From Comamonadaceae bacterium (lineage in GTDB: Bacteria > Pseudomonadota > Gammaproteobacteria > Burkholderiales > Burkholderiaceae_C): a stretch of 64,000 bases of DNA. Position numbers and translations under genes: made by a program. The notes beneath the pieces were generated by a model, which worked only from the letters and a program-made list of their open reading frames with translations, ran no database searches and had not been told where the DNA came from. Positions 1-64,000 of the stretch are shown piece after piece. The number at the start of each line of letters is the position of its first letter. Positions within the stretch are counted from its first letter, which is position 1. Location of the stretch: the NCBI GenBank assembly GCA_947456305.1, contig CANGPN010000006.1, positions 1 to 64,000 on the forward strand. The letters run 5' to 3'.

Positions 1-359
1 ACATGGGTTCGGACGCGGCGCAGGGCATGTCGAGGTTCTGTCACCTCGTAAATCCGCAGAAAAAAACTAACTGCAAACGACGAACGTTTCGCACTCGCGG
101 CTTAAACCCGCGAGCCTTGCAACAGTTGGCCGATAGGCTGGGCAAGGGCAGTCGCAAGACTGTCCAGGCTGCAAGGTAATTCATATGGGCTGGTCCTTTG
201 CCGGGTACCTTGGCGAGGGACGAGAAAATAGGGTACTGGTCCGCTATGCAGCGTGTCGCTGTGCGGCATAACGGATAAGACACAAACCAGACGACTACAC
301 ATGTAGAACTGTCCGAAAAAGGCTTGTGGACGGGGGTTCAAATCCCCCCAGCTCCACCA
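1..359 (+). ncRNA. ssrA: tmRNA (ssrA), 5' end cut by the window edge
   Basis: The RNA that rescues stalled ribosomes, acting as both tRNA and mRNA. The 3' end is a tRNA-Ala-like half with a T-arm (GGACGGGGGTTCAAATCCCCCC) closing in GCTCCACCA at 351-359. The tag reading frame begins at the resume codon GCA at 73 and ends at TAA 103-105, encoding ANDERFALAA, the Burkholderiales form of the tag. About 20 nt of the 5' acceptor arm appear to lie before base 1, since the window opens inside the conserved stretch that precedes the first pseudoknot. It is a one-piece tmRNA. Small ORFs on both strands of it are not genes. Confidence 0.95.
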
Positions 360-374
360 AATGCAAGTTTAAAG

Positions 375-407
375 GCCGCTAGGTATCACCACCTAGCGGC
401 TTTTTTT
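375..407 (+). terminator. Rho-independent terminator of ssrA
   Basis: A 10-bp perfect stem (GCCGCTAGGT / ACCTAGCGGC, 375-384 and 391-400) with a 6-nt loop is followed by seven T. It lies 16 nt after the CCA end of the tmRNA. It also lies downstream of the minus-strand gene that ends at 440, but on that strand only three T follow the stem, so it mainly serves ssrA. Confidence 0.9.
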
Positions 408-439
408 CTTGAGTAAACCAAGTATGTGTTGGTTAAATC

Positions 440-1978
440 TTAACGAAGCGATTTCAACACCTGCACGATACGACTGACTTGCTCTGGCGCGAGCTTCACA
501 CCTATCTTCATGGTGGTGCCGGGCGCATATGCGCTAGGGTCCAGCAAATAAGACGTCAAATTTGCTTCGTCCCATAGGCCTGTTTTTTTCTTCAATGATG
601 AGGAGAAGTATGCAAAATTTTGCGAAGCTATGCCTCTTCCGTACACCCCGTTCAATGCCGGGCCGAAGCCCGAGGTGACATCGGCGGCACCTGTAAATGA
701 ATGGCAGTTAACGCACAAACCCAGCGCATCTCCGCCCGGAATGTCCGGCATGGCCGAGTCGGCGTGCAAGCGCGCTTCGTCCGCACTGAGTTTCACCAAC
801 ACACCTTCGTCAGTGGTCAAAAAGATTTCACGGCCCAGCTGTTGTATGCCGCGCACGCGTTGACCGATGTGAATTTGTTCTATCGAATGCACATGATGGT
901 TGGCTAGCAGTCGAACGCGGTACAGGCTTTGCGCTTTCAACGAGCCCACCAATAAATCACCATCCCACTGGGGATGAAATCCTTGCAACTCAATGATGGC
1001 GCTAGGCGCAATAGAAGGTAACCAGTTGTAAATGGCTTCGCTGAACGCGCTGTGCTGGTCTTCAGCGCCTTTAGAGGAAGCCGTGCGTGCAGTGGAGGGC
1101 GGAAAATGAAAATAGCGAGTGCCTGCTATTTTGACGGGCCAGCCGTGATTTTGTCCGGGCATGAGGTAAGACAGCTTGTCACCACCGCGTTCACCGTTTT
1201 CAGTAAACCAGATTTGTCCGTTACGTCGCTTCGTCATACCAAGTGATATGCGATGGCCGCTACCGATTAAGGTGATTTTGCCCGAGGCGAGATCAAGCAC
1301 ATAGGATTTGCCGAAGCTGTGATCGGGGTCTTGCGCATAAGGTTTCTGGGGTGGGCCATCTTTCAAACTGCCGATCAAAAAATAAATGCTGTTGTCGCTG
1401 ACCTCAAGCACACAGTTATCCGCTGCCACTTCGTGATGATTGCTGTCGTACACGAACGCCCACTGCAATTCGCTGATAGATTTTTGTCTGTTCAATATCA
1501 GTTGAGCGATGGAGGTATGGTGAGAGCCGTCCAACTTGTCAACATAGTGAAAACAGGCAAACAAAGCATTCGATTGCTCATTGAACTTCATGTCTCTGAC
1601 GGTGACTTGCTGCTTAGGTATAGGCGGCAAGCCGGTTTCATGGAATTCATCGCCTTCAATGAAGCTCATATGGCCTGAAGAATCGCTGAGTATCAATTTG
1701 CCGTAAATGGCAGAAATCATGCCGGGAAAATGATTGGCATAGTGTTTGGGGTAACTGGTTTTGGTGACAGTCAGCGGCAGCAACATGCTGTCCACGACAT
1801 AGCTCAAATTGTCAACCGCTCGTCTGTTCAATCCGCATTCCGCGGATTCCCAGCAGACTGGTGCTTGGCTGGCTTGGCTTTCTTGTCGCTGAACATCTGC
1901 AAACACCGCCACAAAAGGTATCACGCACAAAGCCAAGTGACGGCGAAATTTCAGAGCAATCAATTCATATCCTTGCAT
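440..1978 (-). CDS. PQQ-dependent sugar (sorbosone/glucose-type) dehydrogenase fused to cytochrome c
   Basis: A 512-residue predicted periplasmic oxidoreductase. The N-terminal stretch (about residues 10-27) looks like a signal peptide. The middle is a soluble glucose/sorbosone dehydrogenase beta-propeller; its best marker is the blade with FTENGERGGDKLSYLMPGQN followed by HGWP, matching the family pattern EHGPxGGDE...PGxNYGWP. The C-terminal ~100 residues form a small cytochrome c domain with one heme motif CVNCH and a distal Met candidate in GTTMKIG. Such fusions pass electrons from the PQQ site to the attached heme and on to the respiratory chain. The start ATG directly abuts the stop of the LOG gene upstream (TGAATG), so translation is probably coupled. 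The substrate cannot be read from sequence. Confidence 0.8.
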   Translation of the reverse strand: MQGYELIALKFRRHLALCVIPFVAVFADVQRQESQASQAPVCWESAECGLNRRAVDNLSYVVDSMLLPLTVTKTSYPKHYANHFPGMISAIYGKLILSDSSGHMSFIEGDEFHETGLPPIPKQQVTVRDMKFNEQSNALFACFHYVDKLDGSHHTSIAQLILNRQKSISELQWAFVYDSNHHEVAADNCVLEVSDNSIYFLIGSLKDGPPQKPYAQDPDHSFGKSYVLDLASGKITLIGSGHRISLGMTKRRNGQIWFTENGERGGDKLSYLMPGQNHGWPVKIAGTRYFHFPPSTARTASSKGAEDQHSAFSEAIYNWLPSIAPSAIIELQGFHPQWDGDLLVGSLKAQSLYRVRLLANHHVHSIEQIHIGQRVRGIQQLGREIFLTTDEGVLVKLSADEARLHADSAMPDIPGGDALGLCVNCHSFTGAADVTSGFGPALNGVYGRGIASQNFAYFSSSLKKKTGLWDEANLTSYLLDPSAYAPGTTMKIGVKLAPEQVSRIVQVLKSLR

Positions 1979-2797
1979 TCAGTCCATGGCATAGAAAGTA
2001 CGTATGGCGTCCCAGGCCTCTTGAGCGGTATCTACCATGCGAAAGCAGGCCACATCTTGCGCGTTGATGGTACCGTGCTCCAACATGACATCTATATTTA
2101 TCACGCGCTTCCAGTAATCACTGCCAAACAGCAACACAGGTACTTGGGATACTTTGCGCGTTTGTACCAGCGTCAAAACTTCAAACAACTCGTCCAGGGT
2201 ACCAAATCCGCCGGGAAAAGCCACCAGGGCTTTGGCGCGTTTCATGAAATGCATTTTGCGGATCGCAAAGTAATGAAACTGAAAACACAAATGTGCAGTC
2301 ACATAGGGATTGGGCTGTTGTTCATGCGGTAGAGCGATGTTCAAAGCCACAGAAACAGCACCGGCTTCCGTGGCGCCGCGATTTGCAGCTTCCATGATGC
2401 CGCTGCCGCCACCGGTGCAAACAGTGAACTGCTGGGCGTGATCTGTAGCCTGCAATCCATGTGTAGCGACCAGCCGTGCAAACGCTCTGGCATGCTCGTA
2501 ATAGCCGGCGTTCTTGATTGCTGTACGGGCTTGAGTTAGCAAACCGGCGTCCGCACTGCGCTGGGCGAGTTGCAACATGGATTGGGCTTGTTCAAGCGAT
2601 ACAAAACGTGCGCTGCCGAACACCACCACGGTGTGTTTTATGCCAGCCTCTGCCTGGGCCAGATCAGGTTTGAGCAATTCAAGCTGCAAACGCACGCCGC
2701 GGTTTTCGTCACGCATCATGAATTGGGCATCGGTAAACGCTAGTTGCAGTGCTTGCGAGGAGGCTGTGTGGTCTTGCGTAGGCGGCTCGTTAGTCAT
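1979..2797 (-). CDS. LOG family protein (nucleotide 5'-monophosphate phosphoribohydrolase fold)
   Basis: A 272-residue Rossmann-fold protein of the TIGR00730/LOG group. It carries the family signature PGGFGTLDE in the C-terminal half and an N-terminal VVFGSAR strand-loop; the intermediate TGGGSGIMEAANRGA is the phosphate-binding segment. Family members release the base from a nucleoside monophosphate; plant LOG makes active cytokinin, and bacterial members hydrolyse AMP-like nucleotides. This is the longer bacterial form with an N-terminal extension of about 75 residues before the core. It is the first gene of a two-gene minus-strand unit and runs into the PQQ dehydrogenase with no gap. No functional link between the two is obvious. 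Confidence 0.85.
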   Translation of the reverse strand: MTNEPPTQDHTASSQALQLAFTDAQFMMRDENRGVRLQLELLKPDLAQAEAGIKHTVVVFGSARFVSLEQAQSMLQLAQRSADAGLLTQARTAIKNAGYYEHARAFARLVATHGLQATDHAQQFTVCTGGGSGIMEAANRGATEAGAVSVALNIALPHEQQPNPYVTAHLCFQFHYFAIRKMHFMKRAKALVAFPGGFGTLDELFEVLTLVQTRKVSQVPVLLFGSDYWKRVINIDVMLEHGTINAQDVACFRMVDTAQEAWDAIRTFYAMD

Positions 2798-2836
2798 TAT
2801 TTAATTATCTGTGTGAATCAGCTATATGATGAAGCT

Positions 2837-4201
2837 ATGAGTGTGAATATACGTTTTCTAGGCGGTGCAAGCACTGTCACCGGTTCCAAATACTGCGTTG
2901 AGTATGAGGGACAGCGGCTTTTGGTAGATTGTGGATTGTTCCAAGGCTATAAACAACTGCGCTTGCGTAACTGGAATCCCATGCCCGTGGCTGCGGCCAA
3001 GATTGATGCGGTGATTCTGACCCATGCGCATTTAGACCACAGCGGCTATGTGCCCATGCTGGCTCGTCAAGGTTTTACCGGGCGAGTCCACACCACTGCT
3101 GGTACGCGTGACATATGCAATATCTTGCTGCCCGACAGTGGACATATCCAAGAAGAAGACGCTTTTTTCGCCAACAAGCACCGTTTTTCCAAACACGAAC
3201 CCGCATTACCGCTTTACACCAAACTAGACGCCATACAGTGCATGCGTCAATTCCATGTCGAAAAATGGGGCAACTGGTTTGAGCCTGTCAAAGGCTGGAA
3301 AGCCATGTTTTCTTCCGCCGGCCACATACTTGGCGCCTCCAGTTTATTGCTGGAAGTGGCCGGTCGGCGCATCTTGTTTTCCGGGGATTTAGGAAGACCG
3401 GACGACAGCTTGATGAACCCGCCCGATCAACCACCACAGGCGGACACGGTATTGATCGAATCTACTTACGGGGATCGCAGTCACCCCTTGGATAAATTGA
3501 ATGACGAACTGAGTTCAGCCTTGAGTAAAGTAGCTGCCAGAGGCGGCGTTGCTGTTGTGCCGGTGTTCGCCGTAGGTCGGGCGCAAGCCATTCTGCACTG
3601 TATCGCTCAACTCAAAGCGCAAGACAAAATTCCTCATGGCTTACCGGTTTTTCTGGACAGCCCCATGGCTATTCACACCACTGCGCTTTTTCAAAAACAC
3701 ATGCCAGAGCACCGTTTGAGTGCAACTGAGGTCAACGCCATGGACCATGTGGCCACCATGGTCGAGACGCCGGAACAATCCAAGGCTTTGTTGAAACGCC
3801 ATGGTCCTATGGTGATATTGGCTGCCAGCGGCATGGCTACAGGCGGGCGCGTGCTTCACCATTTAGCCAATTACCTTGGGGATCACCGCAATATGGTGGT
3901 GTTAACCGGTTACCAATCCCCCGGTACACGCGGTGCGAGTCTGGCCGACGGCAGTACCTCGTTGCGCATACACGGCAAGGACGTACCGGTGCGCGCCGAG
4001 ATTGTGCAACTCACTTCGGCTTCTGCACATGCCGATGCCAATCAGCTGTTGTCATGGTTGCAACGCATGCCGGTGGCGCCCTCTCAGGTGTATGTGGTGC
4101 ACGGCGAAAACAAAGCTGCCGACACATTGCGCCAACGTATAGAACGCGAGTTGCATATGCGGGCCGTAGTGCCTGAACACGATTCTGTTTGGCCGGCCTG
4201 A
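2837..4201 (+). CDS. MBL-fold/beta-CASP ribonuclease-like protein
   Basis: A 454-residue metallo-beta-lactamase protein with RNA specificity domain, the YsxC-unrelated bacterial relatives of CPSF73. The metal motif THAHLDHSG is at about residues 65-73; further ligands are the H in SAGHILGASS, the D in FSGDLGRP and the C-terminal VVHGE. The beta-CASP domain is in the middle (VFLDSPMAIHTT) and the RMMBL-type segment at the end (SAHADANQLLSW, YVVHGE). It probably cuts or trims RNA in the cytoplasm. I chose the ATG at 2837 because homologues begin at IRFLGGASTVTGS; an upstream ATG at 2744 would overlap the divergent LOG gene. The next gene starts 5 nt after the stop. Confidence 0.85.
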   Translation: MSVNIRFLGGASTVTGSKYCVEYEGQRLLVDCGLFQGYKQLRLRNWNPMPVAAAKIDAVILTHAHLDHSGYVPMLARQGFTGRVHTTAGTRDICNILLPDSGHIQEEDAFFANKHRFSKHEPALPLYTKLDAIQCMRQFHVEKWGNWFEPVKGWKAMFSSAGHILGASSLLLEVAGRRILFSGDLGRPDDSLMNPPDQPPQADTVLIESTYGDRSHPLDKLNDELSSALSKVAARGGVAVVPVFAVGRAQAILHCIAQLKAQDKIPHGLPVFLDSPMAIHTTALFQKHMPEHRLSATEVNAMDHVATMVETPEQSKALLKRHGPMVILAASGMATGGRVLHHLANYLGDHRNMVVLTGYQSPGTRGASLADGSTSLRIHGKDVPVRAEIVQLTSASAHADANQLLSWLQRMPVAPSQVYVVHGENKAADTLRQRIERELHMRAVVPEHDSVWPA

Positions 4202-4206
4202 GCCCT

Positions 4207-4578
4207 ATGCGTGTGTTTGCAAGTTGCAGTTTCTTGCGTAATGCGATGGGAATAGGCTTGCGCACAGGTGTCGGTTCAGTGCTTTTGTTATTCAGTTGTT
4301 ATGTGTCTGTTCAGGCCGCTAGCAACCCTGATACTGCCACGCAATTGAAAGCCGACATGCTTACCGAAGTACCCGCTACCAGCTTGAGAGATTGTGACGT
4401 ATGCCCGGCCAAGCTATCTACCGCTGTACGGGAAATGCCCTTGCTTTCCAAGCGTTGCGACACTTGCACTGATACGACGCAAATGGATTTAGAGGACATG
4501 AGTTCTGACCATTCGATAGATTTTGCGCCGCGCCATGACCCAGTTCAGGAATCGCCTGAATCACTCAAACCTTTTTAA
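4207..4578 (+). CDS. Small exported protein with two CDxC motifs, unknown function
   Basis: A protein of 123 residues, or 110 if the ATG at 4246 is used. The second start gives a classic signal peptide (positive start, GSVLLLFSCYVSVQA, then cleavage near AA-S). The mature part is short, polar and contains two similar cysteine motifs, DCDVCP and RCDTCT, about 23 residues apart; the tail is acidic and Pro-rich. I do not recognise a family. It starts 5 nt after the MBL gene and ends 10 nt before arsC, so it is probably co-transcribed with arsC and the aquaporin gene. Vicinal thiols would suit binding of a soft metal or arsenite, but that is inference from context only. Confidence 0.6.
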   Translation: MRVFASCSFLRNAMGIGLRTGVGSVLLLFSCYVSVQAASNPDTATQLKADMLTEVPATSLRDCDVCPAKLSTAVREMPLLSKRCDTCTDTTQMDLEDMSSDHSIDFAPRHDPVQESPESLKPF

Positions 4579-4588
4579 AGGAGCCGCC

Positions 4589-5092
4589 ATGAGCGAACAC
4601 CAGCCTTTGAACGTATTGTTTTTGTGCACACATAACTCAGCCCGCAGCATTCTGGCTGAGGCTTTGCTCAATCACCTCGGACAAGGACGGTTCAAAGCTT
4701 TTTCTGCGGGCAGCAGCCCCAGAGACAATCAGCAACCGAATCCATTGGCTTTGGAGGTACTGCTCAAAGAAGGCATTGCCATTGAGACACTGCAAAGTAA
4801 AAGCTGGGATGTGTTCGCCTTGCCTGATGCGCCGCACATGGACTTGGTGATCACGGTGTGCGACAACGCCGCCGGCGAGGTATGTCCGTTTTGGCCTGGT
4901 CATCCGGCCACCGCACACTGGGGTTATGAAGACCCGTCTGCGGGTCAAGGAAGCGAAGATGAAAAGCGCATCGCATTTCTTAAAACGCTGCACATGATTC
5001 GTCGCCGGCTGGAGGTTTTCATCAATCTGCCTGAAGACAGTTTGCACAAAATGGTGTTGCAGCAAACGGCCAGAGACTTGGCGAAATCATGA
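4589..5092 (+). CDS. arsC: Arsenate reductase, low-molecular-weight phosphatase type
   Basis: A 167-residue ArsC of the thioredoxin-coupled LMW-phosphatase class, reducing arsenate to arsenite in the cytoplasm. The phosphate-binding loop CTHNSAR (CX5R) sits at residues 14-20, and the two relay cysteines are in VITVCDNAAGEVCPFWPG, followed by the typical HWGYEDPS. The start at 4589 has a good ribosome site (AAAGGAG, 8 nt upstream). The stop overlaps the start of the next gene in ATGA, so the two are translationally coupled. No arsR or arsenite pump (ArsB/ACR3) is adjacent. Confidence 0.9.
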   Translation: MSEHQPLNVLFLCTHNSARSILAEALLNHLGQGRFKAFSAGSSPRDNQQPNPLALEVLLKEGIAIETLQSKSWDVFALPDAPHMDLVITVCDNAAGEVCPFWPGHPATAHWGYEDPSAGQGSEDEKRIAFLKTLHMIRRRLEVFINLPEDSLHKMVLQQTARDLAKS

Positions 5093-5733
5093 AACTGAGC
5101 AAATGCCTGCTCGCTGAGTTCGCCGGTACTGCCGGTTTGTTGTGTGCCGTGATTGGATCGGGCATCATGGCCGAACAACTCTCTCAAGGGAATACAGCCG
5201 TGGCATTGCTGGCCAATACGCTGGCCACGGTGTTTGCTTTGTTCGTGTTGATTGAAACGCTGGGACCAGTCAGCGGTGCACATTTCAATCCCGTGGTTAC
5301 GTTGTTCATGGCTTGGCGAGACAAGGGATCCAAGACATCTGCGTTGTTGTATGTGCTGGCGCAATTGGCAGGTGCAGCAGTCGGAGCTTGGTTGGCGCAT
5401 GCCATGTTCAATCAGGATATCTTGCAATGGTCTGTCAAAGTCAGAACCGGCCCCGCGCAATGGCTGGCCGAGGCCATTGCCACAGCCGGATTGTTGTCAG
5501 TGATTTTGCTGTCATCCCAAAGCAAAGTTTCGGCAACCGTGGCATGTTACATAGGCGCGGCGTATTGGTTCACTGCCAGTACTTCTTTTGCCAACCCAGC
5601 GGCAGTCTTCGGTCGCATGATGAGCGATACGTTTGCAGGCATTCAGCCCGGTGATGCACCCGGGTTTGTGATTGCTCAGTGTGCGGCCGGTTTGCTGGTT
5701 GCAGCAGTCTACAACTTATTGAAAAAAGACTAA
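5089..5733 (+). CDS. aqpS: MIP/aquaporin-family channel, AqpS-like arsenite channel
   Basis: A 214-residue six-helix membrane channel of the aquaporin/glycerol facilitator family. The two half-helix motifs are present: NPVVT in SGAHFNPVVT and a variant NPAAVFGR in TSFANPAAVFGR. Coupling to arsC by a 4-nt overlap matches the arsC-aqpS arrangement known from Sinorhizobium meliloti ars operons, where the channel lets arsenite produced by ArsC leave the cell down its gradient. Assignment as arsenite channel rests on that context; the fold itself is clear. It ends 20 nt from the convergent sixA. Confidence 0.8.
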   Translation: MKLSKCLLAEFAGTAGLLCAVIGSGIMAEQLSQGNTAVALLANTLATVFALFVLIETLGPVSGAHFNPVVTLFMAWRDKGSKTSALLYVLAQLAGAAVGAWLAHAMFNQDILQWSVKVRTGPAQWLAEAIATAGLLSVILLSSQSKVSATVACYIGAAYWFTASTSFANPAAVFGRMMSDTFAGIQPGDAPGFVIAQCAAGLLVAAVYNLLKKD

Positions 5734-5752
5734 AGTGCTGCCAGTGAGATGG

Positions 5753-6214
5753 CTACAGCAACTCAGGGGTTTGCACCGTCAGCAGCATGGTTTGGTGTTG
5801 TTCGTCTTTGAAACGTGAACGCAACCACCAGACTGAACCTTTCTTCACCACCACCTCTTCCACTTGCATAGACATTAAGCGCGCAATCACATTGCCAATC
5901 AAGGGTTGATGAGTGACCAGAAGAACGCTGTGTTTATTCAGCGGCCACTGCGCCAGTGTCAGCACATCATCCACCGAGGCATTCGGCGACAGCTCTTCGC
6001 GCAGTTTGTACTTACGCCCCAGGGGGATGGCAGTTTGCTCTGCACGCATGGTCGGGCAACACAAGACTTTGGTGCTTTCAGGCAATTGACGCTCCAGCCA
6101 ATGCGCCATGCGCGCTGCCTGACGTTCACCTCTGGCGGTCAGCGGGCGATCGGCATCTGCCTGACCGTCTTGGGCTTCTACCGTTTCTGCATGACGCCAA
6201 AAAATCAAATCCAT
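5753..6214 (-). CDS. sixA: Phosphohistidine phosphatase SixA-like
   Basis: A 153-residue histidine phosphatase. The catalytic RHAE motif appears as FWRHAET at residues 5-11, the second arginine in RPLTARGERQA, and the second catalytic histidine in VTHQPLIG. Length and layout match SixA, which removes phosphate from phosphohistidine on phosphotransfer proteins. It is transcribed away from ugd and towards the aquaporin gene. Broad-specificity activity within the family cannot be excluded. Confidence 0.85.
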   Translation of the reverse strand: MDLIFWRHAETVEAQDGQADADRPLTARGERQAARMAHWLERQLPESTKVLCCPTMRAEQTAIPLGRKYKLREELSPNASVDDVLTLAQWPLNKHSVLLVTHQPLIGNVIARLMSMQVEEVVVKKGSVWWLRSRFKDEQHQTMLLTVQTPELL

Positions 6215-6296
6215 AGAAGTCAGTCTTGGTGCAGTTGAGTGGACAACTTAGTGACTTCAGACTGTACGAACAGGCCGTGACGTTTCGATGACAGGT

Positions 6297-6313
6297 TTTC
6301 ATCAAAACTTCAT
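6297..6313 (+). promoter_or_regulatory. Pho-box-like repeat upstream of ugd
   Basis: Two copies of a TTCAT unit lie at 11-bp spacing (TTTCAT-N5-CTTCAT), matching the architecture of the PhoB site TGTCAT-N5-TGTCAT with weak sequence agreement. It is 62 bp before the ugd start. A similar but better pair is found at 9898-9947. The call is tentative. Confidence 0.3.
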
Positions 6314-6374
6314 GAAACAGACAAGGATTTGTCACGCAGTTTTCCTAGGATATTCACAAAGAGGAAACAAAGCG

Positions 6375-7694
6375 ATGAAGATCACAGTTTTTGGTACTGG
6401 TTACGTGGGTTTGGTACAAGGAGCGGTGCTGGCAGACGCCGGTCATACCGTGACCTGTGTGGATATTGATGAAACCAAGCTGGCGCGTTTGAGAGATGGC
6501 GATATGCCGATTTTCGAGCCGGGTCTGGAATCTATTGTTAAAAATAATTATGCAGAAAACAGATTGATTTTCACTTCAGATGCTGCTGCTGCTTTGCAAC
6601 TAGCAGAGGTAGTTTTCATTGCCGTAGGCACGCCGCCTGATGAAGACGGCAGTGCTGATTTAAAGCATGTGTTGAAAGTTGCTGACACTGTCGGTCAACA
6701 TTTGAGCGCTTATGCCGTCGTGGTGAACAAATCTACTGTGCCGGTGGGAACCGCAGACAAGGTTAAATACGCGATCACGCAGGCTTTGAGTCAACGCGGC
6801 GTTAGCATTGAATTTGACGTAGTGTCTAACCCTGAATTTTTGAAAGAAGGCGCAGCGGTTGCAGACTGTCAACGACCGGATCGTATTGTCATCGGTACAG
6901 GCAGCCAGCGGGCAGAAAAAGTATTGCGCGAACTGTATGAGCCATTCAACCGTAATCACGACAAAATCATTGTCATGGGAATACGCAGTGCAGAGATGAC
7001 CAAGTACGCTGCAAATTGCATGTTGGCGACCAAGATCAGTTACATGAATGAATTGGCCAATCTGGCCGAAGCCGTGGGTGCAGACATTGAGTCTGTGCGT
7101 CAAGGCATAGGCAGCGACCAGCGTATCGGTTATCACTTTATTTATGCTGGTGCAGGTTACGGCGGCAGCTGTTTCCCCAAAGACGTCAGTGCACTGGTCA
7201 AAACCGCTCAGCAAATGGGGTACGAGCCTTTGATATTGAACGCAGTCGAAGCCCGCAACCAGGCGCAAAAACGTGTGATCTTCGACAAGATCAGCAGCCA
7301 TTTCGCCGATGAACTGAAGGGCAAAACCATAGCGCTGTGGGGCCTGTCATTCAAACCGAATACTGACGATATGCGTGAAGCGCCCAGCCGTGTGCTGATG
7401 GAGTCCTTGTGGAAGGCGGGAGTCAAAGTACAAGCCTATGACCCGGCAGCCATGGATGAGACGCAGCACATTTACGGTCAACAGCCCTTGCTGCAACTGT
7501 GCGGTACCAAAGAAGCCGCATTGGTAGGTGCTGACGCTCTGGTCATCATGACTGAATGGCGTCAGTTCAAAGCACCGGATTTTGAGTTGTTGAAAAATAC
7601 GCTCAAGCAACCGCTGATATTTGACGGCCGCAATCTCTTTGACCCGGCACGCATGCGTGAAAAAGGTTTTGTTTACAAAGGCATAGGCCGTTAA
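6375..7694 (+). CDS. ugd: UDP-glucose 6-dehydrogenase
   Basis: A 439-residue NAD-dependent enzyme oxidising UDP-glucose to UDP-glucuronate. The N-terminal Rossmann motif is [11 protein letters not shown]; the catalytic cysteine is in [12 protein letters not shown]; the third domain is complete ([22 protein letters not shown]). The ATG at 6375 follows GAGGAAAC and starts exactly at the conserved MKITVFG. UDP-glucuronate feeds polysaccharide or, in PlcP-containing bacteria, glucuronosyl-diacylglycerol. It converges on the PPK2 gene with only 3 nt between stops. Confidence 0.95.
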
Positions 7695-7697
7695 GCC

Positions 7698-8606
7698 TTA
7701 ATACACCTCGGGTACATACATATCAGCAGGTACCGGATGACGTATGTAGTCCGGGTTGCGCACCCGCGCAGGTAAATCAATCGCCGGGTGTTCAATTTCG
7801 CTGTAAGGCATCAACGACAGCAAGTGATCTATGCAATTGAGTCGGGCCTTCTTTTTGTCCACCGCTTGCACTACCCACCACGGCGCTTCCGGTATGTGGG
7901 TGCGTTCAATCATGGCTTCTTTGGCGCGTGTATAGGCTTCCCAGCGCTTGCGGCTTTCCAGATCCATGGGGCTGAGTTTCCACTGCTTTAAGGGGTCGTG
8001 TATGCGTCCCAGAAAACGCGCGTGCTGCTCGTCATCTGTGATGGAGAACCAATACTTCACCAGTTGAATGCCGCTGCGCGAGAGCATTTTTTCAAACTCA
8101 GGCACCGAGCGGAAAAACTCTTCGTATTCTTCATCCGAGCAAAAGCCCATGACGCGTTCAACCCCTGCGCGGTTGTACCAGCTGCGGTCAAACAAAACGA
8201 TTTCCCCGGCAGCCGGTAAATGCGCCACATAGCGCTGAAAGTACCACTGGGTACGTTCGCGGTCATTCGGTGCCGGTAGCGCTGCGACGCGACAAATGCG
8301 CGGATTCAAGCGTTGGGTGATGCGTTTGATCACACCGCCTTTACCGGCAGCATCACGGCCTTCAAACAAAATCACCACACGGTGTTTGGTGGCAACCACC
8401 CAATCCTGTAACTTGACCAGTTCACCTTGCAAGCGCAACAGGTTCTTAAAGTATTGCAAGCGCTCCTGTCTGTCTTCCTGGGACGGTTGGTCATGGCTGT
8501 CCAGGTTGTCGTCCATTTCCAACTCGTACTCTTCGTCCAGGTTGTCCAGCATGTCCTCGCGGACACGTTGCAGCAAATGTTTGTCTATGTCTGTTTTATT
8601 TTGCAT
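7698..8606 (-). CDS. ppk2: Polyphosphate kinase 2
   Basis: A 302-residue PPK2 family protein, which moves phosphate between polyphosphate and nucleoside diphosphates. Walker A is FEGRDAAGKGG and the lid/Walker B part is LFDRSWYNRAGVE. The N-terminal 45 residues are acidic, and the C-terminal end matches single-domain class I enzymes. The ATG at 8606 gives the conserved length; an upstream in-frame start would overlap the glycosyltransferase gene that precedes it by 13 nt. Both genes are probably one transcript. Confidence 0.92.
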   Translation of the reverse strand: MQNKTDIDKHLLQRVREDMLDNLDEEYELEMDDNLDSHDQPSQEDRQERLQYFKNLLRLQGELVKLQDWVVATKHRVVILFEGRDAAGKGGVIKRITQRLNPRICRVAALPAPNDRERTQWYFQRYVAHLPAAGEIVLFDRSWYNRAGVERVMGFCSDEEYEEFFRSVPEFEKMLSRSGIQLVKYWFSITDDEQHARFLGRIHDPLKQWKLSPMDLESRKRWEAYTRAKEAMIERTHIPEAPWWVVQAVDKKKARLNCIDHLLSLMPYSEIEHPAIDLPARVRNPDYIRHPVPADMYVPEVY

Positions 8607-8619
8607 ATGAGTACTTTTT

Positions 8620-9852
8620 TCAAACCATACCGACAGGCAGTGTGAATCGTGAAGTGTCAGTGTAGTGCTGCTCATGGTTGAGCAAAACTTCGTACATCAC
8701 GTTTTCTGTTTTTTGCACTATCACATCCCAACCCATGGCTTGGGCGCTGAGGCTTGCCTGTTGTCTCACGTAAGTCATCAAATACGGATTGTTCAGCAAA
8801 GCTTGTGCGGCCATTTCAAAATGCACGCCGGAATCGTGCGCAGCCAACATGCCGTTGATACCGCTTTGAATCAATTCACCGGCGGCTGCATGCTTAAAAG
8901 CCACGACCGCCAGGCCGGAAGCCATGGCCTCTAAAGTGACATTGCCAAAGGTTTCTGTCTGGCTGGCAAACACAAACATATCTGCACTGGCGTAATGGGC
9001 CGCCAGGTCTTCGCCGGTTTGAAAACCGGCGAAGATCACATCGCTGTGGCTTTGTTGTAATTCTTGGCGCATAGGACCGTCGCCTACCAAAACCAATTTG
9101 GTCTCGGGGTGTCGTTGTTTGGCCATGGCATAGGTTTGCAAAACCAGCTTGAGGTTTTTCTCAACCGCCAACCTTCCTACATAAAGCATCACCGTGGTGT
9201 CGGCGCCGGCTTGCCAACTTTCACGCAAGCTCTGGCTGCGCTTGGCCGGAGAGAATAAGCGGGTATCAATACCGCGCGGCACCACTTTCAATCGCTGAAA
9301 CCCGCTGCTGCGTAAGCTGTCGGCCAGTGCCAGTGTGGGCACCATGGTGGCATCAGCCGCGTTGTGAAACTTGCGCATATACGCCAGTATGGCGCCGCTT
9401 AACCAGCCTATGCCGTAGTGGCTGCTGTAGGCGTGAAAGTTGGTGCGAAAATCGGTACTGACCGGTATGCGGAGTTTGCGCGCCACTTGGAGCGCCGACC
9501 AACCCAGTGGGCCTTCCGTAGCTATATGCACCACGTCAGGCCGCTTGAAAGACCACAGTCTGTGCAATTCTTTTTTCGCCGGTAAGCCCATGCGCAATTG
9601 TTTGTAAAAGGGTATGGGCATTCCCTTGACCAGCAACTCATTAAAGCCCTCGCTGCTTTGTGCAAGTTGGGTTTTTTGTTGGCGTGGTCGTACCAGCCAG
9701 ATGTCGTGGCCGTTGGCTTGCAAGCCATTCACCATCTTGGACAAGGTGTGCGCCACGCCGTTGATATCAGGTGGAAATGTTTCAGTGACCACGGAGATAT
9801 TCAAAGCCCGCCTAGCGTGACCGAAACGCTCTACTTGTATGTGTGTATTCAT
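8620..9852 (-). CDS. GT4-family glycosyltransferase, probable glycolipid synthase
   Basis: A 410-residue GT-B enzyme. The N-terminal domain begins SVVTETFPPDINGVAHTL, typical of MgtA/PimB-like and Agt-like lipid glycosyltransferases; the C-terminal donor domain has YVGRLAVEKNL and the EX7E region FASQTETFGNVTLEAMASG. Family members transfer sugar from UDP- or GDP-sugars to diacylglycerol or related lipids at the membrane. The neighbours (ugd for UDP-glucuronate, plcP, lplT, psd) favour a lipid acceptor. It is divergent from the Mpo1-like gene across a 160-bp region with Pho-box-like repeats. Confidence 0.8.
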   Translation of the reverse strand: MNTHIQVERFGHARRALNISVVTETFPPDINGVAHTLSKMVNGLQANGHDIWLVRPRQQKTQLAQSSEGFNELLVKGMPIPFYKQLRMGLPAKKELHRLWSFKRPDVVHIATEGPLGWSALQVARKLRIPVSTDFRTNFHAYSSHYGIGWLSGAILAYMRKFHNAADATMVPTLALADSLRSSGFQRLKVVPRGIDTRLFSPAKRSQSLRESWQAGADTTVMLYVGRLAVEKNLKLVLQTYAMAKQRHPETKLVLVGDGPMRQELQQSHSDVIFAGFQTGEDLAAHYASADMFVFASQTETFGNVTLEAMASGLAVVAFKHAAAGELIQSGINGMLAAHDSGVHFEMAAQALLNNPYLMTYVRQQASLSAQAMGWDVIVQKTENVMYEVLLNHEQHYTDTSRFTLPVGMV

Positions 9853-9897
9853 CCCTCTACTGTGACCGGCAAATAAAACAGTTTGATGAACATCATG

Positions 9898-9947
9898 TGT
9901 CAGGAAAATGACATTGATTCAATCGCTCAATGTCATGAAAATTTCAT
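9898..9947. promoter_or_regulatory. Two Pho-box-like 17-mers between divergent genes
   Basis: TGTCAG-GAAAA-TGACAT (9898-9914) and TGTCAT-GAAAA-TTTCAT (9931-9947) are copies of one 17-bp design, 33 bp apart or about three helical turns. Each has two half-sites at 11-bp spacing as in PhoB boxes. They lie between the glycosyltransferase and the gene at 10013 and could control both. Confidence 0.4.
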
Positions 9948-10012
9948 GCAACAGCGTGACAGTAGCAAGTCGGATGAATTGAAAATCTGAATCTAGCCTT
10001 TAAGGAGAAGCC

Positions 10013-10627
10013 ATGAAAGATTTACTGAAGACCCTCGAAACCCAGCGTTGGGACGACCACCGCTATTACCACCACAGCCGAGTGAATCAAACACTGCATT
10101 TGATCAGCGCATTGTCATTTCTGGTGGCTTACGTGTATTTGTTCATTGACCCGGTAGTGTCGGCCTTGATCGCATGGTTGTTTTCTATGAGTACCCGCCA
10201 AATTGGACATTTCTTTTTTGAGCCCAAAGGCTATGACGAGATCAACCTGGCCACCCATGAATACAAAGAAGAGATCAAGGTTGGTTACAACCTCAAGCGC
10301 AAAATCGTGCTGCTTAGTATTTGCGCATTGATTCCCGTTTTGGCTTACTGGATGCCTCAGTACCTGACCTGGGCGGTGCCCGCAGCCTATGAAGACACAC
10401 CTGTTCGCATCACGGGCATGCTGTGGCTGTTCTTGGGTATTGCTGGTTTGACCTTCCGTGTGTTCCAACTCTGGCACCAGGAAAGCTTGCTGGCAGGCCT
10501 GGCCTGGGCCATGAAGATCATCACCGACCCGGTGCACGATATCAAGATGTACTACAAATCACCTTTTTACCTGTTGCGCGGCGAATGGATAGACCCCATG
10601 GACCATGTCAGAACTTCAGTGCATTAA
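10013..10627 (+). CDS. Membrane protein resembling the Mpo1/DUF962 family
   Basis: A 204-residue integral membrane protein with about four helices (near residues 30-45, 47-62, 97-115 and 138-155). The segment RVNQTLHLISA followed by QIGHFFFEPKG resembles the His motifs of DUF962/Mpo1 proteins (HxxxNxxxH..., GHxFFE), and the C-terminal HDIKMYYKSP resembles the second conserved patch. Yeast Mpo1 is an iron-dependent dioxygenase that shortens 2-hydroxy fatty acids from sphingoid bases. This protein is longer than usual DUF962 members, so the assignment is tentative. A strong ribosome site (AAGGAG) precedes the ATG. Its 3' end overlaps the convergent aminotransferase gene by 4 nt. Confidence 0.55.
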   Translation: MKDLLKTLETQRWDDHRYYHHSRVNQTLHLISALSFLVAYVYLFIDPVVSALIAWLFSMSTRQIGHFFFEPKGYDEINLATHEYKEEIKVGYNLKRKIVLLSICALIPVLAYWMPQYLTWAVPAAYEDTPVRITGMLWLFLGIAGLTFRVFQLWHQESLLAGLAWAMKIITDPVHDIKMYYKSPFYLLRGEWIDPMDHVRTSVH

Positions 10628-12288
10628 GCATTGGCCCATTTTTTATTCAACATTTCCCTTAACAGGCTTTGACGGATACGGCGGTTGGTTTGGTCGGGGG
10701 GGGCCCAGAACCAACCGTCGTTTTGCATTTGCTGCGCAGCCCGGACAAAACGCTGAACAAATATCTCAAAATCTGCATCGTTGATATTGAAACTGAAGAT
10801 CATGCGGCCTGAGCCCACCCAACTGAGTGCAATCCCTTGGTCTCTCAGATAAAACTGCAACATCCAGTGGTAACGGCTCGCTGCCGTGTAAAGCACAGAC
10901 CAAACGCTTTCCATGCCTGCGACTTGCACCGGCACACCTGCTTGCTGCAAGCGCGTGTTGAGCAAAGTCATGCGATCAGTCCAGACGCGACTGCTGTCGG
11001 CGTACATGGTTTGCACTTCTTGGGTCTGCAGTCTTTCCAAAAATACCTGCATGGTGGTCATCACATATGGATGTGCATTAAAGGTACCGCGTGCAAAACA
11101 CAGGTCGGCAGGTTTTTGCTCGTCATATCGCTTCATCCACTGCGACATACCGCAGACCACGCCGACCGGCAAACCGCCGCCCAGTGTTTTGCCGTAAGTC
11201 ACCAAATCAGCTTTGACATTGAAATAGGCCTGTGCTCCGCCGGGCGCCAGTCTGAAGCCCAGAAACACTTCATCCATGATGAGCGCAATGCCTTTGTCGG
11301 TGCAGACTTGACGAAGTTGCTGCAGCCACTTGGTATAGGCCTGTCTGTCGTAGTGAACGCTGCGCCCGCCATCGACCAGGGTCGAATCTGTCGGCGCGGA
11401 TTTGTTCGGATGCATGGCTTGCAGTGGGTTGACCAGCACACAGGCGATGTCATTGCGGTTACGCAATACACGCAATGTGTTCGGGTGCATGTCATTCAAG
11501 GTCAGCGTGTCCGACGAGGGCGGCATGGGATTGCCCGGGCCGGGTTGCACATCGTCCCACCAGCCGTGGTAGGCACCGGTGAATCGAACAATCTTGCGCT
11601 TGCGGCTGTGGTAGCGCGCCAACCGCACGGCTTGCATGACGGCCTCTGTACCAGACATATGAAAAGACACTTCCTGCATGCCGGAGATCTCGCACAAGCG
11701 CTTGACGTTGTCCAGCACACAAGGGTGGTAAGAGCCGAGCACGGGGCCAAGCTTTTCTGCACGTTTGACTCCCTCAGTAATGCATTGCTTGTAAAAGTCC
11801 AGACCGAACAGATTGACGCCGTAAGAACCGGTGACATCAAAGTAGCGGTTGCCGTCCAAGTCGGTCAGGTAAACCCCTTCGCTTTCGCGCCAAAAGCTAC
11901 CCAGTTGTATGTGCTGGCTGAGTTGTTCGCGAAACTGGTAAGGCACCCGGTACTGGCTGATCAATTGCAAATCGGAAACCATGGGTTTGACTTGTGCCGA
12001 CATGGCCAATGTTTGAGGACTGCGTGTATGCAAGCGCTCGGCCAGTGTCTGCAAGCCTTGTTGACGTTGCAACACCACTTGCTGCGGAGCTTCATCCGCC
12101 GCAAACCATTGCTCATCCCGGTAGCTGTAAGCCGGAATCCAGGCGGCTACGCGCTTGGACATGCGCAAATGACCGCCCAGCGACGGGCTTTTAGCCAGCG
12201 ACAGTTGCAGCCGTTGGTGCAATTTCTTCAACAACACCAAGCTTGCCAGCGCCGTGGCGGTGAGGGTCCATGTATTCAGTGGCTCCAT
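10624..12288 (-). CDS. Membrane-anchored class III aminotransferase, glutamate-1-semialdehyde aminomutase-like
   Basis: A 554-residue PLP enzyme of fold type I. The core from about residue 130 shows HemL/class III features: MSGTEAVMQAVRLAR, the substrate loop FTGAYHGWWDDV, the PLP aspartate in LIMDEVFLGFR and the Schiff-base lysine in VTYGKTLGGGLPVGV. It differs from HemL by a 120-residue N-terminal extension that starts with a hydrophobic segment (TLTATALASLVLL) and a basic stretch, suggesting membrane attachment. The ATG at 12288 has AAGGAA at good spacing; a TTG at 12306 is possible. It is unlikely to be the cell's heme-pathway HemL. The position beside psd and the lipid genes suggests an amino-group transfer on a lipid-related substrate, as inference. 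Confidence 0.7.
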   Translation of the reverse strand: MEPLNTWTLTATALASLVLLKKLHQRLQLSLAKSPSLGGHLRMSKRVAAWIPAYSYRDEQWFAADEAPQQVVLQRQQGLQTLAERLHTRSPQTLAMSAQVKPMVSDLQLISQYRVPYQFREQLSQHIQLGSFWRESEGVYLTDLDGNRYFDVTGSYGVNLFGLDFYKQCITEGVKRAEKLGPVLGSYHPCVLDNVKRLCEISGMQEVSFHMSGTEAVMQAVRLARYHSRKRKIVRFTGAYHGWWDDVQPGPGNPMPPSSDTLTLNDMHPNTLRVLRNRNDIACVLVNPLQAMHPNKSAPTDSTLVDGGRSVHYDRQAYTKWLQQLRQVCTDKGIALIMDEVFLGFRLAPGGAQAYFNVKADLVTYGKTLGGGLPVGVVCGMSQWMKRYDEQKPADLCFARGTFNAHPYVMTTMQVFLERLQTQEVQTMYADSSRVWTDRMTLLNTRLQQAGVPVQVAGMESVWSVLYTAASRYHWMLQFYLRDQGIALSWVGSGRMIFSFNINDADFEIFVQRFVRAAQQMQNDGWFWAPPDQTNRRIRQSLLREMLNKKWANA

Positions 12289-12337
12289 CAGAAGTTCCTT
12301 TATCAAAACCTCCTTTGTATGACGACTGGGTTAAAAA

Positions 12338-13225
12338 ATGATGACTGTTCGTGAAGTTTTCCAAAAAATAGGTGCCAACGAAGATTTAAACTTTTTGTTG
12401 ACGAACCGGATTCCCCGCTTGGCATTGACCCGTTTCATGGGTTGGTTCAGCCAAATACGCCAGCCTTGGGTGCGTGATGCATCCATTGCTGTCTGGCAGC
12501 GTTTGTCTGATTTGAATTTGTCTGAAGCGCGCAAAACGCATTTCGACAGCTTGCACGACTGTTTCATACGCGAACTCAAACCAGGCGCCAGAACCGTCGA
12601 TGAGTCGCCCGATGTATTGACCAGTCCGTGCGACGGCATTGTGGGCGCCATGGGCAGGGTGCAAGACGGTCAGGTGTTTCAGGCCAAAGGCTTTCCTTAC
12701 TCGCTCAAGGACTTGTTGGGTGAACAAGCCAATGCCGGACATTGGCATAACGGCTGGTTCATGACCATACGTATCACTTCTTATATGTACCACCGCTTCC
12801 ATGCGCCTTACCAAGGCAGGCTAAAGCGTGTCCAGTATTTCTCAGGCGACACCTGGAATGTGAATCCGATTGCATTGAAGCGGGTGGAAAAACTCTTTTG
12901 TAAAAACGAACGCGCTTTGCTGGAAACAGAAATAGGGCTCCAGGCTTACCCGGTGGCCTTGGTGCCGGTGGCGGCGGTGTTGGTGGCCAGCATCCGTTTG
13001 CATGCACTTGACGGTTTGTTACGCGATGTGTGTCACGGCGCTTTGGATGTGCCGTGTGACGCCGGCTTTGACAAAGGCGAAGAACTCGGCTGGTTTCAGC
13101 ACGGCTCGACGATTTTGATTTTTGTCCCCGAGTCGTTCAGCTTTGCCGAAGGCATGCACGAGGGCCGTGTGCTGAAAATGGGCGAAGCCTTGATGCGCTT
13201 ACCCGTTGATCACCGCGCCGCGTGA
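12338..13225 (+). CDS. psd: Phosphatidylserine decarboxylase proenzyme
   Basis: A 295-residue proenzyme that makes phosphatidylethanolamine from phosphatidylserine at the inner membrane. The self-cleavage motif is HGST near residue 252, giving a large beta subunit and a small alpha subunit that begins at the serine-derived pyruvoyl group. Conserved parts PCDGIVG and MYHRFHAP are present. A second ATG follows directly at 12341; no clear ribosome site is seen before either. It is divergent from the aminotransferase gene by 49 bp, and its 3' end overlaps lplT by 27 nt on the opposite strand. Confidence 0.92.
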   Translation: MMTVREVFQKIGANEDLNFLLTNRIPRLALTRFMGWFSQIRQPWVRDASIAVWQRLSDLNLSEARKTHFDSLHDCFIRELKPGARTVDESPDVLTSPCDGIVGAMGRVQDGQVFQAKGFPYSLKDLLGEQANAGHWHNGWFMTIRITSYMYHRFHAPYQGRLKRVQYFSGDTWNVNPIALKRVEKLFCKNERALLETEIGLQAYPVALVPVAAVLVASIRLHALDGLLRDVCHGALDVPCDAGFDKGEELGWFQHGSTILIFVPESFSFAEGMHEGRVLKMGEALMRLPVDHRAA

Positions 13226-14446
13226 GATTTGCCGGTAACGCCAGGTCATGCCGCACATGCCGGTGACAATGAGAGCGGCCAGGGCCCAAATCAAGCCCTG
13301 CACCGGTACTTGCAAATACGCCAGCAGGCTGTAAGCGCAAAGCAGCAACAGCACGCTGCTGTTTTCGCAGGTGTTTTGCACAGAAATGGAACGCCCGGCG
13401 CTCAAGAGTTGCACGCCCCTGGCTTGCAGCATGGCATTCATAGGCACGACAAAAAATCCGCCTAGCATGCCCAGTGCCAGCGTCAATACCATGGCCCATT
13501 CCCAGTTGTGAATTTGGGTCATCAAGGGCAATGCAAGACCTAATCCAATACCTGCACTCAACACCAGAGGCGCATTCGCCAATGACACACAGCGCGCCGC
13601 CAAGGCGGCACCTGCCATGACACCGATGGCTGTAACGGCTTGCAGGTAAGCCGCCTGGGTCAAATTCAAATCAAGCATGGTTTGCGCCCAGGCCAGCACC
13701 AGCAGTTGCATGCTCGCGCCCACGCCCCAAAACAAACTGGTCACCGATAAACTGACGCCGCCTAGAGGGTCGCGCCACAAGGTGCGTTGATCTTTGATGA
13801 AGTTGTGCCACACCTCGCGTATGTGCCAACCGGTGTCGGCATAGCGTTTGCCGCTGTCTGGTATGCGGGTGTTCAGCGCTGCCGCCAGCACATACAGCAA
13901 GCCAATCAATCCCATGGAAACAGCAAAGGTTTGTTGAAACGGCAAAGCATCTTTCAAATACTTACACAGCGCTGAGCTCAGCCATGCGTCAGAAACCAGG
14001 GCGCCACCGAGCATGACGCCGAACAAAGCTGCGCACACGGCGCTTACCTCAATCCAGGCGTTGGCATGCACTAACTCTTCAGCGGGTACGAGTTCTGTGA
14101 TCAAACCGTATTTGGCCGGCGCATACATGGCAGCCCCCAATCCCGTGAAGGCGAATGCGGTGATCGGATCTGCGCCTCCTATGAGGGCGATGCAGGCCGC
14201 CAGTTTTAAACCGTTGGCACGCATCATTACGCCATGCTTAGGACGGCTATCCGACCAGGCGCCTACCCAGGGTCCGGACAGCACATAAGACAAAGTGAAC
14301 ATCACCTTGATCAAGGGAATCCAGAAAGCCGCTTGAGCCTGTGCTTGCAGCAGAGCAATGACCAGCAACAGCAAAGCGTTATCGGCCAACGCTGATGCAA
14401 ATTGAGCGGCAATCAGTACGTAAAAACCGGGCTGTTTGGCGGGCAC
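13199..14446 (-). CDS. lplT: Lysophospholipid transporter LplT-like MFS protein
   Basis: A 415-residue major facilitator with about 12 helices. The N-terminal FYVLIAAQFASALADNALLL and GAAMYAPAKYGLITELVP with HANAWIE match LplT, which flips lysophospholipids inward across the inner membrane. In E. coli LplT works with the acyltransferase Aas; no aas is seen here. The gene follows the PlcP-like phosphoesterase by 10 nt on the same strand, which suggests an operon for phospholipid turnover. Confidence 0.85.
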   Translation of the reverse strand: MPAKQPGFYVLIAAQFASALADNALLLLVIALLQAQAQAAFWIPLIKVMFTLSYVLSGPWVGAWSDSRPKHGVMMRANGLKLAACIALIGGADPITAFAFTGLGAAMYAPAKYGLITELVPAEELVHANAWIEVSAVCAALFGVMLGGALVSDAWLSSALCKYLKDALPFQQTFAVSMGLIGLLYVLAAALNTRIPDSGKRYADTGWHIREVWHNFIKDQRTLWRDPLGGVSLSVTSLFWGVGASMQLLVLAWAQTMLDLNLTQAAYLQAVTAIGVMAGAALAARCVSLANAPLVLSAGIGLGLALPLMTQIHNWEWAMVLTLALGMLGGFFVVPMNAMLQARGVQLLSAGRSISVQNTCENSSVLLLLCAYSLLAYLQVPVQGLIWALAALIVTGMCGMTWRYRQISRGAVING

Positions 14447-14456
14447 GTGTAACGAA

Positions 14457-15263
14457 TCAGGAAACCAGGCTGGCAGGTTCAGGTACGACAGCTGGCTCCT
14501 GCAACAACTTGATTTTGACAGGCGTGAAGTCCAGTTCCTGGTCCCAGAAAATCAATTCGAGATGACCGTCCACGTGTTCAACCAACGCAGACCGGCTTTC
14601 CACCCAGTCGCCGTCGTTGCAATACAAAATGCCGTTGATCATGCGTATTTCGGCGCGGTGTATGTGACCACAGACCACGCCCTGGTAACCGCGCTTTTGT
14701 GCTTCATGGGCGACAGCGTTTTCAAAGTCTGTGACGAAGTTGAGAGCTTTTTTGACTTTGCCTTTGAGGTAGGCGGACAAGGACCAGTAGCGCATGCCCA
14801 ATCGGGCGCGCAAGCGGTTGAAATGACGGTTTAAGCGCAAGGTCAACTCGTACAAACTGTCGCCTACATAAGCCAGCCATTTGGCATATTGCACCACGGC
14901 GTCAAAATAGTCGCCGTGAATCAGCCAGAGTTTGCGCCCGTCGAGCAAGGTGTGTGTGGCTTCTTCCATGACCTCGATGCCGCCGAAGTGATGCTCGACA
15001 AAATCACGGGCAAACTCGTCGTGGTTACCCGGTATGTAGACCACGCGACTGCCTTTGCGCACGCGGCGCAGTAGTTTTTGCACCACGTCGTTATGGGCTT
15101 GCGGCCAGTACCATTTGCGACGCAGTTGCCAGCCGTCGACGATATCGCCGACCAGGTACAAGGTGTCGCTGGTATGGGACTTCAGAAAATCCAACAGCGC
15201 CTCAGCTTGGCAACCCGGTGTACCCAGGTGCAGGTCAGAGATAAAAACTGCTCTGTAATGCAT
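14457..15263 (-). CDS. plcP: PlcP-type metallophosphoesterase (phospholipase C, often annotated as UDP-diacylglucosamine hydrolase)
   Basis: A 268-residue calcineurin-like phosphoesterase. The metal motifs are complete: ISDLHLG, LVGDIVDGW, PGNHDEF, IHGDYFD and CGHIHRAE. The sequence between them (RRKWYWPQAHNDVVQKLLR, FGGIEVMEEA, GDWVESRSALVEH) matches what I recall of Sinorhizobium PlcP, which hydrolyses phosphatidylcholine and phosphatidylethanolamine to diacylglycerol under phosphate limitation; the long helical insertion near residues 140-180 is also shared. Automatic pipelines often label this family LpxH-like. The ATG at 15263 starts at the conserved strand; an upstream in-frame start would overlap gloB. 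The neighbouring lplT and the nearby glycosyltransferase fit a lipid-remodelling role. Confidence 0.75.
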   Translation of the reverse strand: MHYRAVFISDLHLGTPGCQAEALLDFLKSHTSDTLYLVGDIVDGWQLRRKWYWPQAHNDVVQKLLRRVRKGSRVVYIPGNHDEFARDFVEHHFGGIEVMEEATHTLLDGRKLWLIHGDYFDAVVQYAKWLAYVGDSLYELTLRLNRHFNRLRARLGMRYWSLSAYLKGKVKKALNFVTDFENAVAHEAQKRGYQGVVCGHIHRAEIRMINGILYCNDGDWVESRSALVEHVDGHLELIFWDQELDFTPVKIKLLQEPAVVPEPASLVS

Positions 15264-15404
15264 GCATTCCCCAAAGGATGGCTGTGATTCACAGAGCAAC
15301 ACATGCATCTGTAATATGACATAGCTTAAGCAGGCTGTGTGACTGATTGATGAAACAATCAACAGGCGCTGTAACACCGTATTTTTCATAAGGACATTCA
15401 AGCC

Positions 15405-16202
15405 ATGGCCATGCTCGTCAAACAAATCTGGACCGCCAACCCTTACCGTAATTTCAATTACTTGATAGCTTGTAGCGAAACCGGTGAGGCTCTGGCGATT
15501 GATCCGCTGGACAGCGCCAAATGTTTACAGACGGCCAAGGCCGAGGGCTGGAGCATCACGCAAATTTTGAATACGCATGAACACCACGACCATACCGGCG
15601 GTAACCAAGCGGTGGTGGATGCCACGGGAGCCAAAGTGCTGGCCCATGCCAAAGCCGGTCACGCCATTGCAGGCATGTTTCGCGGTTTGATTGCAGGTGA
15701 CATCATCAAAGTTGGCAAGACAGTGGAGCTCGAAGCCTTAGACACGCCGGGCCACACCATGTGCCATATCTGTTTGCGCTCCCATACCGATCAGCCCGCG
15801 CTGTTTTCCGGCGACACCTTGTTCAATGCCGGTGCGGGCAATTGCCACAACGGCGGTAACGTCAAGTCCTTGTTTCAAACCTTCAGTCAGCAATTAAACC
15901 GACTGCCTGAACACACCTTGATTTACCCCGGGCACGATTACATAGAAAACAACTTGCGTTTCACACTCAACCGCGAACCTGACAACGCACAAGCAGCCAA
16001 ACTTTTAAAGCAGGTCAGCGCACAGGATGTGAACCAGCCATGGGTGACAACATTGCAGACCGAGCGTGAGATCAATACGTTTTTCCGGCTTGACAGTCAA
16101 AGCGTGCAAGCGCATTTGCGCGCTTCATTTGCCGATTTAACGGGGCCGTTGGATGAAGAAACGGTTTTCACCAAACTGCGTGAACTGCGCAATACCTGGT
16201 GA
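15405..16202 (+). CDS. gloB: Hydroxyacylglutathione hydrolase (glyoxalase II)-like MBL protein
   Basis: A 265-residue MBL-fold hydrolase with the metal motif THEHHDHTGG at residues 57-66, the second-site histidine in DTPGHTMCH, an aspartate in FSGDTLFNAGAG and the late histidine in YPGHDYIE. Glyoxalase II cleaves S-lactoylglutathione to lactate and glutathione. The C-terminal extension (NTFFRL...EETVFTKLRELRNTW) matches a betaproteobacterial GloB subgroup. The gene stands alone, divergent from plcP and convergent with the GntR gene. Confidence 0.82.
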   Translation: MAMLVKQIWTANPYRNFNYLIACSETGEALAIDPLDSAKCLQTAKAEGWSITQILNTHEHHDHTGGNQAVVDATGAKVLAHAKAGHAIAGMFRGLIAGDIIKVGKTVELEALDTPGHTMCHICLRSHTDQPALFSGDTLFNAGAGNCHNGGNVKSLFQTFSQQLNRLPEHTLIYPGHDYIENNLRFTLNREPDNAQAAKLLKQVSAQDVNQPWVTTLQTEREINTFFRLDSQSVQAHLRASFADLTGPLDEETVFTKLRELRNTW

Positions 16203-16214
16203 TGCGCCGCCTAT

Positions 16215-16871
16215 TTAAAGTGATGACAAACGGTCAATGATGAAGTTGGCGGTTTGCATGATGTGTTCTCTGGCCTTTTTTTCAGCCGCATCCTGGTCGC
16301 CCTGAGCGACTGAAAGCAGCAAGTCTTCGTGCTGATCCCAGATATCACGTGGTTTTTCGTCCCGCATCAATACTTCGCCCATGACCCGTTGCGTGTAGGT
16401 CCAGTGCGCGTCCATGGTGGGTGCGACCAGCAGGTTGTCTGACAGTCCATAGACAAAATGGTGAAACGCCATGTCGGCGCTGATGAGTTGGGTCACTTGG
16501 CCGCTTTTCACAGCTTGCCTGCCTTGCTTGATCAACGCAGGTCCGTCTGTGCGTGCGGTGGCGGCATTGTTCAATGCAGCTTTACGGAAAGCCAGCCCCT
16601 CAAGCACGGCGCGCACTTCGTACATTTGGCGGATGTAATCCGGGTCTAAGGGCGCCACGATCAGGCCGCGTCCCGGCGCGTCGCGTAACAAGCCTTGGTT
16701 GCGTAGCAGCAGCAAAGCCTGTTGCACCGGTTGGCGGGAAACGCCGAGTTCGCTGGCAATCTGTTCCTGAATGATGCGTGTGCCGGGGGTCAGCTTGCCG
16801 GCCGAAATCTCCAGCAATATGGCCTCATGCACCTGTTCGACCAGGTTAGGTTGGACTGACAGAATTTTCAT
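16215..16871 (-). CDS. GntR-family (FCD) transcriptional regulator
   Basis: A 218-residue regulator with an N-terminal winged helix (LEISAGKLTPGTRIIQEQIA, ELGVSRQPVQQALLLL) and a C-terminal all-helical FCD ligand domain (YEVRAVLEGLAFRKA, ADMAFHHFVY, HEDLLLSVAQGD, and an HI near the end). FCD domains bind small carboxylates, often with a metal held by conserved His/Asp. It follows the ThDP enzyme gene by 41 nt on the same strand and is the likely regulator of that gene and the divergent ligase-Rieske-PQQ operon, through the palindrome at 18709-18724. Confidence 0.85.
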   Translation of the reverse strand: MKILSVQPNLVEQVHEAILLEISAGKLTPGTRIIQEQIASELGVSRQPVQQALLLLRNQGLLRDAPGRGLIVAPLDPDYIRQMYEVRAVLEGLAFRKAALNNAATARTDGPALIKQGRQAVKSGQVTQLISADMAFHHFVYGLSDNLLVAPTMDAHWTYTQRVMGEVLMRDEKPRDIWDQHEDLLLSVAQGDQDAAEKKAREHIMQTANFIIDRLSSL

Positions 16872-16912
16872 TAACGCCCTTTACTGCTTCAATCAGCTTG
16901 AAAAGGTGGCAC

Positions 16913-18646
16913 TCACTTTAAGCCTGAGCGCCACGCACGTTCCGCATCATCCCATGCACTGAGTGCTTGCAGGTCCGGCACCCAGGCAAGACCCGACTTG
17001 GCGTCAGACGATTCGGCCTCAGGCGTGACCAGCACATCCAGCAAAGCCGGGCGGTTTTGCAGCGCCAGCGCGATGGCAGTAGGTAAATCTTCTGCTTTTT
17101 CAACACGTTGCGCGTGCATGCCAAAAGCCCGGGCCATGGCCGCATGGTCGGCAAACTGCAAACGTGTGCCCACCACTTTGCCGTGGGTTTGCTGCTGGTC
17201 GCGCACCTCAATCGCCCAAGAGCCGTTGTTGGCCACCACCACCAGCAACGGGGCTTTGTGCCGCACGGCGGTGTCTATTTCCATGGCGTTAAAGCCGAAT
17301 GCGCCGTCGCCGGTGGCGACCACCACCGTACGCCCCGGGCAAGCCAGACTGGCGGCCACGCCAAACGGTGTACCGACACCGATACAGCCCAGCGGACCCG
17401 GGTCTAGGTAGGTGTCGGCCTGCAAACCCACACGCGCAAAGCTCAAAAAGTCGCCGCCGTCGGCGACCACGATGGTGTCATCCGGCAATTGCTTTTGCAG
17501 CTCGGCCAGCAGGCGGTTGGGGTGCATCAGCCCGTCGCTGCCGTTGGGCGCTTGCTGCATGCTCACCTGCAATTTGGCTGCGCGGGCTAAGTGTTGCTGG
17601 CGCAACCCGCTCAGCCAGTCCTTATCGCTGGCCGGTGTACGACCTTGACCGGCATCGCACAGGGCTTGCAAGCTGTGCGCCACATCGGCGAGCAACTCCA
17701 CTTCGCCGCGCCGGTTGTCGCGTAACTCGGCGGCGTTGTCTGCCAGTCGAATGAACTTGGCTTCACCAAAAATGGCGGGAGAGCCAAAGGCCAATTGGAA
17801 ATCGAGTTTGCGCCCGACGGTGACCACCACATCGGCCTGGCCCATGACGCCACCGCGCATGGCGGCCACCACGCTGCCATGGTCAGCAGGCACCAGACCC
17901 CTGCTTTCGCCTGTGTCTAAATAAGCCGCGCCCAGCATGCTCAACAGTTGTTGCAAAGGCGCACCCGCGCCTTTGGCACCCCGGCCCGAAATAAAGAGCG
18001 GACGTTTTGCCGACCACAGCAGTTCGACTGCGGCTTGCACATCCAGCGGGGCAGGAAGTGCGACTTGGTGATGCACCGGTTTGAAAAATTCCGGCAGCAA
18101 GACGGCGGATGGCGGCGTGCTGCGCAGCACGTCGACGGGGAAGTCCAGGTACACCGGTCCCGGTTCGCCGCCTTGTCCCAAGGCCCGTGCAGCAGCTTCA
18201 TTCAATGTGGACAAGGCCAGCGCCGGGTGCCGCACGGTTCTGGCCAGCCGGGTGATGGATGCCACCAGTTCGGTGTGCACCATGTCTTGCAATGCGCCCC
18301 GGTGCTCCTGTGCCAGCGGTGGCGTACCGGATATCACCAGCACCGAGGCGCGTGACACATGCGCATTGGCAATACCGGTCATGGCGTTGGTGACACCCGG
18401 ACCGGCGGTGATCAAGGCCACGCCCAGGGTGCCGGTCAACTCAGCCTCGGCATGCGCCATGTAAACAGCGGCACGCTCGTCCCGCACGTCGATGATTTGA
18501 ATGCCATGCGCGTCCAGCGCCATCCAAATCGGCATGATGTGGCCGCCGCACAGGCCGTAAACCCGTTGCACCCCCTGACTTTTGATGAAACGGGCGATCA
18601 CATCGGCTACTTTGGGGTCATTTGTGTTGTTTGTCGGCATAGTCAT
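16913..18646 (-). CDS. Thiamine diphosphate-dependent lyase (acetolactate synthase / 2-hydroxyacyl-CoA lyase family)
   Basis: A 577-residue three-domain ThDP enzyme. The PYR domain holds the activating glutamate in DVRDERAAVYMA; the central domain is Rossmann-like (RPLFISGRGAKGAG); the PP domain has the ThDP motif GDGAFGFNAMEIDTAVRH...ANN. The sequence lacks hallmarks that would make it the biosynthetic IlvB. The divergent partner is an acyl-CoA ligase, so a role like 2-hydroxyacyl-CoA lyase (cleaving a 2-hydroxyacyl-CoA to aldehyde or ketone plus formyl-CoA) is plausible; oxalyl-CoA decarboxylase or another carboligase are alternatives. Confidence 0.75.
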   Translation of the reverse strand: MTMPTNNTNDPKVADVIARFIKSQGVQRVYGLCGGHIMPIWMALDAHGIQIIDVRDERAAVYMAHAEAELTGTLGVALITAGPGVTNAMTGIANAHVSRASVLVISGTPPLAQEHRGALQDMVHTELVASITRLARTVRHPALALSTLNEAAARALGQGGEPGPVYLDFPVDVLRSTPPSAVLLPEFFKPVHHQVALPAPLDVQAAVELLWSAKRPLFISGRGAKGAGAPLQQLLSMLGAAYLDTGESRGLVPADHGSVVAAMRGGVMGQADVVVTVGRKLDFQLAFGSPAIFGEAKFIRLADNAAELRDNRRGEVELLADVAHSLQALCDAGQGRTPASDKDWLSGLRQQHLARAAKLQVSMQQAPNGSDGLMHPNRLLAELQKQLPDDTIVVADGGDFLSFARVGLQADTYLDPGPLGCIGVGTPFGVAASLACPGRTVVVATGDGAFGFNAMEIDTAVRHKAPLLVVVANNGSWAIEVRDQQQTHGKVVGTRLQFADHAAMARAFGMHAQRVEKAEDLPTAIALALQNRPALLDVLVTPEAESSDAKSGLAWVPDLQALSAWDDAERAWRSGLK

Positions 18647-18708
18647 GGTCAGCTCTGTTCTTTCGGTGGGACCCTAGCATCAGCCCGTACAGGGATAATA
18701 CCGAGTGA

Positions 18709-18724
18709 ATTCTGAATTCAGAAT
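18709..18724. promoter_or_regulatory. Perfect 16-bp palindrome, probable GntR operator
   Basis: ATTCTGAATTCAGAAT is fully self-complementary and lies in the 110-bp gap between the divergent ThDP lyase and acyl-CoA ligase genes, 33 bp before the ligase start. The GntR/FCD gene is in the same locus. Size and symmetry fit a GntR-dimer site. Confidence 0.6.
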
Positions 18725-18756
18725 ACTATATTCCTTGTAACTTGTGACAAAAATCA

Positions 18757-20343
18757 GTGTTTAACCTAGAGACAGCCGCTTTGAGACAGTTACTGAATAT
18801 TTCCGACATGGTCCGCTCGCACGCACGTTTGCGCGGGCAAGACACCGGGGCCATGGACTCGCGCCGAAGCATGAGCTTCGAAGAATGGAACCGCCGTGCT
18901 GACGGCCTGGCCGCCGGCTTATTGGCTCAGGGTCTGGTGCATGGTGACAGGGTGGCCGTGCTGGCACACAACTGTATTGAATGGCTGGAAATGTATGTGG
19001 CCTTGGCGCGTGCCGGGCTGGTGGCCTTGCCGCTGAATTTCCGGCTGACCGGGCCTGAAATCGCCTATATCTTGCAAGACGCTCAGGCTGCCGCTTTGAT
19101 TTGCACACCGGTGTTGCAAGACAGAGTGCTTGAGGTGTTACCCGCATTGGGTTTGCGCCTGCAGCTTCAAATCGGCGGTCCCACCCAGCCGGGTTGGCTG
19201 GACTATGAAACCCTCATTAAGCAAGCGGTCATGCCGGTTTGCTGGCCTGAAGTGAAACCTTCAGACACCTGCGCGCTGATGTACACCTCGGGCACCACCG
19301 GCAAACCCAAAGGAGCGATTCGCAGCCATGAGGCCAGCACCTTGATCGCTTACGCCACGGCCATGGAAATGGGCTTCACCCGGGCCGACAAAGCCTTGCT
19401 GGTCATGCCCTTGTGCCATGCGAATTCGCTTTACTTTGCCAATACCTTCATGCATCTGGGCGCATGTATTGCCATCGACGACAGCGCCAGTTTCGACCCG
19501 GCCCGCGTCATGCAAATGCTGTGCAGCAACGGCATCACTTTCACCTCGCTGGTGCCTACGCACTACATCATGATGCTGGCTTTATCGGCCGAGGCCACCG
19601 CGCAATTCGCCACCGGCAGCGTGGCCCGTCTGCTGATTTCCTCGGCCCCGGCCAACGAAAGCTTGAAGCGCGATATTCAAAAACTGTTCCCTAACGGGCA
19701 ACTGTATGAGCTGTATGGCTCGACAGAAGCGGGTTGGGTCACCATCTTGCGTCCAGAAGAACAGTTGACCAAACTCGGCTCTGTCGGTCGCGAGTGGGCA
19801 GGCAGCGGCCCGATCCGCATCCTGGATGACAACCGCCAGGAAGTGCCAGACGGTGAGGTCGGCGAACTGTACTCATGTACCTCCTACGCGTTTGAAGGCT
19901 ATTGGAATGCACCGGAAAAAACCGCTCAGGCGTATGCCGGTGCCTGGTGTTCGGTGGGCGACATGGCGCGCCGCGATGCCGACGGTTTCATTTGGTTGAT
20001 GGACCGCAAAAGCAACATGATCATCAGTGGCGGTGAAAACATTTACCCCTCTGAGGTCGAAGCCGTGTTGGCGGCTCACCCCGCAGTACAAGAGGTGGCG
20101 GTGATTGGCGTGCCGGATGACAAATGGGGCGAAACTGTGCAAGCCGTGGTGGTGCTCAAACCCCATGCCGACTGCCAAGCGGATGAGCTCAAGCAATGGT
20201 GCAAACAACAACTGGCCGGTTACAAACAACCCCGCATCATCAGTTTCATCGATTCAGCGCATATGCCGCGCACCGCCACCGGAAAAATTGTGCATCGCCG
20301 CTTGCGCGAACAATTTGCACGGCCTTTGACCAGTGCGATCTAG
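18757..20343 (+). CDS. AMP-forming acyl-CoA ligase
   Basis: A 528-residue member of the ANL superfamily that activates a carboxylic acid through an acyl-adenylate to its CoA thioester. The P-loop is YTSGTTGKPKG, the aromatic/adenine motif ELYGSTEAGW, the hinge MDRKSNMIISGGENIYPSEVE, and the catalytic lysine in RTATGKIVHR. Start is a GTG at 18757; the first ATG (18808) would remove about 17 residues of normal N-terminus. It is followed by the Rieske and PQQ dehydrogenase genes. The acid substrate is not evident; a 2-hydroxy acid would fit the lyase on the other arm. Confidence 0.85.
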   Translation: MFNLETAALRQLLNISDMVRSHARLRGQDTGAMDSRRSMSFEEWNRRADGLAAGLLAQGLVHGDRVAVLAHNCIEWLEMYVALARAGLVALPLNFRLTGPEIAYILQDAQAAALICTPVLQDRVLEVLPALGLRLQLQIGGPTQPGWLDYETLIKQAVMPVCWPEVKPSDTCALMYTSGTTGKPKGAIRSHEASTLIAYATAMEMGFTRADKALLVMPLCHANSLYFANTFMHLGACIAIDDSASFDPARVMQMLCSNGITFTSLVPTHYIMMLALSAEATAQFATGSVARLLISSAPANESLKRDIQKLFPNGQLYELYGSTEAGWVTILRPEEQLTKLGSVGREWAGSGPIRILDDNRQEVPDGEVGELYSCTSYAFEGYWNAPEKTAQAYAGAWCSVGDMARRDADGFIWLMDRKSNMIISGGENIYPSEVEAVLAAHPAVQEVAVIGVPDDKWGETVQAVVVLKPHADCQADELKQWCKQQLAGYKQPRIISFIDSAHMPRTATGKIVHRRLREQFARPLTSAI

Positions 20344-20392
20344 TCTTAAACACCTATTACATCGCCTGCATACCTGCTTTACAACCTAAGCC

Positions 20393-20932
20393 ATGAACCC
20401 TACACGTCGTCACATCATTCAAATCGCCAGCGCCGGTGCCGCCGGTGTCTGCGGCATTCCCGTCTGGGCCGAGGGTATCGTCAGTGAAATCCAAAAAGGC
20501 GATCTGTTGATGGCTGCCAAGGGCGAGAACAAGCAGCCGTTGAAAGTGCAGGACATTCCCATCGGGGTCAAACCGGTGTTGGCCTATGCCATGGACCCGG
20601 CCACCCACAAACTGCGCGACACCTCGCGCATGGACAAACTGCTGCTGCTGCGTTTTGACGAAGCCGAACTGACCCCGGAGGCCAAAGCAATTGCAGTGTC
20701 CGGCGTGTTGGCATTTTCGGCCATTTGCACCCACCAAGGCTGTGAGGTCACCGAATGGTCCAAGGGCGACAAAAGCCTGTTGTGCTTTTGCCATTTATCC
20801 AAATTCAATCCTTTGCAAACAGGCGCTGTGGTGAAAGGCCCGGCCTCGAAAAGCCTGCCTTGGATCGGTCTGGCCAGCGACAACGAGGTGCTGGTCATCA
20901 ACAGCGGTTTTTCAGCCAAACCCGGCGCTTAA
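20393..20932 (+). CDS. Tat-exported Rieske [2Fe-2S] protein
   Basis: A 179-residue protein with a twin-arginine start (TRRHIIQ, then a hydrophobic stretch to about residue 26). The Rieske cluster motifs are CTHQGC at residues 112-117 and CFCHLS at 131-136, so all four ligands (two Cys, two His) and the disulfide cysteines are present. It is too small and divergent for the cytochrome bc1 Rieske subunit, and no cytochrome b or c1 genes are near. It lies 49 nt after the ligase and 85 nt before the PQQ dehydrogenase, so it may be the electron carrier for that enzyme. Confidence 0.85.
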   Translation: MNPTRRHIIQIASAGAAGVCGIPVWAEGIVSEIQKGDLLMAAKGENKQPLKVQDIPIGVKPVLAYAMDPATHKLRDTSRMDKLLLLRFDEAELTPEAKAIAVSGVLAFSAICTHQGCEVTEWSKGDKSLLCFCHLSKFNPLQTGAVVKGPASKSLPWIGLASDNEVLVINSGFSAKPGA

Positions 20933-21017
20933 GACCGGGTTGTCAGTCGATGACCGGCATCGGGCCGGCGTCATTCAAACCCTTAACCGGGCATCTATTC
21001 ACAAGAGGAGAGAGAGC

Positions 21018-22748
21018 ATGAAGTTGACATTCAAACCCGTGGCCGTTGCCATGTCGCTGTTGTTGGCATCTGTGGCCGTTCAGGCCGCTGGTCCCTACAA
21101 CGCAGTGACAGACGCGCGTCTGCAAAACCCTGAGCCACGCAACTGGTTGTCCACCCGTGGCAACTACCAAGGTTGGGGCTACAGCCCGCTGGAAAAAATC
21201 AACGCCGGTAACGTCGGCAAGTTGCAGCAAGCCTGGTCATTCACCACCGGAGTGCAAGAAGGTCACCAGTCACCTCCTATCGTGAATGATGGCTATATGT
21301 ACATCACCACGCCGCAAAACCAGGTCATTGCCTTGGATGCCAAAACCGGCATGGAACTGTGGCGCTACAAAAAAGAAATTCCGGCTGAGTTGTTCCAATT
21401 GCACCCGACCAACCGTGGCGTGGCGCTCTATGGCGACAAAGTCTTCGTCGCCACCACCGATTGCAACCTGGTTGCCTTGGATGCCAAAACCGGCAAAGTG
21501 TTGTGGACCGTCGCTATCGAAGATTGGAAAACCGGCTACTACATGACCCTGGCGCCTTTGGCAGTCAAAGGCAAGATCATGGTCGGTGTGTCCGGCGGTG
21601 AATACGGCGTGCGCGGCTTCATTGCCGCAGTCGATGCCAACACCGGCAAACAAGCGTGGAAGCGTTACACCATTCCTGCGCCTAACGAACCCGGTGGCAA
21701 TACATGGCCTGACAACGGCTCTTACAAAACCGGCGGCGGCAGTGTTTGGGTGACCGGCACTTATGACGCGAAAACCAATATCGCTTATTGGGGTACCGGC
21801 AACCCCGGCCCATGGACACCTGACATGCGCGAGGGTGACAATCTGTATGCCAGCTCTGTGTTGGCGATTGACGTAGACACCGGCGATATCAAAGGTCACC
21901 ACCAGTACGCACCCAACGACTCTTGGGACTGGGACGAGGTCACACCGCCGCTGTTGATAGACACCGAGATCAAAGGCCGCAAAGTGTCTGCCGCTGTGCA
22001 CGCCGGTCGTAACGGTTACCTGTGGGTTCTGGAGCGCTCAGGTGGTGCCATCAAATTCGTGAATGCATGGCCTTATGTCGGTAACAACGTGTTCAAGAGC
22101 GTGGACCCGGTCACCGGCCGTCCTACCTACGACATGTCCAGAAAGCCCAGCCTGAAGAACGGTGCGGATTTCTGTCCTGGACTGTGGGGCGGCAAAGACT
22201 GGTCTCCCGAAGCCTACAACCCGAAAACAGGTTTGTTCTACATCCCTGCCAACAACAATATGTGCTCCACATTGCCCAAAGGTGAGGCCACGCCTTACAA
22301 AGCAGGTGAGTTGTACATTGGTTTTCCGATCGGCGAAGTCATCACCAATACCCGCCTTGGCCCTGGCGCCAAAGACCACATTGGCGAATTGCAGGCATGG
22401 GACATCAAAACAGGCAAATTGGCTTGGACCCATAACTTCAAAGACCAGTTGTGGACACCTTTGCTGACCACCGGCGGCGGCTTGGTGTTTGCAGGCGGCA
22501 CGCCTGACCGTAAATTCCGTGCCTTCGATGCCAAAACAGGCAAAACTCTGTGGGAAACCAATGCACCTTCCGGCGTGATCGGTGTGCCAAGTTCCTATGA
22601 AGTCGACGGCGAGCAATACATCGCTGTGCAAGCCGGTTGGGGTGTGGATGCCCAGCGTTTGGCTGGCGCTATCGATAACGTCAAAGGCACCACCACCTTG
22701 GTTCCCCAAGGCGGTACTTTGATGATTTACAAATTACCTAAGAAATAA
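21018..22748 (+). CDS. PQQ-dependent alcohol dehydrogenase, lanthanide-type active site
   Basis: A 576-residue periplasmic quinoprotein with an N-terminal signal peptide (cleavage near residue 23) and eight propeller repeats showing tryptophan-docking motifs (ALDAKTGKVLW, AIDVDTG, AFDAKTGKTLWE). The active-site segment reads SWDWDE, putting Asp304 and Asp306 in the D-x-D arrangement that marks lanthanide-dependent XoxF/PedH enzymes, where calcium enzymes have Ala or Ser. The vicinal Cys-Cys that normally precedes NRG is absent: the region is QLHPTNRG at 127-134. The ATG at 21018 follows AGAGGAGAG. There is no cytochrome domain and no dedicated cytochrome gene nearby; the preceding gene is the Rieske protein. 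A strong terminator follows. Confidence 0.88.
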   Translation: MKLTFKPVAVAMSLLLASVAVQAAGPYNAVTDARLQNPEPRNWLSTRGNYQGWGYSPLEKINAGNVGKLQQAWSFTTGVQEGHQSPPIVNDGYMYITTPQNQVIALDAKTGMELWRYKKEIPAELFQLHPTNRGVALYGDKVFVATTDCNLVALDAKTGKVLWTVAIEDWKTGYYMTLAPLAVKGKIMVGVSGGEYGVRGFIAAVDANTGKQAWKRYTIPAPNEPGGNTWPDNGSYKTGGGSVWVTGTYDAKTNIAYWGTGNPGPWTPDMREGDNLYASSVLAIDVDTGDIKGHHQYAPNDSWDWDEVTPPLLIDTEIKGRKVSAAVHAGRNGYLWVLERSGGAIKFVNAWPYVGNNVFKSVDPVTGRPTYDMSRKPSLKNGADFCPGLWGGKDWSPEAYNPKTGLFYIPANNNMCSTLPKGEATPYKAGELYIGFPIGEVITNTRLGPGAKDHIGELQAWDIKTGKLAWTHNFKDQLWTPLLTTGGGLVFAGGTPDRKFRAFDAKTGKTLWETNAPSGVIGVPSSYEVDGEQYIAVQAGWGVDAQRLAGAIDNVKGTTTLVPQGGTLMIYKLPKK

Positions 22749-22774
22749 TTAAGTCCCCGGGGTTTCCCGGTTTA

Positions 22775-22811
22775 ACGGCCCCGCTTTTCGGAACGGCGGG
22801 GCCGTTTTTTT
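22775..22811 (+). terminator. Rho-independent terminator after the PQQ dehydrogenase
   Basis: A 10-bp GC-rich stem (ACGGCCCCGC / GCGGGGCCGT) with an 11-nt loop runs into seven T. It closes the ligase-Rieske-PQQ transcript and lies before the convergent guaC. Confidence 0.9.
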
Positions 22812-22867
22812 ATGGCTGTAACAGGAATAGTTGAGTAGTTAAAGCGAGTAAGCCTTGGCAAAGTGCT

Positions 22868-23845
22868 TTACATCAGCAAATGCTCGCCGTCGTTGGCGCC
22901 GCCCAAAATGACGTAATTGACTTTGCGTATGTCCATCAAACGCGTGCCGCCGGCATAAGAGATGGAGCTTTGCAAGTCTTCTTGCATTTCGCGCAGCGTG
23001 TCTTTCAACTGCCCTTTGATCGGCTCCAGAATGCGTTTGCCTTCAACGTGTTTGTATTCGCCTTTATTAAAGTCGGAGGCCGAGCCATAGTATTCCTTGA
23101 ACAAGCGCCCGTCGACTTCCACTGTTTGCCCGGGGGACTCTTCGTGTCCGGCGAGCATGGAGCCGATCATCACCATGGATGCGCCGAAACGTATGCTTTT
23201 GGCGATGTCGCCGTGTTCGCGAATGCCGCCGTCGGCGATGATGGGTTTGGTGGCCACGCGCGCACACCACTTCAGCGCTGAGAGTTGCCAGCCGCCGGTG
23301 CCAAAACCTGTTTTGAGTTTGGTGATGCAGACCTTGCCGGGGCCAATACCGACTTTGGTGGCATCCGCGCCCCAAGTTTCTAAATCAATGACCGCTTCAG
23401 GTGTGCCCACGTTGCCCGCGATGATGAACGCTTCAGGCAAGTGTTCTTTCAAGTGCGTGATCATGCGGTGTACGTTGTCGGAATGGCCGTGCGCAATATC
23501 GATGGTGATGTAGTCGGGGCTCAGGCCTTCGGCGCGCCACGCAGCGACGGTGTCGTAATCGGCTTGTTTGACACCCAGGGACACCGAGGCGTACATGCCT
23601 TTTTTCTTGCAATCGCGGACAAATTGCACATTGTCCAAATCAAACCGGTGCATGACGTAAAAGTAGCCGTTGGTCGCCAGCCATTCGCAAATGCTTTCGT
23701 TCACCACGGTTTTCATATTGGCGGGAACCACGGGCAGGCGAAACGTGTGTTTGCCTAAGGTGACACCGGTGTCGCATTCGGCCCGGCTTTGCACGCGGCA
23801 TTTGCGGGGCAGCAAAAGTATGTTGTCGTAATCAAAAATTTCCAT
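22868..23845 (-). CDS. guaC: GMP reductase
   Basis: A 325-residue TIM-barrel enzyme of the IMPDH/GMPR family, converting GMP to IMP with NADPH. The catalytic cysteine loop is [11 protein letters not shown], the phosphate site [12 protein letters not shown], and [18 protein letters not shown] matches GMPR rather than IMPDH. No CBS domain is present, and the length matches GuaC2-type GMP reductases. It is divergent from uvrD across 135 bp. Confidence 0.92.
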
Positions 23846-23946
23846 GAACCAGGCTCCAAAAGTAAAACATAGGAGAGCACTTGGCTTGGCCGGTCATGAA
23901 AAACCGGACACAAGAAACTTGGGCCCGGTGATTGATTCTACGCACT

Positions 23947-23974
23947 TTGGCAGGTTGATCTGACTACCTACAAT
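23947..23974 (+). promoter_or_regulatory. Sigma-70 type promoter of uvrD, probably leaderless
   Basis: TTGGCA (23947-23952) and TACAAT (23969-23974) are 16 bp apart. The ATG of uvrD at 23981 falls about where transcription would begin, and there is no Shine-Dalgarno sequence, so the mRNA may have no 5' leader. Confidence 0.5.
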
Positions 23975-23980
23975 CAACGC

Positions 23981-26359
23981 ATGCATACTGGCCTGTCCCC
24001 CGATTTCTCCTCCCCTTTGTTACAAGGCCTCAACCCCGAACAACAAGCCGCGGTCACGCTGCCCGGTCAGCACGCATTGATATTGGCCGGTGCCGGTTCA
24101 GGCAAAACGCGGGTGTTGACCACGCGCATCGCCTGGTTGCTGCAAACCCGCCAGGTCGCCCCCGGCGGTTTGATGGCGGTGACCTTCACCAACAAAGCCG
24201 CGAAAGAAATGTTGACCCGACTCAGCGCCATGCTGCCGGTGAATGTGCGCGGCATGTGGATAGGCACGTTTCACGGCTTGTGCAACCGTTTTTTGCGGGC
24301 GCATTGGAAGCTGGCCAACCTGCCGCAGTCGTTCCAAATTCTGGACACGCAAGACCAGTTGTCTGCCGTCAAACGCTTGCTCAAGCAGTTCAATATCGAC
24401 GATGAGCGCTTTCCGCCCAAGCAAGTGCAATGGTTCATCTCCGGTTGCAAAGAAGAAGGTTTGCGTCCCAAAGACGTGGTGGTGCGTGACCCGGAAACCC
24501 GCCAAAAAGTCGAGCTGTACCAGTTGTATGAAGACCAGTGCCAACGCGAAGGGGTGGTGGATTTTGGCGAATTGATGTTGCGCAGTTACGAGTTGTTGCG
24601 CGATAACGAGCCTTTGCGTGAGCATTACCGCCAGCGCTTTACCCACATATTGATTGACGAGTTTCAAGACACCAACAAGCTGCAATACGCTTGGATCAAA
24701 TTACTGAGTGGTGCCAACAGCGCGGTGTTGGCCGTCGGCGACGACGACCAAAGTATTTACGCGTTTCGCGGTGCACGCGTGGGCAACATGGCTGACTTTG
24801 TGCGCGAGTTTGAGGTGCAGCACCAGATCAAGCTGGAGCAAAACTACCGCAGCCATAGCCACATTTTGGACACAGCCAACGAGCTGATCAAACACAACAA
24901 AACCCGCTTGGGCAAAAACCTGCACACCACGCAAGGCGCGGGCGAACCGGTGCGGGTGATGGAGTCGCCCGGCGATTTGGCCGAGGCAAATTGGATTGTT
25001 GAAGAGATCAAACAACTGCTGCGCGACGGGCGCGACGGCGATGGCGAAAAAGGCGCATCAGTCCGCAGCGAGATCGCCATTCTCTACCGCAGCAACGCGC
25101 AAAGCCGGGTGATTGAAACCGCCTTGTTCAACGCCGCCATGCCTTACCGTGTGTATGGCGGTTTGCGCTTTTTCGAACGCGCTGAAATCAAACATGCATT
25201 GGCCTATTTGCGTTTGCTAGAAAACCCGCGTGACGACACCAGTTTCATGCGCGTGGTCAATTTTCCGCCGCGCGGCATAGGTGCGCGCAGCATCGAGCAA
25301 TTGCAAGACGCGGCCCGCGCCAGTGGTTGTGCCTTGCATGATGCGGTGGGCAGCATCAGCGGCAAAGCCGGTGCCAACATTTCTGCGTTTGTCGCCAAGC
25401 TCGATGTGTTGCGCGAGCAAACCCAAGGTCAAACGCTGCGGCAAATCATTGAAATGGTGTTGGACCACAGCCAGTTGATTGAACATTACCAGGCCGAGCG
25501 CGAGGGTGCGGACCGGGTGGAGAACTTGCAAGAGTTGGTCAACGCCGCCGAGAGTTTTGTCACGCAAGAAGGTTTTGGCAAAGACGCTGTCGCACTGCCG
25601 GTGGATGAAGCCTTGCAAAGTCAAGCGGATTTCGCCGCAGCCCAGGCCAAAGCCAATGGCACAGACGCGCAACCGGATACAGAAACCGGCGAGACGTTGT
25701 CACCACTGGCGGCATTTCTCAGTCATGCTGCACTAGAAGCAGGTGACAACCAAGCGCTAGCAGGCCAAGACGCGGTGCAACTCATGACGGTGCATGCGGC
25801 CAAAGGTTTGGAATTCGATTGCGTGTTCATCACCGGTTTGGAAGAGGGTTTGTTCCCGCATGAAAACGCCATGAGCGATTTTGAAGGCTTGGAAGAAGAA
25901 CGCCGGTTGATGTATGTGGCCATCACACGCGCACGCAAACGTTTGTATTTGAGCCATTCACAAACCCGCATGTTGCACGGCCAAACCCGCTATAACATCA
26001 AAAGCCGTTTCTTCGATGAAATGCCTGAACACACGATGAAATGGCTGACCCCTAAAACCGGTTTGCAAGCACCTCAGATGTGGGGCAGTAGACCGTCGAA
26101 CTTCGGCAGCAGCGACGCAGGACGCGCCGGTTTTTTCACACCCACACCGCCGTCTATCCCTCAGCGTGCCAACCCGGCAACAGCCAGCGGCCCGAACGCT
26201 TGGGTGCGCAGCGGTTTACAAGTGTTTCACACCAAGTTCGGCGAAGGCACGGTGGTGTCTATGGAAGGCATAGGAGACGATGCACGGGCACAGGTGAAGT
26301 TCAACCGGCACGGCGTGAAATGGCTGGCCTTGTCGGTGGCCAAACTCACACAGGTATGA
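23981..26359 (+). CDS. uvrD: DNA helicase II (UvrD/PcrA)
   Basis: A 792-residue SF1A helicase for mismatch and excision repair. Motif I is LAGAGSGKTRVL, motif Ia TFTNKAAKEM, motif II ILIDEFQDTN, motif III AVGDDDQSIYAFRGA, motif IV ..LEQNYRSH, motif V MTVHAAKGLEFDCVF and motif VI YVAITRARKRLYL. The C-terminal tail ends in a Tudor-like segment (GLQVFHTKFGEGTVVSMEG). A ~60-residue region rich in polar residues at about 540-580 is normal for the family. Convergent with the next gene, with 4 nt between the stops. Confidence 0.95.
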   Translation: MHTGLSPDFSSPLLQGLNPEQQAAVTLPGQHALILAGAGSGKTRVLTTRIAWLLQTRQVAPGGLMAVTFTNKAAKEMLTRLSAMLPVNVRGMWIGTFHGLCNRFLRAHWKLANLPQSFQILDTQDQLSAVKRLLKQFNIDDERFPPKQVQWFISGCKEEGLRPKDVVVRDPETRQKVELYQLYEDQCQREGVVDFGELMLRSYELLRDNEPLREHYRQRFTHILIDEFQDTNKLQYAWIKLLSGANSAVLAVGDDDQSIYAFRGARVGNMADFVREFEVQHQIKLEQNYRSHSHILDTANELIKHNKTRLGKNLHTTQGAGEPVRVMESPGDLAEANWIVEEIKQLLRDGRDGDGEKGASVRSEIAILYRSNAQSRVIETALFNAAMPYRVYGGLRFFERAEIKHALAYLRLLENPRDDTSFMRVVNFPPRGIGARSIEQLQDAARASGCALHDAVGSISGKAGANISAFVAKLDVLREQTQGQTLRQIIEMVLDHSQLIEHYQAEREGADRVENLQELVNAAESFVTQEGFGKDAVALPVDEALQSQADFAAAQAKANGTDAQPDTETGETLSPLAAFLSHAALEAGDNQALAGQDAVQLMTVHAAKGLEFDCVFITGLEEGLFPHENAMSDFEGLEEERRLMYVAITRARKRLYLSHSQTRMLHGQTRYNIKSRFFDEMPEHTMKWLTPKTGLQAPQMWGSRPSNFGSSDAGRAGFFTPTPPSIPQRANPATASGPNAWVRSGLQVFHTKFGEGTVVSMEGIGDDARAQVKFNRHGVKWLALSVAKLTQV

Positions 26360-26363
26360 AACC

Positions 26364-27140
26364 TCAGGCCAGCACCGGCTCGCTGATAAAGCAGTCGCGA
26401 AAGCTGTAATAGCTGGAGGTGAAGAACATGGTGGCCAGCATCAGCATGGCTGGCAGCATCAGTGTCAACGATAACTGCCCGTCTTCAAACACCATGCTCA
26501 GCAGACTGAGTAGCACGCTGGTGGCCAGAAAAATACTCAGCCAGGTCAATCCGAAAACTGCGAATGCACGCCAGTTGGCCCAGCAAGCCATGAAACTGAA
26601 GAAGATACTTTTGGCCAAAGGCTGGGCATGCCAGTGCATCAGCGCAGGTGCATGCCAGAACAGGGAAGACAAAGGCAGGTACATCAGCAAAGCAAAAAGT
26701 GCAGCGGTTTGAAAGTGTTCGTTCAGCACATGCTCTTCGCTCAGACTCCCGCCGGCCATGTACATGCGGGCGAATTCGCCGTTGTCGAAAAAGGACGACA
26801 AGACGAGTACAAAACAAAACAGCAAGCCGTAGAGGAAACCCAGCAAAACCATTTGCTTGGTTTGAGCGGCACTTTGTTTGAAACCGATGATGAGCATGGA
26901 CGGCATGGGGAAGCGGCCCAGATCAGCTTCGCGTGCCGCCGCCATCAAACCCAGGGATGCCGCCGGAACAAACATCAAACCCAGGAAAGTGCCGCCGTAA
27001 GACAGCATGGAAGACAAAGAGGCCAATGCCATGAAAAGCAAAAACAATCCGCTGAGGGCCAGCGGTTGACGCCAGAAGGTGCGAATGCCCTGGCGAACCC
27101 AGGCGGATCCGGTGCGGGCAGGAACGACGTTGAGTTTCAT
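26364..27140 (-). CDS. BPSS1780-type integral membrane protein
   Basis: A 258-residue membrane protein with about six helices. The start MKLNVVPARTGSAWVRQGIRTF is that of the BPSS1780 family of Burkholderiales, whose function is not known. It lies 3 nt after thrB on the same strand, as in many related genomes, so the two are probably co-transcribed. Confidence 0.8.
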   Translation of the reverse strand: MKLNVVPARTGSAWVRQGIRTFWRQPLALSGLFLLFMALASLSSMLSYGGTFLGLMFVPAASLGLMAAAREADLGRFPMPSMLIIGFKQSAAQTKQMVLLGFLYGLLFCFVLVLSSFFDNGEFARMYMAGGSLSEEHVLNEHFQTAALFALLMYLPLSSLFWHAPALMHWHAQPLAKSIFFSFMACWANWRAFAVFGLTWLSIFLATSVLLSLLSMVFEDGQLSLTLMLPAMLMLATMFFTSSYYSFRDCFISEPVLA

Positions 27141-27143
27141 GGC

Positions 27144-28094
27144 TTAGAGTGTGACAGGGTCATACAACCTTTGCGTCAGTACACGTTCAAAATGCGCCGG
27201 GTCGTGGGGTTGCAACAAACTGGCTTCGCGAGGCAAATGGAAATCCCACAAGCGGGACACCCAAAACCGCAGCGCAGCGGCCCGCAACATGGGGTTGAAC
27301 ATGGCGCGTTCGGCTGCGCTCAGTTCGCGCACCTGCTGGTAGGCGTTGAGCATGGCCTGCAGTCGCGCGTGATCCATTACTCCGGTGTTGAGATCGACAC
27401 ACCAGTCATTGATGCACACACCTAAGTCAAACAGCCAGCGGTCGACACCGGCAAAGTAAAAATCGAAAACACCGCTGAGTGTGTCGCCGTCGAACAACAC
27501 GTTGTTGCGGAAAGCGTCGGCGTGCACAGGTCCGCCAGGCATGGCCTCGTAAGCAGATGAAGTGCTGATATGGTTTTGATACGCCAGCTCGTGCGTTAAC
27601 AACCCGGCTTGCTCAGGGGACAAAAACGCCAGGATTTGCGGCACGGTATCGTTCCACCAATCCAGGCCGCGCAAATTGATTTGCTGGCGGTCGTAGTCTT
27701 TGGCCGCCAAATGCATGTGCGCCAATGTCTGACCCATGGCTGCGCAGTGAACAGTGGCCGGTTCCACCAGACAGGCGCCGGGCAGCCGGTTGACCACCGC
27801 CGCCGGTTTGTCCAGCAATGTCAACAAAATATCGCCGTGTTTGTTGGACTGAGGGTCCGGCACCGCCACACCGCGCGTGGCCAAGTGTTTCATCAGGTAA
27901 AGGTAAAACGGCAGTTGCTCGTGAGTCAACCGTTCGAACACTGTCAGCACGTACTCGCCTTGGTCGGTGGTCAGAAAATAGTTGGTGTTTTCTATGCCGC
28001 TGTTGATGCCTTGCAGACTGACCAGTTCCCCTACGGACAACTGTGTCAACAATGTGGTGGCTTGCTGCTCGGAAACTTCGGTGAAAACGGCCAT
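27144..28094 (-). CDS. thrB: Homoserine kinase, APH-fold type
   Basis: A 316-residue kinase of the aminoglycoside phosphotransferase fold, phosphorylating homoserine in threonine synthesis. It shows INSGIENTNYFL near the start, the catalytic loop GGPVHADAFRNNVLF and the metal aspartate in GVFDFYFAGVDRW. This is the proteobacterial ThrB form (TIGR00938), distinct from the GHMP kinase type. Divergent from polA by 60 bp, with BPSS1780-type gene downstream. Confidence 0.92.
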   Translation of the reverse strand: MAVFTEVSEQQATTLLTQLSVGELVSLQGINSGIENTNYFLTTDQGEYVLTVFERLTHEQLPFYLYLMKHLATRGVAVPDPQSNKHGDILLTLLDKPAAVVNRLPGACLVEPATVHCAAMGQTLAHMHLAAKDYDRQQINLRGLDWWNDTVPQILAFLSPEQAGLLTHELAYQNHISTSSAYEAMPGGPVHADAFRNNVLFDGDTLSGVFDFYFAGVDRWLFDLGVCINDWCVDLNTGVMDHARLQAMLNAYQQVRELSAAERAMFNPMLRAAALRFWVSRLWDFHLPREASLLQPHDPAHFERVLTQRLYDPVTL

Positions 28095-28154
28095 GGACGG
28101 GATGCGAACAGCTAGGGACTAAAGGATGCCGTGATTGTAGGCACAATCCCTTGT

Positions 28155-30932
28155 ATGCAAGACACACCCACTTTACTGCTGGTCGACGGCTCCAGCTACC
28201 TGTACCGCGCGTTCCACGCCATGCCTGATTTGCGCGCCGACCGCAACGACCCGAACAGCCAAGCCACCGGCGCCATACGCGGCATGGTCAATATGTTGCA
28301 GAGTTTGCGCAAAGACTGGCCGACCGCGCACGCGGTCTGCGTGTTTGATGCCAAAGGGCCAACATTTCGCGACGAGATTTACCCGGACTACAAGGCCACG
28401 CGTTCACCCATGCCTGACGATTTGCGCAGCCAAATCGAGCCGATTCACCGCTTGGTGCGACTCATGGGTTGGCCGTTGCTGGATGTGCCCGGTGTGGAAG
28501 CCGATGACGTGATTGCCACGCTGGCACAAGTGGCGGCTACCCAAGGTTTGAATGTCATTGTCTCCAGCGGCGACAAAGACCTGAGCCAGTTGGTGAATGA
28601 GCGCATCACCATCATCGACACCATGAACGGCAAAAAACGCGATGTGGCCGGTGTCACCGAAGAATTCGGCGTGCCGCCTTCGTTGATGATCGATTTCCAA
28701 ACACTTGTCGGCGACACGGTGGACAACGTGCCCGGCGTGCCCAAAGTCGGTCCTAAAACCGCTGCCAAGTGGTTGGCCGAATACGGCTCTTTGGATGCAT
28801 TGATGGCGCGGGCCGACGAGATCAAAGGCGTGGCCGGCGAAAACCTGCGACAAGCCAAAGACTGGCTTGCCACCGGGCGGCAATTGGTGACCATGAAAAC
28901 CGATTGCGACTTGAGCGCGTATGTGAACGGCTGGCCTTCGCTGGACGGCGTGCTGGTGCAAGCCGCAGACGAAGCGGGGCTGCTGGACTTTTACAAGCAA
29001 TATGGTTTCAAGGGCTTGGTCGGTGCCATGTCGTCTGATGCTTCAACGCCAAAGACAAATGCACACCAAGGCGGCGGGGTCGGTGAAGTCGGTGTGTTGT
29101 TTGATTCGCCTGCACCTGAAGTGTCTGCTGAAGTGACTTACGACACCGTGTTGGACTGGGACAGCTTTGATGCTTGGTTGAAAAAAATAGAGCAAGCCGA
29201 TCTGGTGGCGCTGGACACCGAAACCACGTCGCTGGTGGAAATGCAAGCGCAACTGGTGGGCATCAGTCTGTGCATGACTGCGGGTGAGGCGGCATACATA
29301 CCGTTGGCGCACAACGCCGCTGATGCGCCTGCGCAATTGCCTTTGCAAGAGGTGTTGAACAAACTCAAACCTTGGTTGCAAGACGGCAGCAAACACAAAC
29401 TCGGTCAACATGTGAAATACGACAGGCATGTGTTCGCCAACCACGGCATCGAAGTGCAAGGCTATGTGCACGACACCATGTTGCAAAGCTATGTGTTGGA
29501 AGTGCACAAGCCGCATGGTTTAGAGAGTTTGGCAGACAGGCACTTAGGCCGCAAAGGTTTGTCCTATGAAGACATGTGCGGCAAGGGCGCTCACCAGATT
29601 TCATTTGCGCAAGTGGATGTGGCGCGTGCTTCTCACTACGCTTGTGAGGACGCGGATTTCACACTGGCTGTGCATCAGCGTCTGTGGCCGTTGTTGCAAG
29701 CCGATGAGAAACTGAATTTTGTCTACCAACTCGAAATACAAAGCAGCGAAGCGCTGTATCGGATTGAACGCAACGGCGTGTTGATTGATGCCCCCACGCT
29801 GGCTGCGCAAAGCCATGCATTGGGCATGCGCATCATGCAGTTGGAACAAGAGGCATATGAGATTGCCGGGCAGCCGTTCAATCTGGCCAGCCCTAAGCAA
29901 CTGGGCGAAATATTTTTCGACAAACTCGGGTTGCCGGTGGTGAAAAAAACCGCCACGGGTGCGCGCAGCACCGACGAAGAAGTGTTGGAGAAATTGGCCG
30001 AAGACTACCCGCTGCCAAAGAAAATTTTGGAACACCGGTCGCTCGCCAAACTCAAAGGCACGTACACCGACAAGCTGGCGCAACTCGCGCAACCGCTGAC
30101 CGGAAGGGTGCATACGCATTACGCGCAAGCGGTGGCGGTGACCGGCAGGTTATCCAGCAACGACCCTAACTTGCAAAACATTCCCATACGCACACCCGAA
30201 GGACGCAAAGTGCGCGAGGCGTTTGTAGCGCTTCCCGGTCATGTGATTGCCAGTGCCGATTACTCCCAAATCGAGTTGCGCATCATGGCGCACTTGAGCG
30301 ATGACCCGGCTTTGTTGAAAGCGTTTCACGATGGCTTGGATGTGCACAAAGCCACCGCAGCCGAGGTGTTTGGTTTGACACCTGACACGGTCAGCAGCGA
30401 ACAGCGCCGCTACGCCAAGGTGATCAACTTCGGTTTGATTTACGGCATGAGTGCATTTGGATTGGCCAAAGCCTTAGGTATAGACAACACAGCGGCGAAA
30501 AATTACATAGAGCGTTACTTTCAACGTTTTGCCGGTGTGAAACGCTACATGGACGACACGCGCGCACAAGCCAAAGCCCAAGGCTATGTGGAAACTGTGT
30601 TCGGGCGGCGCTTGTATTTGCCCGAGATCAATTCACCCAACGGCCCCAGACGCGCCGGTGCAGAACGCGCCGCCATCAACGCACCCATGCAAGGGACGGC
30701 GGCAGACCTCATCAAGCTCAGCATGGTCAAGGTGCAACAGGTGCTGGATGCTGAGCACAAAGGCACACGCATGATCATGCAAGTGCATGATGAACTGGTG
30801 TTTGAAGTGCCGGATGCAGAAGTGGATTGGGTGAGAACAGAGATTCCCCGCTTGATGGCAGAAGTGGCTGCACTCAAAGTGCCTTTGCTGGCCGAGGTTG
30901 GTGTCGGCAAGAACTGGGACGAGGCGCATTGA
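28155..30932 (+). CDS. polA: DNA polymerase I
   Basis: A 925-residue polymerase with all three activities. Residues 1-290 are the 5'-3' nuclease (LLVDGSSYLYRAFHA, GVEADDVIATLA, SGDKDLSQLV). The 3'-5' exonuclease begins near 340 and keeps its acidic residues (VALDTETTSL, HNAAD, HYACEDADFTL). The polymerase domain has motif A SADYSQIELRIMAHLS, motif B RRYAKVINFGLIYGMS and motif C QVHDELVFEV. ATG at 28155 was chosen because homologues start close to LLLVDGSSY; a frame-matched start at 28131 is weaker. Confidence 0.96.
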   Translation: MQDTPTLLLVDGSSYLYRAFHAMPDLRADRNDPNSQATGAIRGMVNMLQSLRKDWPTAHAVCVFDAKGPTFRDEIYPDYKATRSPMPDDLRSQIEPIHRLVRLMGWPLLDVPGVEADDVIATLAQVAATQGLNVIVSSGDKDLSQLVNERITIIDTMNGKKRDVAGVTEEFGVPPSLMIDFQTLVGDTVDNVPGVPKVGPKTAAKWLAEYGSLDALMARADEIKGVAGENLRQAKDWLATGRQLVTMKTDCDLSAYVNGWPSLDGVLVQAADEAGLLDFYKQYGFKGLVGAMSSDASTPKTNAHQGGGVGEVGVLFDSPAPEVSAEVTYDTVLDWDSFDAWLKKIEQADLVALDTETTSLVEMQAQLVGISLCMTAGEAAYIPLAHNAADAPAQLPLQEVLNKLKPWLQDGSKHKLGQHVKYDRHVFANHGIEVQGYVHDTMLQSYVLEVHKPHGLESLADRHLGRKGLSYEDMCGKGAHQISFAQVDVARASHYACEDADFTLAVHQRLWPLLQADEKLNFVYQLEIQSSEALYRIERNGVLIDAPTLAAQSHALGMRIMQLEQEAYEIAGQPFNLASPKQLGEIFFDKLGLPVVKKTATGARSTDEEVLEKLAEDYPLPKKILEHRSLAKLKGTYTDKLAQLAQPLTGRVHTHYAQAVAVTGRLSSNDPNLQNIPIRTPEGRKVREAFVALPGHVIASADYSQIELRIMAHLSDDPALLKAFHDGLDVHKATAAEVFGLTPDTVSSEQRRYAKVINFGLIYGMSAFGLAKALGIDNTAAKNYIERYFQRFAGVKRYMDDTRAQAKAQGYVETVFGRRLYLPEINSPNGPRRAGAERAAINAPMQGTAADLIKLSMVKVQQVLDAEHKGTRMIMQVHDELVFEVPDAEVDWVRTEIPRLMAEVAALKVPLLAEVGVGKNWDEAH

Positions 30933-30996
30933 GTCAGATAACAGCGGCGCATAATTCAAGGCGGTGTCGGTGTTTATCAACAAAAATTCACTCTTT

Positions 30997-31893
30997 ATGA
31001 ACCACGAACTGATACAAGATGCGGGCGCATTGTTGTCGCCTTCTCAAGATTTTTCACAAAGCAACAGACGCAGCTGGCTCAAAGCTGCGCTCGGTGTCGG
31101 CTATGCAGCTGCTTGTTTGCCAGTGTCTGCACAAACCGCCATTCGCTCCAGCGCAGAAGGATTGTTGTGCGGCGAAGTGATGATTGATGTGAACGGTTTT
31201 CAGCTACCGGCCTACCGCAGCATGCCTGCGGTCAAAACACACTGTCCCGTGGTGTTGGTGGTGTCTGAAATTTTCGGTGTGCACGAATACATTGCTGACA
31301 TCACCAGGCGATTGGCGCAGCAAGGCTATATGGCGATTGCCCCTGAGTTAATGGTCCGTCAAGGCGACCCCGGCAGTTACGCCGACATGGGCAAGCTGAT
31401 TGCCGAGGTGGTGTCTAAAGTGCCGGATGCCCAAGTCATGGCCGATTTGGATGCCTGTGTGAACTGGGCAGCGAACAACGGCGGCGACACCGCCAAGCTG
31501 GCCATCACCGGTTTTTGCTGGGGCGGACGCATCACTTGGTTGTATGCCGCGCACAACCCGGCGCTCAAAGCAGGTGTTGCCTGGTACGGCAAGTTGACCG
31601 GGCAAAACACAGCGCTGACCCCCAAGTACCCGCTGGAGCTGGCAAACAATTTGAAAGCCCCTGTGCTGGGTTTGTATGGTTCCGCAGACACAGGTATTTC
31701 CATGGAAGGCGTGCAAAAAATGCAGGCCGCTTTAGCAACCGGCAACCCCGCCTCTCAAAAGAGCAACATACATGTTTATCCAGACATGCCGCATGGCTTT
31801 CATGCCGATTACCGGCCCAGTTACCGCGAGGCTGCGGCCAAAGACGGCTGGCAGCGCTTGTTGCATTGGTTGGCTCAGCAAGGCGTGGTTTGA
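30997..31893 (+). CDS. Exported dienelactone hydrolase-family protein
   Basis: A 298-residue alpha/beta hydrolase. A twin-arginine signal lies unusually far in (NRRSWLKAALGVGYAAACLP, residues 24-43 from this start). The catalytic triad is visible: Cys in GFCWGGR, Asp in YGSADTGIS and His in MPHGFHADY. Dienelactone hydrolases open lactone rings in chloroaromatic breakdown, but many family members have unknown substrates. The start at 30997 is favoured over 30964, which lacks a ribosome site. Followed by the ZIP gene after 19 nt. Confidence 0.8.
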   Translation: MNHELIQDAGALLSPSQDFSQSNRRSWLKAALGVGYAAACLPVSAQTAIRSSAEGLLCGEVMIDVNGFQLPAYRSMPAVKTHCPVVLVVSEIFGVHEYIADITRRLAQQGYMAIAPELMVRQGDPGSYADMGKLIAEVVSKVPDAQVMADLDACVNWAANNGGDTAKLAITGFCWGGRITWLYAAHNPALKAGVAWYGKLTGQNTALTPKYPLELANNLKAPVLGLYGSADTGISMEGVQKMQAALATGNPASQKSNIHVYPDMPHGFHADYRPSYREAAAKDGWQRLLHWLAQQGVV

Positions 31894-31912
31894 CTATTGA
31901 AGCGATGAACAC

Positions 31913-32728
31913 ATGAGCATGACTTTGTTGGCGATCGTGGCAGGCACCTTGGGTGCCGGTGTGGGCAGTGTGTTGCTGGCGGCGCTGTTGGCACGCGCAT
32001 TGTTGGCGAGGTTTACCCAGCATTTGCTTAGTTTGGCAGCGGGTGCGTTGCTGGCAACTGCATTCATGCATTTGCTGCCCGAGGCGTTTGAGTCCGACAT
32101 CACGCCCCAAGTGTTGTTCATGACTTTGTTGGCAGGACTGGTGTTTTTCTTTTTGCTGGACAAAGCGGAGTTATGGCACCACGGCCACGAACATGGGGAA
32201 GAACATCACCACCACGACCATGCGCACGACCATGCACACGGACATGAGCATGGACATGCGCACGCACCCGCCGGGTTCACCGGCAGTTGGGCGGTGTTGG
32301 CCGGTGACAGCGTGCATGCATTTGGCGACGGCATTCTGGTGGCGGCTGCATTCATGACCAACATCAGTTTGGGTGCGGCGGCATCAGTCGCCGTGCTGGC
32401 GCATGAAATCCCGCATCACATGGGAGACCTGGCGGTGTTGCAACGCGGTTTTGGTCAGGGGCGTGCGGCTTTGCTCAAACTCTGTCTGGCTGGTGGAGTG
32501 ACGGTGATCGGTGGATTGCTCGGCTTTGTGTTGATTGACGGCCACGAGGCTTGGTTGCCGTTCATGCTGGTGATTGCCAGCAGCAGTTATGTGTATGTGG
32601 CCTTGGCCGATTTGATCCCGCAGCTGCAAAAACGTTTATCAGCCACGCAAACCGCCATGCAAATACTGTGGCTGTTGTCCGGCATCGCCTTGGTGACCCT
32701 GGCCACGCAGTTGATGCACCTGCATTGA
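31913..32728 (+). CDS. ZIP-family divalent metal transporter
   Basis: A 271-residue transporter with about eight helices. The family motif in helices IV and V is intact (DSVHAFGDGILVAAAF and LAHEIPHHMGDLAVL). A long loop between helices III and IV (about residues 88-118) is a run of His-rich repeats (HGHEHGEEHHHH, HDHAHDHAHGHEHGHAHA), a usual metal-sensing or metal-trapping loop. Zinc is the most likely substrate; iron or manganese are possible. It overlaps nothing and abuts the convergent HupE-like gene with no gap. Confidence 0.88.
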   Translation: MSMTLLAIVAGTLGAGVGSVLLAALLARALLARFTQHLLSLAAGALLATAFMHLLPEAFESDITPQVLFMTLLAGLVFFFLLDKAELWHHGHEHGEEHHHHDHAHDHAHGHEHGHAHAPAGFTGSWAVLAGDSVHAFGDGILVAAAFMTNISLGAAASVAVLAHEIPHHMGDLAVLQRGFGQGRAALLKLCLAGGVTVIGGLLGFVLIDGHEAWLPFMLVIASSSYVYVALADLIPQLQKRLSATQTAMQILWLLSGIALVTLATQLMHLH

Positions 32729-33892
32729 TCAAGCCGTTAAGCGTTGAACCAGCCACACCACAGAAGTCAGCAATACGCCGATAGACCCATATTTCAATAC
32801 CCGCTGCTTGGCCTCAGCTTGACGAACCAGCAGCAACACAGGCACAGCGACCAACAGCACAGCTGACAGTTGGCCAAGCTCTACGCCTAGGTTGAACGCG
32901 AACAGGGTTTCCAAAAAATAGCTGGAAGACAGACCGAGTTCTTTCAAGCCGTTGGCGAAACCCATGCCGTGAACCAGTCCGAATAAAAAAGCCAGCTTCC
33001 AGTGACTGATATGAAAACGTTGTTGCAAATTGATCAGCGCCGTGACCATGATGGACAAAGCGATCAAGGACTCAATCAATTTGTCCGGCAGGCTGACCCA
33101 GCCGAACACGGAAAAAGCCAGCGTGATGGAATGCGCCAGCGTGAAAGCGGTGACGACTTTGAGCGCAAATTTTTCTGCCGCACGGTTGGTGGGCGGCAAT
33201 TGGCCTGAAGCATCAGTCTGGCGAATCGTCAGCATCAAACCGGGCAGCAGCAGGGTCAACAAAAACAGCAGATGGTCGACACCTTCCCAAATGTGTTTGG
33301 CACCTTCTTGGGTGAATAAACCAATGGTCGACCAGCGTTTGTTCTCGCCCAAAGCAAAACGTTGAATGGCATTGGTCTGGTCAAACACCGAAGACAACTC
33401 ATCCTGACGCATCACCAGTTTGAAAAAAGCGCGTCCCAGCTTGTCGTTTTGCGTAAAGAATTCGTAACGCACCACAATGAATTTGGCATCAACTGGTAGT
33501 GTGCTGCCACTGAAACGTTGGCGCACATACAAACCGTCGTTATGCAGCACCACTGATTGCGACACAAACTCCAATGGCACAGGCACTTCATCCACGGCGA
33601 TAGACAGCGATTTTTGAATGGCCGTGGTGATAGGGGCTTGCAAGGACAGCAATTTGTCCGGCGCGGGCGGCGCTTCGTTGGGTTGGCCGGGGGTTTGCAA
33701 CAGGTTGCCCAAGTCGCGCACGATGAAATCGATTTCAAGCTGCAAGCGCCCGTCAGCTTCGCTGACGGTCAGGTAACTGTTGCCGGTCTGGTGCGCCAGA
33801 GCCTGACCACCGCAGAGGCTTAAAAAAACCAGGCTCGTCAGCAGTAACAGCCTGAGTTTGAAAAAAAACTGTTGCACCGATGAAACTGTCAT
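32729..33892 (-). CDS. HupE/UreJ-family membrane protein
   Basis: A 387-residue protein of the HupE/UreJ_2 group. A signal peptide (to about residue 33, ..GGQALA-HQTG) precedes a periplasmic domain of about 160 residues, then six or seven helices with the family motifs IWEGVDHLLFLLTLLLPG, AFTLAHSITLAFS and LVHGMGFANGL. Related short proteins act in nickel uptake, but this long form has no fixed function. It ends a three-gene run in which each start overlaps the previous stop by 4 nt. Confidence 0.82.
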   Translation of the reverse strand: MTVSSVQQFFFKLRLLLLTSLVFLSLCGGQALAHQTGNSYLTVSEADGRLQLEIDFIVRDLGNLLQTPGQPNEAPPAPDKLLSLQAPITTAIQKSLSIAVDEVPVPLEFVSQSVVLHNDGLYVRQRFSGSTLPVDAKFIVVRYEFFTQNDKLGRAFFKLVMRQDELSSVFDQTNAIQRFALGENKRWSTIGLFTQEGAKHIWEGVDHLLFLLTLLLPGLMLTIRQTDASGQLPPTNRAAEKFALKVVTAFTLAHSITLAFSVFGWVSLPDKLIESLIALSIMVTALINLQQRFHISHWKLAFLFGLVHGMGFANGLKELGLSSSYFLETLFAFNLGVELGQLSAVLLVAVPVLLLVRQAEAKQRVLKYGSIGVLLTSVVWLVQRLTA

Positions 33893-34605
33893 GGCGTGGG
33901 ATTTAACGCTTCAAGCGTCAGCGGTTTGAGGCTTTGCGGATAGTCCTTGCGTAACTCGGCCAGCAGTTTTTTGAATTTTTTCTGTCCTTCATCTTTGCCT
34001 ATCAATTGCTGTTGAATGGCTTGCAGGTAATGGATGGCCAAAATGAATTTCACTTCTTCAGCGTTGATATTGCTTTCTTTGACTTTGAGCAGTCGTTCGC
34101 CGATGTCGATCAACTCGTTTAATTCATCACGGGACTGCGACAACGGTGCCAGCGGGTTGTCGGTGAAGCTGTCATAGAAATGGTTTTTCAACAGCAGGTA
34201 TCTGGCGTGATCCGCATACGAAGCCTTGCTGTCGAGTTTGAGCGCATCGCGGTAGTAATGCAGTTGCGACAGGTACAAACCAATTTTGGGTGACATCTCC
34301 ATTTTGAATCCTGCACGGGCGAGTTCGCTCAACAGCAAAGTGGATTCCAGACCTTTGACCGCACCGTGGCTGATGATGTCTTGGTTGAACAGGTCGCGGA
34401 TTTCTTCCAGCGTCGCACCTGTCTGGTAGAGCGCTTTGGCCTTGACCGCCGCCGATGGATTGGCTGCCTGCTGGTGAGACTCTTGCAGCTTGGCTAAATA
34501 ATTTTTCCGCGCTTCAGTGGTGATGGATTCATGTGCCAGACTTTGAAAGCTGCACAACACGCCAATGGCGAGCGCAAAGCAACGCAAACTTTTTAAGCCG
34601 TTCAT
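33889..34605 (-). CDS. Exported helical protein of unknown function
   Basis: A 238-residue protein with a signal peptide (about residues 1-24, ..FQSLA-HES). The mature part is alpha-helical and rich in Leu, Lys and Ala, with a TPR-like feel (KALYQTGATLEEIRDLF, YADHARYLLLKNHF, EEVKFILAIHYLQAIQQQL), but I cannot assign repeats with certainty. It overlaps both neighbours by 4 nt, so it probably works with the HupE-like protein and the Tat-exported protein in the periplasm. Confidence 0.7.
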   Translation of the reverse strand: MNGLKSLRCFALAIGVLCSFQSLAHESITTEARKNYLAKLQESHQQAANPSAAVKAKALYQTGATLEEIRDLFNQDIISHGAVKGLESTLLLSELARAGFKMEMSPKIGLYLSQLHYYRDALKLDSKASYADHARYLLLKNHFYDSFTDNPLAPLSQSRDELNELIDIGERLLKVKESNINAEEVKFILAIHYLQAIQQQLIGKDEGQKKFKKLLAELRKDYPQSLKPLTLEALNPTP

Positions 34606-35180
34606 TTGTCAGCGGGAGCAGGAGGCGGTTCGAGTTTCTCACCCCGGTAATAAGCCTGTGCACCGGCGTGTACCGCCATGCCGAAACGGCCGTTACCCGG
34701 ATTGATCAATTGCAGTTTGTCTGCGGCTTCCATCAACGCGGTGGTGACCAGATAGCCGTGGTAGAGCGGAAGATTGGGCAGTGTCACCAACAAGTATTTG
34801 CCGTTGTCGACCAAAATTTCCATTTGCAATGGCGCGAATTCTTCAAACGGCGGTTCACCGGTGAACATCAGGCGTGCATGTTGGTAAGACAGCACGGCGC
34901 TTTTGACTTGGTCTGTTTTGAGCAAACTGGCGATACGCGGCATATCGTGTGTGCGGCTGACCATGGCCCGGCTCAAAGGCAGGTTTTCACGCAGCACCGC
35001 CACCCAAGCGTCGCCGATGTCGTCGCCGGTGTAGTCTGCATGCGAGGTCATGATTTGCATATTGCTCTTGCGGAAAACATTCCACAGGCGGTAAGGCGTA
35101 TGTGCCAGTGCTTTGGTCGCAGGGAGCCAGGCAAATGCACTTGTAAGCGCTAGGCGGGAGATGAAAGATCTTCTTTGCAT
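34602..35180 (-). CDS. Tat-exported TAXI-like solute-binding protein, short form
   Basis: A 192-residue protein that starts MQRRSFISRLALTS, a twin-arginine signal cut near ALA-HTP. The C-terminal end (GMAVHAGAQAYYRGE) resembles the HPGAxxYYxE ending of TAXI-family TRAP receptor proteins, and LWNVFRKSNM resembles their inner strand; the usual proteins are about 300 residues, so half the fold may be missing. No TRAP permease is nearby. It is the first gene of the operon with the helical protein and the HupE-like protein, and starts 16 nt beyond the terminator hairpin of the formamidase gene. Confidence 0.55.
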   Translation of the reverse strand: MQRRSFISRLALTSAFAWLPATKALAHTPYRLWNVFRKSNMQIMTSHADYTGDDIGDAWVAVLRENLPLSRAMVSRTHDMPRIASLLKTDQVKSAVLSYQHARLMFTGEPPFEEFAPLQMEILVDNGKYLLVTLPNLPLYHGYLVTTALMEAADKLQLINPGNGRFGMAVHAGAQAYYRGEKLEPPPAPADK

Positions 35181-35195
35181 GTTTTGAATTCCAAA

Positions 35196-35224
35196 AAAAA
35201 GAGCGAGGGTGACTCGCTCTTTTT
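35196..35224 (-). terminator. Rho-independent terminator after the formamidase gene
   Basis: A 12-bp stem (AAAAAGAGCGAG / CTCGCTCTTTTT) with a 5-nt loop; on the minus strand it ends in eight T. It sits 17 nt after the formamidase stop and only 15 nt before the start of the next gene, so it either ends one unit or lets part of the transcripts through. There is little room for a separate promoter. Confidence 0.85.
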
Positions 35225-35241
35225 GGCAAGCCTGAATGGCT

Positions 35242-36495
35242 TTATTTTTTACCGAAAATTTCCATCGGGCAGATGGTGGTCACGGCATAGTTTGGCACAT
35301 CCACCACGTTGCTGATGCGCAGGTCGCAGGCGACGCTGGCAACCACCAGTGCTTGCTCTTTGGTCAGGCCTTTGGTGGCCATCAACCAGTCGAGCATGGT
35401 GATGAGTGAATTGCGTGCAGCCAGTGTCACGTCGTTAGACAGGTTGGTCAAAGGCTTGATTTTTTCGCTGTCCAAGTAAGCCCACTGGGGAGGAACTTCA
35501 CCGGCTTTTTTGAACGGGTAACCGACCACGGCGTGGAAGCTGTCAGGCTCGAGTTTCTTGATTTGTGAGCCGCCTTCGAACATGGGCTGTTTGATCAAAG
35601 AAGCCATGCCTTTGCGGATCTCGGTGGAGACCGTCACGATGGCACCCATTTCAATCGCGGTGCCGGCCACTTCGCCATCGCCTTGTGCATAGTGCACGTC
35701 ACCGATGAAGAAGCCGCAGCCGTCAATGAAACAAGGCAACAGCAAGGTGGTGCCTTCGACCATTTGCTTGACGTCCATGTTGCCGCCGTTTTCACGCGGA
35801 GGCACAGTGCGCAAGCATTTGTCTTTGTGGCTGCCTTTAGGGCCGCAAATGTCGGCCGGGCGTGCGCTGATGGGTTGCGGTGGCAATGCCACGCCGCCTG
35901 CAGCTCCTAACTGGCTCTCACGAGCCAGCCATTTTTCGATTTCTTCTTCACCGGGCATGACACCGACTGAGCCCATGAAACCATTCATGGGGATGCGAAC
36001 GCCGGGCAATTGAGCAGACACCGCTTCACGGCGGTTCAACTTCCAGTTGGCCACATAAGGATCCGGAAACATGTCTGGCAAAAAGCCAAAGCCGGGAATC
36101 AGTGTGGTGTAGCCGTATTCGTTCGGGTTGATATCAATCAGTTTGATGGCCAATACATCGCCGCGCTTTGCACCTTCGATGTAGATGGGGCCGGTCATCG
36201 GGTGAATCAGGTTGGTGTCAATGGCTGTGACATCTTTGGGCAAAGAGTTGATGTTCAGGTTGGCATCCAATGCGTCCCGTGTGTGCACCATGATCAGGTC
36301 GCCGGGCTTGGCACGCGCCACAGGTTTGATGGCGGGGTGGTAGCGGTTAAAGCAATTTGGGTCCTGTTCGCAGTGACCGCCGCTTTTTTTCACTTCAACG
36401 ATGGTTTGTGTTTTTACTTCGGTGGTGTCGGCAAATGCTTGACCCAACAGATTGGCGAATAAAAATAATCCCCAACACGATTTTTTGATGAACAT
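35242..36495 (-). CDS. Secreted acetamidase/formamidase
   Basis: A 417-residue FmdA/AmdA-family amidase that hydrolyses short amides to ammonia and acid. An N-terminal signal peptide (MFIKKSCWGLFLFANLLGQA, then FA-DTT) sends it to the periplasm, which is unusual because the well-known formamidases are cytoplasmic. Family markers are PGDLIMVHTRDALD, THPMTGPIY-like LIHPMTGPIYIEGA, GFMGSVGVMPG, ENGGNMDVKQ and the metal/active-site region GDVHYAQGDGEVAGTAIEM. Length equals the standard family length plus the signal. Possible nitrogen regulation is discussed under the upstream region. Confidence 0.85.
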   Translation of the reverse strand: MFIKKSCWGLFLFANLLGQAFADTTEVKTQTIVEVKKSGGHCEQDPNCFNRYHPAIKPVARAKPGDLIMVHTRDALDANLNINSLPKDVTAIDTNLIHPMTGPIYIEGAKRGDVLAIKLIDINPNEYGYTTLIPGFGFLPDMFPDPYVANWKLNRREAVSAQLPGVRIPMNGFMGSVGVMPGEEEIEKWLARESQLGAAGGVALPPQPISARPADICGPKGSHKDKCLRTVPPRENGGNMDVKQMVEGTTLLLPCFIDGCGFFIGDVHYAQGDGEVAGTAIEMGAIVTVSTEIRKGMASLIKQPMFEGGSQIKKLEPDSFHAVVGYPFKKAGEVPPQWAYLDSEKIKPLTNLSNDVTLAARNSLITMLDWLMATKGLTKEQALVVASVACDLRISNVVDVPNYAVTTICPMEIFGKK

Positions 36496-36808
36496 TGCAA
36501 TCCTTTGAAATTACAGTTAGAAAATAGCTGACTGCGTTAATGTCATTCAAATTCAATATCAGTTATTGATCCTTATTTAAATACCATTATGAATTTGTGG
36601 CTATAGCAAATATCTGCCCCATTACGAGGCAAATCGCATCATTTTGAAATACACAAACTGATTAATATGGAAAAAAATGGTGCTTAATAGTGCGCTGATA
36701 AAAAACGCACCAAATAGCAACAAACATGGCGTTTGTATGAATAATCAGAAATTTATATTTTTCCGTGCTTAATCAATGGACTGTCGCTTAAGCAAGTTGT
36801 GAATAGCT
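36496..36808. other. AT-rich intergenic region before the formamidase gene
   Basis: This 313-bp gap is clearly more AT-rich than the rest and holds no ORF of note. Visible structure: a direct repeat GTGCTTAAT at 36680-36688 and 36765-36773 (85 bp apart); inverted TGGTGC (36678-36683) and GCACCA (36707-36712) with GTGCG/CGCAC nested inside; and an inverted repeat TGCTTAA/TTAAGCA at 36766-36794. These look like regulator-binding sites for the formamidase promoter. No clear terminator for the rhodanese gene, which ends at 36809, is seen. Confidence 0.5.
36605..36621 (-). promoter_or_regulatory. Weak sigma-54-type promoter candidate for the formamidase gene
   Basis: Read on the minus strand the site is TGGGGCAGATATTTGCT, giving the GG-N10-GC spacing of -24/-12 promoters and a TTGCT -12 element, but the -24 element is poor. 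It is about 110 bp from the ATG, with the dyad at 36678-36712 at enhancer distance. Amidases are often under NtrC, which makes it worth noting. Confidence 0.25.
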
Positions 36809-37657
36809 TTAGGCTTTAGCGCAAGGCAAGCTAGGTGTGTTGCACCACTCGCTCCAACTTCCCGCATACAAAGCGGTGCGGCCTAATCCGGCGACTTCCA
36901 TGGCAAGAATATTGGGAATCGCGCTGATGCCGCTGCCGCAATGGTGAACCACGTGCTGTGGTTCTTGGAAACTGAGTAAAGCGTCAAATTCTGCACGCAA
37001 CACTGCAGCGGACTTCATCAAACCATCTGCGCCGATGTTGCTGTTGAAGGGCCGGTTCAGCGCACCGGGTATATGACCGGCCACCGGGTCAAACGGTTCG
37101 GTCTCGCCTTTGTAGCGCGCGGGTGCGCGGGCATCCACAATGGTTTGCGTGGGTTTGCCCAAACTCTCAGCGACTTCAGTCGTGAGTTTCAACACCGCCA
37201 GCGGTGCGGCCAATTCAAAATGTGCTGCTGCAGCTTGGCTGGCCGGTCCGTTTTGCACAGCACCGCCCTCGGCCACCCAGGCTTGCAAGCCGCCGTCCAA
37301 CACCGCCACGGCTTCATGACCACACCATTTCAGCATCCACCACAAGCGGCCGCAGTAGTTCATGCCTTGGCGGTCGTAAACCACGACTTGCGTGTGATTG
37401 GAGACACCATTGGCTGACAGCCATTGGGCGAAATGTTCACGCGAGGGCAGGGGGTGTCGTCCGCCGTTGACCGCCAGTGATTTATCGTGGGTGGATAAAT
37501 CGGTGTTGATGTCGGCGAACACAGCACCCGCGATATGTTGTTCTTCAAACTGCTGACGACCGGCTTCGGGTTTGGCCAGATCGGCGCTGCAATCAAAAAT
37601 GCGAACGTTGAGCCCCAAGCTTTTCAGCTCTGCGGCGGAAATCAGCGTTGTGTACAT
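36809..37657 (-). CDS. Two-domain rhodanese (thiosulfate/3-mercaptopyruvate sulfurtransferase)
   Basis: A 282-residue protein with two rhodanese domains. The catalytic loop in the second domain is HHCGSGISA with the active cysteine; the first domain is the inactive one (VVYDRQGMNYCGRLWWMLKWCG). The CGSG loop is closer to mercaptopyruvate sulfurtransferase (CGTG/CGSG) than to CRKG rhodanese. Last gene of a unit with the EamA transporter (2 nt upstream) and the Rieske oxygenase. Confidence 0.85.
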   Translation of the reverse strand: MYTTLISAAELKSLGLNVRIFDCSADLAKPEAGRQQFEEQHIAGAVFADINTDLSTHDKSLAVNGGRHPLPSREHFAQWLSANGVSNHTQVVVYDRQGMNYCGRLWWMLKWCGHEAVAVLDGGLQAWVAEGGAVQNGPASQAAAAHFELAAPLAVLKLTTEVAESLGKPTQTIVDARAPARYKGETEPFDPVAGHIPGALNRPFNSNIGADGLMKSAAVLRAEFDALLSFQEPQHVVHHCGSGISAIPNILAMEVAGLGRTALYAGSWSEWCNTPSLPCAKA

Positions 37658-37659
37658 GT

Positions 37660-38556
37660 TCAGTGCTCCTCAGCGGGTGAATCCGGGGCCGTGCGGGTGC
37701 GCAGCACCGTTGACAGTATGCCGCTGGCAATGATCAACCACATGCCGATCCAACTGATCAGCGGCAATTGTTCGTCGAATAAAACCAGACCGTATAACGC
37801 GGCAAACACAATGCCTGAGTATTGCAGGTTGGCCACCACCAGCGTGGAGCCGCGCGAATAGGCCCGGGTCAGGCACATTTGTCCCAGCGATGCCAGGATG
37901 CCAATCGGTAACAACCAGACGGCATGCGACCAATCCCAGGGCGACAGTCCAGTGACCGCCATGGCACACAGTCCGGCCACGGTGGTGCCCAAAGCGAAAT
38001 AAAAAACGATGCGAACCACAGGTTCGCCTGAGCGCCCCAAGGCCATCACATGCATGTATGCAAATGCAGCGATCAAACCAGATATCAGCCCAATCAGTCC
38101 CGCGAACACCTGATCTTGTTCAATGGTGGGGCGCAGCAACATGACCACGCCTGCGAAGCCGCTGAGCACAGCCAGCACCAGCGGTCCTTGTTTGCTGGCA
38201 TCGTTGGCAGTGCCTGTCAGTGTGCCCATGAGTGTGCCGCCAACTAGAAACGCGGCAATCCACACACTGCTCATGTAGTTCAAGGTCATGGCTGTGGCCA
38301 ATGGCAATTTGCCAATCGCATAAAACCACATGCCCAGCGACACCACGCCGACGATGTTGCGCCAAAAGTGCATGAGCGGTACAGGGGTGCGCAGCGGTAT
38401 GCCTGCTACTCGGGCATACATGCCCATCATCACCAGGCTGATGATGCCCCGAAAAAATACCAGTTCACTGGCCTGGAAATACAGCGAGGCAAATTTGACG
38501 CATACACCCATGCTGGCCAGAAACACGGCGGCCAACAACATCCATAAAGCCTGCAT
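37660..38556 (-). CDS. EamA/DMT-family transporter
   Basis: A 298-residue membrane protein with ten helices in two EamA halves (PGSxxxE-like, ASELVFFRGIISLVMM early and GILASLGQMCLTRAYSRG late). Members export metabolites or amino acids. The ATG at 38556 overlaps the stop of the oxygenase gene in TGATG, a strong sign of coupled translation, and fits better than the upstream in-frame start at 38589. The transported compound is unknown. Confidence 0.82.
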   Translation of the reverse strand: MQALWMLLAAVFLASMGVCVKFASLYFQASELVFFRGIISLVMMGMYARVAGIPLRTPVPLMHFWRNIVGVVSLGMWFYAIGKLPLATAMTLNYMSSVWIAAFLVGGTLMGTLTGTANDASKQGPLVLAVLSGFAGVVMLLRPTIEQDQVFAGLIGLISGLIAAFAYMHVMALGRSGEPVVRIVFYFALGTTVAGLCAMAVTGLSPWDWSHAVWLLPIGILASLGQMCLTRAYSRGSTLVVANLQYSGIVFAALYGLVLFDEQLPLISWIGMWLIIASGILSTVLRTRTAPDSPAEEH

Positions 38557-39680
38557 CAGCCGTGTTGCGCCATTTGACGGTGGTACCACTCGTGGAAATG
38601 CTGCATGCCGTCTTCCATCGGGCTTTGGTAAGGGCCGAACTGGTTTTCACCGCGTTGCATCAGTGCTTTTCGGCCTTGGTCCATGCGCTCGGCAATTTCA
38701 TCGTCTTCAATACAGGTTTCCATGTATGCCGCGCGTTGTGCTTCGACAAAGTCAGGTTCGAAGGCAACGATTTCTTCCGGGTAAAAGAATTCGACGATGT
38801 TCATGGTTTTGTCCACACCCATAGGGTGTAGCGTGGACACGGTCAACACATGCGGGTACCACTCGACCATGATGTGCGGGTAATAGGTCAGCCAAATAGC
38901 ACCGTGTTTAGGCGGCTCGCCTGCGGTGTAGTTCAACACCGCTTGGTGCCAGCGCTCATAAATGGGGCTACCGGCTTTACCCAAACGGTTGGCAACCCCC
39001 ACGGTTTGCACCGAAAAGTGGTCTTCCATTTGCCATTGCAAATCGTCGCAAGTGACGAAGTTACCCAAGCCGGGGTGGAACGGGCCTACGTGGTAGTCCT
39101 CCAGGTACACCTCGATAAAGGTTTTCCAGTTGTAATTGCATTCGTGCATTTCCACATGGTCTAAGGCATAGCCTGTGAAGTCGAGTTGTTTGCGCGGACC
39201 GAGTCGCGCCAAATCGGCTGACACATCGCGGCCATTGGCTTCGAACAACATGCCGTTCCACTCTTGCAGCGGGTAGTTTTGCAGGTTCAAACACGGGTCC
39301 TGCTGAAAGTGCGGCGCGCCCAGCAACTGGCCGTTGCCCGCATAAGTCCAGCGGTGCAAGGGACAGACCACATTGCCGCCCATGGCCTTGGCCGGGTCGT
39401 TGAGGTTGCCGCGACCTTTGAGCATCACCGCCTGGCGGTGTCTGCAAACATTGGAGATGAGTTGTATGCCTTGCGGGGTGCGCACCAGTGCGCGGCCTTC
39501 GTTTTCCTGAGGTAGCGCGAAATAATCGCCTACCTCGGGGACAGACAAGGCATGACCGACATAACGCGGCCCCCTTTGAAACAGGGTTTGGATTTCGCGC
39601 TGGTACAGCGCTTCGTCAAAATAGCTTGTAACTGGGAGTTGGCCGCTGGCCTGCTGCAGTTGAAGACTTAAATCAGACAT
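38556..39680 (-). CDS. Rieske-type aromatic ring-hydroxylating oxygenase, alpha subunit
   Basis: A 374-residue oxygenase. The Rieske motif is split as normal (SNVCRHRQAVML and NVVCPLHRWTYAGNGQL), and the mononuclear iron site is in FIEVYLEDYHVGPFHPGL with its two His. The choline monooxygenase / carnitine oxygenase-like group is the closest by motif, though the substrate is not evident. No reductase or beta subunit is adjacent. ATG at 39680 chosen over 39722 since it starts at MSDLSLQL, after the 5' region. It is divergent from xseB. Confidence 0.8.
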   Translation of the reverse strand: MSDLSLQLQQASGQLPVTSYFDEALYQREIQTLFQRGPRYVGHALSVPEVGDYFALPQENEGRALVRTPQGIQLISNVCRHRQAVMLKGRGNLNDPAKAMGGNVVCPLHRWTYAGNGQLLGAPHFQQDPCLNLQNYPLQEWNGMLFEANGRDVSADLARLGPRKQLDFTGYALDHVEMHECNYNWKTFIEVYLEDYHVGPFHPGLGNFVTCDDLQWQMEDHFSVQTVGVANRLGKAGSPIYERWHQAVLNYTAGEPPKHGAIWLTYYPHIMVEWYPHVLTVSTLHPMGVDKTMNIVEFFYPEEIVAFEPDFVEAQRAAYMETCIEDDEIAERMDQGRKALMQRGENQFGPYQSPMEDGMQHFHEWYHRQMAQHG

Positions 39681-39809
39681 ACGACGTCCTGACCTAAAGA
39701 CTCCCCACAGGGAGAGAAACAAAAAACTGGCGCTAAGCCAGGCGGAAGCGGATTGTAGCCGCGCCGCAAGCCCCCCCTACAATCTGTCGCAACATCGAAT
39801 GGACTCCAC

Positions 39810-40073
39810 ATGACCAAGGCCGCCAAATCCACCGCTTCCCCGGCTGTTGAACAGCAGCTTCCTGCCAGTTACGAGGTGGCTTTACAGGAGTTGGAGCAGC
39901 TGGTGTCACGCATGGAATCCGGTCAAATGCCCTTGGCCGATATGTTGCAGTCCTATCAGCGCGGCGCTTTTTTACTTGAACACTGCCGCTCCCGTTTACA
40001 AGCAGTGGAAGCACAAATTCAAGTGCTGGAAGCAGGCAGCCTGAAAAACTGGTCGGGAGGCCAAGCCGAATGA
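39810..40073 (+). CDS. xseB: Exodeoxyribonuclease VII small subunit
   Basis: An 87-residue helical protein with the XseB signature [20 protein letters not shown] and [16 protein letters not shown]. It forms the hetero-oligomer with XseA that degrades single-stranded DNA. Its stop overlaps the start of ispA by 4 nt (ATGA), the normal arrangement in proteobacteria. A near-consensus -10 TACAAT lies at 39778-39783. Confidence 0.9.
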
Positions 40074-40978
40074 CCGCCTTTGATATACAAGACTGGACCC
40101 GTGAGCAATTGCAAGCGGTGGAGCACGCATTGGATCAATGGGTAACTGCAGATGCGCCTGCGGCTTTGGGTGAAGCCATGCGCTATGCCGTGCTGGACGG
40201 CGGAAAGCGTTTGCGCCCTTTGCTGGTCTTGGCCAGTGCCGGGGCTTGTGGCGGCGACCGGCTTTTGCCTTGGATGCACGATGCCGCAATGCGTGCCGCC
40301 TGCGCGATTGAATTGATACATGCGTATTCGCTGGTCCACGACGATATGCCTTGCATGGACAACGATGTGCTCAGGCGCGGCAAGCCGACGGTGCATGTGA
40401 AATTCGGGGAAGCTGGGGCGCTGTTGGCTGGTGATGCCTTGCAAACCTTGGCCTTTGAGCTGCTCACTCCTGAACACAGCGAGATTCCGGCCCAAGTGCA
40501 AGCGCGTTTATGCGGTTTGTTGGCGCGTGGTGCCGGGCACGCCGGTATGGCTGGCGGACAGGCGATTGATTTGGCCAGTGTCGGCGGCCGGTTGAGCTTG
40601 GCGCAATTGCGCCGCATGCACCGTTGTAAAACCGGTGCATTGCTGGAGACCAGCGTGCTCATGGGGGGTGTGGCCGCACAGGCTGACACCATGGCCAGCC
40701 AAGCTTTGTTGTCTTACGGTCAGGCCCTGGGGGTGGCGTTTCAAATCGTCGACGATATCCTGGACGTGACTGCTGACACCGCTGTGCTGGGTAAAACCGT
40801 CGGCAAAGATGCAGACAACAACAAGCCCACCTATGTCTCGTTATTGGGGCTCGATGGCGCTCAAAAAGAAGCGGCTTTATTGGCCGAGCAAGCACAACAA
40901 GCGCTGGCTGAAAGCGGATTGGCTGACACGCAGGCGCTGCAAGCGCTGGCTGCCTGGGTATTGCAGCGTCGGCATTGA
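40070..40978 (+). CDS. ispA: Farnesyl diphosphate synthase
   Basis: A 302-residue short-chain prenyl synthase. The first aspartate motif is [10 protein letters not shown] (DDX4D), the second [11 protein letters not shown]. The residues before the first motif (LIHAYSLV) fit a C15-forming IspA. It makes the FPP that CrtE extends. In many Burkholderiales ispA is followed by dxs; here the next gene is nnrU, and no dxs is present in the window. Confidence 0.9.
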
Positions 40979-41032
40979 TTTTTCACAAGGCTCAGCCTGG
41001 TTCAGGCAATTAAGAATCACTCGGGGATAAAC

Positions 41033-41617
41033 ATGGCATTGTTCATATTGGGTTTGGTGCTGTTTTTGGGCTGTCACTCGCTGCGTGTGTTTGCCAGTGA
41101 CTGGCGGGACCGCAAGTTTGAGCAATGGGGCGAGAAATTGTTCAAAGGCATGTACAGCGTGGCTTCGCTGGTCGGCTTTGTGCTGCTGGTGTACGGCTTT
41201 AGCCAAATCCGCTGGGATAGCCCTGTATTGTGGAACCCGCCTGTGGCCATGCGCCATATCGCGGCTTTGTTGATGTTGTTTTCCATGGTGTTATTGGTGG
41301 CCGGGCAAGTGCCTCACAACGCCTTCAAAGCCAAACTCGGCCACCCCATGGTGTTGTCAGTCAAGGTCTGGGCGCTGGCACATTTACTGGCTAACGGCAA
41401 ACTGGCGGATCTCATACTCTTCGGCGCTTTTTTGCTCTGGTCTGTGTTGAATTTCCGCGCGGCCCGCAAGCGTGACCGGTTGGCGGCTAGTTCCGGCGAA
41501 ACGGTCACGGCCACGCCGAATACCTTGAGGGTTGTTTTGATTGGCGTTGCAGCCTGGGCGGTTTTGTTGTTTGGCGGCCATACCTGGTTGTTTGCTGTCA
41601 GCCCTTTGAGCTGGTAA
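41033..41617 (+). CDS. nnrU: NnrU-family membrane protein
   Basis: A 194-residue protein with about five helices. The NnrU signature is present: HSLRVFASDWRDRK near the start, NPPVAMRHIAALLMLFSMVL and HPMVLSVKVWALAHLLANG. NnrU is linked to nitrite/nitric oxide reduction in some bacteria and is related to the carotenoid isomerase-like proteins (15-cis-zeta-carotene isomerase family), which is of interest next to crtE. The function here is open. Confidence 0.8.
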   Translation: MALFILGLVLFLGCHSLRVFASDWRDRKFEQWGEKLFKGMYSVASLVGFVLLVYGFSQIRWDSPVLWNPPVAMRHIAALLMLFSMVLLVAGQVPHNAFKAKLGHPMVLSVKVWALAHLLANGKLADLILFGAFLLWSVLNFRAARKRDRLAASSGETVTATPNTLRVVLIGVAAWAVLLFGGHTWLFAVSPLSW

Positions 41618-41709
41618 TTTGCACTTTCTTACCGGTTTGACCGGCGTAAAGCACGGCCCAAAACCGCCATTTCACTGGAAAACCGGGGCACTAAGCTCTT
41701 ATTTTCCGA

Positions 41710-41741
41710 TTGACAAAGCTTAGTGTCATGTTAAATTGACA
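41710..41741 (+). promoter_or_regulatory. crtE promoter with PpsR/CrtJ-type box
   Basis: A -35 TTGACA (41710-41715) is followed at 16 bp by TAAATT (41732-41737). The perfect box TGT-N12-ACA at 41724-41741 (TGTCATGTTAAATTGACA) covers the -10 element, as in repressed photosynthesis promoters. Exactly 8 bp before it lies a half-degenerate box ending in the same ACA as the -35 element. Confidence 0.65.
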
Positions 41742-41798
41742 CTTGTGGATGTCGCTTTGAATTGTCGAGGCGGCGGTTGCCACCCCATCGGGGGTCCC

Positions 41799-42704
41799 AT
41801 GAGCTTGTTAAAACGCATAGAGGCTGCCCTTGAGCAGCACTTTTCATTGAGCAGTACCAGCACCGCACCCCCCCGGTTGATGGAAGCCATGCGCCACGCT
41901 GTATTTCCCGGCGGTGCGCGTATCCGTCCGCAGTTGTGTATGGCGGTGGCCAAGGCCTGCGGCGAAGACGATCACGAACTGACAGATGCGGCGGCGATTG
42001 CGATCGAGCTTTTGCATTGCGCCTCTCTGGTGCATGACGATATGCCTTGTTTTGACGACGCCGATGTGCGCCGTGGCCGGGTCACTGTGCATAAACAATT
42101 CGGTGAACCGTTGGCTTTGCTGACAGGCGATGCCTTGATCGTCATGGCTTACCAGGTTTTGGCGCGCAGCGGCCGCCAGCACCCCATGCGTACTGTGCAA
42201 TTGCTGGGCATGATCAGCGATGGCGTGGGCGCGCCGGACGGGATTGTGGCCGGACAAGCCTGGGAGTGCGAAACCCGGGTCGATCTCAGCCGATACCAAC
42301 GGGCCAAAACAGGGGCGTTGTTTGTGGCAGCCACTTGCGGCGGTGCGCTGGCCGCCGGCGTGGATCCTGCGCCTTGGCGCGAACTCGGCGACACCCTGGG
42401 AGAGGCCTACCAAGTAGCCGACGATATCAGAGACGTGATGATGCAAGCCGATCAACTCGGCAAACCCGCTGGTCAGGACGCTCACCACGGCAGGCCCAGT
42501 GCGGCAGCCGATCTGGGTTTGGTCGGTGCATTGGACTATTTCAACCGTTTGATGCAAACCGCTGTCGATTCGGTGCCTGCTTGCGAAAGCCGCGCTGCCA
42601 TGCGTCAACTGGTGCTGAGGGAATCAGAACGTCTGGTGCCGCCGGCTGCCTGCGAAATGATTTCACGCCAGCAAGTGGGCACATCCACACGCGTGAGCGC
42701 TTGA
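41799..42704 (+). CDS. crtE: Geranylgeranyl diphosphate synthase
   Basis: A 301-residue prenyl synthase, distinct from ispA upstream. The first Asp motif is [17 protein letters not shown]; the second is degenerate (YQVADDIRDVM), as often in photosynthetic CrtE. It makes C20-PP for carotenoids and the bacteriochlorophyll tail. ATG at 41799 chosen since the frame upstream covers the promoter. First gene of the crtEF unit, 3-12 nt before crtF. Confidence 0.9.
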   Translation: MSLLKRIEAALEQHFSLSSTSTAPPRLMEAMRHAVFPGGARIRPQLCMAVAKACGEDDHELTDAAAIAIELLHCASLVHDDMPCFDDADVRRGRVTVHKQFGEPLALLTGDALIVMAYQVLARSGRQHPMRTVQLLGMISDGVGAPDGIVAGQAWECETRVDLSRYQRAKTGALFVAATCGGALAAGVDPAPWRELGDTLGEAYQVADDIRDVMMQADQLGKPAGQDAHHGRPSAAADLGLVGALDYFNRLMQTAVDSVPACESRAAMRQLVLRESERLVPPAACEMISRQQVGTSTRVSA

Positions 42705-42716
42705 CAGGTGCAAACC

Positions 42717-43877
42717 ATGAAGAGCCTGGATTTGGCCCGATCGGCACAATCGCGCGGTTTGTCGCGTCCTGGTTGGAGACAGCAACTGGATGCTCGCATA
42801 GACCGATGGATAACGTCACCTGCGTTCTACCGTTGGGCTATTTCCAATCCGCTGACGCGTTGGGTAACCCGCAGGCGCGCCGCCCAGCTGTTTGATGTCA
42901 TGGCCGGTTTTGTGCACAGCCAGGTATTGCTGGCCTGTGTGCGTTTGCATGTGTTTGAGGTGTTGCGCGATCAAACGTTGTCGCTAGAGCAATTGGCTCA
43001 GCATTGCCGCATGAGTGCGGCCGCCATGCAAAGGTTGGTTCAATCTGCAGTGGCATTGCGCTTGATCGAGCGCAGAGGCACAGACAGCTACGGCTTGGGG
43101 GCGTTAGGCGCACCTGTGGCCGCTGACCCCGGCTTGCGCTTGATGATCGAACACAACGCTGTGCTGTTTGATGATATGCGCGACCCGCTGGCATTGTTGC
43201 GCGACGAAATACAACCGCATATGCAAGCTTACTGGCCTTATATGAACGGCGATAACACTCAAGGCTGGGAAGCGGAAAAAGTCGCGCGCTACTCGGAGTT
43301 GATGTCGGCATCGCAGCGGTTTGTCATCGAAGAATTGCTGGCCTCCTATGATTTTTCCGCACACCGACAGGTTCTAGATATAGGCGGTGGCAAAGGCGGC
43401 TGGGTGCTGGCGCTGGCGCACAAAGTGCCTTCCTTGAAGTTGAACCTGATGGACTTGCCGCCGGTGGCCGCCTTGGCGGCTGAACGCATGGAAAAGGCAG
43501 GTGTGTCTGACCGGGTCACGGTCCACGGCGGCAGCTTCATTACCAACGCATTGCCATCAGGTTCGGATCTGGTGACGCTGGTGCGGGTGGCGCACGACCA
43601 TCCGGATACTGTGGTCAAGGCCTTGTTGTCCAAGATTTACCAGATGCTGCCCAGTGGCGGGCGTTTGTTGCTGGCCGAGCCCATGGCACAGCCGCCCGGC
43701 GAAAAACCGGTAGGTGATGCTTATTTCCATTTTTACTTGCTCGCAATGGGTAGTGGGCGCTTACGCTCACCTGAAGAGCTTCGTAGCCTGATGTTGGAAG
43801 CCGGTTTCGAATCTGTTGAGCCGGTATCCAATCCCATGCCGCTGCATACGCGTCTGTTACTGGCTCAAAAAAGATAA
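42717..43877 (+). CDS. crtF: Demethylspheroidene O-methyltransferase
   Basis: A 386-residue SAM-dependent methyltransferase of the plant-OMT-like family. N-terminal dimerisation/winged helix (FDVMAGFVHSQVLLACVRL); SAM site VLDIGGGKGGW; catalytic region RVAHDHPD and late AEPMAQPPGE. CrtF methylates the hydroxyl of demethylspheroidene. ATG at 42717 preferred; a GTG at 42708 adds three residues. Followed by bchX after a 118-bp regulatory gap; bchC, often found here, is missing. Confidence 0.9.
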   Translation: MKSLDLARSAQSRGLSRPGWRQQLDARIDRWITSPAFYRWAISNPLTRWVTRRRAAQLFDVMAGFVHSQVLLACVRLHVFEVLRDQTLSLEQLAQHCRMSAAAMQRLVQSAVALRLIERRGTDSYGLGALGAPVAADPGLRLMIEHNAVLFDDMRDPLALLRDEIQPHMQAYWPYMNGDNTQGWEAEKVARYSELMSASQRFVIEELLASYDFSAHRQVLDIGGGKGGWVLALAHKVPSLKLNLMDLPPVAALAAERMEKAGVSDRVTVHGGSFITNALPSGSDLVTLVRVAHDHPDTVVKALLSKIYQMLPSGGRLLLAEPMAQPPGEKPVGDAYFHFYLLAMGSGRLRSPEELRSLMLEAGFESVEPVSNPMPLHTRLLLAQKR

Positions 43878-43904
43878 GTGATTACCCTAGTAAGTATAAT
43901 TAAA

Positions 43905-43948
43905 CGTCAATTAGAGTTGACACAAGTCAATGTAAATCTAAAAATACA
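43905..43948 (+). promoter_or_regulatory. Paired PpsR/CrtJ-type boxes before bchX
   Basis: Box 1 is CGT-N12-ACA (43905-43922, extended CGTCA-N8-TGACA) and box 2 TGT-N12-ACA (43931-43948). The gap between them is 8 bp, the same as between the two CrtJ sites of the Rhodobacter bchC promoter, where the repressor binds cooperatively. A TTGACA -35 element lies within box 1 (43917-43922). Confidence 0.65.
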
Positions 43949-43995
43949 ACTGAGGCAGATGTATTTTCATCGATGGCTGGTAAACGGAGAGACTG

Positions 43996-45003
43996 ATGAG
44001 CAACCCCCAAAGCAGTGAAAAGCCGATCCAATTTGTCGACCGACTGCGTGAAGAGGCTTTTCAGGAGCCTGATGCGGTGCATACCGGCGAAGTGACCAAA
44101 GAAACCCAAATCATTGCTATTTACGGCAAGGGCGGCATAGGCAAAAGTTTTACGCTGGCCAACCTCAGTTACATGATGGCCCAGCAGGGCAAAAAAGTGC
44201 TGCTCATCGGCTGTGACCCCAAGAGCGACACCACCAGTTTGTTGTTCGGTGGCAAGGCTTGCCCGACCATCATCGAAACATCCTCCAAGAAAAAACTCGC
44301 CGGCGAAGAAGTCAAGATCGGCGATGTTTGCTTTATACGTGACGGCGTGTTCGCTATGGAGCTCGGCGGCCCCGAGGTCGGTCGCGGTTGCGGCGGGCGC
44401 GGCATCATCCACGGCTTTGAAACGCTGGAGAAACTCGGCTTTCACGAATGGGGTTTCGATTACGTGCTGCTCGACTTTTTGGGTGACGTGGTTTGCGGCG
44501 GCTTCGGTTTGCCTATTGCCCGTGACATGTGTCAGAAAGTCATCGTCGTCGGCTCCAACGATTTGCAGTCCCTGTATGTGGCCAACAACGTGTGCAGCGC
44601 GGTGGAGTATTTCCGCAAGCTCGGCGGCAATGTGGGCGTGGCCGGTATGGTCATCAACAAAGATGACGGCACAGGAGAGGCCCAGGCTTTCGCTGCGAAC
44701 GCAGGCATTCCTGTGCTGGCCGCTATTCCAGCCAACGAAGACATTCGCCGCAAGAGTGCCAGCTACGAAATCATCGGCAAGCCCGATGGCGAGTGGGGCG
44801 CATTGTTCGCAGAGCTTGCCAAAAACGTGGCTGAAGCGCCGCCGCAGAGACCCAAGCCACAAACCCAAGACCAGCTGCTTGGCTTGTTCAGCGCCGATGT
44901 CACTGGCCGTGACTTTGTCATGACACCAGCCACCGAGGTCGACATGACCGGCAAAACCGTCATCGACAAACCCACCCTCGAAGTGGTGTACGACGAAGTC
45001 TGA
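43996..45003 (+). CDS. bchX: Chlorophyllide reductase iron protein
   Basis: A 335-residue nitrogenase-iron-protein-like ATPase that feeds electrons to BchYZ in reducing ring B of chlorophyllide a. P-loop YGKGGIGKSFT at residues 38-48; cluster ligands in GGRGIIHGFE region (GRGCGGRG) and DFLGDVVCGGFGLP; switch region CDPKSDTT. It has the extra N-terminal ~35 residues typical of BchX. ATG preceded by ACGGAGAG. First of the bchXYZ-puf run. Confidence 0.95.
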   Translation: MSNPQSSEKPIQFVDRLREEAFQEPDAVHTGEVTKETQIIAIYGKGGIGKSFTLANLSYMMAQQGKKVLLIGCDPKSDTTSLLFGGKACPTIIETSSKKKLAGEEVKIGDVCFIRDGVFAMELGGPEVGRGCGGRGIIHGFETLEKLGFHEWGFDYVLLDFLGDVVCGGFGLPIARDMCQKVIVVGSNDLQSLYVANNVCSAVEYFRKLGGNVGVAGMVINKDDGTGEAQAFAANAGIPVLAAIPANEDIRRKSASYEIIGKPDGEWGALFAELAKNVAEAPPQRPKPQTQDQLLGLFSADVTGRDFVMTPATEVDMTGKTVIDKPTLEVVYDEV

Positions 45004-45012
45004 AGCTTAAGC

Positions 45013-46542
45013 ATGAGCGACATCATTCCCATCACCCCTTTGCCCAACCCGTCTGCGACGAATGCAGATGGCTTGGGTTGCCATGCCGGCAAGGACCAGA
45101 TGTTGGATGCCGCAGCCAAAGCAGGCAAGAGCGATGTGCTGGCGCAGTACGCAGCTGACTATCCCAAAGGCCCGCACGACCAACCGCAGTCCATGTGTCC
45201 GGCATTCGGTTCATTGCGTGTGGGTTTGCGCATGCGCCGCACGGCCACCATACTGAGCGGCTCGGCCTGTTGTGTGTACGGTCTCACGTTCACATCCCAT
45301 TTTTACGGTGCGCGTCGCACCGTGGGTTATGTGCCGTTCAACTCCGAGACCTTGGTCACCGGCAAATTGTTTGAAGACATACGCGAAGCGGTGTACGAAC
45401 AAGCCGACCCCGACAAACTCGATTGCATCGTCATCATCAATTTGTGCGTGCCCACCGCCAGCGGTGTGCCTCTGCAATTGCTGCCTAAAGAAATCAACGG
45501 CGTGCGCATCATCGGAATCGATGTGCCCGGCTTTGGTGTGCCCACGCACGCAGAAGCCAAAGATGTGTTGGCCGGTGCCATGTTGCATTACGCACGGCAG
45601 GAAGCCATGGCCGGACCGGTGGCCGCGCCGCGCCAAGCGCGAAGCTCTAAACCCAACATTACTTTGCTCGGCGAAATGTTCCCAGCTGATCCGATGATCA
45701 TTGCACAAATGATTGCGCCCATGGACTTGGCGGTCGGCACCGTGGCACCAACACGCGAATGGCGCGAGTTGTATGCCGCGCTGGATTGCAAAGCGGTCGC
45801 GGCCATCCATCCTTTTTACACCGCCAGTGTGCGTGAATTCCAAGCCGCAGGTCGTCCCATCGTCGGTTCTGCGCCTGTGGGTATTGAAGGTACACACGAT
45901 TGGCTGGGTGCCATCGGCCAAGCTTGCGAGGTATCGCAAGACAAGATCGATGCCGCACGCAACCAAACCTTGGGTGCCATGCGCTGCGTGTTGGCTTCGC
46001 AAAAAATCAACGGGCGCATCACCTTGAGCGGCTATGAAGGCTCGGAGTTGCTGGTCGCACGTTTGCTGATCGAATGCGGCGCAGATTTGCGTTATGTGGG
46101 CAGCGCTTGTCCTGCCACGCCGTGGAACAAACACGATGCCGATTGGTTGCAGGCCAAAGGTGTGCATGTGCAATTCCGCGCATCTCTTGAGCAAGACCTG
46201 GCGGCCATGCACGAATTCAAGCCGCAGCTCGCCATAGGCACCACACCGGTGGTGCAAGCAGCCAAAGAGTTGTGCATTCCCTCTTTGTATTTCACCAACC
46301 TCATCTCTGCGCGTCCGTTGATGGGTGTGGCCGGTGCCGGTTCACTGATTCAAGTGGTCAACGCCGCCATTGGTAACCAGGCGCGGTTTGACGAAATGAA
46401 AGCGTTTTTCGGCTCGGTCGGGCAGGGCGACGAAGCTGGTGTGTGGGAGAACGTTCCCGTCATGCACCCGGACTTCAAAAAGGAAGTGCGTCGCCAGTTC
46501 GAGAAGAAGCAGAAAAAACGCAAAGCCGAGGAGATGGGCTGA
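45013..46542 (+). CDS. bchY: Chlorophyllide reductase subunit Y
   Basis: A 509-residue NifD-like subunit. Cluster-binding cysteines appear in [25 protein letters not shown] and [12 protein letters not shown], in line with the shared [4Fe-4S] cluster with BchZ. Start 9 nt after bchX stop. The stop overlaps the bchZ start in TGATG, so translation is coupled. It is of full length for BchY. Confidence 0.95.
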
Positions 46543-48014
46543 TGTTTGTCCTCGACCACGACAGAGCAGGCGGTTACTGGGGAGCGGTGTATGTGTTCAC
46601 CGCCATCAAAGGATTGCAAGTCGTTATTGACGGGCCGGTCGGTTGTGAAAACCTGCCGGTCACCTCCGTGTTGCATTACACCGATGCTTTGCCGCCGCAC
46701 GAATTGCCCATCGTGGTCACCGGTTTGGCGGAAGAACAACTCGGACGCGAAGGCACCGAAGGCGCGATGAAGCGTGCCCACAACGTACTCGACCCCGATT
46801 TGCCTGCGGTGGTGGTCACCGGTTCTATCGCTGAAATGATTGGCGGCGGTGTCACACCTGAAGGCACCAACCTGATGCGCTTTTTGCCGCGCACGATTGA
46901 CGAAGACCAATGGCAATGCGCCAACCGCGCCATGTATTGGTTGTGGACCGAATACGGCATGAAAAAAGTGCCTAAGCGGGTTCGCAAAGAAGGCGAGAAG
47001 CCGCGCGTCAACATCATCGGGCCTTGCTACGGCACGTTCAACAGCCCCAGCGACCTGGCAGAAATCCGCCGTCTGGTGCAAGGCATAGGCGCAGACATCA
47101 ACATGGTGTTTCCGTTGGGTAGCCATTTGGCCGAGGTGTCTCGACTGGTGGAAGCCGATGTGAATATTTGCATGTACCGCGAATTCGGCCGCATGTTGTG
47201 CGAAGCCCTTGACCGTCCTTATTTGCAAGCACCTATCGGTTTGCACAGCACCACCAAATTTTTGCGCAAGCTTGGCGAGTTGTTAGGGCTGGATCCCGAG
47301 CCTTTCATTCAGCGCGAGCGTCACACCACCATCAAACCGGTGTGGGATTTGTGGCGCTCAGTCACCCAAGATTTTTTTGCCACCGCTTCGTTTGCAGTGG
47401 TGGCCACAGACACCTATGCGCGCGGCATACGAAAGTTTTTAGAAACCGAAATGGGTATGCCGTGCAAGTTCGCTGTCTCGCGTATGCCCGGGCAGAAAAC
47501 CGATAACGCTGCGGTGCGCGAACTCGTACACAAACAAATGCCACTCATTTTGTTCGGCAGCTACAACGAGCGCATGTATTTGGCAGAGGCCGGTAGCAGC
47601 GGACCGATGAAAGCGACTTTCATTCCCGCGTCTTTCCCCGGGGCCATCATCCGTCGCCACACCGGCACACCGTTCATGGGCTATAGCGGTGCCACATATT
47701 TAATTCAAGAAGTCTGCAACTCTTTGTTTGACGCTTTGTTCCACATCCTGCCGCTAGGCACTGACATGGACAAGGTGGACGCAACACTGGCGCGCGGCAT
47801 CAGCGGCGCACAAGAAAACACACCGTGGGATGACGCAGCACAAACCCGTTTGCACACCTTGGTATCCGGTCAGCCGGTGCTGGTGCAAATTTCAGCAGCC
47901 AAGCGTTTGCGTGATTTGGCAGAAGGTAAAGCACGCGCTGCAGGTGTTGAACTGGTGACTGAAGACCATGTGAAAAAAGCCGGTGCCGAACTTGGTCTTG
48001 GAGAGACAGTGTGA
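46542..48014 (+). CDS. bchZ: Chlorophyllide reductase subunit Z
   Basis: A 490-residue NifK-like subunit. Starts [19 protein letters not shown], with the conserved [21 protein letters not shown] near the N-terminus and a proto-BchB-like C-terminal tail. With BchY it holds the substrate and cluster. Its stop TGA overlaps a GTG by 4 nt (GTGA) that opens the 41-codon ORF before pufB. Full length. Confidence 0.95.
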
Positions 48015-48136
48015 GTGCCAAACAAAACAACTTTTTGCATGCGTTGGCATGTGAATTGACCCTGATGTCGCGGCAGATGCTGCGGCTACCCAGGTTGCGC
48101 GGGTTGGGCGCAGCGTTGGCTTCACAGCCATTTTGA
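48011..48136 (+). CDS. 41-codon ORF in the pufQ position, unknown
   Basis: A 41-residue protein, starting [17 protein letters not shown] and ending [10 protein letters not shown]. The GTG start overlaps the bchZ stop by 4 nt (GTGA), and the stop TGA overlaps the ribosome site of pufB (GAAGAAGGAG), so the ORF couples translation across the bchZ-pufB gap. It lies where pufQ sits in Rhodobacter, but lacks PufQ's membrane segment and is half as long. The sequence is basic and amphipathic with one Cys. It is either a coupling leader or a small unrecognised protein. Confidence 0.5.
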
Positions 48137-48150
48137 AGAAGGAGCATCGC

Positions 48151-48297
48151 ATGTCAAATCATCGGACATCCATTTCCGGCTTGACTGACGAAGAAGCTAA
48201 GGAGTTCCACCATTTCTGGATTCAAGGAACCGTAGGTTTCACAGCTGTGGCTGTGTTGGCCCACATCCTGGTCTGGGCTTGGCGGCCTTGGTTCTGA
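48151..48297 (+). CDS. pufB: Light-harvesting complex 1 beta subunit
   Basis: A 48-residue antenna polypeptide. It starts [20 protein letters not shown], has a single membrane helix, and ends [12 protein letters not shown] with the bacteriochlorophyll-ligating His at residue 38 and the C-terminal Trp cluster. This gene is too short to be listed by standard ORF cut-offs. Strong ribosome site AAGGAG. In normal operons pufA would follow at once; here another gene comes first. Confidence 0.95.
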
Positions 48298-48328
48298 GTC
48301 AAGTTCTTTAACCGAACGGAGTAAACCC

Positions 48329-48556
48329 ATGGCTAACACCACCTCTTTTGAATCGCAAAAATCATCCGCCTGGGATGAGCAAATTGCGTTTGTTCTGATT
48401 TTTGTTCCCTGTTTTGTTGTCTTGTTTTCGTTTGCTGTTGTCGGTCAACTGATCGGCATGCGCTGGAAATCCTGGCTGCCTGGCGCGGAGAACATGCCAA
48501 ACATCATTTCGGGTGTCAAGGCTACGGTTTATACGTTCATGTCTCACATCATTTAG
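48329..48556 (+). CDS. Single-pass membrane protein between pufB and pufA, PufX-like topology
   Basis: A 75-residue protein with its own ribosome site (AACGGAG). Residues 1-18 are polar, 19-42 a transmembrane helix ([20 protein letters not shown]), followed by [10 protein letters not shown] and a short amphipathic tail ending MSHII. It has no antenna-type histidine in the membrane helix, so it is not a second alpha or beta chain. Topology and size (82 residues in Rhodobacter sphaeroides) match PufX, and from memory the tails align: NI-SGVKAT.....MSHII against NITGALET.....IKHLV. PufX is encoded after pufM in Rhodobacter, so the position is different. A role in shaping the LH1 ring or quinone channel is inferred. 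Fits between pufB and pufA with 31 and 11 nt gaps. Confidence 0.8.
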
Positions 48557-48567
48557 GAGAAAACATC

Positions 48568-48768
48568 ATGTGGAGAATTTGGCGTTTGTACGACCCTTTG
48601 CGGGCCATGGTGGTCCAGGGTATTTTTCTGTTCGGTTTGGCGGCAATGATTCACCTCATTTTGCTCAGCACGAACAAGTTCAACTGGCTGGACGGCGCGA
48701 AAAAGCCTGTAGCAGCATCGGCGCAAAACTCGCCTATGCCTGCAGCTGTTCCTGCCGAAAAGTCCTGA
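48568..48768 (+). CDS. pufA: Light-harvesting complex 1 alpha subunit
   Basis: A 66-residue antenna polypeptide beginning [20 protein letters not shown]; the bacteriochlorophyll ligand is His29 in [19 protein letters not shown]. The C-terminal extension ([20 protein letters not shown]) is Ala/Pro-rich, like that of other betaproteobacterial PufA. Ribosome site TTTAGGAGAAAA. It is separated from pufL by 88 nt that hold strong hairpins. Confidence 0.95.
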
Positions 48769-48774
48769 GCTTTT

Positions 48775-48811
48775 CAGCACCAGCAGGTGCTGTTTGAACG
48801 ACAGCACCTGC
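48775..48811 (+). promoter_or_regulatory. pufA-pufL intercistronic hairpins (mRNA segment boundary)
   Basis: A perfect 11-bp stem GCAGGTGCTGT / ACAGCACCTGC (48783-48793 and 48801-48811) has a 7-nt loop. An upstream CAGCACC (48775-48781) can instead pair with GGTGCTG inside the same arm, so two hairpins compete. No T-run follows. In Rhodobacter, hairpins here stop 3' decay at the end of the pufBA part, so that antenna mRNA outlasts reaction-centre mRNA. Confidence 0.75.
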
Positions 48812-48856
48812 ATTTCAAGCGTTTTGTTTCACCATTTGCGGCAGGAGGGCTAACAC

Positions 48857-49690
48857 ATGGCCATGCTCAGCTTTGAAAAAAAATACCGAGTGCGGGGCGG
48901 GACCCTGGTCGCTGGTGATTTATTTGATTTTTGGTTAGGCCCGTTTTACGTCGGCTTTTTCGGTATCACCACCATCTTTTTTGCCTTTTTAGGCACTGCC
49001 ATGATTTTGTGGGGCGCATCGCAAGGCCCGACCTGGAATCTGTGGCAAATCAGTATTGCGCCACCCAATCTTTCCTACGGCCTGCGCTTTGCGCCGCTGA
49101 TGGAAGGCGGCTTGTGGCAACTCATCACGATTTGTGCACTGGGTGCGTTTGTGTCTTGGATGTTGCGTGAAGTGGAAATCTGCCGCAAGCTCGGCATGGG
49201 CTATCACGTACCTGCCGCATTCAGCATGGCCATATTCGCGTATTTCACACTAGAAGTGATTCGTCCGGTGTTAATGGGCGGCTGGGGACATGCCTTCCCT
49301 TACGGCATTTACAGCCATTTGGACTGGGTGTCCAACGTAGGCTACCAATACCTGCACTTTCACTACAACCCGGCGCACATGTTGGCAGTCAGTTTCTTTT
49401 TCGCCACTGTGTTCGCACTCTCTTTGCACGGCGCTTTGATTTTGTCTGCCACCAACCCGGGTGACGGCCAGGTCGTCAAAAAGCCCGAAGACGAAGACAC
49501 GTTTTTCCGCGACACCATAGGCTATTCCATAGGCACGCTAGGCATTCACCGACTGGGCGTGTTTTTGGCTATGGCTGCAGTGGCTTTCAGCGCCTTGTGC
49601 ATTGTCATCAGTGGTCCGTTCTGGAGCCGTGGTTGGCCCGAATGGTGGGGCTGGTGGCTCAATCTGCCGATCTGGTCTCAGTGGCCTTAA
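48857..49690 (+). CDS. pufL: Reaction centre L subunit
   Basis: A 277-residue, five-helix subunit that binds the special pair and quinone QB. Start [15 protein letters not shown]; conserved stretches [38 protein letters not shown] (QB and Fe ligands) and AMHGSL-like [11 protein letters not shown] are present. Strong ribosome site GGCAGGAGGG. Length is normal. Confidence 0.96.
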
Positions 49691-49711
49691 AGCCTGACAG
49701 GAGCAAATTCA

Positions 49712-50689
49712 ATGGCTGACTACTACAACCTATTCACCACGGTGCAGGCCCGAGGCCCGGTACACCATGGCTCAGAGCTCGGGCCGGGCAACAGCCCGCG
49801 CTTTGGCCATCCCGCTATTTTCTGGCTGCTGGGCAAAATAGGTAATGCCCAACTCGGTCCTATTTACCTGGGCGGTTTCGGTGTGGCTTCGCTGCTTTGC
49901 GGCATGCTGGCTTTCAACATCATCGGTCTGAACATGCTGGCCTCGGTCAACTGGGATCCGGTGCAACTGGTGCGTCAACTGTTTTGGCTGGCGCTTGAGC
50001 CGCCGTCGCCTGACTACGGTTTGTCTTTACCACCTTTGAACCAGGGCGGTTGGTTTTTAATCACCGGATTGCTGCTGTCCACCTCTGCGTTACTCTGGTG
50101 GGTACGAATGTATCGTCGCGCTATCGCTTTGGGCATGGGCACGCACGTGGCCTGGGCGTTTGCCGCAGCCTTGTGGCTGTTTTTTGTCCTGGGTTTGTTC
50201 CGTCCGATATTGATGGGTTCCTGGGGTGAGGCTGTACCTTACGGCATCTTTCCGCACTTGGACTGGACAGCAGCTTTGTCTATTCGCTACGGCAATTTGT
50301 TCTACAACCCGTTCCACGCTTTATCGATTGTGTTCTTGTACGGCTCAGTGTTGTTGTTTGCCATGCACGGCGCCACCATTCTCGCGGTGACCCGCTACGG
50401 CGGTGAACGTGAAATCGAGCAAATCGTCGACCGCGGCACAGCTTCCGAGCGTGCAGCATTGTTCTGGCGTTGGACCATGGGCTTTAACGCCACCATGGAA
50501 TCGATTCACCGCTGGGCCTGGTGGTTCGCCGTGTTGTGTCCATTGACCGGTGGTATCGGTATCTTGTTGACCGGCACCGTCGTTGATAACTGGTATTTGT
50601 GGGCCATCAAACACGGTGTAGCTCCGCCGTATCCGAATGTGTTTCCTGCCGTGATTGACCCGGCGCTGACCGTGGGAGTCAAACCATGA
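49712..50689 (+). CDS. pufM: Reaction centre M subunit
   Basis: A 325-residue five-helix subunit, beginning [22 protein letters not shown] and iron site residues are in SFQYPNPHM-like stretches [20 protein letters not shown] and [19 protein letters not shown], with the non-haem iron ligand in GAT..GERE. The C-terminus ([17 protein letters not shown]) matches species with a bound PufC. It starts 21 nt after pufL and overlaps pufC by 4 nt (ATGA). Confidence 0.96.
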
Positions 50690-51738
50690 ACGCAATGCGA
50701 TTCACAAACCGCTTGTGGCAATGTGCCGCAGGTCTGGCCGCCATGTTGATGCTCTCCGGTTGCGAACTTCCTATTCCCAATAGCGTGCAACACGGTTACC
50801 GTGGCACTGGCATGGTTCAGGTGTACAACACGCGCCTACTGGCCGCCAAAGTCGATGCCAACACCGTGCCGTTTGCGTTGCCGCAAGCTCCAGCCGAAGG
50901 ACCCAAGGCATCACAAACGTATAAAAACGTCAAAGTGTTGGGCAACCTCAGCACCGCGCAGTTCAACCGTTTGATGGTGTCTATGGCTGCCTGGGTGTCG
51001 CCCAATGACGGTGGTTGTATTTATTGCCATAACCCTGCCAATTTCGCCGACGACGAAAAATACACCAAGGTGGTGGCGCGTCGCATGCTGCAGATGACGC
51101 AGTACATCAACAGTGAGTGGAAGCCTCATGTGGCCGAAACCGGTGTGACTTGCTATACCTGCCACAGGGGACAACCAGTGCCGGCCACTGTTTGGTTCAC
51201 ACAAAACCACCAGCCCCAGGGTTCCAACTTCATGGGTGACAAAGCCGGTCAAAACGAACCTGCTGCCGTCGTCAACCTGTCTTCCTTGCCCAACGATCCG
51301 TTCACTCCATTTTTGTTGCAAGCCAAAGACATTCGAGTGAACGGCCCGACGCCTTTGCCGTCAGGCAACCTTCATTCGATCAAACAAACCGAATGGACTT
51401 ATGCGTTGATGACTCACATGTCTACCTCGCTGGGCGTGAACTGCACTTACTGCCATAACAGCCGTTCTTTCCAAAGCTGGGAAAACAGCCCGCCGCAGCG
51501 TGCCACAGCATGGCACGGCATTCGCATGGCGCGTGACCTCAACGTGAATTACATGGAGCCTTTGGCACCGGTATTCCCGGATCACCGAAAAGGCGAGTTG
51601 GGTGATTCACCCAAGCTCAATTGCAATACCTGCCACCAAGGTGCTTACAAGCCATTGTTTGGCGCGCCCATGGTCAAAGACTTCCCAGAGTTGTCGCCAC
51701 CGCCCCCTGCCAGGCCTGCCCAAGTGGCCAGCCAGTGA
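50686..51738 (+). CDS. pufC: Reaction centre tetraheme cytochrome subunit
   Basis: A 350-residue lipoprotein with a lipobox ([11 protein letters not shown]) at the N-terminus and four CXXCH motifs at residues 111, 156, 253 and 313 (CIYCH, CYTCH, CTYCH, CNTCH). It delivers electrons to the oxidised special pair from periplasmic carriers. Met ligands are likely in the preceding segments. Its presence is normal for betaproteobacterial and many gammaproteobacterial reaction centres but absent from Rhodobacter. Confidence 0.95.
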
Positions 51739-51779
51739 TTTAAGCCAAGCAGTATCTAACCAGCAAGCATGAAATTTCC

Positions 51780-52544
51780 ATGGTCAACCAAGATCCCGTG
51801 TCCATGGCAGTTTCAGGTGTGGTGGTGGTGTTGCTGGTGGATTACCTGAGGGCGCACCAGGCTTGGGGTTGGATGCGATTGGTACAAGGCGCATCTGCAT
51901 TCAAAGATACACCCGGCTTGCTGTTCAGCAAAGTCATGGGCAGCGGCCATGATGGCGGATTTGTGCTCAGGCCCAGCGCGACACATCAAGGCCTGATTTG
52001 TTTGTTTGACACCGCGGAACAAGCCGACGCCTTTATGCAAGGGCCTCAGGTCAATGCGTATGCAGAACGCGCCAAATCCATGTTTGTCACTTCTTTGGCG
52101 GTCACGTCTGCCAGAGGATCTTGGGATGGACGGACCTGGGGCGTCACCTCGGATCAAAGCCTGGGCAAATACAAAGATATGGATACCAGTGCTTACGGTA
52201 TGGCCGCGCTGACCCGGGCCAGTATTCGTCCGGCCAAAGCGGTGTCTTTTTGGCGTTACGCACCTGCCGCGCAGGACGATTTGAAACAAGCTCCAGGATG
52301 TCAATTGGCCATGGGGCTGGGAGAAGCGCCTTTGGTCAGACAGTGCACTTTCAGCGTGTGGAAGAACGCGCCTGCCATGATGGACTATGCACACACCGGT
52401 GCGCACCAGCAGGCCATTCAAGCCGCCTACAAAAATGATTTTTTCTCTGAATCCATGTTTGTGCGTATGCGGGTGTTGCGCCGAACCGGTCAATGGCAGG
52501 GCGTCATGTCTGCTGATTCAGCATCGAATGAACACCATGGCTGA
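51780..52544 (+). CDS. crtA: Spheroidene monooxygenase
   Basis: A 254-residue CrtA, which adds a keto group to spheroidene to make spheroidenone under oxygen. Conserved parts: WGWMRLVQGASAFKDTPGL near the start, MLGSGHDGGF-like KVMGSGHDGGFVLRPS, FVTSLAVTSARGSW, and the C-terminal FFSESMFVRMRVL. A downstream ATG at 51804 is an alternative start. It overlaps crtD by 8 nt (17 if the earlier crtD ATG is used). Confidence 0.85.
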   Translation: MVNQDPVSMAVSGVVVVLLVDYLRAHQAWGWMRLVQGASAFKDTPGLLFSKVMGSGHDGGFVLRPSATHQGLICLFDTAEQADAFMQGPQVNAYAERAKSMFVTSLAVTSARGSWDGRTWGVTSDQSLGKYKDMDTSAYGMAALTRASIRPAKAVSFWRYAPAAQDDLKQAPGCQLAMGLGEAPLVRQCTFSVWKNAPAMMDYAHTGAHQQAIQAAYKNDFFSESMFVRMRVLRRTGQWQGVMSADSASNEHHG

Positions 52545-54069
52545 ACATAAAGTGGTTGTCATAGGCGCCGGCATGGCCGGTCTGGTCAGTGCTTTGCAAT
52601 TGGCGAATGCAGGTTTGCAAGTTACCGTGGTAGACAAGGCCGCTGGACCCGGCGGAAAAATCAGGCAATTGATGCCTAATGGCTTGCCTGTCGACAGCGG
52701 CCCTACGGTGTTCACCATGCGCTGGGTGTTTGACCAGATCATGTCTTCAGTCGGTACACAGCTGGAATCAGAGGTGCTGATACATCCGCTCAAAGTGCTG
52801 GCCCGACACTTTTGGGAAGACGGTTCTCAACTGGATTTGTACGCAGACCCAGAGCGCTCACTGGATGCCGTAGCGCAATTCGCGGGCAATGCAGAGGCCA
52901 AGCGTTTTACCCAGTTTTGTCAGACTGCGCGTCAGGTGTACGACGCTTTAGAAGGCCCGTTCATTAAATCCCCGTCACCAACCATGGCGCAAATGATGAG
53001 CAGTCTGGGTCCCAGAGGCCTTGCCACCTTGGCCTCCATCGGGCCTATGCGCAATTTATGGAACAGCCTGGGTAGACATTTCACCGACCCTCGCATGCGC
53101 CAGTTGTTCGCCCGCTATGCCACTTATTGCGGCTCATCTCCCTGGGAGGCACCGGCTACTTTGATGCTGATTGCACAAGTGGAGATGGACGGTGTCTGGG
53201 CCGTGGAGGGCGGCATGCATGCCTTGGCTGCGTGTTTGATGCGCCTGGGGCAAAAGCGCGGCGTTAATTATGTGTTCAACAGCGAATGCGAACGCATAGA
53301 GTTGCTACAAGGCAAAGTCTCCGGAGTGAGACTGGCCAAAGGCGACAGCTTGCGGGCCGACAGCGTGGTATTCAACGGCGATATTGCGGCGTTGCGCAAA
53401 GGCTTGCTGGGGCCATCGTTGACTCAGGCTGTGGCAGGCAAAGTTCAACCGCGCTCGCTGTCTGCAGTGACATGGTCTATGTATGCGGATACACAAGCTT
53501 TTGCCCTTGACAGGCACAATGTATTTTTCAGAAACAACTATGCCAGCGAATTTGAAGATATCTTCATGCACGGCAAATTGCCTACTCAGCCGACCGTTTA
53601 TGTATGTGCGCAGGACCGGGGCACCGGTCAATTACCGCCAGGCGCAGAGCGCTTGTTATGTCTGGTCAACGCACCTGCCCGTGGTGATAAACGCATGTCT
53701 GAAGACGAGTTGCTGTCATGCGCGCAAAGCAGCCAGGCATTGATGGCCGCATCCGGTCTGCATTTAAAGTTGGAGTCTTCTGCCTCATGCATACGCACCA
53801 CACCCCAGGACTTCCATCAATTGTTTCCGGCGACGGGCGGGGCTTTGTATGGCCAGGCCACGCATGGATGGATGGCAGCGTTCGCCCGTTCGAACGCCCG
53901 CAGTCAAATGCCGGGCTTGTACCTGGCGGGGGGCAGCGTGCATCCGGGCCCGGGCGTACCTATGGCAGCCATGTCCGGGCAGTTGGCGGCCGCAGCGCTG
54001 ATGGCCGACCTCGGTTTGACCAACCCGTCTCGCAAGACGGCTACCTCTGGTGGTACCTTGACGCACTGA
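52537..54069 (+). CDS. crtD: Carotenoid 3,4-desaturase
   Basis: A 510-residue FAD-dependent desaturase of the phytoene desaturase family. FAD-binding site VVVIGAGMAGLVSALQLANAG at the start; MRWVFDQIMS and the C-terminal LYLAGGSVHPGPGVPMAAMSG match CrtD (1-hydroxy/methoxyneurosporene desaturase). Two starts at 52528 and 52537 are equal in quality. The C-terminal end is overlapped by about 200 nt by the crtC frame. Confidence 0.88.
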   Translation: MAEHKVVVIGAGMAGLVSALQLANAGLQVTVVDKAAGPGGKIRQLMPNGLPVDSGPTVFTMRWVFDQIMSSVGTQLESEVLIHPLKVLARHFWEDGSQLDLYADPERSLDAVAQFAGNAEAKRFTQFCQTARQVYDALEGPFIKSPSPTMAQMMSSLGPRGLATLASIGPMRNLWNSLGRHFTDPRMRQLFARYATYCGSSPWEAPATLMLIAQVEMDGVWAVEGGMHALAACLMRLGQKRGVNYVFNSECERIELLQGKVSGVRLAKGDSLRADSVVFNGDIAALRKGLLGPSLTQAVAGKVQPRSLSAVTWSMYADTQAFALDRHNVFFRNNYASEFEDIFMHGKLPTQPTVYVCAQDRGTGQLPPGAERLLCLVNAPARGDKRMSEDELLSCAQSSQALMAASGLHLKLESSASCIRTTPQDFHQLFPATGGALYGQATHGWMAAFARSNARSQMPGLYLAGGSVHPGPGVPMAAMSGQLAAAALMADLGLTNPSRKTATSGGTLTH

Positions 54070-54935
54070 GTGACGACGGTCAATTTGGTTTGACCATCAT
54101 TGCATTTGTCGGCAGTGTGTTTTCACCGTATTACGCGTGGGACCGGCGACACGCACACACACACGCAGACAACTATTGCGCTTTGAACGTTGCGCTCTAC
54201 AGCAAACATGCACGCCGCTGGGCCATGACCGAACGCGGTGCAAGGCATTGCCACCGCGATGACCAGCAGTTCACCATCGGCCCCAGCCAATTGCGCTGGG
54301 ACGGGCAATCGCTGGTCATTGACATCAATGAAATCGGTGTGCCGATTCCGCATCGCGTACGCGGCCAGATACGCGTGCATGCAGATACCTGGTTTGACTT
54401 CAGTACACCGATTGATGACTGCGGCAAACACCGCTGGGGCCCATTGGCACCGTCTGCGCGTATTGAAGTGAATTTGCAGCACCCTGCGCAGCAGTGGACG
54501 GGCAATGCATACCTGGACTCCAACGAGGGCGACGAGCCCATAGACCGCTCATGCCGTGAATGGGATTGGTCGCGCAGCCCTATGAAAGACGGCAGTACTA
54601 CAGTGATTTACGACGTGCAGGGCAAGGCCGGTTTGCAGCAAGACAAACTGCTGGCTTTGCGTTTCAAACCCGATGGCAGCATCGAGGACTTTGAAGCGCC
54701 ATCGAGACAGGCATTGCCGAAAACGCTCTGGCGTATTCAGCGGCGCATGCGAAGTGAGTCAGCCGTGAAAGTGCAAGAGCAGTTAGAGGACACACCTTTT
54801 TACCAACGCGCCTTGTTACATAGTGAGTTATTAGGCGAACAAGTACAAAGCTTTCACGAAACTTTGTACGTGCCAAGGTTGGTGTCGCCCGTGGTGCAAG
54901 CCATGTTGCCTTGGCGAATGCCCAGGCGGGGGTGA
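53868..54935 (+). CDS. crtC: Carotenoid 1,2-hydratase (hydroxyneurosporene synthase)
   Basis: A CrtC of 355 residues from this start. The family region begins at PRFDQPVSQDGYLWWYLDALS and runs through SDDGQFGLTIIAFVGSVFSP, AHTHADNYCALNVALY and the C-terminal DTPFYQRALL with LVSPVVQAMLPWRMP. The enzyme hydrates the carotenoid end. No ATG, GTG or TTG lies between 53868 and the start of the homologous region near 54011, so I use the ATG at 53868, which gives an overlap of 202 nt with crtD. The stop is 3 nt from the convergent kup remnant. Confidence 0.75.
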   Translation: MDGSVRPFERPQSNAGLVPGGGQRASGPGRTYGSHVRAVGGRSADGRPRFDQPVSQDGYLWWYLDALSDDGQFGLTIIAFVGSVFSPYYAWDRRHAHTHADNYCALNVALYSKHARRWAMTERGARHCHRDDQQFTIGPSQLRWDGQSLVIDINEIGVPIPHRVRGQIRVHADTWFDFSTPIDDCGKHRWGPLAPSARIEVNLQHPAQQWTGNAYLDSNEGDEPIDRSCREWDWSRSPMKDGSTTVIYDVQGKAGLQQDKLLALRFKPDGSIEDFEAPSRQALPKTLWRIQRRMRSESAVKVQEQLEDTPFYQRALLHSELLGEQVQSFHETLYVPRLVSPVVQAMLPWRMPRRG

Positions 54936-54938
54936 GGT

Positions 54939-56574
54939 TCATATTTGCACCCTCGTTCCCAACTCAACCACCGAGTTATCCGGCAGATGGAAAAACTCCA
55001 CGATCCCGCCTGAGTTGCGGGTCATGGCCGCAAACATGATTTCGCGCCATTGCGCCATACCGCCACCCGGTGTGGGCATCACGGTTTCGCGGCTTAAAAA
55101 ATACGTGGTTTCAAACGCCGGTACGTCCAAGCCGTGCTGTTGGCACATCAGCAATGCTTTGGGCACATCGGGTGTGTTCATGAAATCGTAAGTCACAACC
55201 ACTTGCCAAAAGTGTTCACTGATTTTTTCCACCTTGACGCGATGTTTATCCGACACCCAAGGCACCTCTTCAAACTTCACCGTCATGATGATGTTTTTCT
55301 CATGCAGCACCTGGTTGTGCTTCATGTTGTGCAATAAAGCTTGTGGCACAGTTTCCGGATTCGCCACCGCATAAACGGCTGTGCGTTGTATCAAATGGTT
55401 ATGTCCTGCTTCAATCGATGCAATGAAGGAAGCGAGATCCAGCCCATCACGCTTGATGGTTTCAACCACCAAACTCCTGCCTTTAGACCATGTCGTCATG
55501 ACAGCAAACAAACTCAATCCCATGACCAAGGGGAACCAGCCGCCGTCAAAGAACTTGATGATGCAACCGGCAAACAAAAACACATCAATGCCTAAGAAAA
55601 ACACAGTGGCTGCCACAGCCAGCAGCAGCGGTAATTTCCATGCATTGCGCACCACAAAAAAGGTGAGGGTGGTGGTGATGACCATGGTCAATGTGACAGC
55701 AATGCCGTAAGCACCCGCCAATGCGGATGAGCTTCTGAATGCAAGAACAGCCGCCACCACGCCGATGAGCAAAATCCAATTCACAGCCGGCATGTAAATC
55801 TGTCCCACTTCTTTTTCAGAGGTGTATTTGATGTCCATGCGCGGTAAAAAGCCCACCTGTGAGTGCCAGCACGATAGCGCCGACTGCCGCCAGAATGAAC
55901 GGGCCTCTGTCCCATAAAAACACGGCGGCATTCAAGGGATTCAAGGCTTGCAAGATAGCCGGCTGTTGAACAATTTCTACAACGCCAGTGAACCCCAATA
56001 CAGAGAACCAGACCACGATGATGGGCCCGAAAAACTTGCCCACCAACTGCGTGCCAAAGCGTTGCATCAAAAACAGCAGCAACAGCACGGCCACGGAAAT
56101 CGGCACCACAAACGGCGTGAGCACCGGCGTCACCATCTCCAAACCTTCCACCGCCCCAATGACAGAGATGGCTGGCGTGATGATGCTGTCGCCATAAAAC
56201 AAAGTCGCGCCGAACAAACCCATCATCAACAGCGACTGACGCAAAAACGGCTTGTCTTTGACCGCATTCGCTGCCAACGCCGTCAGTGCCAATGCACCGC
56301 CTTCGCCACGGTTGTCCGCACGCAAAATCAAAATCACATATTTCAATGTAACGATCAACATCAACGCCCAAAAAATGGTGGAGACCGCGCCAATCAGGTT
56401 TTCGGGGGTGAGCGCGATGCCTGTGGCGGGCAAAAACACTTCCTTCACGGTGTACAGCGGACTGGTGCCAATATCGCCATACACCACACCTATGGCAGCC
56501 AGCGTCAGCGCTGCGGTGGATTGGCGTTGTATATGCGCGGACGGGTTGTCTGCGTCTGTGGAAACCTCTGACAT
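54939..56574 (-). pseudogene. kup: kup potassium transporter, disrupted by internal deletion and frameshift
   Basis: The N-terminal part (56574 to about 55853) reads as normal Kup: [35 protein letters not shown], up to [11 protein letters not shown]. Then the frame changes and the C-terminal part (about 55860 to 54939) starts at [20 protein letters not shown] and continues to the normal end RVQI. About 90 residues that normally lie between ALTG and the GYLPRM motif (the EALYADMGHFG to ISGAFSL region) are missing at the join. The deletion is not a multiple of three. Both halves are otherwise well preserved, so it is a recent loss, unless it is a sequence or assembly error. Neither half would form a working transporter. 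Confidence 0.85.
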
Positions 56575-56575
56575 G

Positions 56576-56647
56576 CGAACTCCAACTTATTGACAGCTGT
56601 CAGAGTGCCATGGGTGGTGTTAGGAACGCATAAGTGTGTGGAGTTCG
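56576..56647. promoter_or_regulatory. Inverted repeat and palindrome before kup
   Basis: CGAACTCCA (56576-56584) and TGGAGTTCG (56639-56647) form a 9-bp inverted repeat around a perfect 12-bp palindrome TGACAGCTGTCA (56591-56602). It may be a regulator site for kup, or a structured region after kdpE, whose stop is at 56672. Confidence 0.4.
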
Positions 56648-56671
56648 TTGGACGAATTGCCAGTCCCAGCG

Positions 56672-57376
56672 CTAAGACTCCTCAAACAACCGATACCCCA
56701 CTCCCGTCTCGGTCAACAGCAGTTGCGGTTCATTGGGGTTGTCTTCGAGTTTGGCGCGCAGTTGTGCCATGTACAAACGCAGGTAATGCGTGTGTTGTAC
56801 AAACTCAGCGCCCCACACATCCACCAGCAATTGTCTGTGCGTCACCACTTGCCCGGCTTGTCTAACGAGTCTTGCCAGCAGTTTGAATTCTGTCGGTGTC
56901 AGGTGAACTGCCTGGCCGTTTTTTCTCACTTCATGTTTAGCTAATTCAATGTGTAACAACCCGCATTGGTAATGAGTTTGCGGCGCAATCACAGATGTAC
57001 CCCGGTGACGCAAACTTACCCGCATGCGGGCCAGCAGCTCGTTGATGTTGAAGGGTTTCACCAAATAATCGTCTGCGCCTGCATCCAGCAAATGCACTTT
57101 GTGGTCTTCGTCATGGCGAGCCGAGATGATGAGCACAGGCAGTTTGTATTTGAGCCTGACGCTGTGCAGCAATTCAGCGCCATCGCCGTCCGGCAGTCCC
57201 AAGTCCAGGATCAATAAATCCAGGGGCATGCTCGAACCCATGGCGTGGCGAAGGACGGCCTGTGCATCTGTTGCACTGCCGCTGATATGCACTTCATAGC
57301 CTTCGACCAACAAAGCGTCCCGCAGTGTGCGTCGCAGTTCGCGGTCATCTTCCACCAACAACACTTGCAAAGCCAT
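56672..57376 (-). CDS. kdpE: KdpE-like response regulator
   Basis: A 234-residue OmpR-family regulator. Receiver domain: acidic pair VEDDREL, phosphoacceptor in LLILDLGLPDGDG, lysine in YLVKPFN. The winged-helix C-terminal domain matches KdpE (HLTPTEFKLLARLVRQAGQVVTHRQLL, LRLYMAQLRAKLE). ATG at 57376 lies 4 nt after the kdpD stop, so the two are co-translated. No kdpFABC genes are near; the gene downstream is the broken kup. Confidence 0.88.
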   Translation of the reverse strand: MALQVLLVEDDRELRRTLRDALLVEGYEVHISGSATDAQAVLRHAMGSSMPLDLLILDLGLPDGDGAELLHSVRLKYKLPVLIISARHDEDHKVHLLDAGADDYLVKPFNINELLARMRVSLRHRGTSVIAPQTHYQCGLLHIELAKHEVRKNGQAVHLTPTEFKLLARLVRQAGQVVTHRQLLVDVWGAEFVQHTHYLRLYMAQLRAKLEDNPNEPQLLLTETGVGYRLFEES

Positions 57377-57380
57377 GCGG

Positions 57381-58934
57381 TCAATCCTCTGTGTGCAGCA
57401 TAGGCTGAGTCTCGATTGGAAACGCCACACACAGCGTGGCACCTGTGGGTTGTGTGTCTTCTATCCAAATGCGGGCATCATGCAATTTGGCAATCGCTTT
57501 GCACACGGCCAGTCCCACGCCGACACCGCGCCTGAGTTGGTTGTCGTCGCTGGCATCTGCTTGCGCATCATTGTTGTGCATACGCTCGAAGGCTTGAAAC
57601 ACTTTGTCTTTCCATGGGTCAGGAATGCCGCGTCCCCGGTCAATCACACGGGCTTGCAATTCAGTGGCGTTCATGCTTACTTGTATATCAATCTGAGTTG
57701 AATCGTCGCTGTACTTGATGGCGTTTTCCATCAGATTTTCAAACAACTGCACCAACAACATGGCATCACAAAACACCAAGGGCAATGCATCAGGCAATGA
57801 CACGTGTATGTCCCTGGCCGGGTAGCGCATCCGTGTTTTAGAGAGCACCGACCCGATGATTTCTTGCAGCGATTCCCAGTCTTTGTGAACTTTCCAAGGT
57901 GCAGCATCCAAACGCGCAAGCTGCAAAGTGTTGCTGGTCATGCGGTTCAAGTGCTGTGCTTCCAGCAAGACGGTGTGGGCCAATTGTGTGACTTGCTCTG
58001 TGTTGAGCTTGGTGTTTTGCGAATGGATCACTGAAGCTGCGCCGATCAAATTCGCTAAAGGAGTGCGGTAGTCGTGTGAGATAGAGGTCAGCAAGGTGTT
58101 GCGAATGCTTTGGTTCTGCGCTTCTTCTTTGGACTGTTGTACTTGTTTCAACGTATGGTCGCGTTCCATGTTCAGGCCCAGCAGGTCGCACATTTGTTGC
58201 AGGTAGGCGCGTTTGGCATGCGATACATCAGCCAAGGGCTGACCGTGAATCGCCACGGCACCAAATGCTTTGGCTCTTCCGCGTATGGGTAAAAACAAGG
58301 TACGTTGATTTTCAAAACGGCCAGTCCCCGGGCCCAGTTGGGCGCATTCTTTAACGCAAGTGTGAAGACCTTGAGTGAGTTGTTTGTCAGTCGGTCCCAG
58401 CCACACTGGCTGTTCATGCGAATCAAGGTTTGCACCTGTTTGCAACAACACGGTGACATGGGCTTGCACCTGTTGTTGCAGCGCGTTTTGTAATAAGCAT
58501 GCTTGTTGTTCTATCCCGGGCGTGTCGCGAAACTGTTCGCTCAAATTGCGCATGCGTTCAGAATCGGCAGCGTGTTCGCTTTCCAATTGCGCAGCATGGC
58601 GCAACCGTGACATCAAATAACTGACCATGGCACTCACGCCGAGCATGGTGACCAACAACAGCAAGTCTTGGTTCAGGTCAACGTTGAAGGTGAATCGCGG
58701 CGGTACAAACAACCAGTTGAACATCAGCACTGAGCAGACGCAAGCCAGTAATGAAGCCGCAGGGGATAACCACAAGCCTGCCATGGCGCTGCCCAATACC
58801 AGCAGCAGCGCCAGATTGCCCAGATTCAACACGCCATCGCAAAACCACAGCAGCATCCATGTGGCAGTCCAACTGAGCAGGCCCAGCCAGCGCTTGCGTA
58901 TATTGGGAATCAGATAAACCGGTGTGTGAATCAA
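57381..58934 (-). CDS. kdpD: Short KdpD-like sensor histidine kinase
   Basis: About 517 residues. It has four membrane helices of the DUF4118 type (residues about 20-100), a GAF-like domain, the phospho-acceptor HisKA box SISHDYRTPLANLIGA and an ATPase domain with ENAIKYS, DRGRGIPD and GVGVGLAVCKAIA. The N-terminal KdpD and UspA cytoplasmic domains, which E. coli KdpD needs for K+ sensing and Kdp regulation, are absent. The start is uncertain: a TTG at 58934 has no clear ribosome site, while the frame runs on into the amidohydrolase gene. A start further up would overlap that gene. Confidence 0.75.
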   Translation of the reverse strand: MIHTPVYLIPNIRKRWLGLLSWTATWMLLWFCDGVLNLGNLALLLVLGSAMAGLWLSPAASLLACVCSVLMFNWLFVPPRFTFNVDLNQDLLLLVTMLGVSAMVSYLMSRLRHAAQLESEHAADSERMRNLSEQFRDTPGIEQQACLLQNALQQQVQAHVTVLLQTGANLDSHEQPVWLGPTDKQLTQGLHTCVKECAQLGPGTGRFENQRTLFLPIRGRAKAFGAVAIHGQPLADVSHAKRAYLQQMCDLLGLNMERDHTLKQVQQSKEEAQNQSIRNTLLTSISHDYRTPLANLIGAASVIHSQNTKLNTEQVTQLAHTVLLEAQHLNRMTSNTLQLARLDAAPWKVHKDWESLQEIIGSVLSKTRMRYPARDIHVSLPDALPLVFCDAMLLVQLFENLMENAIKYSDDSTQIDIQVSMNATELQARVIDRGRGIPDPWKDKVFQAFERMHNNDAQADASDDNQLRRGVGVGLAVCKAIAKLHDARIWIEDTQPTGATLCVAFPIETQPMLHTED

Positions 58935-58953
58935 TGGAAGCTCAGAGTGTGAG

Positions 58954-60144
58954 TCAATGTACGACCACCGGCACTTCCGTCGCAGGCGGTGTGTTGCGTG
59001 AGCGGTGGCAGCGCACCAAGCCGTCAATCATCACCATGCCAATGCCGGGAATGTCGCCAAGTTGCACACTCTCTAAAAGCGTGCGGCCAGCGGTGTGTTG
59101 CGCGCGGTCCATGAACACAAAATCTGCAGCGCGTCCTACTTCAATGAGGCCGCAATTCAGGTTGCGTATGCGTGCGGTGTTGCCGGTGGCAAAACAAAAC
59201 ACAAACTCGGCAGGTATGTTGGCCAGGCTTGAGAGCAAGGCAATCATGCGCAACATGCCCAGTGGTTGCACGCCTGAACCCGCAGGTCCGTCGGTGCCCA
59301 AAATCACGCGGTGCGGGCATTTCAGTTCTAGTGCAGCTTTGGCCGCTGCAATCGCCACACGCTCGTTGCCGTTATGCACGATCTCAATCGCGCGGCTGGA
59401 CTTCTCGCACAACTCGCACACATGCGCTTCGCTCAATGACGTGTGGCCGCCGTTGATATGGCCAATCACATCCGCATCGGCTTCGAGCACCACGTCTTTG
59501 TCTATCAAGCCCGAGCCGGGGATGGACGGCCCGCCCGTGTGTATGGTGCTTTGTATGCCGTGCTTGCGCGCCCAGGCCACCATTTCTTTGGCTTCGTATC
59601 CGGCTTTCACCGAGCCCAGTCCCACTTCGCCCAGCAGCGTCACGCCAGCCGATGCAAGCTCTTCGAAATCGTGTTCGGTCATGCCTTTTTCGATGATGGG
59701 CGCACCGGCAATCACTTTCACGCCGCCGGGGCGGAAATTGCTGAATGCGCGTTGCGCGGTGATGGCCAAGGCTTTCAATCCCACGATGTCTTTGGGCCGT
59801 CCCGGCAAATGCACTTCACCGGCAGACACCATGGTGGTCACGCCGCCGTTCATGGTGGAGTCGATCCAACCGATTTGGTTTTGTCTCGGGGTCCAGTCGC
59901 CAAACACTGGGTGCACATGGCTGTCGATCAAGCCGGGTGCCACGCAGGTCTGGCGCACATCGATGGTGGTTTTCGCGCCCTCGGTGTCCAGGTCTTTGAA
60001 CTTGCCCACCGCCGTGATGATGCCGTCCACAACGACGATGGTGTCGGCTTGCAACACAGGCTGGTCTATGTCGCCGGAGAGCAGCAGCCCGATGTTTTTG
60101 ATGACGACTTTGCCTGAGGCTTCTTCAATTGCTGCGGTGGCCAT
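58954..60144 (-). CDS. Amidohydrolase resembling enamidase of nicotinate degradation
   Basis: A 396-residue metal-dependent amidohydrolase. The HxH motif is PGLIDSHVHPVFG; later ligands are in LLGEVGLGSVKAG, IHTGGPSIPG, GHINGGHTS, EIVHNGNERVA and the aspartate in LGTDGPAGSGVQPLG. From memory this fits enamidase (EC 3.5.2.18), which opens the ring of 6-oxo-1,4,5,6-tetrahydronicotinate. The ATG at 60144 follows CAAGGAGT. It is divergent from the 6-hydroxynicotinate reductase-like gene, the previous step of that pathway. Other cyclic-amide substrates are possible. Confidence 0.7.
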   Translation of the reverse strand: MATAAIEEASGKVVIKNIGLLLSGDIDQPVLQADTIVVVDGIITAVGKFKDLDTEGAKTTIDVRQTCVAPGLIDSHVHPVFGDWTPRQNQIGWIDSTMNGGVTTMVSAGEVHLPGRPKDIVGLKALAITAQRAFSNFRPGGVKVIAGAPIIEKGMTEHDFEELASAGVTLLGEVGLGSVKAGYEAKEMVAWARKHGIQSTIHTGGPSIPGSGLIDKDVVLEADADVIGHINGGHTSLSEAHVCELCEKSSRAIEIVHNGNERVAIAAAKAALELKCPHRVILGTDGPAGSGVQPLGMLRMIALLSSLANIPAEFVFCFATGNTARIRNLNCGLIEVGRAADFVFMDRAQHTAGRTLLESVQLGDIPGIGMVMIDGLVRCHRSRNTPPATEVPVVVH

Positions 60145-60241
60145 GTGTGACTCCTTGGTACTTATGTCTACTCTGTGTGGTGCGTGTCCACAAGCATAAT
60201 GCGTCTTGGCCTTTGCTCTGATCCTCACATATCCAAATGGC

Positions 60242-61840
60242 ATGAACAACCCCAGCACCACCCACACCGATGGCTTGCCCGCGACTGACACGGGCTTGCC
60301 ATTGGGCTTGCAACGGGTCGAGCCCAAGCATGGGCCGGTGCGTGAGGGCAAGGTGGAATGCAATGCGTGCCCGGTGCTCTGCCAAATTTCCGAAGGCCGT
60401 GTCGGCGCTTGCGACCGATACGCCAACCAAGACGGTGTGTTGGTGCGACTTGACCCTGTCGTGATGTTGAGTCGCCAAACCAAAGACCCAACCACGCAAG
60501 CATTGATGCCGCGTACTGAAGCAGACACCTTGCCGCAAACACTCTCTGTAGGTGATGACACAGAACACGGCGTGTTCGTCACCGGCATAGGCGCTTCCAC
60601 CACCTACCCGGATTACAAACCCGCACCTTTCATCGTTGCGTCCAAATCGCGCGGCGTGGACATGGTGACCGTGGTGACCGAAGGCATCTTCAGCTATTGC
60701 AGTTTGAAAGTGAAGATTGACACGGACAGGTATTTGGGCGATGAGCGCGCCGCTGTTTTGTTTCAAGGTGAAGAAGTCGGCCATGTCACCACGGCTGAAT
60801 ATGGCTCACAAATGCTGAGCTTGGGCGGCGTGCACCACCTCACTGGCGGCAGCAAAGCCCAAGGCCGCATGGCATTGCAAATCATGCACAGCTTGGGCAA
60901 CCACCAAGCGGTGGAAGTGCAAATAGAAAACGGTGCCAAGCTGGTGTTGCAAGCCGGGCAAGCGCCGGTGGTTGATGGTGTCACCGAACAACGCATGCGC
61001 GTGGGTTGTGGTTCGGCTGCTGTAGGCATGTTTGCGCGTCAATGCTTAGGCGTGTGCGACGAAGTGGTGGTGGTGGACGACCACATCACCGGCGTGCTCA
61101 CCGAGCACCAAGCCGGGCGTTGTTTGCATATGAAGCCCAGCGGCATCAAGATCAAAGGACGCAAGTCCACACCCGGGCGCTATTTCCAAGTGGCGCAACC
61201 GGGCACAGGTTGGGGCGGCACTGACATCACCGACCCTTTATCCATATTGGAAGACTGGCATGCTGAAGAGGCTTGGCCGGGTTTGCGTTTGCTCATGACA
61301 TCAACCACCGGCGAACATTCGGCGTGGTTTGTATTGGATGAACATTTAAAACCGCAACCTGCTGACATGCCCAGCGAAGTGCACCAAGTGGTGCAGCGCA
61401 TAGGCGAAAACTGCGAACCCTCATTGGTGTCGGTTTTGTTTTTAGGCGGTGCGGGCGGCAGTTTGCGCTCGGGAGTCACCGACAACCCGATTCAACTCAC
61501 GCGCGCAGTCAAACAAGCTTTGGTGAATGTGAGCTGCGGCGGCGCACCGGCGTATGTGTGGCCTGGCGGCGGTATCACCTTGATGGTGGATGTGATGCGC
61601 ATGCCTGCCAACAGTTTTGGCACCGTGCCCACACCGGCCATCGTCGCACCCATCGAATTCACCATGCGCTTAAGTGACTACCAAGCGCTGGGCGGGCACA
61701 TGGGTTTTGTGCGCACATTGGACGACAGCATGCGCAACGGCGCTTGGCACAACGACGGCGCACCCACACACATGCGCTGGGAATCTCCACCTTCTGATGT
61801 CACCCCGTGGCCGCTGGACGCGCCACCCATGCTGGGCTGA
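60242..61840 (+). CDS. 6-hydroxynicotinate reductase-like flavin/iron-sulfur protein
   Basis: A 532-residue protein with an N-terminal cysteine cluster ECNACPVLCQISEGRVGACD (C-x2-C-x3-C-x8-C), suited to a [4Fe-4S] cluster. The rest matches what I recall of 6-hydroxynicotinate reductase of Eubacterium barkeri, including VFVTGIGASTTYPDYKPAPF, TEGIFSYCSLKVKIDTD, and the glycine-rich VSVLFLGGAGGSLRSG. That enzyme reduces 6-hydroxynicotinate with ferredoxin to the tetrahydro form. ATG at 60242 chosen; a start at 60206 lacks a better context. The stop overlaps the UPF0280 gene in TGATG. Confidence 0.7.
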   Translation: MNNPSTTHTDGLPATDTGLPLGLQRVEPKHGPVREGKVECNACPVLCQISEGRVGACDRYANQDGVLVRLDPVVMLSRQTKDPTTQALMPRTEADTLPQTLSVGDDTEHGVFVTGIGASTTYPDYKPAPFIVASKSRGVDMVTVVTEGIFSYCSLKVKIDTDRYLGDERAAVLFQGEEVGHVTTAEYGSQMLSLGGVHHLTGGSKAQGRMALQIMHSLGNHQAVEVQIENGAKLVLQAGQAPVVDGVTEQRMRVGCGSAAVGMFARQCLGVCDEVVVVDDHITGVLTEHQAGRCLHMKPSGIKIKGRKSTPGRYFQVAQPGTGWGGTDITDPLSILEDWHAEEAWPGLRLLMTSTTGEHSAWFVLDEHLKPQPADMPSEVHQVVQRIGENCEPSLVSVLFLGGAGGSLRSGVTDNPIQLTRAVKQALVNVSCGGAPAYVWPGGGITLMVDVMRMPANSFGTVPTPAIVAPIEFTMRLSDYQALGGHMGFVRTLDDSMRNGAWHNDGAPTHMRWESPPSDVTPWPLDAPPMLG

Positions 61841-62730
61841 TGCGCATGCATGCACAACGCCGATTACTGGACGATGGTCGTTGGCATTTTCAGCATGGCC
61901 CTATCGATATCGTTTTGCAGTTAGCAGGTGAACAGCAAGCTTGCGCTGATGCGATTGAAAAAGCTTGGCAACGGTTTGAGCAGATATTGCCTGAACTGGT
62001 GAGTGAGTTGAGGTATTTAAGACAACCCGTGTCGGAGTTGCTTCATCACAGTTTCAAACACCTTGTGGCGCAATGCATGCACCGCGCCACTGCACAAGCT
62101 GCATTCGCCACACCAGATGGTTTCGTCACGCCCATGGCGGCAGTGGCGGGTTCGGTGGCGCAAGCCTTGTTGCCATTTCTTGCGCAGCCCGGTGTGGACA
62201 AAGCCTTTGTGAACAACGGTGGTGATATTGCTTTGCATTTGCAAGCCGGTGAAAGCTGGCGCGTCGGTGTGGTGACAGATTTGGCGCAGGCATTAAGCGG
62301 AATGCAAACGCATGAACTGGTGATAGACGGCGCGTTTGTCATCAGTGCTGACATGCCGGTGCGAGGCATTGCCACCAGCGGTTGGCAGGGACGCAGTTTT
62401 TCTTTGGGCATTGCCGACAGCGTGACCGTGTTGGCCGCGACTGCGGCGCAGGCCGATGTGGCAGCCACTTTGATTGCGAATGCAGTGAACACCGACGACC
62501 CGCGCATTCAACGCCGCCGCGCAGACAGCTTGCGCGACGACACCGATTTGGGCGCGCGCTTGGTGACTGTGGATGTGCCGCCTTTGTCAGAGGCGCAGAT
62601 TCAGCAGGCTTTGCAACTCGGGCTAGACTGTGCCCGTGACATGCAGGCGCGTGGATTCATTCACGCGGCCTTGTTGAGTTGTCAAGGCCATGCAGTGTTG
62701 GCCGAATCTTTGGAATGCCGGGTGGAATGA
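61840..62730 (+). CDS. UPF0280 family (ApbE-like) protein
   Basis: A 296-residue protein of the UPF0280 group, related to the flavin transferase ApbE. Glycine-rich region VNNGGDIALHLQAGESWRVGV and ISADMPVRGIATSGWQGRSFSLGIADSVTVLA match the family; ATLIANAVN and the C-terminal RDMQARGFIHAALL are present. In this context it could attach or load a flavin on the reductase before it, which is inference. Starts with the overlap TGATG and ends with an overlap of ATGATGA with the next gene. Confidence 0.75.
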   Translation: MRMHAQRRLLDDGRWHFQHGPIDIVLQLAGEQQACADAIEKAWQRFEQILPELVSELRYLRQPVSELLHHSFKHLVAQCMHRATAQAAFATPDGFVTPMAAVAGSVAQALLPFLAQPGVDKAFVNNGGDIALHLQAGESWRVGVVTDLAQALSGMQTHELVIDGAFVISADMPVRGIATSGWQGRSFSLGIADSVTVLAATAAQADVAATLIANAVNTDDPRIQRRRADSLRDDTDLGARLVTVDVPPLSEAQIQQALQLGLDCARDMQARGFIHAALLSCQGHAVLAESLECRVE

Positions 62731-63383
62731 TGAGTGAATCAATAGAAGTACGACGCGTCTTAACCCATGTGGAGCATATTCACCATGAGTTCGGCCCGCC
62801 CGCAGAACAGCCCTTGGTGCGCGGTGCCATTGCTGCGGTGTTGCGCAACCCGTATGCAGGCGCTTACCACGCAGACATCTTGCCCATGATGGAAGCGCTC
62901 AATCCTTTGGGCGTGGACTTGGCCAAACAATTGTGCGATGCCATGGGTGTGAAGCCTGAGCAAATACAAGGCTATGGCAAAGGCGCGATTGTGGGGGCCG
63001 CCGGTGAATTGGAGCACGGTGCTTTGTGGCATGTGCCGGGTGGTTACGCCATGCGCGAACTGCTGGGTTGGAAAGGTGAACGCGCGTCTTACGCAAAAGG
63101 CGGTGGCGGCGACAAACCCACAGGCCAACCGGGTAACGGTTTGTCCATCGTGCCATCTACTAAAAAAGTGGGCCCGCCGGGCGCGGCCTTGGATGTGCCC
63201 CTGACACACATCAACGCAAGCTATGTGCGCAGCCATTTCGATGCGATAGAAATGCGTGTGCCGGGCGCGCCGCATGCCGATGAAATCATCGTCATTCTGG
63301 CCATGAGCACAGGCGCACGCGTGCACGCGCGTGTCGGTGGTTTGAAAGCACAAGACATCAGTCAATGGAACGGGTTGCGTTGA
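62727..63383 (+). CDS. AA_synth (DUF1185) family protein, first copy
   Basis: A 218-residue protein of the family PF06684 called amino acid synthesis protein. Marks are RNPYAGAYHADILPMMEALN, GYGKGAIVGAAGELEHGA, the late PTKKVGPPGAALDVPLTHINASYVRSHFD and DEIIVILAMSTGARVHARVGGL. The function is not known. Two ATG codons are in tandem (62727 and 62730), overlapping the UPF0280 stop. The next gene is a paralogue. Confidence 0.75.
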   Translation: MMSESIEVRRVLTHVEHIHHEFGPPAEQPLVRGAIAAVLRNPYAGAYHADILPMMEALNPLGVDLAKQLCDAMGVKPEQIQGYGKGAIVGAAGELEHGALWHVPGGYAMRELLGWKGERASYAKGGGGDKPTGQPGNGLSIVPSTKKVGPPGAALDVPLTHINASYVRSHFDAIEMRVPGAPHADEIIVILAMSTGARVHARVGGLKAQDISQWNGLR

Positions 63384-63399
63384 ACACGCAGGAGACAAC

Positions 63400-63984
63400 A
63401 TGAAAGCACAGATACGCAAAATCATTGTTCAAGTGGACGAGATTCATCAAGACGGCGGTAAAGCAGTGAACCCGCCGACACGCCGCGCATTGGCCATGGC
63501 CGTCATTGCCAATCCGTATGCAGGTCGTTTCAGCGAGTCCTTGGATGAACTGATTGACATAGGCGAAGAACTTGGCGGCTTGCTCGGCGAGCGTTGCGTG
63601 CAAGCGCTGGGAATTGCGCCCGAGCAGGCACAAAGCTATGGCAAAGCCGCCATCGTCGGTGAAGGCGGTGAGTTGGAGCACGCAGCTGCCATTCTTCACC
63701 CCAAACTCGGTGCACCCTTGCGCAAAGCGGTCAGCGTTGGTGCGGCACTCGTGCCGTCTGCGAAAAAACAAGGCACGCTAGGCTCGGCAGTGGATGTGCC
63801 CTTGGGTCACAAAGACGCGGCGTTTGTGCGCAGCCATTTCGATGCCATGGAAGCACGTGTGGCTGATGCGCCGCGTGCGAATGAAATCGTGGTGGCAGTG
63901 GTGGTCACTGACAGTGGCAGACCGCATCCGCGCATCGGCGGATTGCAAGTACATGAAATCGTGGGCAAAGACGGCCTGCGGTAA
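63400..63984 (+). CDS. AA_synth (DUF1185) family protein, second copy
   Basis: A 194-residue paralogue of the protein before it, with about the same order of motifs (ANPYAGRFSESLDELIDIG, YGKAAIVGEGGELEHAAAIL, VPSAKKQGTLGSAVDVPLGHKDAAFVRSHFDAM and DEIVV-like NEIVVAVVVTDSGRPHPRIGGL). It is shorter because the glycine-rich insertion (KGGGGDKPTGQPGNG) of the first copy is missing. Adjacent members 16 nt apart suggest a two-subunit enzyme or a duplication. The window ends 16 nt later, so the operon may continue. Confidence 0.75.
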   Translation: MKAQIRKIIVQVDEIHQDGGKAVNPPTRRALAMAVIANPYAGRFSESLDELIDIGEELGGLLGERCVQALGIAPEQAQSYGKAAIVGEGGELEHAAAILHPKLGAPLRKAVSVGAALVPSAKKQGTLGSAVDVPLGHKDAAFVRSHFDAMEARVADAPRANEIVVAVVVTDSGRPHPRIGGLQVHEIVGKDGLR

Positions 63985-64000
63985 ATCAGCCTTGAGCCAG

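Follow-up and report, generated by a model that had tools for sequence, protein, structure and literature searches.

The window, meaning the whole 64,000-nucleotide stretch of DNA analysed here, contains photosynthesis genes in the order bchX-bchY-bchZ-pufB-X-pufA-pufL-pufM-pufC, in which X denotes a small gene lying between the two LH1 antenna genes. NCBIfam models confirm pufB, pufA, pufL, pufM, pufC and bchZ, and the two genes ahead of bchZ are, we presume from their position, bchX and bchY. All features of the window described below are on the forward (+) strand. The pufB gene (48,151–48,297; NCBIfam NF040862, 80.9 bits; PF00556) encodes an LH1 beta chain of 48 amino acids that has the ligand His (AHILVW) and ends in WRPWF, without a tail. 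After 31 bases it is followed by X (48,329–48,556), an open frame that runs from ATG to TAG, encodes 75 amino acids and belongs by family searches to the ORF2/ORF74 family discussed below. The ribosome-binding site of X, ACGGAG, lies at 48,316–48,321 (anti-SD energy −6.1 kcal/mol); the 75-codon gene with a ribosome site that the original prediction placed here is real. Eleven bases separate X from pufA (48,568–48,768; LH1 alpha, 66 amino acids; NCBIfam NF040861, 64.4 bits), whose own ribosome-binding site, AGGAG (48,555–48,559), overlaps the TAG of X. Beyond pufA are a strong stem-loop of 11–12 pairs (48,783–48,811, found by folding positions 48,766–48,860), pufL (48,857–49,690; TIGR01157), pufM (49,712–50,689; TIGR01115) and the cytochrome subunit gene pufC (50,686–51,738; NF040706). 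This betaproteobacterial operon with X thus carries pufC, as had been claimed, and pufC directly follows pufM, the place taken by pufX in Rhodobacter.

Two further features lie outside this segment. A 41-codon frame at 48,011–48,136 (+), between bchZ and pufB, shows no hydrophobic helix by eye and is perhaps the counterpart of the 'ORF1' upstream of pufB in Rubrivivax gelatinosus, or noise. The window start cuts through a tmRNA gene at positions 1–359 (+; Rfam RF00023, 166.7 bits).

The X protein of the window has no Pfam or NCBIfam family above cut-off. Hydropathy reveals a single hydrophobic segment (best 19-residue mean 2.9, from residue 19) with no His inside it, and together with AlphaFold2 modelling predicts a transmembrane helix at approximately residues 17–45 (48,377–48,463). 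Gln40 occupies the position at which beta chains have the bacteriochlorophyll-ligand His; this His is absent from X in all 92 loci compared and from all 120 relatives among the matches listed, bearing out the description of X as a protein with one transmembrane helix and no ligand His. The C-terminal tail (residues 46–75, WKSWLPGAE..., 48,464–48,553) is the best conserved part of the protein, with a column entropy across the 92 loci of 1.21 bits compared with 1.93 for the helix and 2.82 for the N-terminus. Both AlphaFold2 models are of low confidence; they share a long helix (residues 10–49 in model 1, mean pLDDT 64.5; residues 14–42 in model 2, mean pLDDT 66.9) and a second helix in the tail at residues 59–74. 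Fold searches with both of these models returned nothing usable.

The original prediction regarded pufB and pufA as adjacent in every puf operon known and saw in X a potential new LH1 component. The first view disagrees with the record, since an extra ORF has been published for Rubrivivax gelatinosus and Roseateles. In R. gelatinosus it is ORF2, which the cited part of PMC12817894 (itself citing work from 1994) places upstream of pufA with function unknown. The comparison made in that part is with alpha chains only (10.1–14.5% identity to PufA2), and ORF2 is rejected there as the source of an alpha chain. ORF2 and X occupy the same place: in R. gelatinosus DSM 1709 (L115), pufB and pufA flank a gene for 74 amino acids that are 47% identical to X of the window, where our sequence is from DSM 1709 and PMC12817894 concerns strain IL144. 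In Roseateles depolymerans the presumed equivalent is ORF74, equated by locus number: RS05155 lies between pufB (RS05150) and pufA (RS05160) (PMC10037100, in part). The same source lists another small ORF, RD2015_RS05175 (ORF77), which by locus number sits between pufM and pufC (Table 2, in the part cited), the place of pufX in Rhodobacter.

X is common in photosynthetic betaproteobacteria. We searched a set of 199 genomes, which included that of the window and was drawn mostly from its genus, and found PufM in 68 of them; the X search had a match at E ≤ 0.001 in 66 genomes, the match being an X protein in 65 and a beta chain in one (G148). A second set, which sampled the order evenly (399 genomes), contained PufM in 48, of which 11 were already in the first set. 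The puf DNA was read in 105 distinct genomes, four of which end at a contig edge before the antenna genes, leaving 101 assessable Burkholderiales operons. Rather than being absent or frameshifted in close relatives, X is present in 93 of these 101 operons (37 of 45 in the evenly drawn set alone), directly after pufB in 92 cases and, in the remaining one (L055), at the start of a contig before pufA. Spacing over 87 loci ranges from 17 to 63 bases between pufB and X and from 9 to 22 bases between X and pufA. A scan of GTDB species genomes, partly of the same assemblies, found 208 stretches encoding a relative; among the best 80 of the 208, the order pufB-X-pufA is seen in 79, with L099 having X and pufA only. 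These loci include R. gelatinosus DSM 1709 and IM 151, R. benzoatilyticus, Piscinibacter aquaticus and several Limnohabitans. By protein search we found 896 relatives; where the 120 of them that were listed carry a name, it is mostly 'light-harvesting complex 1 beta chain' in JGI and 'hypothetical protein' in NCBI.

The gene is also under purifying selection, as would not be the case for a chance frame: dN/dS of X is 0.11 in the nearest group (nine loci asked for) and, in three other groups, 0.22 (3 loci), 0.17 (6 loci) and 0.16 (5 loci), compared with 0.04–0.13 for pufB and 0.03–0.06 for pufA. Two unusual sequences were encountered along the way. The X that immediately follows pufB at locus L066 (1,479–1,709) is divergent and has the tail RKAANSVIPLMFM in place of YTFMSHI; it falls outside the main X clade in the tree and is perhaps of separate origin. 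P0001 (131 amino acids; longest contig 621 bases) joins pufB and X in one open frame with no intervening stop, and this lone metagenomic entry may be genuine or may reflect a sequencing error.

PufX of Rhodobacter, a protein of about 80 amino acids that opens the LH1 ring and influences its dimers, shares with X a single helix and the lack of a ligand His, and the tail of X had been said to line up with that of PufX. Pairwise comparison with R. sphaeroides PufX does give a weak match (32 of 2,000 shuffles as good for the tail, 5 of 2,000 for the whole protein), and among 64 X members the tail likeness reaches p ≤ 0.05 in 18. With four other PufX proteins the X tail gives no match at p ≤ 0.05 (30 of 500 shuffles as good at best), and the tail residues that match PufX vary within the X family, Asn58 being Asn in 34 of 92. 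Profile methods find no kinship. The PufX profile matches none of 64 X proteins; with the X profile, R. sphaeroides PufX scores 0.3 bits, a value equalled or bettered by 130 of 500 shuffles, and none of five PufX proteins exceeds 3.5 bits; and hhalign gives 3% for X against PufX, versus 99% against LH1 beta chains with a C-terminal tail. The PF11511 search that the original prediction proposed matched none of 48 X members at E ≤ 1, while the same model matched two control PufX proteins. No PufX chain appears among the 38 PDB matches of the X profile, although a control PufX query retrieves nine distinct PDB sequences, indicating that PufX chains are present in the library. In addition, pufX lies after pufM, replacing pufC, whereas X lies between pufB and pufA. 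We therefore see next to no chance that X is a true PufX orthologue relocated within the operon, and the likeness of the tails is best read, from these alignments, as coincidence or at most convergence. The prediction holds in that X is a conserved protein with one helix and no ligand His, encoded in the antenna segment of the puf operon; its kinship to PufX is not supported.

The kinship that does emerge is with LH1 beta. The 99% hhalign result reflects a gap-free alignment between X and tailed beta chains (PDB 8z81_B; Rhodopila 7xxf_B; genomes G148, G285, G298, G372 and G402) that extends through the helix, a W-R-x-W-L-P-G motif and the tail (GVKAAV...). The two differ in that LH1 beta carries the ligand His and an EFH motif, whereas X has no ligand His. 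The kinship is strong with tailed beta and weak when profiles of short beta are used alone (9 of 64 X proteins); likewise, PF00556 gives no match at E ≤ 1 for 44 of 48 X members, and the other four match with a best E of 0.13. Taken together, these comparisons indicate that X is very probably a beta-derived paralogue that does not bind pigment.

In the Burkholderiales sampled, X and the tailed beta are complementary. All 92 X-bearing operons with a visible pufB encode a tail-less beta. Among the eight operons without X, five (G148, G285, G298, G372 and G402) encode a beta that keeps the ligand His and has an X-like tail (for example, WRPWLPGSGGYTSMIDGVKAAVNSFMPYVFMA), and three (G187, G307 and G338, all of one genus) have a short beta together with a small X-related ORF upstream of pufB. 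A whole-genome search of these eight genomes found no X elsewhere, returning only two marginal matches inside long frames in G148. If lineages are treated as independent, the probability that all five tailed betas would fall among the eight X-less operons of 101 is 7e-7 (4.6e-5 in the evenly drawn set), values that are overstated because the lineages are not independent: the tailed betas come from three families and the upstream ORFs from one genus, so that the pattern is phylogenetically clumped, and genus g66 shows both states. Outside the order the rule fails: of five operons read elsewhere in the class, two combine a tailed beta with an upstream ORF, one has an upstream ORF and a short beta, and the remaining two have a short beta, without a tail, and lack an upstream ORF. 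Within genus g66, G148, G372 and G402 have a tailed beta and no X, while G193, G237, G276, G460 and G486 have X and a short beta, a pattern which suggests that the antenna segment of the operon has been exchanged.

The place upstream of pufB is that of pufQ, and we found there a family of small one-helix proteins with 51 relatives, nearly all without a functional name (L068, 445–675; L154, 1,107–1,331; L187, 1,211–1,465; L188, 1,251–1,496; also on the − strand of L174 and of L190). Like X, PufQ and these PufQ-position proteins have about 75 amino acids, one helix and a conserved C-terminal tail and are encoded in the puf operon. Of the 43 PDB matches of the upstream-family profile 40 are antenna chains, and the profile also finds PufQ; conversely, the family is reached by the X profile in 23 of 51 members and by the tailed-beta profile in 18 of 51. 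It aligns in hhalign with X at 97.7% and with PufQ at 88.4%, compared with 38% for X and PufQ directly. The canonical Rhodobacter PufQ profile matches none of the 64 X proteins and none of the 51 upstream proteins, and the beta profile matches none of nine PufQ; the link to PufQ therefore runs only via the intermediate family. PufQ-type proteins may be beta-derived. X itself falls outside the upstream family in the tree and differs from PufQ in position, following pufB in all 92 loci in which both are visible. X is not a match to PF05398, a model that finds matches in 13 of 398 genomes of the phylum and none in the window's genome. Four upstream proteins tested against PF05398 gave no match, and P0165 fell just under the cut-off. 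In 19 X-bearing genomes the PufQ-position profile finds only X and pufB.

X appears to be expressed with the antenna genes. Mean anti-SD energies over 87 loci are −8.1 kcal/mol for pufB, −6.8 (sd 2.9) for X and −7.3 for pufA. Roseateles ORF74 is on the major 1-kb transcript together with pufA and pufB, and in a sigma-factor mutant 2.34% of ORF74, 0.71% of pufA and 1.09% of pufB remain (PMC10037100, in part). The region of the stem-loop after pufA (48,766–48,860) folds at −33.3 kcal/mol (z −3.13; equalled or bettered by 1 of 200 shuffles), and the stem-loop may stabilise the 3' end of an mRNA spanning pufB, X and pufA; in Rhodobacter, the share of antenna is increased by stem-loops that follow pufBA (PMC5725709, in part).

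We propose that an ancestral LH1 beta had both a His-bearing helix and a C-terminal tail and that its gene was duplicated. In the upstream copy, pufB, the tail would have disappeared and the His been retained, and the downstream copy, X, would have done the opposite, retaining the tail but not the His, resulting in a division of labour. Made together with alpha and beta, X would insert beside the nascent chains in the orientation of beta, with its conserved tail in the periplasm, and would aid LH1 assembly or pigment supply without itself carrying bacteriochlorophyll. As a whole, this account of a duplicated, non-pigmented beta that helps LH1 assembly seems to us evenly balanced between right and wrong. 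The helper role taken by itself is a tentative choice, favoured because kin of X occur at the pufQ place in X-less lineages, PufQ being needed for bacteriochlorophyll and antenna levels, and because in Rps. palustris the finished complex contains a beta whose end has been removed (PMC7806223, in part). It has to be set against the predicted cytoplasmic location of the PufQ C-terminus (PMC5725709, in part), as opposed to the periplasmic tail of beta. Antenna-level transcription and tight coupling to pufA, moreover, would equally suit a structural subunit, and X could be a blank one: a pigment-free beta in the RC-LH1 complex that takes or caps the place of a beta or stands in many copies beside it, perhaps stabilising the ring through its periplasmic tail. 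We rank this possibility, ring stabilisation included, next after the helper role. It is suggested by the synthesis of X within the antenna segment from its own ribosome site, by the beta-type helix and tail, by the stem-loop after pufA and the co-transcription in Roseateles, and by the expectation that in tailed-beta lineages the tail would, at least initially, be present on every beta of the ring. Against it, dN/dS of X is approximately 2–7 times the values of pufB and pufA, and we know of no X-like chain in core complexes purified from betaproteobacteria. Among solved structures, the one with the closest RC-M (9m8m) has a tailed beta of 67 amino acids and presumably derives from an X-less operon.

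The place of X in the antenna segment, not after pufM, and the lack of sequence kinship to PufX make it improbable that a single copy of X acts like PufX without homology, interrupting the LH1 ring as a quinone gate, and tailed betas bearing the same tail would sit all round the ring. X does have one helix, no ligand His and, by homology to beta, a probable N-in/C-out orientation, and a third unrelated ring opener would be in keeping with the absence of significant homology between PufX and protein-W, both of which open the ring (PMC7806223, in part). Protein-W, LH1 gamma chains and RC-S/RC-U of Gemmatimonas are, as X might be, extra membrane proteins of RC-LH1; none of them is among the 38 PDB matches of the X profile, and protein-W, with three helices, is unlike the one-helix X (PMC7806223, in part). 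A link between a peripheral LH2/LH3 antenna and LH1 is very unlikely. The genome of the window does have a peripheral antenna pair (G000:C1), but 9 of 23 tested genomes (G011, G136, G193, G199, G260, G328, G358, G422 and G441) carry X and have pufB and pufA as their only antenna genes by PF00556, among them three estimated to be 100% complete with 0% contamination (G199, G260 and G441), which largely refutes this role.

A broader extension of the helper reading is that LH1 beta repeatedly gave rise to pigment-free tailed helpers, namely X, the PufQ-position proteins and perhaps PufQ, with X as a betaproteobacterial stand-in for PufQ. We regard this as doubtful. PufQ of R. sphaeroides co-purifies with ferrochelatase and is needed for bacteriochlorophyll levels (PMC5725709, in part). 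If the extension is true, it would answer a question raised in the cited part of that paper, of how bacteria that lack PufQ direct tetrapyrroles to bacteriochlorophyll in antenna building, and, should the link to PufQ hold, a regulator and an antenna protein would share a common origin.

Our open-access literature search found no description of ORF2 or ORF74 as a beta paralogue. New here are the beta identity of X, its conservation across the order, its complementarity with the tailed beta and the bridge to the PufQ-position proteins. An ORF listed without function since 1994 thus sits in 93 of 101 Burkholderiales operons and in the model organism Rubrivivax gelatinosus. Seen as a pigment-less tailed beta, X would change from an uncharacterised ORF to an antenna component that can be put to the test, and it suggests that the function of the tail is separable from light capture.
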